Positions 1 to 32,146 of a DNA stretch of 32,146 nucleotides are shown here, piece after piece (within the stretch, counting starts at the first letter, position 1; every line of letters begins with the position of its first letter). A program made the translations under genes and the position numbers. The notes under the pieces were generated by a model. The model made no database searches. It was not told the origin of the DNA and saw only the letters and a program-made list of their open reading frames with translations. The DNA is from Candidatus Uhrbacteria bacterium (GTDB lineage Bacteria > Patescibacteriota > Patescibacteriia > UBA9934 > GWF2-40-263). The stretch covers positions 1 through 32,146 of the forward strand of contig JACRJU010000010.1 in assembly GCA_016219925.1 (NCBI GenBank). Direction: 5' to 3'.

Positions 1-61
1 AATGTGGAGATGGAAGGAGGAGGAATTGTTGCGACATTCAACCGCCGGCAAACAACCCGTC

Positions 62-134
62 GGTGCGATGATATGAACATAGGGGAATCCATAGGGTTCC
101 TCCCGTGATTCACCTGTGTTCATATCATCGCACC
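62..134. repeat. Perfect 18-bp inverted repeat (GGTGCGATGATATGAACA / TGTTCATATCATCGCACC) with 37-nt loop
   Basis: Arms at 62-79 and 117-134 are exact reverse complements. Confidence 0.9.
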
Positions 135-191
135 CCAGGGGTCTGTATCTCCTGTGATATACTATCCATGCTATTTCTTAACTTCGTCTCT

Positions 192-1004
192 ATGACTAAA
201 CGCCTTTCTCTTATTTCGATCCTCGCGACAGCAATCGCGCTTGCGACGCTGGTTGCCTTCGCCACGTTCACCCGCCCTGCGAGCGCCGCCACGCTCGTCA
301 CTCCAGAAGCGCTTCAAGCAGGCGACCTGATTCGCGGACAAAGTTATGCGGCCGTCTATTACTATGGCACCGATGGCTTCCGCTACGTCTTCCCCAACGA
401 CAAAACGTATTTCACCTGGTACAAAAACTTTGACACCGTCAAATGGCTTTCGGATGATGATCTCTCAACGATCCAAATCGGTGGAAATGTCACGTATAAG
501 CCGGGGATAAAAATGATCAAGATTAATTCCGATCCGAAAGTGTATGCGGTCGGTGCGAGCGGAACCATCCGCGCTGTGACTTCAGAAGCCATCGCCTCCG
601 GACTCTACGGCAACGACTGGAACAAAAAGATTGATGACATGCCAGATGGATTCTTCTCAAACTATAAGATGGGCAAATCCGTTGAGGCCGTCTCGGGCTT
701 CAGCGTCACGGGCGAAATGGCTGATGCGACTGACATCAACACAGACAAAGGCCTCAAAGCCGCCACTAAAATTACGATCAGTGCAAGTGGCTTTAGCCCG
801 TCGTCAGTGACGATCCAAGCCAAAACCGCCGTGCGTTTTGTGAACATGGACTCGGTCAAACACTCTGCCAGCTCCGACAACGGGACCTGGGGAACGGGAA
901 CCCTGCCCGCTGGCAAACACTTCTCCCGCTACTTTAAAGAGGCCGGCACTTTCACCTATCATGATGCCTACGGGAATTATCTTGGAACGATCATTGTGCA
1001 ATGA
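192..1004 (+). CDS. Secreted protein with N-terminal CPR-type surface domain and C-terminal cupredoxin-like domain
   Basis: Signal peptide MTKRLSLISILATAIALATLVAFA; C-terminal ISASGFSPSSVTIQ...VKHSASSDNGTWGTGTLPAGKHFSRYFKEAGTFTYHDAYG resembles a cupredoxin; ATG at 192 preferred over the upstream start. Confidence 0.75.
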   Translation: MTKRLSLISILATAIALATLVAFATFTRPASAATLVTPEALQAGDLIRGQSYAAVYYYGTDGFRYVFPNDKTYFTWYKNFDTVKWLSDDDLSTIQIGGNVTYKPGIKMIKINSDPKVYAVGASGTIRAVTSEAIASGLYGNDWNKKIDDMPDGFFSNYKMGKSVEAVSGFSVTGEMADATDINTDKGLKAATKITISASGFSPSSVTIQAKTAVRFVNMDSVKHSASSDNGTWGTGTLPAGKHFSRYFKEAGTFTYHDAYGNYLGTIIVQ

Positions 1005-1043
1005 TTTGAACCGCGTGAGTGTCGACATTGAATAGACGAATCG

Positions 1044-1115
1044 GTCAGGATGATGTCCTGTCTCCGGGCCAACGGACTCGTCGCCGTTGTTCCCTCCGAC
1101 AGGCATCATCCTGAC
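1044..1115 (+). terminator. Long imperfect inverted repeat followed by T-run, probable terminator
   Basis: GTCAGGATGATGTCCTGTC (1044-1062) vs GACAGGCATCATCCTGAC (1098-1115), then tctctttttt. Confidence 0.6.
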
Positions 1116-1197
1116 TAATCATCTCTTTTTTCACTCGACAGAACTCCCGCGGTTTTATAATTCCAGGATCTGACCTTTGTGTTACAATGACTGCGTT

Positions 1198-2094
1198 ATG
1201 CCGAACCTCACTCTTGGGCCTCGAGTACGAAAACCTCTACACTTGCACGATCGCGCGCTCAAAAAGCTTGAAGAGCGCGCTCTCACCATGCGCAAGGACC
1301 TCATCACCATGCTCGTCGAAGCGGGCTCCGGCCATAGTGCCGGACCGCTTGGTATGGCCGATATTTTTACGGCTCTATACTTTCATATCATGGTGCATGA
1401 TCCAAAAAAACCAAACTGGGAATTGCGCGATCGACTCATTTTGTCCAACGGACACATCTGTCCGATCCGTTATGTCGCCATGGCACACGCCGGATACTTC
1501 CCCAAATCTGAACTCATGACCCTGCGTAAGTTCGGCACGCGCCTGCAGGGCCACCCCGAGCGCAAAAAATTGCCCGGCGTGGAAACGACATCGGGCCCGC
1601 TTGGTTCGGGTTCGTCCCAAGCCGTCGGGATGGCTTATGTCGGTCTGCTCGACCGCCGGCCTTGGCGGGTTTATTGCGTGATGAGCGATGGAGAACTCGA
1701 AGCAGGGCAAACGTGGGAAGCGATGCTTTTTGCAGGACGCAATAAACTCTACAACTGCACATTCATCATTGATCGCAACAACATTCAGATTGATGGACAG
1801 ACAGAGGAAGTGATGCCACTGGAACCTCTGCAAGCTAAGTTTGAAGCGTTCGGACTCAATGTGATCCGATGCGCCGGCAATTCTATTCGAGAGTTTGTTT
1901 CATCCGTTGAACATGCCCATGGGGTGAGTGAAAAACCCACCGTCATCATCGCCGACACGGTCCCGGGTTACGGTGTAGACTTTATGGAATACGATTTTTC
2001 CTGGCACGGGAAACCCCCCACATTCACCGAAGGAAAAGAAGCGCTCGCGTGGTTGCGAACCCTTGGCGGAAAAATTAAGAGCGAACACGAATGA
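1198..2094 (+). CDS. Transketolase, N-terminal (TPP-binding) subunit
   Basis: SGHSAGPLGMADIFTALYF, GHPERKKLPGVETTSGPLGSG, MSDGELEAGQTWEA motifs; ATG at 1198. Confidence 0.93.
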   Translation: MPNLTLGPRVRKPLHLHDRALKKLEERALTMRKDLITMLVEAGSGHSAGPLGMADIFTALYFHIMVHDPKKPNWELRDRLILSNGHICPIRYVAMAHAGYFPKSELMTLRKFGTRLQGHPERKKLPGVETTSGPLGSGSSQAVGMAYVGLLDRRPWRVYCVMSDGELEAGQTWEAMLFAGRNKLYNCTFIIDRNNIQIDGQTEEVMPLEPLQAKFEAFGLNVIRCAGNSIREFVSSVEHAHGVSEKPTVIIADTVPGYGVDFMEYDFSWHGKPPTFTEGKEALAWLRTLGGKIKSEHE

Positions 2095-2095
2095 T

Positions 2096-3109
2096 ATGAC
2101 ACCGCGACGAACACAAACAGGCATCAACCACGAAGCGTATCTCGTACGCCATCTGTTTGATCCAGATAAACTCAAACAAATCCCAACACGAAACGGCTAC
2201 GGAGAAGGTCTCGTTGAAGCAGGCAAAAAGGATAAAAATATCATGGTGCTCTGCGCCGACCTCACCGAATCCACCCGATCGCTCGCGTTCAAAGAGGCCT
2301 TTCCGGATCGCTTCGTACAACTTGGCGTTTCCGAGCAGTCTATGGCTTCGATCGCGGCGGGCATGGCGATCACTGGCAAGGTGCCGTTTATCTCAAGCTA
2401 CGCGTGTTTTTCTCCCGGCCGCAACTGGGAGCAGATCCGAACAACAGTTGCCCTTCAAAACAGCAACGTCAAGATCGCTGGCGCTCATGCGGGTGTTTCC
2501 GTTGGGCCAGACGGCGCGACTCACCAGATGATCGAAGACATCGCGATCATGCGGGTGATGCCCAACATGCGCGTAATCGTTCCTTGTGACTCGGTCGAAA
2601 CAAAAAAAGCGACTCTTGCCATAAGTGCCGCAGTCGGCCCGTGCTATTTTCGATTCGCCAGGGAAAAATCCCCGGTCTTCACGACCGACAAAACCCCGTT
2701 CAAAATAGGACACGCGGAAACGTATCGCTTCGGCGCGGATGTGACGATCATCGGAACTGGCCCATTGTTATACGAAGCGCTGTTGGCCGCACAAGTCTTG
2801 TCCGTTGATCACGGCATTGAAGCGCGCATCATCAATCTGCACACCATCAAGCCACTCGATGAAAAAACGATCGTCAAAGCGGCAAAAGAAACCGGGGCGA
2901 TTGTGACGGTCGAGGAAGCCCAAGCGGCCGGAGGTCTTGGAGGCGTCGTGGCCGAAACACTCGCCCTGCACACCCCGGTTCCAATGGAACGCATCGGCGT
3001 GCAAGACCGATTTGGAGAGTCTGGAGAGCCTCGCGAATTGCTCGAAAACCTGGGTTTGACAGCTCCATCTATCATTCAAGCCGTCCTAACCGTTCTTAAA
3101 CGTAAGTGA
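2096..3109 (+). CDS. Transketolase, C-terminal subunit
   Basis: VLCADLTESTRSLAFKEAFPDRFVQLGVSEQSMASIAAGMA; begins 2 nt after the N-subunit stop. Confidence 0.93.
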   Translation: MTPRRTQTGINHEAYLVRHLFDPDKLKQIPTRNGYGEGLVEAGKKDKNIMVLCADLTESTRSLAFKEAFPDRFVQLGVSEQSMASIAAGMAITGKVPFISSYACFSPGRNWEQIRTTVALQNSNVKIAGAHAGVSVGPDGATHQMIEDIAIMRVMPNMRVIVPCDSVETKKATLAISAAVGPCYFRFAREKSPVFTTDKTPFKIGHAETYRFGADVTIIGTGPLLYEALLAAQVLSVDHGIEARIINLHTIKPLDEKTIVKAAKETGAIVTVEEAQAAGGLGGVVAETLALHTPVPMERIGVQDRFGESGEPRELLENLGLTAPSIIQAVLTVLKRK

Positions 3110-3115
3110 TCCCCT

Positions 3116-4087
3116 ATGTTTGATCTCATCACCATCGGCGACATTAAACTCGACGCCTTCATTTCGCTTGATCGGTGTAAAGATAAGTGCGACTTGCGTT
3201 TAAAAAAAATCGAGTTTGCTTTCGGGGAAAAAATCTCCGTGGATTTGCTGTCCCAACAAATCGCCGGCTCGGCGCCAAATGTCGCCACCGCGTTAAGCCG
3301 AATGGGAAAGCATACCGCAATCATCAGCCACATGGGAGACGACCAAACCCGTGATCACGCGATGGATATCTTAAAAAAAGAACAGGTAGAAACAGATTTC
3401 GTAGCGTCCTACCGTCGGACTTCGAGCGCTTATTCAACGGTTCTTTCCTTGCAAGGAGAAAAAACTATTCTCGTTTCTTATCTTCATAAAATTCTCAAAC
3501 TCCCCCACCCTTTTCCAAAAACCAAATGGATCTATTTGTGCGAAATGGGAAATGCTTATGAAAAAACTTATCGGCAACTTCTGCGCGAACTCAAAAAAGA
3601 TCACGTTTTGCTCGGGTACAATCCGGGGAATGAGCAGATCCGCGATCGCAAACCGGAATTATTCGACATGATCGCCCGCGCCAATGTGCTTTTTGTCAAC
3701 GTCGAGGAGGCCCAGCGCATTGTGGGTAACACGCGGCTCAAGGTGAAACATCTCGCCGAAGCGCTCTTTGCCATGGGCCCGTCCGAAGTCGTCATTACGG
3801 ATGGAAAAAACGGTTCCTACGGATATAACGGGACGTGTCTTTTTTTCTGCCCGGTCTTTCCGGGAGAACGGATTGAATCAACGGGCGCTGGCGACTCCTT
3901 TGCCTCCGCCTATATTGGCGCCAACATGAACGGAGGGTCCATGCAAGAAGCCCTGCGCTGGGGATCGGTCAACGCGGCATCTGTCGTGCACGAGATCGGG
4001 CCGACCCAAGGACTCCTCACACAAAAACAAATCCAGAAACGTCTACGGACCGCAACGGATTTCACTGTTTCAATGATCGCTGAATAA
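3116..4087 (+). CDS. PfkB-family carbohydrate kinase (copy 1)
   Basis: N-terminal FDLITIGDIKLDAF and C-terminal STGAGDSFASAYI PfkB signature. Confidence 0.9.
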   Translation: MFDLITIGDIKLDAFISLDRCKDKCDLRLKKIEFAFGEKISVDLLSQQIAGSAPNVATALSRMGKHTAIISHMGDDQTRDHAMDILKKEQVETDFVASYRRTSSAYSTVLSLQGEKTILVSYLHKILKLPHPFPKTKWIYLCEMGNAYEKTYRQLLRELKKDHVLLGYNPGNEQIRDRKPELFDMIARANVLFVNVEEAQRIVGNTRLKVKHLAEALFAMGPSEVVITDGKNGSYGYNGTCLFFCPVFPGERIESTGAGDSFASAYIGANMNGGSMQEALRWGSVNAASVVHEIGPTQGLLTQKQIQKRLRTATDFTVSMIAE

Positions 4088-5067
4088 TTTTTGTGCGTAG
4101 GGTGTGACCCTGACAATGCTTCAACAAGCCGAAATAGGATTGGATGTTCGAGCAGTCAACTCGCCTCAACATCCTCCGCTTTGTCTTTGTCCGAAGCACA
4201 CGGTAATGCGGAAGGGTCACGTAACCCAAAAAATCTATCCCTTGCCTAAGTTTACGAATCTCCACTTTATTTGGATGGAGCCTAAGCCGCCGTTCATGCC
4301 ACAGCCACTGTTCGATGATTGGAACAAGTAAAGATAACTTTTGATGGTCGGAATCAAGAATCACCGCGTCATCGGTATACCGAATATAATACGGGATCCT
4401 AAGCTCATCTTTGATAAAATGATCAAATGCATCCAAGTAGACGTTTGCAAATAGTTGGGAGGTTAAATTGCCGATGGGAAGCCCTGTCGGTTGTTTTGTT
4501 TCAATTAACGACCCCCCCCCCGACGGCGTTTTGTCTTGAAAAGCTTGAGACAACTTCTTGTAGCAAGTCGATTACTCCCTGAGCTTGTCGAAGGGCTAAT
4601 CGACTTCTTAAAACATTCAACAAAATCTCGTGATCCACCGAATCAAAAAATTTCTTGATATCGAACTTCAACGCCCAACAAGGTTTCTGATAATTACGAC
4701 TTACTTTCCGAGCAAACATCTCAAGACGATCAACGGCGGCGTGTGTTCCTTTTCCAATCCGACAAGAATAGCTATCAAAAATAAATGAACGATCTAACAC
4801 CGGATAAAGAACACGATAAATCGCATGATGAACAAGACGATCACGCACAGTTGCTTTGTGAATGATGCGGTGCTTGGGATCAAAAATGTGGAACCGCTGA
4901 TAGGAACCGTGTCTGTAACGACCGCATCGCAAATCATCGTACAACTGAAAAAGATAATCCTCGAGATCGCGTTCGAACTCCTGAACATCTGCTCTGCCAC
5001 GCTTCCCGCGACGAAACTCGTACCAGGCAGAAAAGAGATTCTCTAAACTGACTATTTGTTCAAACAT
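4062..5067 (-). pseudogene. DGR-type reverse transcriptase, frameshifted at a G10 (minus strand) homopolymer
   Basis: ORFs 4501-5067 and 4062-4553 join into one RT: MFEQIVSLENLFSAWYEFRRGKRGR..., DPKHRIIHKATVRDRLVHHAIYRVLYP, FDSYSCRIGKGTHAAV, FDIKKFFDSVDHEILL, GLPIGNLTSQLFANVYL, YYIRYTDDAVIL, GIDFLGYV. IGNLTSQ fits the [LIV]GxxxSQ pattern of DGR RTs. Confidence 0.88.
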
Positions 5068-5357
5068 ATTGGTATCTCAATCTTCGCAATATCCCAAAGC
5101 GTGATCGATTTACATGGGGCGAACACTGTGAAAATTTAGCTCTGAATCTTCTGAAGATAATCACCAATGCTCCATACCTGTCTCGAAACCAAAAACAAAT
5201 TGAAATTTTTACAGCCAGTCAACTCGTTGATCAACTCAAAGTATTTTTACGGCTTGGACATGACCTTCATATTCTGCCAACAAAACATAGTATTCCACGA
5301 CAAGCCGACTTGCAAGAAATCGGGCGCATGCTTGGTGGTTGGATAAAAACATTTTGA
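5052..5357 (+). pseudogene. Avd-like four-helix-bundle DGR accessory protein, 5'-truncated, opposite strand to RT
   Basis: Open frame without start codon: LFVQTYWYLNLRNIPKRDRFTWGEHCENLALNLLKIITNAPYLSRNQKQIEIFTASQLVDQLKVFLRLGHDLHILPTKHSIPRQADLQEIGRMLGGWIKTF*; resembles the C-terminal part of Avd-like proteins (xPKRDRFTxGEkCE, EIGRMLGGWIK). Confidence 0.75.
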
Positions 5358-6252
5358 GAACAGCCAGGACGCGGAAAGCAATGTTGTCGTTCGGATTGTC
5401 GTGCCAGTTCCTGTTCACGTCCGCAAGACCACCAAGGTCACGGTAACCGACGACGAGGAAATAGCCAGCGTCGTACGAGTTGAGGCACCCCTCCCAGGAG
5501 TTGGTGGAGCCGAGGTCCGGCAGGCTCATGTTCCTGTTGACGTTCAGCCACAGGAACAGGTTGCCGATCAGGTTCCACTCCTCGGAGGTCGGCAGGCGAA
5601 GAGCGCGATTGGGGAGGCCGAAGAGCTTCACCGCCCTGGGCAGGATCGTCGCGGTCAGATGATCCCATGAGATCTTGAAGCGCGTCGTGATCTGAAGATC
5701 CTGACCGAGCAGGTCACCCTCGTAGCCCTTGGGGTCTCCCCAGTTGGGCTTCGCGATCATCTCGATGAGAACCCACCGACCGGGAAGAGGCTTGTGCTCG
5801 ATCTTGCTTCCATCGATGTGACGACCCCAGGCAGGCTTCACGAAGCTGTCAGGATAGTCGTTCTCGGTGATGGAGGGCAGGAAGACGAGCAGGAGCCTGT
5901 AGCGTTCGATCGCTTTCCTCGTCTTGCCCTTGATCTTGGGAACGGACGGGATGTTGATCTTGCGGCCGAGGATTGCCTCCCAGCACTGCTCCCAGAAGGC
6001 GCGCGGATCGATGTCGTAGGCGGCCCAGCCGTCGGTCGGTTCCGTCGCAGTGGGACGCGTGCGCTCGTTCACCTGCTCAGCAAGCCAGTTAGCGAGCACA
6101 TCCGGCGTCAACTTCCCCTGAGCGAAGAGTTCGCCCAGAGTGTTCGTGACCGTGTGATGGTCGAGCAGACCGTTGAGACCCGCGGAGGTGAAGTGAAGAC
6201 GGTGCTCGAGAACCTTCTCGAGCCAGGAAGGCAATGGCATCAACTGATTCAT
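5236..6252 (-). CDS. DGR target-like protein with C-terminal C-type-lectin-like variable domain
   Basis: RLPTSEEWNLIGNLFLWLN...PDLGSTNSWEGCLNSYDAGYFLVVGYRDLGGLADVNRNWHDNPNDNIAFRVLAVL; ATG at 6252 preceded by GGTGGGAGATGACAAG. Confidence 0.75.
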   Translation of the reverse strand: MNQLMPLPSWLEKVLEHRLHFTSAGLNGLLDHHTVTNTLGELFAQGKLTPDVLANWLAEQVNERTRPTATEPTDGWAAYDIDPRAFWEQCWEAILGRKINIPSVPKIKGKTRKAIERYRLLLVFLPSITENDYPDSFVKPAWGRHIDGSKIEHKPLPGRWVLIEMIAKPNWGDPKGYEGDLLGQDLQITTRFKISWDHLTATILPRAVKLFGLPNRALRLPTSEEWNLIGNLFLWLNVNRNMSLPDLGSTNSWEGCLNSYDAGYFLVVGYRDLGGLADVNRNWHDNPNDNIAFRVLAVLKMFLSNHQACARFLASRLVVEYYVLLAEYEGHVQAVKIL

Positions 6253-6383
6253 CTTGTCATCTCCCACCTTGCTCTTCAGAACCGCTTCACCACTAGTGAC
6301 TCGATCCTGACATTCCAAGGTGCAAGTTGTGCACGGTTCCGTCGTGCGGCGGGCCACAGGCAAGGTGCCTGATGAACTGAAAT

Positions 6384-6412
6384 AAGATACAGAAATATAG
6401 CCAAAAAGTCAA
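6384..6412 (-). promoter_or_regulatory. Sigma70-like promoter for the DGR target gene
   Basis: Minus strand TTGACT-17 nt-TATCTT; about 125-nt leader to ATG 6252. Confidence 0.6.
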
Positions 6413-6433
6413 TAGACCGATATACTTCGTAAT

Positions 6434-7357
6434 ATGCTCACCTCCCTTTCTTCCATTCTCACAAAAGCCCAGCGCGGCCGTTATGCGGTCGGTGCTTTTA
6501 ACATCAACAACCTGGAAACACTCCAAGCGGTCATGGATGCCGCACAGGCCGAGCGCTCGCCGGTCATTGTGCAAACCTCCGAGGGGGCGATCGACTATGC
6601 GGGGATGGACGAACTCGCCGCGCTCGTTCACTTAGCCGCCAAGCGCACGAGCCGGCCGGTCGTTTTCCATCTTGACCATGGGAAAAATTACGACCTTGTG
6701 GTCAGAGCGATTATAAGCGGTTTCTACACGAGCGTGATGTTTGACGGATCTTCCCTCCCCTATAAGGAAAACGTACGCCGCACCAAAAAACTCGTCGAGA
6801 TGGCACACAAAAAAGGGATAAGCGTGGAAGCAGAACTCGGGCTTATCGCCGGCAAAGAAGATTTCGTCTCCGTCGCCGAACATGAAGCGGCCATGACCCA
6901 ACCGGCGCAGGCGGCTGACTTTATCAAACAAACGGGATGCGATGCTCTTGCGGTTGCGATCGGCACGCGTCACGGGGCTTTCAAAATGAAAACAGAATCC
7001 ACTCTCGACTTTGAACGTCTCAAACAAATTGCCGAAGCGGTCAGTGTTCCACTTGTCCTTCACGGCGCCTCGGGAGTTCCCTCACGCATCAAAACCCTCT
7101 GTACAAAATACGGCTGTGAGATCGCTTCGGCTAAAGGGATCCCCGATATTCAAATTAAAAAAGCCGTGTCGCTTGGAATTTGCAAAGTGAACATTGATAC
7201 CGATTTAAGAATTGCCTTTGACGCCGGTATTCGAAAATTTTTGAAAGAAAAGCCTGGGGTCATTGATCCGCGCGAAATTTTGAAACCTGCCAAAGCCCTC
7301 ATCACACAGGTCGCCCGCCACAAAATGAAACTGTTTGGATCATCAGGAAAAGCTTAG
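6434..7357 (+). CDS. fba: Class II fructose-bisphosphate (ketose-bisphosphate) aldolase
   Basis: VGAFNINNLETLQAV, VVFHLDHGKNYDLV, VSVEAELGLIAGKED, LVLHGASGVP, GICKVNIDTDLR. Confidence 0.93.
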   Translation: MLTSLSSILTKAQRGRYAVGAFNINNLETLQAVMDAAQAERSPVIVQTSEGAIDYAGMDELAALVHLAAKRTSRPVVFHLDHGKNYDLVVRAIISGFYTSVMFDGSSLPYKENVRRTKKLVEMAHKKGISVEAELGLIAGKEDFVSVAEHEAAMTQPAQAADFIKQTGCDALAVAIGTRHGAFKMKTESTLDFERLKQIAEAVSVPLVLHGASGVPSRIKTLCTKYGCEIASAKGIPDIQIKKAVSLGICKVNIDTDLRIAFDAGIRKFLKEKPGVIDPREILKPAKALITQVARHKMKLFGSSGKA

Positions 7358-7371
7358 ATTTGTATCCCCCT

Positions 7372-8343
7372 ATGTTTGACATCATTACCATCGGAGGTGC
7401 CACGCGAGACGTCTTTTTGGTTTCCGACAAATTTCTCTCCATTCGATCCAAAAAAATTCCAAGCGGAGTTGGTGAATGTGTGGCGCTTGGGAGCAAAATC
7501 GAAGTGGACCAACTCGTTTTAACGACCGGCGGCGGGGCAACAAACGCGGCCGCGACATTTGCTTCTCTTGGTTTCCATACCGCAACCATGACGCGCATTG
7601 GGGACGACTCGACCGGAAAAGACGTCATCGATGATTTGAGTGCTTTCGGTGTTAGCACCCATTTTGTTCGGATGATAAAAGGCGGACAAACCGGCTATTC
7701 GGTTTTGCTCACCATGAGGGACGGCGAACGAACGATTTTGACGTTTCGTGGAGTCTCTTCACAGTTCGAACAAAAAGATATCCATTGGGGTGGTTGCGAA
7801 CAAACAAAGTGGATCTATCTGACATCGCTTGGAGGGAATCTCGCCTTATCAAAAAAAGTGATCGAAAACGCTCGTCGGTGCAACATTAAGGTGGCATGGA
7901 ATCCTGGAAAAGGAGAATTGAAATCCGGCATGAAATCGTTTTTAGCTCTTCTGCCGATGATCGATATTCTGACTATGAATCTTGAAGAGGCGAAACTGTT
8001 GACGGGGAAAAAACACGTGACTGGAATATTCAAAATGTTACAGAGCGACGGCAAAATTCGTCTCATCACAGATGGCACAAACGGATCGCATGTCTGGCGC
8101 GATGGGTGGATGGCACATGCTGGCACGACCGGAGTAAAAGCCGTGTCGCGCACGGGAGCCGGCGACGCGTTTGGATCTGGATTTGTCGCGGGATTTATTA
8201 AAAGAGAGGATATCAGATACGCGCTCGCCATCGGTACCTTAAATGCAGAGTCTGTCGTGCAACAATTTGGCCCAAAACTCGGTATCTTAAAAAAATGGCC
8301 TGGCACGCTAACGACCAAAAAAATCAAAATTCAAACCTTATGA
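7372..8343 (+). CDS. PfkB-family carbohydrate kinase (copy 2)
   Basis: MFDIITIGGATRDVFL; GGGATNAAATFASLG; SRTGAGDAFGSGFVAG. Confidence 0.9.
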   Translation: MFDIITIGGATRDVFLVSDKFLSIRSKKIPSGVGECVALGSKIEVDQLVLTTGGGATNAAATFASLGFHTATMTRIGDDSTGKDVIDDLSAFGVSTHFVRMIKGGQTGYSVLLTMRDGERTILTFRGVSSQFEQKDIHWGGCEQTKWIYLTSLGGNLALSKKVIENARRCNIKVAWNPGKGELKSGMKSFLALLPMIDILTMNLEEAKLLTGKKHVTGIFKMLQSDGKIRLITDGTNGSHVWRDGWMAHAGTTGVKAVSRTGAGDAFGSGFVAGFIKREDIRYALAIGTLNAESVVQQFGPKLGILKKWPGTLTTKKIKIQTL

Positions 8344-9326
8344 GTTATGCTGTCTTCGTCACGCGCGATATCCCAGATCGGGGACTTCAGATGCTTCGCG
8401 CAAACAAAAAAATCAAACTCGACATTTATGAAAAAGACGAACAGATCCCGCGCAAAGAACTGTTGCGACGAGTAAAAGGCGCGGACATCATCCTTTCCAT
8501 TTTAACGGAACGAATGGATAAAGAAGTGTTCGATGTGGCCGGAACTCAACTCAAAATGATCGCCAACTACGCGGTCGGCTTTGATAATGTGGATCTTGCG
8601 GAAGCAAAACGTCGAGGACTTGTGGTCACAAACACTCCTGGAGATCTCATTTCCGAATCGGTCGCCGAGCATACGATCGCGCTCATGTTCGCGCTCGCAC
8701 ACCGGGTCTGCGAAGGCGATCGTTATACGCGCGCAGGAAAATATAAAGCGTGGGGACCAAAACTCCTCCTGGGAACAGACTTCTACGGCAAAACGGTTGG
8801 AATTATCGGAAGTGGCCGAATTGGAGCTGGTGTTGTCAGACGTCTCCATGACGGCTTCAATATGAAAATTGTCTACAATGACGTGAAACGAAATAAAGAG
8901 CTTGAACTGAAAACCGGCGCCAAATACAGAACACTCGAACAACTTCTCAAAGAATCTGACTTTGTATCTGTGCATGTTCCTTTGCTTGCTTCAACGAGAC
9001 ATCTCATTGGCACAAAAGAACTCAAGCTCATGAAAAAAACCGCGTTTCTTATTAACACGGCGCGCGGACCGATCATCGATGAAAAAGCCCTCTTGCAAGC
9101 GCTTGCAAAAAAAGAAATCGCCGGAGCCGGACTTGATGTGTACGAATGCGAGCCCCTTATTGATTGCGATCCAAAGGACAATTTAGACTTACGAAAAATG
9201 GACAATGTCGTTCTCACTCCACACACCGCCTCGGCTATAGAAGCTACACGTCAACAAATGAGCGAAATCGCTGCAAAAAATATCCTCGCGTTCATCGTCG
9301 GCAAAACGCCCCCAAATATTATTTAA
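8340..9326 (+). CDS. D-isomer-specific 2-hydroxyacid dehydrogenase (glyoxylate/hydroxypyruvate reductase-like)
   Basis: GKTVGIIGSGRIGAGVVRRL nucleotide-binding motif, INTARGPIIDEKAL, LTPHTASA; ATGA overlap with the upstream stop. Confidence 0.93.
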   Translation: MSYAVFVTRDIPDRGLQMLRANKKIKLDIYEKDEQIPRKELLRRVKGADIILSILTERMDKEVFDVAGTQLKMIANYAVGFDNVDLAEAKRRGLVVTNTPGDLISESVAEHTIALMFALAHRVCEGDRYTRAGKYKAWGPKLLLGTDFYGKTVGIIGSGRIGAGVVRRLHDGFNMKIVYNDVKRNKELELKTGAKYRTLEQLLKESDFVSVHVPLLASTRHLIGTKELKLMKKTAFLINTARGPIIDEKALLQALAKKEIAGAGLDVYECEPLIDCDPKDNLDLRKMDNVVLTPHTASAIEATRQQMSEIAAKNILAFIVGKTPPNII

Positions 9327-9913
9327 TAATAGTGTCCCCCTTTTATTTCCGGAAACTTTCGCTTTTGAAATGTCACAACCATATACCATCCCCACGAAAC
9401 AATTTTGTTATCTTTGCCGATAAAATCAAACCAGATACGTGGAAAAACCGACCGATCTAACCAACGAGTCGGTTCTTTTTCTTGTGGATCACACAAAATA
9501 ATATTTTTATCGGTGACGTTCACCACCACGCTGTAGTGATCTTCATCTTCAGAAAACCAACCGATGATAACAGGCAATTTTTCTTTTTTGACAAAATATT
9601 CGAGTTCTTCAATCGAGCCCTCTTCTTTCACAAAAACAAATCCGTTCAATTCCTTGATCGTCGAGATCATTCCTTCATGTTCGGTTCCCTGTTCCAAAGT
9701 CGCTTAACCCAATTTTGCGAGTTCTTCTTCCGAATATGTTTTTGCAAAATAGGACAAAAGAATTTTAAGCGACGCCGGTCCGCACAGACCGGCTGTCTGC
9801 AGAAAATGTTGGACATGAACGTTATCAGACGGTTCTGTCAACCGCTCAATTGATATCATGGGTTCACTTTTTGGGGCTTCGTCTAACATAGTATTTTTCT
9901 CGAATCTGATCAT
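9323..9913 (-). pseudogene. C39-like cysteine peptidase split by an in-frame TAA
   Basis: ORF 9704-9913 carries GLCGPASLKILLSYF (Cys); in-frame TAA at 9704-9706; ORF 9323-9697 carries DEDHYSVVVNVTDKNIILCDPQ (His/Asp) in the same frame. Confidence 0.75.
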
Positions 9914-10538
9914 CCGTCAATTTCGACCAAGGGTAATGATCGTCGAGTGGATAAAAGCCTCCGTATGCGCGCCGCATTTCCTTTTCAGCTGCCGTTGCAT
10001 ATTCGTGCGCGATATCATAACTCTTTCCTTTAAACATCATCTTACGTTCAATGGTTTCATGATGGATGGCAAAAGGAATCTCTTTGGGGTGAAGCGCACA
10101 TTCAATCCAAATCTCCCCTTTTGGCACATAACGGTACACTTTTTCATGCCCTCCTTGGGTAAATTCAGGATCAAGGTACTGCCGGACCACCTTTCCGTCA
10201 ACCAAAACGATGCGAGACCCGAGGCGCCAATGAGTTTTGACACGAAAATTTGGAATCGGTCCTTTCTTGCACAGTTTTGCCTTCAAATATTCATGAAAAT
10301 CTGCGGAAGTTTTTATGGTTTTCGGATGCACAATCGCTTCGCTCTTTAAAAAGAAATCCATCTCATCTTTTAATCGGACATCCAGCCACCATTCTCCTTG
10401 AGGGATATAATACTTGGGCGTGTAGTATTTATGGATGGCCGTGGAATGACAATGAAGCGCCGAAAAATCCGGATCCAGTGTTTGCCGAATCTTGAAAGCG
10501 TCAACAAGACGAACCAACGATGGATCAATGCGTGGCAT
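9864..10538 (-). CDS. Conserved hypothetical protein
   Basis: 224-aa ORF with full-length coding character (VPKGEIWIECALHPKEIPFAIHHETIERKMMFKGKSYDIAHEYATAAEKEMR). Confidence 0.7.
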   Translation of the reverse strand: MPRIDPSLVRLVDAFKIRQTLDPDFSALHCHSTAIHKYYTPKYYIPQGEWWLDVRLKDEMDFFLKSEAIVHPKTIKTSADFHEYLKAKLCKKGPIPNFRVKTHWRLGSRIVLVDGKVVRQYLDPEFTQGGHEKVYRYVPKGEIWIECALHPKEIPFAIHHETIERKMMFKGKSYDIAHEYATAAEKEMRRAYGGFYPLDDHYPWSKLTDDQIREKYYVRRSPKK

Positions 10539-10601
10539 ATCCTCCTTTTGATTGATTCATTGTAAACAAATTCTCAACAAAAAAACACCCATGAGGTGTG
10601 G

Positions 10602-10675
10602 TGGACCTGAAGGGGCTCGAACCCTTGACCTTCTGCTTGCAAAGCAGACGCTCTAGCCAACTGAGCTACAGGCCC
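10602..10675 (-). tRNA. tRNA-Ala(TGC), with encoded CCA at 10599-10601
   Basis: Minus strand GGGCCTGTAGCTCAGTTGGCTAGAGCGTCTGCTTTGCAAGCAGAAGGTCAAGGGTTCGAGCCCCTTCAGGTCCA. Confidence 0.97.
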
Positions 10676-10770
10676 AAAATCAGAAGAAGAACGCTGCGGA
10701 TCTTAACAATCCATACCCCTCTTGTCAATTTCACTCACGACGATAGCCGAGGTATCATATCGGAACAAAT

Positions 10771-12090
10771 ATGCAACGAATCATTCTCTTGTCGATCTTT
10801 CTCTCCACCGCCATTTTTCCGCAAATCGCTCTTGCTTCTCATGGTCAAACGAATCCTCTTATTGTCGATCTCAAGAAAGATGTCCAGATTCAAACTCCTT
10901 CAGGAATGGGAGTCTCTGTTGCGGTTGCCGATCTTGGTGAAGACGGCGTGCCGGAGCTCATTGTCGCAAACGGTCTGGGTCAAGAACCTCGAGTCCGTGT
11001 GCTTCGACAAGACGGAACGGAAATTGGCAGTTTCCTTGCCTATGCTCCGACGCTTGGCGTGGGCATTCACGTGGTGACGTGCGATTTAAACGGCGATGGT
11101 AAACCAGAAATCATCACAGCGCCCGAACGTGGCGGCGGACCGCAGGTACGCGTGTTTGATCACCTCGGCAAAACCATCGGGGTTGGCACATTTGTCTATG
11201 ACCAAACGTTTCGCGGTGGAGTAAATCTGGTTTGCGGAGATGTGCTCGGTGATGCACGCGATGAATTGATCACTCTGCCTGAAGCCGGAGGAGGCCCTCA
11301 TGTGCGCGTGTGGAATCTGGAAAAAGAATCGCTTGCTCTCACGACCGAATTTTTTGCTTTCGACGCTACAGATCGTCACGGACTTACGGGAACCATCTTT
11401 GATCATCAGCTCATCGTCTCGCAACAGCATACGCACACCCCGATCATACGAACATTTTCTCTTACACAATCTTCGACGAAACGCATGGATGAACAATCTT
11501 TTTCTGTTGAAGCAACAGGAATCTCGTCCATGGTTATCCACAACCATCATCTGCTTGCCTCAACAACATCAAACGCAACCCTTGTTGATCTGACGGCGCA
11601 TACAACAAAAAAAATTTCGGATACGATTGCAAGCGTTGTGCTTGTCTCTGCTGACCTGAACACGGACGGCGAACCGGAATTGATTCAAGCGCAAGCGCGA
11701 CCTTCTTTCGATAATCAAGATAAGACACGTATTCTTGTCGATCTTTCTCAACAACGTTTATACGCTTACACGGATGGAATTTTAGAAAATAGTTTTCTTA
11801 TTTCTAGCGGAAAAAACAATGCAACACCAATCGGAAATCATTCAATTTTAGCCAAAATTCCTAAAGTCAGGTATCGATGGGTCTACGGACCCGGTGATCC
11901 GCGCAACTATGATCTCGGTTTAGTCCCCTACAATCTTAGATTCAAAGAACATCTCTACATCCACTATGCCTACTGGCACAATAATTTTGGCCATCCCATG
12001 TCGCGCGGTTGCGTGAACGTCTCTTTGACAAACATAAAGTGGCTCTACGATTGGGCGACGCCCGGAATGGCTGTTGATATTGTGAAGTAA
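10771..12090 (+). CDS. Secreted FG-GAP/VCBS-repeat protein with C-terminal L,D-transpeptidase (YkuD) domain
   Basis: Repeats DLGEDGVPELIVANG, DLNGDGKPEIITAPERGGGPQVRVFD; YkuD motif IHYAYWHNNFGHPMSRGCVNVS. Confidence 0.9.
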   Translation: MQRIILLSIFLSTAIFPQIALASHGQTNPLIVDLKKDVQIQTPSGMGVSVAVADLGEDGVPELIVANGLGQEPRVRVLRQDGTEIGSFLAYAPTLGVGIHVVTCDLNGDGKPEIITAPERGGGPQVRVFDHLGKTIGVGTFVYDQTFRGGVNLVCGDVLGDARDELITLPEAGGGPHVRVWNLEKESLALTTEFFAFDATDRHGLTGTIFDHQLIVSQQHTHTPIIRTFSLTQSSTKRMDEQSFSVEATGISSMVIHNHHLLASTTSNATLVDLTAHTTKKISDTIASVVLVSADLNTDGEPELIQAQARPSFDNQDKTRILVDLSQQRLYAYTDGILENSFLISSGKNNATPIGNHSILAKIPKVRYRWVYGPGDPRNYDLGLVPYNLRFKEHLYIHYAYWHNNFGHPMSRGCVNVSLTNIKWLYDWATPGMAVDIVK

Positions 12091-12151
12091 CTGGTTTACA
12101 CAAAAAACTTTTTCCCGCATGCTGTGTTCAACTTTTTTTTCTACTTTTCTC

Positions 12152-12179
12152 TTGTGACTTTTTTGTAATGCGCTATACT
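12152..12179 (+). promoter_or_regulatory. Sigma70-like promoter for the lysine-rich small protein
   Basis: TTGTGA-16 nt-TATACT. Confidence 0.55.
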
Positions 12180-12324
12180 ATTTACATCGTTGAGCATCGC
12201 GCCATGCAAACGATGACGAATCTGCAATCATTTGCAGTGCTCGATCGAGCACATTAAGTAACTAAGGAATGTAAGGAGGACTTTTTAAAACTTTCATTCC
12301 ATCCCTAAGGAGGTGACTCACCAT

Positions 12325-12456
12325 ATGCCAGCAAAGAAAAAAGCCAAGAAGCCAGCAAAGCGCAAGGCCGCTCCAAAGAAGCATAAGGCCAAGAAGCCAG
12401 CAAAGCGCAAGGCCGCTCCAAAGAAGCGTCGCAAGGCTGCAAAGAAACACAAATAA
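12325..12456 (+). CDS. 43-aa lysine/alanine/proline-rich basic protein with two 15-aa tandem repeats
   Basis: MPAKKKAKKPAKRKAAPKKHKAKKPAKRKAAPKKRRKAAKKHK; AAGGAGGT Shine-Dalgarno upstream; below the ORF-track size cutoff. Confidence 0.85.
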   Translation: MPAKKKAKKPAKRKAAPKKHKAKKPAKRKAAPKKRRKAAKKHK

Positions 12457-12472
12457 GATTTGAGAAAATAAA

Positions 12473-12504
12473 AATCTCCCGACGGCGCGATCGGGAGATT
12501 TTTT
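12473..12504 (+). terminator. Rho-independent terminator
   Basis: AATCTCCCGA-cggcgcga-TCGGGAGATT-TTTT. Confidence 0.9.
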
Positions 12505-12505
12505 G

Positions 12506-13813
12506 TTACAACAGATTTGCTTGTTTGGGTTTAGGCGCTCCGTGTTCGCCAAAAATTTTTACCTGACCATAAAGACCATCGTAGCCGGGCTTGATCGTAA
12601 GATGACCCGTCCGCATGCGATCAATGGCTTCAGCAAGAAGCGGATCAGAAGCCCAACGGCGGATATCTTCTAAAGGGGTGTCGAGCAAGAGAGTAAATTC
12701 GTTTGCGTGGTGATCGGTCAGACGGAAGTACTCTTCTTGAACACGCTTCGATGTGGTTGAAGCAACGCCGAACACTTCGGCGATAATTTCTGCAAGGGGA
12801 ACAATGGAACGAAATGGAATGTGTCCCTTTGCAGACGAGTGAGGACGATCAGCCAGCGCCTCAACCCGATGATGCACTCCCAGCGTCAGTGGTCGTTTAC
12901 AGTGCGGACAACGATAATCGATCTTTTTGCTTTCTGAAGGAGCACACGAAAACTGGCAGGCGGCGCACCCATCAAAATGATATTTGCCTTCTTGTGGATA
13001 GAACTCAATTGTATACAAAAACTTCGACGCATCTTTCTCTTTCAACACACGAACAAAGTCATCAAACGTCGGCGGCTCATCAAATGAAAAAACATTTGCC
13101 TCGCGACCCAGATTGCGCGGAGAATGGGCGTCCGAATTTGAAATCATGACAACCGAATCCAAAGCCGAGAGCTTCCAGTTCATTGCCGGATCAGAAGAAA
13201 GCCCTGTCTCAATCGCATAAATGTAAGGAGTCATGGAACCAAAACACTCCTCAATCGAATCAAATCCGGATTTGCTTCCAAAAATGGCGTACCAAGGTGT
13301 CCACGCATGAGCTGGGACCACGATCATTTTTTCATCGATCTCTTTAAGCCGCACATAAAGTTCCTCGGAATCAATCCCCAAAATCGGACGACCATCGGCC
13401 TTGAGATTGAATCCACGCGCTTGCATCATCGCGATCACCTTCTCGCATGTCTCGATTGAGGGAGAAAAAATAAGATTATGAACTCGTCTCGTTTTGTCGC
13501 CTTTTTTATATATTTGCGAGACTTCTTGAACCAACATGAATTCCGTTTCTTTCCCCTCGACTCGCTTCGCTCGCTCGGGGGATAACATTGTACTGCCTGA
13601 GCCTGTCGAAGGCCGTAGTCGAAAAATTCCTTGTCTTTCTTCGACTAAACATTCTTTGATGTGTTTAAACCACTCGGGATGTGTCCAGTCACCGGTTGTA
13701 ACCACATCAATCCCCTTACGCACACACCACGGGGCAATCGTCGGCAAAACAAGATCTTTTGAACAGGCGCGCGCATACTTGGAATGGATGTGCCAATCAA
13801 CAATGGTGCGCAT
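12506..13813 (-). CDS. Endonuclease Q-like PHP-domain protein
   Basis: VDWHIHSKYARACSKDLVLPTIAPW, VPAHAWTPWYAIFGSKSGFDSIEECFG, ETGLSSDPAMNWKLSALD, SNSDAHSPRNLGREANVF, zinc-ribbon-like YRCPHCKRPL; ATG at 13813. Confidence 0.88.
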   Translation of the reverse strand: MRTIVDWHIHSKYARACSKDLVLPTIAPWCVRKGIDVVTTGDWTHPEWFKHIKECLVEERQGIFRLRPSTGSGSTMLSPERAKRVEGKETEFMLVQEVSQIYKKGDKTRRVHNLIFSPSIETCEKVIAMMQARGFNLKADGRPILGIDSEELYVRLKEIDEKMIVVPAHAWTPWYAIFGSKSGFDSIEECFGSMTPYIYAIETGLSSDPAMNWKLSALDSVVMISNSDAHSPRNLGREANVFSFDEPPTFDDFVRVLKEKDASKFLYTIEFYPQEGKYHFDGCAACQFSCAPSESKKIDYRCPHCKRPLTLGVHHRVEALADRPHSSAKGHIPFRSIVPLAEIIAEVFGVASTTSKRVQEEYFRLTDHHANEFTLLLDTPLEDIRRWASDPLLAEAIDRMRTGHLTIKPGYDGLYGQVKIFGEHGAPKPKQANLL

Positions 13814-13824
13814 ATAAAATGATT

Positions 13825-14370
13825 CTAACCGACAAAACGACAAATTTCTTCTTGATCGACAGCGTCGAAATCCGTTGTATCGACAACAAGAGTTTCCCCC
13901 TTGAGCGGAAGTGGATCGAATCGATGTTGAAAATATTTTTGATCAAATTCCTCCATGACGTGATCAACCTGATCATTATGTCCAGGATGGCGTTCGGTCT
14001 GCGCGCGGCGGATAAAACGTTCGCGTGCTACCACAGGATCCGCGGTGAGCCAAATCTGATAAAGTTCTGCGCCAAAAGTTTGAGCCGCCTCATGAATCCA
14101 ATCAGCATCACCGGGCCAAAGAAACGTGGCCTCGGCAATCACATCGTTGTGATGCTCCAAATGCAATTCGATCAATTGACGAAACGCTTGCCAAGCAATG
14201 TGACCGATGCGCTTGGACCACGCGCGATCACGGTTCCCTCCCACATCAAACAAATGCTCTTTAAGTACATCCATAGACACACAGGTGATCTGTGTCTTGT
14301 TTGAAAGAGCGGCGGCGATCGTTGTTTTCCCGGTTGCAAGAGATCCTCCAACAATAATCAGCTTAGACAT
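13825..14370 (-). CDS. P-loop AAA/kinase-like protein
   Basis: Walker A GGSLATGKTT; ATG at 14370. Confidence 0.8.
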   Translation of the reverse strand: MSKLIIVGGSLATGKTTIAAALSNKTQITCVSMDVLKEHLFDVGGNRDRAWSKRIGHIAWQAFRQLIELHLEHHNDVIAEATFLWPGDADWIHEAAQTFGAELYQIWLTADPVVARERFIRRAQTERHPGHNDQVDHVMEEFDQKYFQHRFDPLPLKGETLVVDTTDFDAVDQEEICRFVG

Positions 14371-15115
14371 AACGCTTCTCAAAAAGTTTTTCCGCGATCT
14401 CTTTATCTTCCGGCGTATTAATTCCAATGACTTCCTCCGGGGCAATATCAATAGAGGAAAGTTTTTCTCCTTGCTCGACCGCCATTTGGACGAGATCCGT
14501 AAGATAGTATTCTTTTTGCGCATTGTCGTCCTTGAGACGCGAAATATTTTTCCAAAGCCAGGAAGCTTCGAAACAAAACAGTGCGGGATTTATCTCACGA
14601 ACGGCTCTTTCTTCGTCTATGGCATCCTTGAACTCTCGAATACCGCTGATGTGCCCATTGTCACCCCGCAAGATGCGCCCCCAGTGCCAAAAAGTTTGAT
14701 ACCACCCTTCAAATGAAGGAACCGTGGTCGTCATCATGGTGATGACATTTTCACGCTCCTCATGCTTTTTGGCTAAAGCTTGAATGGATGCTGTTGAAAT
14801 AAATGGATGATCTCCATACAACACAACGACCGCATCAGTCTTTCCGACCTGCTCTTGAGAAACCATTACAGCATGTCCTGTTCCTAACTGTTGTTCTTGA
14901 ACAACATAACGGCATGATCCACCAAATGTCTCGCAAAGTTTGATCCTTTCAGGACCGATAACCACAACGGGTTCCTCTCCAAGACCACTTCCAATAACGG
15001 ATTCATAAAGATACTGCAAAATAGGCCGTCCTCCGACGAGCGTAAGTGTTTTAGGGAGATCCGAGCGCATGCGCTTCCCTTTCCCAGCGGCAAGGATAAC
15101 AAATGTGAATGTCAT
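14363..15115 (-). CDS. NTP transferase, GlmU N-terminal (UDP-GlcNAc pyrophosphorylase)-like
   Basis: FVILAAGKGKRMRSDLPKTL, QEQQLGTGHAVMV, VVLYGDHPFI; ATG at 15115. Confidence 0.88.
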   Translation of the reverse strand: MTFTFVILAAGKGKRMRSDLPKTLTLVGGRPILQYLYESVIGSGLGEEPVVVIGPERIKLCETFGGSCRYVVQEQQLGTGHAVMVSQEQVGKTDAVVVLYGDHPFISTASIQALAKKHEERENVITMMTTTVPSFEGWYQTFWHWGRILRGDNGHISGIREFKDAIDEERAVREINPALFCFEASWLWKNISRLKDDNAQKEYYLTDLVQMAVEQGEKLSSIDIAPEEVIGINTPEDKEIAEKLFEKRYV

Positions 15116-15141
15116 AAAAGCGTCTGCATGATAACAAGCGC

Positions 15142-15270
15142 CTATATTTTGACAAGGTCGAACACTAAAACAACAAAAGTCAAAAGAATCCCCGTCAGCA
15201 CTCCCACACAAAAAAGGAGGGCTCTCCTAAACAATCGACACAGGGGACATTCTTCATTCTGATCTTTCAT
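15142..15270 (-). CDS. 42-aa small membrane protein with CxxC motif
   Basis: MKDQNEECPLCRLFRRALLFCVGVLTGILLTFVVLVFDLVKI*, preceded by GGAGGTCT; one hydrophobic helix. Confidence 0.55.
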   Translation of the reverse strand: MKDQNEECPLCRLFRRALLFCVGVLTGILLTFVVLVFDLVKI

Positions 15271-15315
15271 AGACCTCCACCGTATCAAATGTTTGGGAAC
15301 AAAAAAAGTTCTCTG

Positions 15316-15425
15316 TCCTGGCGCCTACCTACTCTCGCGCAATCGCACTACCATCGGCCCGAGGGGGCTTAACGACTGTGTTCGGGATGGGAACAGGTGT
15401 GACCCCCCAAGGAAATGGCACCAAG
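15316..15425 (-). rRNA. rrf: 5S rRNA (ends approximate)
   Basis: Minus strand contains CCATCCCGAACACAGTCGTTAAGCCCCC and CCGATGGTAGTGCGATTGCGCGAGAGTAGG. Confidence 0.93.
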
Positions 15426-15704
15426 ACAGAGAACTCTTTTGGAGTTCTCTGATTTGAAGATGATGTAAAGAAAACCGATGAGGATTCTTTCAAATCCATA
15501 AATGGTTGCAGAGCTTGACCGATTAGTACCACTCCGCTCAACGCCTTACAGCGCTTTCACGTATGGCCTATCAACCTGCTCGTCTCGCAGGGGTCTCAAA
15601 TGAAGACCAATCTTGGGAACGGCTTCACGCTTAGATGCTTTCAGCGTTTATCCGCACCGAACGTCGCTACCCGGCAATGCTCCTGGCGGAACAACCGGTA
15701 CACG

Positions 15705-15740
<36 letters not shown>

Positions 15741-15776
15741 TGGATTCCCTCAATCTTCGAAGCCCATGGTAGATAG

Positions 15777-15809
<33 letters not shown>

Positions 15810-15814
15810 ACTCA

Positions 15815-15850
<36 letters not shown>

Positions 15851-15888
15851 AACCTTCTTCAGCTCCAGGATGCGATGAGTCGACATCG

Positions 15889-16718
15889 CTGTCGATAATC
15901 CATCATTACTGATGGCGCGGACTATATCTTCATCCTTCTGCAATTTCTCGCAGTGAGGAGATGGCGTGTTAGCATTCCGTACAGGGAACACTCGGGAAAC
16001 TTTCGTTTCCACAGTCTCTACGGGGTCATGACCAACTTGTAGCGCATGCTTGGAACGACATGTTTCTTTATCATTTTCATGAAGGAAGGGATGGACTCTT
16101 TAAGAATCCTGATTCGATAGTATCGCTTATCCTTGTTCAGACGAGCTAATACTCCTACCTCACGCAATTGATAGAGTAATCGTTTTTGATCCTGCAAAGA
16201 AAACTGTTGGGTATTGAGATAAATATCGGATGCGCGGGATTTGCTCCCATCATCCATATACCAAATCGCCAACATCAAGTGATCTATTTTAAGATCAGTT
16301 GGAATTATTTTCTTCCCGTTTTTATAAAATCGACCGTAGAGCTGTGTGAGCTCATGGGTTTGATTCGTAAAAAAACGGTATGCGCGACGACCTTCAGAAC
16401 CGGATGATCTTTCTTTCGATGGCGAAGTACAGATTCTCCGCAAGCCAGAATATTTGCTATCGACATACTCGCGAGCCTTGTTGGAATGATTAATTTCCAA
16501 AAAAGCATCGCGTCGTCCTGGAATGATTCGCAAATACCCATCACCAAGAAGACTTCCGATAATAATTGATCGTTCACGTTGTGTCAGACTTCCCACGGTA
16601 TTGTCCATATTCGTCTCTATTTTAACATGGAGTTCACCGTTATAAGCCATGATTTTACAAGAGCTCTGTGCTCTTGATCCAGACTGCATCATTTCTGATG
16701 CCGCACCCCGATGTATTA
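15889..16718 (-). other. Group I intron in 23S rRNA at about E. coli position 2449, encoding a LAGLIDADG endonuclease
   Basis: Exons join as GGCACCT|CGATGTCGACTCATC; P1 candidate exon GCACCU with intron GGGUGC (U.G at splice site); S element AAGATATAGTCC at 15919-15930; last intron base G. Confidence 0.9.
16018..16692 (-). CDS. LAGLIDADG homing endonuclease (intron-encoded)
   Basis: RSIIIGSLLGDGYLRIIPGRRDAFLEINHSNKAREYV and HLMLAIWYMDDGSKSR; the true start may be an internal Met. Confidence 0.9.
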   Translation of the reverse strand: MMQSGSRAQSSCKIMAYNGELHVKIETNMDNTVGSLTQRERSIIIGSLLGDGYLRIIPGRRDAFLEINHSNKAREYVDSKYSGLRRICTSPSKERSSGSEGRRAYRFFTNQTHELTQLYGRFYKNGKKIIPTDLKIDHLMLAIWYMDDGSKSRASDIYLNTQQFSLQDQKRLLYQLREVGVLARLNKDKRYYRIRILKESIPSFMKMIKKHVVPSMRYKLVMTP

Positions 16719-17266
16719 AGGTGCCGAACCTCCCCGTCGCTGTGGACGCTTGGGGGAGACTAGCCTGTTATCCCCGGAGTAGCTTTTATCCGTTGAGCTT
16801 CCGCCGTCCTATTTCGTACGGTCGGATCACTAACTTCTGCTTTCGCAACTGCGCGACGTGTCAGTCTTGCAGTAGAGCCGGCTTCTGCGTTTGCACATCC
16901 AGCGCGATTTCCATCCGCGCTAAGCCGACCTTAGTAAACGCCTCCGTTACATTTTGGGAGGCACCCGCCCCAGGTAAACTACCCGCCAGATCCTGTCCCG
17001 GATACCGGTTTCACGGCGTCCAGTTAGAATTCACACAGCACAAGGGTGGTATCTCACTGGTGCCCGAAGGCTCCCACCTATGCTGAACAAGTGAAGCGTG
17101 AACCCAAGACCAAGTTGTAGTAAAGCTTCACGGGGTCTTTTCGTCTAACCACGGGAAGTGAGCATCTTCACTCACATTGCAATTTCGCCGAGTCCATCGT
17201 TGAGAGAGTCGTCAACTCGTTATGCCATTCGTGCAGGACGGAACTTACCCGTCAAGGAATTTCGCT

Positions 17267-17540
17267 TATGTTGTTCTTCACTTTTTGAAATGAATGGTCG
17301 ACCAAGTTCGTCGACTCCTGCATGTCACCATGCAGATCGGACTATATCTTCACTCAGTTATCACTGAGGTTCGGCGTGTAGTCTCTGAGGATTCCCTTCG
17401 ATTTCTCTCAGGGTCTTTCCTGCTGATTGTCTGACGTTTGTCAGAGTTTCCAGCATATAGCCAAATTTTTCACTTACGTCTTCTTCGGCACAAAGAAGTT
17501 CAATGAGAGGTCTTACACCTCACTAAGGCAGCTTGTGTCC
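17267..17540 (-). other. Small ORF-less group I intron in 23S rRNA at about E. coli position 1931
   Basis: 5' exon CCTAAGGT; P1 candidate CUAAGGU with intron GCCUUAG; R-like TCAGAGACTACACG and S AAGATATAGTCC (17339-17350); 3' exon AGCGAAATTCC; 3' boundary uncertain by a few nt. Confidence 0.85.
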
Positions 17541-18389
17541 ACCTTAGGACGATTATAGTTATCGCCGGCGTTCATCCGCGCTTCAGTTAGAGGCTTCGCC
17601 CTTGCGGGCTAACCCCCTCCCTTAACGTTCGGACACTGGCCAGGCATCAGCCCCTATACATCACCTTGCGGTTTAGCAGGGACCTGTGTTTTTGATAAAC
17701 AGTCGGTTGACGTCTTTCGCTGCGGGTCACCCTCTCCCGAGGGCAACCAGGCCTTATCCCGAAGTTACGGCCGTTGTTTTGCCGAGTTCCTTAACGATGG
17801 TTCTCTCGTACACCTTAGTGCATTACGCACCCACCCACCTGTGTCGGTTTGCGGTACGGGTCTCTCTCACATAATCCTAGCGGCTTTTCTTGGCTCCCCA
17901 TCCTTTCCCCTTGCCCGCCCGTGAAGGCAGACTCGCGATGATGCCCGTGTTCGGGGTCGAACCCCAGTCTGACGGATTTGCCTATCAGACACCAAGACAT
18001 CCCCAACGTCATAGCCATAGGACGCGGGAAATTGAAGGAAGCGTCCCCACATCGGTGTGAAAGAGAGTGCAGGAATATTAACCTGCTGTGCATCGACTAC
18101 GCCTTTCGGCCTCGCCTTAGCTCCCGACTCACCCTGGGACGATTCACGTTGCCCAGGAAACCTCGGGTTTACGGTGGACGGGATTTGCACCCGTCTTTGT
18201 GCTACTCATGCCAACATTCTCCCTTCGCATCGCTCCACCAGTGGTCACCCACCAGCTTCAGTGCAATACGAATGCTCCCCTACCGCTCTTGGTCCAAAGA
18301 CCAAAAACCCTCAACTTCGGCACGCCATTTAGCCCCGGTACATTTTCGGCGCAGGAAAGCTTGACCAGTGAGCTGTTACGCTATCTTTA

Positions 18390-18427
<38 letters not shown>

Positions 18428-19043
18428 AGCCTTCCCACCACCTTTTACACTTAATGGCGATTTAGGGGCCTTAGTTTGAGATCTGGGCTGTTACCCTTTT
18501 GACGGATGGAGCTTAGCCCCCATCGTCTGACTGCCGGGAACGTGTGTTGGTATTCGGAGTTTGGTTAGGTCCGCTAGCCGAAGCCGCAAGACCCATTCAG
18601 TGCTCTACCCCCAACACACTATTTACCGACGCTAGCCCTAAAGCTATCTCGGGGAGAACCAGCTATTACCGAGTTCGATTGGAATTTCTCCGCTATCCAC
18701 GCGTCATCCCCGTGTTTTGCACAGCACGTGGGTTCGGGCCTCCACGGATTGTTACACCCGCTTCACCCTGCACATGGATAGGTCACCCGGTTTCGGGTCG
18801 TGTGCGCGCCACTCTCTATCTTTCTACTCGACATCCTGCTGTAAACAACAAGATGGATCGAGTAGAGAGAAAGATCACGCGGATTAACGCTCGCTTTCAC
18901 TTTGGCTCCGTCCCGGAGGACTTAACCAAGCGACGCACAGCACACTCGTTGGCTCATTCTTCAATAGGAACGCCGTCACCCACCCGAAGGCAGGCTCCGA
19001 CTCCTTGTAAGCATACGGTTTCAGATACTATTTCATTCCCCTT

Positions 19044-19077
<34 letters not shown>

Positions 19078-20054
19078 GTTCACTATCGATCAGAACGTGT
19101 ATTTAGTCTTGCCAGATAGTCCCGGCAGGTTCCTACAGGGTTTCTCGAGCCCCGTAGTACTCAAGGATGATCATCACAACAGTGTCGTGTATTTCGCGTA
19201 CAGGACTTTCACCTTCTGTGGTGCGACGTTCCAGTCGCTTTCGCTATACAAGACATCTGCGGTCTGTCCTTGGAAGTGGACAACATGACCACCTTACAAC
19301 ACCGACGATCGCAACGGCTTCCACCTTTCACCACCGCTTGCACTTCAACTTGCGTCTCTGTGCTTGCCATGGTTTCACGATCATGGTTTGGACTGTTCCC
19401 TTTTCGTTCGCCACTACTTAGGGAATGGATTCGCTCTTCGTTTCCACGCGACGTGCGTGACCGGCAAAGCCGGTCGAGCGTGAAAACGCAGAGTGAATTA
19501 ATACTTTTTATTTTCCTCTGGGTACTGAGATGTTTCACTTCCCCAGGTGCCCTCCTTGTACCTATGAATTGAGTACAAGGCGATGCGGCATTCCCCGCAT
19601 CGGGTTTCCCCGTTCGGACATCTCCGGATCAAAGGTTGCTTGCCACCTCCCCGAAGCTTATCGCAGGCTGCTACGTCCTTCATCGGCACGTTCTGTCTAG
19701 CCATCCTCCGTATGCTCTTATATGCTCTGCAACCATTTATGAATTCGATTCACAAATGATTGTTCATTTTTTTATTCATGGTTCTCTTCTTCATCTTCAG
19801 TTGTAAGGAACTTCCTGTCCGATATTCCTCTTAGAGCCATTCTTCGGATCAGAGTTCCGTGTGATGACACGCTGCTCTGATCCCAAGGACCAAAAAACCG
19901 CCTTGCGGGCGATCTCGTCTGTGTAAATAAGGACGACGTTGGATCGCTGGTTTAGCCAATGATGGTCGTTTTGTTACACATATTTCACGAGAAGTTTAAT
20001 GGAAGTCACAAACCCTGTCAAGAGCCTTATCCCGACTCCTTCCACAGCAAAAAA

Positions 20055-20645
20055 TCAGGAAAAATCATCCTCGAGACTTTTCCCAGGGGCATATTCAAAC
20101 GGACGTCCGGCGATCTCTTCGATAGTCTCAAACAAAATCGGATACTGCTCCCCCATAAAATGTCCGTCGTGTTCAGTTTCAACCAGACGAGCTTTAAAGG
20201 TCTGGGCGAGTCGCTTGCCATGTTCAAAAGGCACAAGCGTATCATCTTTTGAATGAACAACAATAAACTCGCGCGCCTTCCACATCAATACGTCTGCATC
20301 CAAATCCACTAAAAACAGACGGCGTAATTCGGGGCGCGACACATTCCAAGGCGCCGCGACCATAATGAATGCGCGCGGGGTCTCGGTCATTTCCACCGCT
20401 TCGAGATATTGCAAAATAATAAAAGCCCCAAGGGAATGTCCGAGCAAGATGTCATCATTTTTGAGATAGCCCACTTGGGATTTCATCTCTTCAATAATGA
20501 GAGGCAGATTCAATTCTTCCGTGGTTGATAACGACAGTTTAGGAACAACCACTTCAACTCCGCGGCCACGCAGCTGCTCTGCGAGCCAGGGATGGAAGTT
20601 GGTCTGGGGACTGGCGTTAAAACCGTGAACAAGGATCACACGCAT
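20055..20645 (-). CDS. RBBP9/YdeN-like serine alpha/beta hydrolase
   Basis: MRVILVHGFNASPQTNFHPWLAEQLRGRGVEV; LLGHSLGAFIIL (GHSLG nucleophile elbow). Confidence 0.85.
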   Translation of the reverse strand: MRVILVHGFNASPQTNFHPWLAEQLRGRGVEVVVPKLSLSTTEELNLPLIIEEMKSQVGYLKNDDILLGHSLGAFIILQYLEAVEMTETPRAFIMVAAPWNVSRPELRRLFLVDLDADVLMWKAREFIVVHSKDDTLVPFEHGKRLAQTFKARLVETEHDGHFMGEQYPILFETIEEIAGRPFEYAPGKSLEDDFS

Positions 20646-20701
20646 AGATGGATGCAAAGCGTACCTTCTCTGAAATGATTTGTCGAGACAAGGCATTTGC
20701 A

Positions 20702-20730
20702 TTGACAAAATAGGCACAATACGGTACGCT
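20702..20730 (+). promoter_or_regulatory. Sigma70-like promoter
   Basis: TTGACA-17 nt-TACGCT. Confidence 0.6.
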
Positions 20731-20770
20731 CTGTGGTCCGTCTCAAGGGTACGGATCGATGGAGGCTGAC

Positions 20771-21682
20771 GTGAAAAGACACCGACTCGCAGCAAGGCGC
20801 GTCTCGGTGGTCATCCCCGCGTCGTGCCCGTCTGTCCAGTGGGACAAAAAGTTCATGAGGTCCCTACAACTCGCGTTCCTCTGGGGAAAGCGTGCCGTGC
20901 CACGCTTCATGATGAAAGAGACCACTGAGAAAGAGCTCGAACGAGCCTTCCCGGAATCCTTCATCGAGCGGTCGAATGGACACCGCGGTCGTCAACACCT
21001 CATGAATGCGTTTTTCCTGGCCGGAATGAGCATCGAGATCAATGAGGCCATCCAAAGGGCACAAGAGCCTCACGATGGCATCACCCCACTGTTCAATCGG
21101 GAAGGTCCACTCAAGAACCTGTTCCTGTCGGCCGCCCTGGCCAACAGGGAGCTCATTCTCGCACAGATTCAGTGCACGCCGGAAGACAACACCTTCATGG
21201 GGGCACTGGCACGACGCATCACGGAGCTCCCGTACCGGTGGTGGATCGCTCATTTCTCCGGAGCTCTCGCGGTGGGACGGCTTGCCGCATTTCTCATCGC
21301 GGAAGGATACAAAGTCTATCTTCCTTTCCTGAATGAAGATGTCGAATGGAAGATCGACTTGATTGCCAGACACTCTGGAGACCCCTTCGGTATCTGCTTC
21401 CAAGTCAAAGGAAGTGAAGCTGTCGAGTGGGTCGAATGCCGGGCACTGGGCCAAGAGTTGGGACCACACAGCGACGACATGACACGTCGTTTCTGGAACG
21501 GCGTCCGCGCATTTCAGCACACAACCCATGGTTTGTACGTGCCGGTCGAGCTCACTCTGGGCTCCCAGCACTTCCAGCAAGGCCAAATCATCGCCAAAGG
21601 ACACATCATCGACGCCCTGCGTGACGGCCTGACGCGAGCCCTGCTCTCGTATCAAGAACCATCCATGGCGGCCAGCCACTAG
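20771..21682 (+). CDS. Hypothetical protein with possible PD-(D/E)XK nuclease-like motif
   Basis: GTG at 20771 preceded by GGAGG (ATG at 20759 is the alternative); EWKIDLIARHSGDPFGICFQVKG. Confidence 0.65.
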   Translation: MKRHRLAARRVSVVIPASCPSVQWDKKFMRSLQLAFLWGKRAVPRFMMKETTEKELERAFPESFIERSNGHRGRQHLMNAFFLAGMSIEINEAIQRAQEPHDGITPLFNREGPLKNLFLSAALANRELILAQIQCTPEDNTFMGALARRITELPYRWWIAHFSGALAVGRLAAFLIAEGYKVYLPFLNEDVEWKIDLIARHSGDPFGICFQVKGSEAVEWVECRALGQELGPHSDDMTRRFWNGVRAFQHTTHGLYVPVELTLGSQHFQQGQIIAKGHIIDALRDGLTRALLSYQEPSMAASH

Positions 21683-21697
21683 ACTCTGTTTCTCTTC

Positions 21698-21720
21698 GAG
21701 CCCAACGTGGGCTTTTTTTC
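21698..21720 (+). terminator. Rho-independent terminator
   Basis: AGCCCA-acg-TGGGCT-TTTTTT. Confidence 0.85.
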
Positions 21721-21758
21721 TTGAGCAAGAGATAAAATTCGGATAGGATAATCGCGAT

Positions 21759-21843
21759 GGGCGGGTGGCGTAATTGGTAGCCGCGTCAGCCTTAGGAGCT
21801 GATACCGCAAGGTGTGAGAGTTCGAGTCTCTCCCCGCCCACCA
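21759..21843 (+). tRNA. tRNA-Leu(TAG), CCA encoded
   Basis: GGGCGGG...CAGCCTTAGGAGCTG...CCCGCCCACCA with variable arm. Confidence 0.95.
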
Positions 21844-21856
21844 CAAATATATAAAG

Positions 21857-21893
21857 ACTCCCCCGAATGGATGTGCGATCCGTTCGGGGGAGT
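21857..21893. terminator. Hairpin terminator after tRNA-Leu
   Basis: ACTCCCCCGAA...TTCGGGGGAGT. Confidence 0.75.
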
Positions 21894-21929
21894 TTGTGTT
21901 GTGAGTGTCCGACCTTTGTGAAGCTGGAG

Positions 21930-22511
21930 CTAGAGATTGAGGACGAGACGTGCCCAGAACTGCCGATCGCCCTTGGTGTGGAACTGGTAGGCTCCCACAA
22001 GCGCCACCCGCCCCATAGGAACAACGATGTGCGGGCCGGCTGACAGATCGGCCGCATCTGTGTTGATCACGTTCTCGGTCTCAGCACCGACGAGCGCCAC
22101 CTCTTTGGACAGGACGTAGTCAGCCTGCACGTAGGAGTAGGACGTGCCAGCGTCACCGGTCGCGATCCATTGCAGGTTGGCCCAGGTGTAGAGCGGGACT
22201 CCGAATCGCTTGGGGGTCAACTCGAGCCGAGCGTCGACGAGTGGTATGGTCTTTCCGGATTTCACGATCGCCCCGCCCATGAGCTCGAGGTTCCAGCCTT
22301 TGGCGCTGTAACGAGGACCAGCAATCATGAGCCACTTGTCGGAAGCGTCGGTGATCGAGGGTGCGACGACCCAGCCGGACACTCCCAGTCCGGACTCGTG
22401 AACCTGCTTGTGAGTGTGCACGAGCACACGCATGTGCGAGGTCTGGGCATGAGCTGAAACGGCCATGAAGATCACCGCCAGGACGGTGACCACTTGCGTA
22501 CACTTCTGCAT
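21930..22511 (-). CDS. Secreted hypothetical protein
   Basis: Signal peptide MQKCTQVVTVLAVIFMAVSAHAQ; GGAGGAAGCAGAAGATG start context. Confidence 0.7.
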   Translation of the reverse strand: MQKCTQVVTVLAVIFMAVSAHAQTSHMRVLVHTHKQVHESGLGVSGWVVAPSITDASDKWLMIAGPRYSAKGWNLELMGGAIVKSGKTIPLVDARLELTPKRFGVPLYTWANLQWIATGDAGTSYSYVQADYVLSKEVALVGAETENVINTDAADLSAGPHIVVPMGRVALVGAYQFHTKGDRQFWARLVLNL

Positions 22512-22661
22512 CTTCTGCTTCCTCCTTGCAGTGTCTCTCAAAACAATCGAAGTGAATGGTGATTCCACCCACGGTGAATGAACGTCGTCCCTTGATCTTC
22601 AGGACGAATTATGTTATCATAAAAGTAGTGAGTGGTAAATACCACCACACTAAAAACTGCT

Positions 22662-23408
22662 ATGTTTGTTGAGTTATTTCAAAATCTGGGCCTTTCTAAA
22701 AACGAAGCGGAAATTTATGAGGCCCTGCTTGAACTTGGAGAAGCTTCTGTCTCCACTATATCAGCCAAGACAAACGTCAATCGCCGCAATGTCTATGATG
22801 TGCTTGACCGACTCATGGATAAAGGCCTTGTCTTTCCCCTGCTTCAAAAAGGCGACAACCGTTACAAGCCAAGCGAACCGGCCAAACTCATGGAAATGGT
22901 CAAAGAAAAAGAGACCATGCTTGACGACAACCTCCCCGAACTTGAAAAACTGTACCGATCACAACCAAAGGAGGACGAGGTGTACATCTACCATGGTCCG
23001 GAGGGATGGAAAAATTACATGCGTGATATGATCCGTCTTGGGGAACCTGCTTATTTCATCGCGGCCAAAGGAGCTTGGCTCGATGCCCGCGTCAAAAACT
23101 TCTTTCCGCAATTCTACAAAGAAGCTAAGCGCAAAAAAATCCCATTTCAGCACCTGTTCGATCACGAAGTAAAAACCGACTTTCCGCAAATCCTTAAATA
23201 TGTCGGCACGAATTACAAATTCCTCCCCAAAGGCTATTCTGCCCCAGGGGCGATTGATATCTTCGGCAATCAGGTCAACATTCTCTCCAATATTCGCCTT
23301 GGCGGCTTCGATGAAGAATTTCGTTTTACTGTAATTGTCAATGAACAGATCGCTGAATCATTTCGCATTTGGTTCCGACTCATGTGGGACAAGGCGGCGA
23401 GCAAATAA
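22662..23408 (+). CDS. TrmB-family transcriptional regulator
   Basis: LGLSKNEAEIYEALLELGEASVSTISAKTNVNRRNVYDVLDRLMDKGLV wHTH. Confidence 0.9.
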   Translation: MFVELFQNLGLSKNEAEIYEALLELGEASVSTISAKTNVNRRNVYDVLDRLMDKGLVFPLLQKGDNRYKPSEPAKLMEMVKEKETMLDDNLPELEKLYRSQPKEDEVYIYHGPEGWKNYMRDMIRLGEPAYFIAAKGAWLDARVKNFFPQFYKEAKRKKIPFQHLFDHEVKTDFPQILKYVGTNYKFLPKGYSAPGAIDIFGNQVNILSNIRLGGFDEEFRFTVIVNEQIAESFRIWFRLMWDKAASK

Positions 23409-23462
23409 TCCACAACAAGTCCATTGACATAAACAGATTATTGTGATGAAATAAAATCAATA

Positions 23463-23500
23463 AAGAACCTCCCTGCTTCGATGCTGGGAGGTTCTTTTTT
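23463..23500 (+). terminator. Rho-independent terminator
   Basis: AAGAACCTCCC-tgcttcgatgct-GGGAGGTTCTT-TTTT. Confidence 0.92.
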
Positions 23501-23538
23501 CGTCACGTGGCGCGGCTTTCGCGAAAGCTCTTTCATTC

Positions 23539-25242
23539 ATGAAACATCCCTCTATGAAACGATTCCTCGGATCGCTTGGCGTGATCGTAGGCGTGCTTTG
23601 TATTGGTCTCATTCCGGCTCGGGCGGCTGAACCCAATGTCTTACTGATTTCTGATACGCAAGAATCGCAGCGGGAACAGATCATCATCATCGCCTCTCCA
23701 AAAGCTTTTTCCGATCCTCTCTTTTATTCACTGCTCTCAACCTATGGCAAACCCTTCGTCTCCTCTTTCTTTGTCGATACCACCGGACTGCGTAACCTTG
23801 ACCAAGACGCTCGTCCTGCCGCGCAAGTTGTGGGAGCAGATGAGCCAGACACTCAGCCTGCAAGAGCTGACGGAGTTCGAGTCGTTGTTGAGCCACCCGT
23901 CATGGGAGCCACAGGAGGAATAACGTCTGAACAAGACGCCTCGGCGACCCAACCAACAACCTCAACACCATCGTCTTCAGATACTCAACCCTCCGTCACA
24001 ACACAACCGACTCCTGTGCCATCTCCAACCACACTCCAACTAATCGAACTTTACCCAAACACGACCGGAGACGATAAACTTGAAGAGTATATCAATATCA
24101 AAAACGTGGGCGAGGCTCCTGTTGAGCTGTCGGGGTGGACGGTAAAAGACGCCTTGGGAAAAACGTTTGCGTTTGACCAAATGTCGCTGGCACCAAACGT
24201 CACCTATCAATTGCTACGAACCCAATCAAACATCGCACTCAATAATGATACAGACACGATTTCTCTCATTGCACCCGACCTTCATGTTGTTGATGCGGTG
24301 GCTTATGAGAAACCCAAGCAAGGCGATAGGCTCATGCGACAAGATGAAGTCTGGCGCTGGTCGTCTGATCCGGCGTCCGCAACAGAGACAAACGCTGGTG
24401 CTGGAGCGCATGAAGACCAAGCCCAAACACCTGACACATCACAACCAGCCAATCAACCAATCGAAGAAACCGCACCTGTCGTGATCACAGATGCGCCAAT
24501 TGCCCAACCGGAGGTTGTTTCTTTACCAAACAGTCCTCCCGCATCACCCCCTGCAACCATTCCAGCAGTCGATCAACCGTCCTCCTATACATCCTCCGCC
24601 GCAGACCACTCCATAGTTCCACACACTTTGATGATCTCTCAAGCCAAACAACTCGAGGATGATACGCCTGTGGAAATTCACGGGATCGCGAGCGTATCCC
24701 CGGGAATACTTGGAAAACAATTCTTCTACATTTCAGATGAAAGCGGAGGCGTCCAAATCTATAAGTATGATGCCGACTTCCCGGCCATCACGGTTGGGAC
24801 ACCGGTCGTCGTGCACGGAATCATGAGCACATCCGCAACGGAACGGCGTGTAAAGGTAGATAAAACCGGTTCGATCAGCACACAGGCCGATGGTCCCGCG
24901 CCAGACGCCATGACAAAACGTGTAAGCGAGCTTGAAACAAATGATATCGCATCGCTTGCGCGCGTTGAGGGCATACTCGTGACGACCGCGACGGATCATA
25001 TGCAGATTGAATCAGAAGGGGTGGCGCTCGAAGTTGCCATCGCAAGCTACACAAATATCGACAGCACCGCGTTTCATCCGGGTGATGAACTCATCATCAC
25101 CGGCATCGTCCGACCGTTTGGTGACAAACTTAAACTCACCCCCCGTTCTCAACAAGACATCGTCGTGAAGGAAAAACCGGCACCCGTGGCAAGCACGGCG
25201 ACGATGGGAACCGGCAAACAACAAGGCGCACGCACAGATTAG
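23539..25242 (+). CDS. Secreted protein with lamin-tail domain and OB-fold-like domain
   Basis: Signal peptide; LIELYPNTTGDDKLEEYINIKNVGEAPVELSGWTVKDALGKTF; VEIHGIASVSPGILGKQFFYISDESGGVQIYKY. Confidence 0.8.
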   Translation: MKHPSMKRFLGSLGVIVGVLCIGLIPARAAEPNVLLISDTQESQREQIIIIASPKAFSDPLFYSLLSTYGKPFVSSFFVDTTGLRNLDQDARPAAQVVGADEPDTQPARADGVRVVVEPPVMGATGGITSEQDASATQPTTSTPSSSDTQPSVTTQPTPVPSPTTLQLIELYPNTTGDDKLEEYINIKNVGEAPVELSGWTVKDALGKTFAFDQMSLAPNVTYQLLRTQSNIALNNDTDTISLIAPDLHVVDAVAYEKPKQGDRLMRQDEVWRWSSDPASATETNAGAGAHEDQAQTPDTSQPANQPIEETAPVVITDAPIAQPEVVSLPNSPPASPPATIPAVDQPSSYTSSAADHSIVPHTLMISQAKQLEDDTPVEIHGIASVSPGILGKQFFYISDESGGVQIYKYDADFPAITVGTPVVVHGIMSTSATERRVKVDKTGSISTQADGPAPDAMTKRVSELETNDIASLARVEGILVTTATDHMQIESEGVALEVAIASYTNIDSTAFHPGDELIITGIVRPFGDKLKLTPRSQQDIVVKEKPAPVASTATMGTGKQQGARTD

Positions 25243-25374
25243 ATGATCGCGCTCTCGCTTCTGGCAACAACGGGGGTGATCTTCGCTGTCTGGATCACTC
25301 GATCATTTATTCATCAACGCCGCACGCTCTATGCCAAACACGCTCTGGGCGTCCAAGCTGAAACAATCCGTTGA
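25243..25374 (+). CDS. 43-aa single-TM small protein
   Basis: MIALSLLATTGVIFAVWITRSFIHQRRTLYAKHALGVQAETIR*, directly following the upstream stop. Confidence 0.5.
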   Translation: MIALSLLATTGVIFAVWITRSFIHQRRTLYAKHALGVQAETIR

Positions 25375-25460
25375 ACGCAAGGCCTTCGCCTTCGGCGTCT
25401 CACCAGCCGTTTCATCTTTGCTTTCCGAATACGTTTTAGAACTTCTCACTCACCCCTCTT

Positions 25461-25688
25461 ATGTCAGAACCACAAACAACCAACTGGTACAAAACCCTCG
25501 CCGACAACGCCAACTCACTCTGTGAAGAATTCGGCCTGAGCGACACTCAAACCAATCGCTTACGCGACTTCGTCGTTACGGTTGCCAAAAATCAGTATCG
25601 TATCGGCAATAAATCCGGCGCCGCCTGGGCATTCAAACAAGCCCGCGAAGGCACAGCTGAACATTCCCCTGCGCGCGTATCGGTGTAA
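25461..25688 (+). CDS. Small hypothetical protein
   Basis: MSEPQTTNWYKTLADNANSLCEEFGLSDTQTNRLRDFVVTVAKNQYRIGNKSGAAWAFKQAR; followed by a CCCCGCCC/GGGCGGGG terminator. Confidence 0.65.
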   Translation: MSEPQTTNWYKTLADNANSLCEEFGLSDTQTNRLRDFVVTVAKNQYRIGNKSGAAWAFKQAREGTAEHSPARVSV

Positions 25689-25693
25689 CATCA

Positions 25694-25725
25694 TCCCCGC
25701 CCTGATCAAAAAGGGCGGGGATTTT
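25694..25725 (+). terminator. Rho-independent terminator
   Basis: CCCCGCCC-tgatcaaaaa-GGGCGGGG-atttt. Confidence 0.85.
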
Positions 25726-25771
25726 GTCTTGCAAGCCGCAAAAAACCGTGTTAGACTCACAAGCGCAAAAT

Positions 25772-25847
25772 GCGGTAATAGCTCAGTTGGTAGAGCGTCT
25801 CCTTGCCAAGGAGAAGGTCGCGAGTTCGAGTCTCGTTTACCGCTCCA
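25772..25847 (+). tRNA. tRNA-Gly(GCC), CCA encoded
   Basis: GCGGTAATAGCTCAGTTGGTAGAGCGTCTCCTTGCCAAGGAGAAGGTCGCGAGTTCGAGTCTCGTTTACCGCTCCA. Confidence 0.97.
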
Positions 25848-26030
25848 TATCAAAGCTCCAGTTCATCTGGAGTTTTTATATGGATGGACGCAAGCAAGCC
25901 ACCTGCGTGGCTTGCGGCGAGACTCGAACGCCGGAGCCTTGTGCAGCCAGCAGGCTGCACAGGCGAGGCGGTGCCCAGCCCGAGCCGCTGCAGCGGCGAG
26001 AGGCGCGGGCGAGTCTCGTTTACCGCTCCA
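25827..26030 (+). repeat. Direct duplication of the tRNA-Gly 3' end flanking a hairpin-rich segment
   Basis: CGAGTCTCGTTTACCGCTCCA at 25827-25847 and 26010-26030, exact. Confidence 0.95.
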
Positions 26031-26079
26031 ACAAAAAGCCCCAGCGTGTCTGGGACTTTTTGTTGTATACTGGCCGCAT

Positions 26080-27804
26080 ATGAGCCGACGTTTGACCAAT
26101 CGAGAAATCGCGAACCGCTTCGATGAAATCGCTCTCTATCTACGAGCGCAAGATGTGGCCTTCAAGCCACAAGCATTCGAAGTGGCGGCCGAAGGAATTC
26201 GTAGTCTTTCGGAAGAACTTGTTGATCTCTACAAGCGTTGCGGAAAAAAATGTGTTGATGACATCCCCGGAATCGGAAAAAGCCTTGCGGACAAAATCAT
26301 CGAGGCGATAACCACTGGCCACATGAAGGAAGACAACGAGCTTAAAAAGAAATTTCCTTTTGATATGCTCGGGATCACACAAATCCCAGATGTTGGACCC
26401 AAAACAGCGCTCCTTCTTTACAAACATCTGCATGTCAAAACTCTGACACAGCTCGAACGCGCGGCAAAGACAGGAAAAATCGCCGGCCTGCCACACCTCG
26501 GGACTTCAAGCCAACGCAACATTCTGCGTGGAATTCAGTTTCTCAAAGGAGGACAAGGTCGACGCATCATTCACGAAGCTCTCCCCTACGCGCGCCTGAT
26601 CGTTGACTCCCTAAAAAAAATCCATGGCATCACCCATCTCGATATCGCCGGTTCCCTCCGACGGCGCAAAGAAACGATCGGCGACATTGACCTTATTGCC
26701 ACTACATCAAAACCCGCTGACCTTGCGCACGCATTTGTTCGCCTGCCACAAATCGAGCGGGTCATAGAACAAGGCCCAACCAAAATTGCCGTGCGCTACA
26801 AAAACGGCATGGCCGGTGATCTACTGATCCTCCCACCGGATGAATACGGAGCCGCTCTAGTTCACTTCACGGGTTCACGCGAACACAATATCCTTCTTCG
26901 CGAACGCGCCAAGCGTCGAGGATTAAAGCTGTCTGAACACGGATTATTCAAAGCAGAGAAACGAATCACAAACCGGACAGAAAAACAGGTGTACGCCTCG
27001 CTGGGACTTCAAGAAATTCCACCCGAGATGAGAGTTGGGAGTGATGAAGTCGATCGCGCCGCGCAAAAAAAAATCCCATCGCTCATTGCGTATGGAGCGC
27101 TCAAAGGGGATTTGCAAGTCCAAACAAACTGGAGTGATGGAGACGCCTCGATCGAACAGATGGCACAAGTCGCCAAAGCGATTGGATTATCCTACTTGGC
27201 CGTGACTGATCACACCCAGTCGCTGACGATCGCCCATGGCCTGGATGAAAAACGCCTTCTCGCCCAAGGGAAAGAAATCGATAAAATCAACAAAAAACTC
27301 AAAGGATTCCGCATTCTTAAATCAACCGAGTGCGACATCAAAAAAGACGGTTCACTTGATTTGAAAGATGAGGCCCTCAAGACACTTGATCTCGTTTGCG
27401 TTTCCATACACTCAAACCGCGCCATGAAAAAAAACGAGATGACACAGCGCATTATCCATGCGCTCAAACATCCGTTGGTGAACATCTTCTTTCATCCGAC
27501 CGGACGTATTGTCAATGTGCGCGACGGATACGAAGTCGACATGGACCTCATCATCAAAGTCGCCAAACAGTATGGGGTGGCGCTTGAAGTAAACGGCTCA
27601 CAGCGACTTGATCTGCATGAGGGCTATGTGAGACAAGCTCTCGAAGCCGGAGTGAAATTGGTTGTGAACTCGGATGCCCATTCTCCAGAGCAATTTGCCA
27701 ACCTCGAATATGGTCTTGCTCAAGCCAGGCGCGGCTGGGCGAAAAAGGTGGACGTGCTCAACACAAAAACCGTTACCGAATTCCTTCGCTCCTTGTCATC
27801 CTGA
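26080..27804 (+). CDS. polX: Family X DNA polymerase with PHP domain
   Basis: HhH DDIPGIGKSLADKI and IPDVGPKTALLL; GSLRRRKETIGDIDLIA; PHP GDLQVQTNWSDGDASIEQM, VTDHTQSL, NSDAHSPEQF. Confidence 0.95.
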   Translation: MSRRLTNREIANRFDEIALYLRAQDVAFKPQAFEVAAEGIRSLSEELVDLYKRCGKKCVDDIPGIGKSLADKIIEAITTGHMKEDNELKKKFPFDMLGITQIPDVGPKTALLLYKHLHVKTLTQLERAAKTGKIAGLPHLGTSSQRNILRGIQFLKGGQGRRIIHEALPYARLIVDSLKKIHGITHLDIAGSLRRRKETIGDIDLIATTSKPADLAHAFVRLPQIERVIEQGPTKIAVRYKNGMAGDLLILPPDEYGAALVHFTGSREHNILLRERAKRRGLKLSEHGLFKAEKRITNRTEKQVYASLGLQEIPPEMRVGSDEVDRAAQKKIPSLIAYGALKGDLQVQTNWSDGDASIEQMAQVAKAIGLSYLAVTDHTQSLTIAHGLDEKRLLAQGKEIDKINKKLKGFRILKSTECDIKKDGSLDLKDEALKTLDLVCVSIHSNRAMKKNEMTQRIIHALKHPLVNIFFHPTGRIVNVRDGYEVDMDLIIKVAKQYGVALEVNGSQRLDLHEGYVRQALEAGVKLVVNSDAHSPEQFANLEYGLAQARRGWAKKVDVLNTKTVTEFLRSLSS

Positions 27805-27841
27805 GGCCTTGAACCTGTCGAAGGGCCGAAAAATTTCTTCT

Positions 27842-28555
27842 ATGCCTCAATTTCTGCTCGAAGTCGAACGCGAGCTCAAGAAACTCGCGGATCCCGCCTA
27901 CAAAACATCCAATGACCACTTCAACGTCCCGCGCTCGGTCGGCGTTTCTTCAATAAAACTCAAGAGTCGAATCAAGCATAGCTTTTCATTTTCAAAACAG
28001 CCTGAAACCGAACAGTGGAAAATCTGGAATTTCATTTTTCGCAATAGCCACCAACATGAAGCACAAATGGCGGCACTGCGTTTTGCGGAAGATCGTGTGC
28101 AAACTAATGGTAAACGCGAATGGAACGTCGTACGTGGTTGGGTTGATTTCATTGATAACTGGGCGCATTCGGACGTCCTTTCTAAAATTTACTCTTTCCT
28201 GCTTGAACAACATCCTGATCTTGTTCTTCCGCAACTCAAAAAATGGAACCACTCTTTCAATCCATGGAAGCAACGCGCCTCGCTGGTCTCTTTGATCTAT
28301 TACGCTTCACCTAAACGCAAAACCCCGAGCGTAAAAACCGTCCTCGAATTTGTTGAGCCACTCATCAAGAGTCGCGACAAATACGTTGCCAAAGCGGTTG
28401 GTTGGACCCTGCGAGAATCGTACAATGTGTATCCCAAAGAAACACTCGCGTTCATTCGTCTGCACGTTCGTGATCTTTCAGCCGATGCCTTCTCTTATGC
28501 AACGGAAAAACTCAATAACAAAACCAAAGAGGAGTTGAAGAAACGACGCAAATAA
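27842..28555 (+). CDS. DNA alkylation repair protein (AlkD-like)
   Basis: VRGWVDFIDNWAHSDVLSKIYSFLL, WKQRASLVSLIYY, VAKAVGWTLRE. Confidence 0.85.
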   Translation: MPQFLLEVERELKKLADPAYKTSNDHFNVPRSVGVSSIKLKSRIKHSFSFSKQPETEQWKIWNFIFRNSHQHEAQMAALRFAEDRVQTNGKREWNVVRGWVDFIDNWAHSDVLSKIYSFLLEQHPDLVLPQLKKWNHSFNPWKQRASLVSLIYYASPKRKTPSVKTVLEFVEPLIKSRDKYVAKAVGWTLRESYNVYPKETLAFIRLHVRDLSADAFSYATEKLNNKTKEELKKRRK

Positions 28556-28572
28556 GTTATCTTCGTTTGCGT

Positions 28573-28658
28573 GGGCGAGTGGCGGAATGGCAGACGCGTG
28601 GGACTTAAACTCCCTTGGCCGCAAGGCCGTGTGGGTTCGACCCCCACCTCGCCCACCA
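28573..28658 (+). tRNA. tRNA-Leu(TAA), CCA encoded
   Basis: GGGCGAGTGGCGGAATGGCAGACGCG...GGGACTTAAACTCCC...CTCGCCCACCA. Confidence 0.95.
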
Positions 28659-28662
28659 GAGT

Positions 28663-29271
28663 ATGATTGAAGTGGAACGAAAATTTCTTCTTACAGACGA
28701 TGAAATTGAGCGGCTCACGGCAGACGCTCAATTTTTTGGTGTCGTGGTCAATGTCGACACTTACTTCGATACTCCGACATTCGACCTCACAATAAAAGAC
28801 ATTTGGCTGCGACAGCGAGGCGAGCGGTTCGAAATAAAGATGCCAATGCACACCAAGCTCGACCGCATCGCAAATCAATACGACGAAATCGAAGATGAAA
28901 TGAAGATCAGGGAAATTCTGAACCTCTCAACCGCAGGTAAAATGGCCGATGCTCTTGCGTCTTCGGGCTATGTTCCGTTTGGCTCACTCAAAACGACACG
29001 AAAAAAATACCGCAAAGGAGACTTCACGATCGATCTGGATCTCGCAGACTTCGGCGACTGGACATATCAAATCGGCGAGGTGGAACTGATGGTTTCGGAC
29101 CGATCAGAAATCGAATGGGCTCTGCAAAAAATGTCTGACTTCATCCAAAAACACAGACTTGAAGAAGCCCCGGTGCGTGGAAAAATTATTGAATTTCTCA
29201 AACAAAAAAGACCGGCGCACTACCGGACGCTCGTCGAAGCTGGAGTCGTAAAATCTGGCGAGTGCCAATAA
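28663..29271 (+). CDS. CYTH-domain protein (class IV adenylate cyclase / ThTPase-like)
   Basis: MIEVERKFLLTDDEIERL; YFDTPTFDLTIKDIWLRQRGERFEIKMP; ATG at 28663. Confidence 0.88.
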   Translation: MIEVERKFLLTDDEIERLTADAQFFGVVVNVDTYFDTPTFDLTIKDIWLRQRGERFEIKMPMHTKLDRIANQYDEIEDEMKIREILNLSTAGKMADALASSGYVPFGSLKTTRKKYRKGDFTIDLDLADFGDWTYQIGEVELMVSDRSEIEWALQKMSDFIQKHRLEEAPVRGKIIEFLKQKRPAHYRTLVEAGVVKSGECQ

Positions 29272-29274
29272 AAA

Positions 29275-29299
29275 AAGCAGGTTAAAGACCTGCGAGTGG
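29275..29299 (-). terminator. Hairpin terminator for the minus-strand gene
   Basis: Minus: GCAGGT-ctttA-ACCTGC-TTTTTTT. Confidence 0.65.
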
Positions 29300-29333
29300 G
29301 AGCTTATGTGTGCATCCACGGAATGTCCTTAGG

Positions 29334-30350
29334 CTAGCGATCCCGCTTGCGCGTGCGAGCGCGATCAAGGTCGTCCCGCGCTTCGGTCAGGCGGCGCTTG
29401 GCCGATTTCGATCGTTCGTCGAGGTCCGTGTAGAGCTTCGCAAGTCCTCCCAAAACCTGGACGAGGAGCTCCTTCCCTTCGATCGTCGTCTTGAGCCTTG
29501 TGGTCTGACGGATCGCGTCCTCAAGTCCGCTCAGCTCCTGCCTGGCGTTCTCGAGCCGATCGAGAGCCTGCGTGAGGTCGTGAACGGCCGTCAGGCGATC
29601 ACCTTCGATGCTCTCAACCTCTTTGCGGCTGGCCTCCAGCTCGTTCTTGTACTTCAGAAGCGCGTCCGAAATGCTCATGACGCCAGTGCCCGGCGAGTTG
29701 GCAAGCACGAGCAGTCGGATCGCCTCATCCACCGGCAGAACGATCCGTTCGTGTCTACCGTCCGAGGACGGATGTGTGTAACGCAGTTCGACGAGCACAG
29801 CTCCGGTGTGCCAGTGGATCGTGTGGAGTCGAACGCTCCAGTTGCGCAGAAGGCTCTCATGCGTGATTGCCTTGCTGTCCTTGCGGATGCCCGTTCCAGC
29901 GAATTGGATCCATCCACCGAGTCTGAACTCGAGCTCAAGGGCGCCGAGCATTCGAACGAAGGAAGGGTCTAAGCTCGAGTCGGATTCAGATGGCACGACG
30001 TAAACGCGCCAGAGCCGCACCTTCTCATCTGATGACATCCAGAATCGCACGAGGTAGCCACGGACGTTGCGCGTGAAGTAGGATTCGATCCAGTTGCACC
30101 TGGCACCCGTGACGAAGTAGAGCGGAATGGTAATCAGAAGCGCACCTCCGCCGAAGATGCCAATCGCGCGCCTCGCTTCTTCGGACAGATAGGTGTCGGC
30201 CGTGAGGACGAAATATATCCCGAAGGACACGACCACCATCAGCACGAGCGCGTTCATGAGTCCCGCGAAGAACTTCCACCCTCCGTGGGGGATGGGCATG
30301 TACCACTTGAGTTGCGTGAAGTCCGAGGAATCGATTGTACGAACAGACAT
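29334..30350 (-). CDS. Membrane protein with two TM helices and C-terminal coiled coil, unknown function
   Basis: MSVRTIDSSDFTQLKWYMPIPHGGWKFFAGLMNALVLMVVVSFGIYFV...; C-terminal KKEVESIEGDR/RLENARQELSGLED-type heptads; AAAGGAG before ATG. Confidence 0.7.
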   Translation of the reverse strand: MSVRTIDSSDFTQLKWYMPIPHGGWKFFAGLMNALVLMVVVSFGIYFVLTADTYLSEEARRAIGIFGGGALLITIPLYFVTGARCNWIESYFTRNVRGYLVRFWMSSDEKVRLWRVYVVPSESDSSLDPSFVRMLGALELEFRLGGWIQFAGTGIRKDSKAITHESLLRNWSVRLHTIHWHTGAVLVELRYTHPSSDGRHERIVLPVDEAIRLLVLANSPGTGVMSISDALLKYKNELEASRKEVESIEGDRLTAVHDLTQALDRLENARQELSGLEDAIRQTTRLKTTIEGKELLVQVLGGLAKLYTDLDERSKSAKRRLTEARDDLDRARTRKRDR

Positions 30351-30490
30351 GATGGTTCTCCTTTCGGCCTTGCTATTGGCAAGGCGGATAGTGGGCGGCA
30401 CTTGTGCGCATTCACACGCAACTGACGGCCCACAGTGGGAGACGCATCGAGCTAAGCTCGATGGCCACGGAAACATTCCGTAACCTGAAA

Positions 30491-30519
30491 AACTTAAGGA
30501 TTTTTTGCGAAAAAGTCAA
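30491..30519 (-). promoter_or_regulatory. Sigma70-like promoter for the 29334-30350 gene
   Basis: Minus strand TTGACT-17 nt-TAAGTT; about 130-nt leader. Confidence 0.55.
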
Positions 30520-30557
30520 GACGAGATAAGATGGGTCCAATAAGACCTCCAGGATCT

Positions 30558-31589
30558 ATGCTTGAACGCGAAGAAAACAATATCCCATCCATTCTCTCCC
30601 CTTCTACCAGCTCGGGGGATACGGAAATCGAAGTGACTCTGCGCCCGCAGACGCTTTTGGAATTCGTCGGGCAAGACGATCTTAAAGAAAATCTCTCCGT
30701 CTTCTTGCAGGCGGCCAAAAAACGAAACGAGCCAATTGAACATGTGTTGCTGTATGGCAATCCGGGGCTTGGGAAAACCACGCTCGCCCACATCATCGCA
30801 AACGAAATGGGCTCCCAGATTCGTGTGACCTCCGGCCCCGCCCTCGAAAAAGTCGGAGACCTTGCGGCAATCATTTCTAACCTCGGACGAGGCGACATTT
30901 TGTTCATCGATGAAATCCATCGTATGAACAAAACTATTGAAGAAATTTTGTATCCCGCCATGGAAGACTACGCGCTCGATCTCATCGTCGGCAAAGGACC
31001 GACCGCGCGTACACTTCGGCTTAATCTCGAAAAATTCACGATCATCGGAGCGACCACGCGCCTCTCGCTTCTCACCTCTCCTCTGCGCGATCGCTTCGGC
31101 GCGGTTCATCATCTGAACTTTTACACGGATGCGGACATCGCCAAAATCCTTCAGCGCAACGCCGACTTGTTGCAAATCGCGATCGACCCCGAAGCTCTTC
31201 AACTGCTCTCTGTGCGGGCACGACGCACCCCACGCATTGCCAACCGCCTCTTGCGGCGCGTACGCGATTACGCGCAAGTCAAAGGCAATGGGGAGATCAC
31301 CACAGAACTGTGCGCGCAGGCTCTCAAAATGTTGAGTATCGATCAGGAAGGGCTTGATCAAACGGACCGACAAATTTTGCAAACGATCATCGAAAAATTC
31401 GCCGGCGGGCCGGTCGGCCTTTCAACCATCGCCGCGGCCACCCAAGAAGAAGTGGAAACGATTGAAGAAGTCCATGAACCGTTTTTGCTTCAGATTGGAT
31501 TTTTACAACGCACCCCACGTGGCCGCATCGTGACAGACCGAGCCTATCAACACCTTGGACACGACATTCCGACACAACGACTGGTATAA
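30558..31589 (+). CDS. ruvB: Holliday junction branch migration DNA helicase RuvB
   Basis: [85 protein letters not shown]. Confidence 0.97.
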
Positions 31590-31644
31590 TGACGCTGCCA
31601 CCCCGACAAGCTCGGGGAATAAAATGCGGCTCGGGGATATCTCT

Positions 31645-31929
31645 ATGTTTGAGCTCCCGCAATTTTCTTTGCCCCTCTCCATCTTTTTGTACGTCTACAG
31701 CGCCTACATGCTCTTTTATGTTCTCTATAGCTTGTTCAACATCTACCATCTCATTCGCTATGGCGTTTATGGCTTTGGACTCTATCTCATAGTAACCTTA
31801 TTTACCGGCGGCACGATTCTTCTTGTTGGTGGCTCCTTGTATCTGCTGTTGGGCTACGATTGGACACAAATAGTTTCGCTCAATGCGTTGTTTGAAAAAA
31901 ACGCGGGCGGCATTTTTCCCGGACTTTAA
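31645..31929 (+). CDS. Small membrane protein
   Basis: MFELPQFSLPLSIFLYVYSAYMLFYVLYSLFNIYHLIRYGVYGFGLYLIVTLFTGGTILLVGG; hydrophobic. Confidence 0.7.
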   Translation: MFELPQFSLPLSIFLYVYSAYMLFYVLYSLFNIYHLIRYGVYGFGLYLIVTLFTGGTILLVGGSLYLLLGYDWTQIVSLNALFEKNAGGIFPGL

Positions 31930-31934
31930 TCGTT

Positions 31935-32146
31935 ATGTTTCATCTTGACCACCTCCCAGATCAAAGAGAAAACGAAAAAGTGGTGCTGTTTTTGCGGCGC
32001 CACTGGATTTCCGTGTTGGTCATTGTGGTGGCCTTTCTGTTTCTCACAGGAGTCCCTCTTTTCATCGGTTGGTTTTTTTCTGATGTGATGGAAACATGGC
32101 TTGCCTCACCTACGTTGGGCCCCATCGTTGTTGTTGCGGCAAGCAT
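31935..32146 (+). CDS. Membrane protein, truncated by window end
   Basis: MFHLDHLPDQRENEKVVLFLRRHWISVLVIVVAFLFLTGVPLFIGWFF... Confidence 0.65.
   Translation, partial: MFHLDHLPDQRENEKVVLFLRRHWISVLVIVVAFLFLTGVPLFIGWFFSDVMETWLASPTLGPIVVVAAS

Follow-up and report, generated by a model that had tools for sequence, protein, structure and literature searches.

The DGR cassette and its genomic context

Is a diversity-generating retroelement (DGR) with a frameshifted RT an element in decay, or one whose reading frame is under control? The question is raised by a locus of a Candidatus Uhrbacteria genome, contained in a stretch of 32,146 nucleotides (the whole of which is referred to as the window). 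The window is contig C6 of an 874-kb genome in 15 contigs. The DGR cassette extends from about 4100 to 6252 and consists of an RT (minus strand), an Avd remnant (plus strand) and a target gene (minus strand). The three parts adjoin one another, as a first-pass annotation of the sequence had stated. That annotation described the cassette as a DGR caught mid-decay.

The RT is divided into two portions. The N-terminal half (4501..5067, minus strand) begins with an ATG at 5067 and matches RVT_1 positions 8–94. The C-terminal half (4062..4553, minus strand) contains the GLPIGNLTSQ and YTDD motifs, matches RVT_1 positions 112–203 and can be aligned to relatives. The second half is out of frame with the first (ORFs 4553–4062 and 5067–4501), and the frame is lost at a homopolymer of ten G residues (G10, 4512..4521 on the minus strand; C10 on the plus strand). 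The YxDD-bearing RT of a functional DGR is thus represented here by its motifs in a frame split at G10. The last ~15 residues of the RT extend into the 3' end of a kinase gene. Within the RT, at 4567–4606, there is a short in-frame repeat resembling a palindrome, CTTCGACAAGCTCAGGG (peptide LRQAQG); this stretch matches several further places in two related genomes (G006 and G032) and looks like a dispersed repeat.

The Avd remnant (5070..5357, plus strand) matches the bAvd family (PF22296) from position 12 to 106/107 (E=1.7e-14), and lacks its N-terminus and start codon. It is otherwise open up to its own TGA, ending at about 5357, and shares 53–54% identity with the Avds of three related loci (L025, L028 and L033). 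The target gene body (5356..6252, minus strand) begins with an ATG at 6252 and includes 299 codons ahead of a junction described below. The target is 66–67% identical to that of G032 and about 30–48% identical to those of other relatives, and a profile search found no family match for it in Pfam or NCBIfam. The GC content is about 60% in the target gene body (5366–6370) against 42–46% across RT and Avd, a difference that points to a separate origin or to a constraint on composition.

The cassette interrupts a conserved operon with the order transketolase, kinase 1, fba, kinase 2, dehydrogenase. The junction of this operon occupied by a DGR cassette, or by a target on its own, varies from genus to genus (window 2063–9326; L024, L026, L031, L056 and L058). 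The insertion lies between kinase 1 and fba in the window, upstream of transketolase in G032, after fba in G012, and between kinase 2 and dehydrogenase in G006 and G018. In a genome of the same genus (G001), kinase 1 and fba are separated by just a few bp with no insert. In the G024 copy of this operon, kinase 2 and fba are separated by about 4.1 kb of other sequence (L057, 2450–6564). Two target homologues (L026, 5107–6033; L031, 5907–6809) have no RT, Avd or TR in the ~11–13 kb around each, and may be orphans or depend on a DGR located elsewhere.

A second DGR and the layout of related loci

A second DGR is present on contig C13 of the same genome (L004). It has a VR in a 986-aa AAA protein; beyond this come a divergent Avd, an RT of 322 aa that is intact, and a template repeat (TR). 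The TR and VR differ at 18 positions over 128 bp, and 18/18 differences fall at TR adenines, so that RT, Avd, target and a TR/VR pair with A-specific mismatches are all found together. The Avd is intact downstream of a C10 tract and is scored as out of frame. Since Avd lies opposite to RT in this intact element, a divergent Avd is normal in this genome.

The same orientation is typical of related loci. The cassette relatives (two in G031, and one each in G023, G032 and G007) share the order target (minus), TR (minus), Avd (plus), RT (minus), and in the four that could be scored nearly all TR–VR mismatches are at A (15/16, 17/18, 21/22 and 15/16). Avd is divergent in about 90 of the 99 RT loci identified by motif in 193 genomes of the class. 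In three of the cassette relatives the RT and Avd start codons overlap head to head in a CATATG palindrome. The first-pass annotation had regarded the Avd as inverted. Comparison with related genomes indicates the opposite, as a divergent Avd is the intact order; inversion is ruled out by the layout of the relatives together with the second DGR. Another locus (L190) has a second copy of a 618-bp stretch 481 bp away; the copies differ by 12 mismatches, 12/12 at A, and may be a tandem duplication spanning VR and TR.

Loss of the template repeat and the Avd start

The absence of an Avd start codon was correctly noted in the first-pass annotation. Where L025, L028 and L033 have CATATG, the window has the scar CATAT-TGG (5065..5070, plus strand). 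Approximately 47 bp, including the ATG and the first residues of Avd, are deleted at 5069/5070, while the ATG of the RT survives.

The annotation had also reported that no template repeat was visible in the flanking spacers, and this holds for the wider genome. An adenine-tolerant search of the window and of 15 kb around the second DGR gave only chance-level matches to the window VR. Comparison of this VR with the genome (93% complete) by blastn returned, besides itself, just three short chance matches of 14–27 bases. The TR on C13 was considered as a possible template for the window VR and was ruled out, as it shows no match.

What remains in the window is a single repeat (5476–5356, minus strand) at the target C-terminus, with two dissimilar halves. 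Conserved TR adenines, defined as columns with A in each of three relatives' TRs, are kept at 3/9 positions in the 5' half, which is VR-like, and at 12/12 in the 3' half, which is TR-like. The true VRs of G031 and G023 keep 9/24 of the conserved adenines in the 3' half versus 12/12 in the window (Fisher p=2.6e-4). The 3' flank of the repeat is that of a TR (the end of Avd), unlike the flank of a VR (the target stop); in the intact relatives the stop codon of the target is located just after the VR. On the evidence of these alignments the repeat is a VR/TR chimera with a crossover at about 5435–5415, and the TR and the target stop appear to have been lost through VR × TR recombination. As VR and TR lie about 374–531 bp apart in the relatives, one direct-repeat recombination would remove the target stop, the spacer and the TR. 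Such an event would delete about 0.4–0.5 kb (with the 5' half of the TR) and leave one chimeric repeat; with the separate ~47-bp deletion that took the Avd start codon, the element would have died in at least two steps.

Several elements of the original description acquire a different meaning in this context. The target ORF does run antisense through Avd, reaching 5236, but this stretch (5236..5355, minus strand) is an accidental read-through resulting from the lost stop codon rather than an independent feature. The proposal that an inversion or deletion took both the TR and the Avd N-terminus survives only with respect to the ~47-bp deletion, since there is no inversion and the TR was lost separately. 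The conclusion that the variable domain is frozen stands: with the TR and the Avd start gone, the DGR is disabled. Both lesions, the deletion at the Avd start and the VR × TR recombination, are real, although at 5356–5476 a fusion of the repeats or an assembly jump could give identical sequence. The window illustrates one way in which a DGR dies, with two repeats recombining and the template vanishing into the target.

A poly-G tract inside the RT

The G10 run in the window RT occupies a site common to its DGR lineage. In nine loci (the window and eight relatives) a run of 9–12 G residues lies just ahead of GLPIGNLTSQ. It is G10 in both G031 cassettes and in G012, G11 in G040 and L122, G9 in G007 and G032, and G12 in G023. 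Of eight loci scored, the RT is in frame in two (G032 and G023) and out of frame in six (the window and five others). Both G031 cassettes have an out-of-frame RT, and their VRs are nevertheless diversified. Between the C-terminal RT halves of out-of-frame copies, dN/dS is 0.07–0.13. The RT of the window is frameshifted in the sense that it occupies two frames, both of which match RVT_1. However, because the tract site is shared with relatives that have diversified VRs, an OFF phase is a better reading of the G10 frameshift than decay. The first-pass description is mostly accurate, and its account of decay half so: the TR and the Avd start are gone, but the RT frameshift does not belong with these lesions.

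Runs of this kind are rare in the genome. Only four G/C runs of at least nine occur in its 874 kb, and two of these fall within its two DGRs (the window RT and the Avd of the other DGR). Of the remaining two, one lies where an mltG-like ORF adjoins an aldehyde-dehydrogenase ORF and one within a DHH-type ORF, names that are presumed from reading of the sequence. The former (L065, G000:C3:43894–43903) is a C10/G10 run, with the two ORFs in different frames on either side, and may be a further tract of variable length.

A poly-C tract at the Avd start across the class

Across the class the tract is found most often at the start of Avd. A G/C run of at least eight occurs near the RT in 69/99 loci, with no tract in about 30%. 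In 56 of the 69 tract loci it is a run of 8–13 C residues directly after the ATG at the Avd start. The ATG is in frame with the rest of Avd in 18 of these 56 and out of frame in 38, matching the one-third expected from random phase (binomial p=1). Among Avds that lack the tract, the ATG is in frame in 28/33 cases (Fisher p=8e-7 versus tract Avds). The out-of-frame Avds are otherwise complete in 36/38 cases, and pairs of them show dN/dS values of 0–0.17; they are under purifying selection. The N-termini ahead of the tract (MTQL, MSQL and MIEQ types) are alike in in-frame and out-of-frame Avds, and the distance from start to tract varies.

A set of public genomes that partly overlaps the class set includes 24 tract Avds, 17 out of frame and 7 in frame. 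The out-of-frame cassettes in this set with a TR–VR pair show A-specific mismatches (e.g. 18/18, 16/16, 21/21 and 24/24). A stricter pattern, requiring the tract together with the RT N-terminus, was present in 26/380 genomes across the phylum, compared to 0 for the reversed control and 107 for the RT motif. No tract was seen in ~10 related RT loci outside Patescibacteria.

Read on the RT strand, the tract of the Avd-type loci is poly-G and lies shortly upstream of the RT start. There is no ATG between the tract and the conserved RT N-terminus in 29/54 tract loci, and the RT start is often uncertain. In these loci the tract may thus act on RT as well, or as a leader element.

Alternative explanations

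That the whole locus is a DGR in mid-decay, with an inversion or deletion having taken TR and Avd N-terminus and the RT frameshift being a pseudogene mutation, agrees with the genuine absence of both parts and with an RT that is out of frame. It is nonetheless improbable, as Avd is divergent in intact DGRs including that of the same genome, the frameshift falls in a tract common to DGRs with diversified VRs, and the VR × TR fusion accounts for the missing TR. A short-read assembly that jumped from VR to TR and miscounted a homopolymer would instead imply an intact locus in reality. Near-identical blocks are common to VR and TR, homopolymers are error-prone, and VRs do break assemblies, as in G032, where contig ends fall exactly within the VR. 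However, the deletion at the Avd start is outside any repeat, the tract recurs in numerous genomes produced by different projects with different assemblers, and mis-assembly alone would not put long G/C runs at a single position in a single gene pair. An artefact therefore seems rather unlikely.

The main rival to phase variation is programmed frameshifting or transcriptional slippage, whereby the tract would yield some in-frame Avd or RT at any length with no genetic switch. G/C runs of at least nine can cause polymerase slippage, and the past activity evident in out-of-frame DGRs would be readily accommodated. The lengths are not fixed at one offset, though; the in-frame share is one-third, as phase drift predicts, and the start-to-tract distance varies too. 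On balance slippage is considered an unlikely explanation. Still more doubtful is a structural or regulatory role in which poly-G in the RT leader affects ribosome binding or forms a G-quadruplex, the effect on the Avd frame being incidental. While the position of the Avd-type tract on the RT strand is suggestive in this respect, the clade of the window has its tract within the core of the RT, well away from any start codon, and an altered reading frame is the only consequence that the two share.

Proposed phase variation and comparison with known systems

In other bacteria, genes are known to be switched by slipped-strand changes in G/C tracts. Several features of the DGR tracts are those of phase-variable genes: a long mononucleotide tract lies in a coding region and is rare elsewhere in the genome; its length (8–13) and frame (Avd 18 in and 38 out, RT 2 in and 6 out) vary in a comparison made between species, with one genome per species; and the out-of-frame genes remain under selection in both Avd and RT. 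Judged from sequence, the window probably holds a wrecked Patescibacterial DGR, disabled by VR × TR loss and the Avd-start deletion, whose tract is of a kind that controls DGR mutagenesis by phase variation. As the tract gains or loses residues by strand slippage, RT or Avd, and hence mutagenesis, would be switched randomly and reversibly. The place of the tract differs by clade (Avd start or RT core), and the common outcome would be loss of frame in an essential component. Changes in tract length within populations, and their setting of DGR activity, would follow from this model. The cassette of the window itself is a wreck of this proposed kind and not a working member, dead for reasons other than its tract.

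With somewhat more reserve, it appears likely that Patescibacteria widely hold DGRs under such a heritable, random on/off switch in Avd or RT, with about one-third of lineages able to mutate the target at any one time and the rest frozen on a successful variant. In BPP-1, loss of Avd or RT abolishes DGR activity (PMC12875486), and both are required (PMC6642488), so that either component out of frame should silence mutagenesis. A 2026 paper (PMC12875486) treats the natural regulation of DGR activity as an open question. If the proposal is true, a contingency tract in the mutator would answer it simply for much of the phylum. Roux et al. 2021 (PMC8144416) report below-average activity for Patescibacterial DGR clade 2, as a switch that is mostly off would predict; the tract could thus explain the low activity measured for this clade. 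It would also be a warning against dismissing 'frameshifted' RT and Avd genes of these genomes as pseudogenes or errors of sequencing. Both poly-G/C phase variation and DGRs in Patescibacteria have been described before. A search for literature linking DGRs to phase variation, homopolymers, slippage or contingency loci, with subscription papers and most preprints outside its coverage, found no report of the tract, and within the literature searched the combination appears new.

The loci resemble the BPP-1 type of DGR in their RT and bAvd homologues and in the A-specific TR/VR mismatches of the intact relatives and of the second DGR. They differ in that Avd is divergent from RT and target and in the homopolymer tract in RT or Avd; the window copy in addition lacks TR and Avd start. 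With Patescibacterial clade 2 (PMC8144416) they share a cellular setting in CPR genomes and targets without recognised domains, a likeness drawn from these features. The main text of that paper mentions no homopolymer tract or frameshift, and low activity is given there without a tract as its cause. The tract itself is most like the poly-G/C contingency loci of Campylobacter, Bordetella and other bacteria (e.g. PMC4965091, PMC1891110), where a homopolymer of 8–13 G/C residues in coding sequence likewise varies in length and puts the frame on or off. However, the gene switched here is a component of a mutator, the Avd or RT of a DGR, and the variation in length is known between species.
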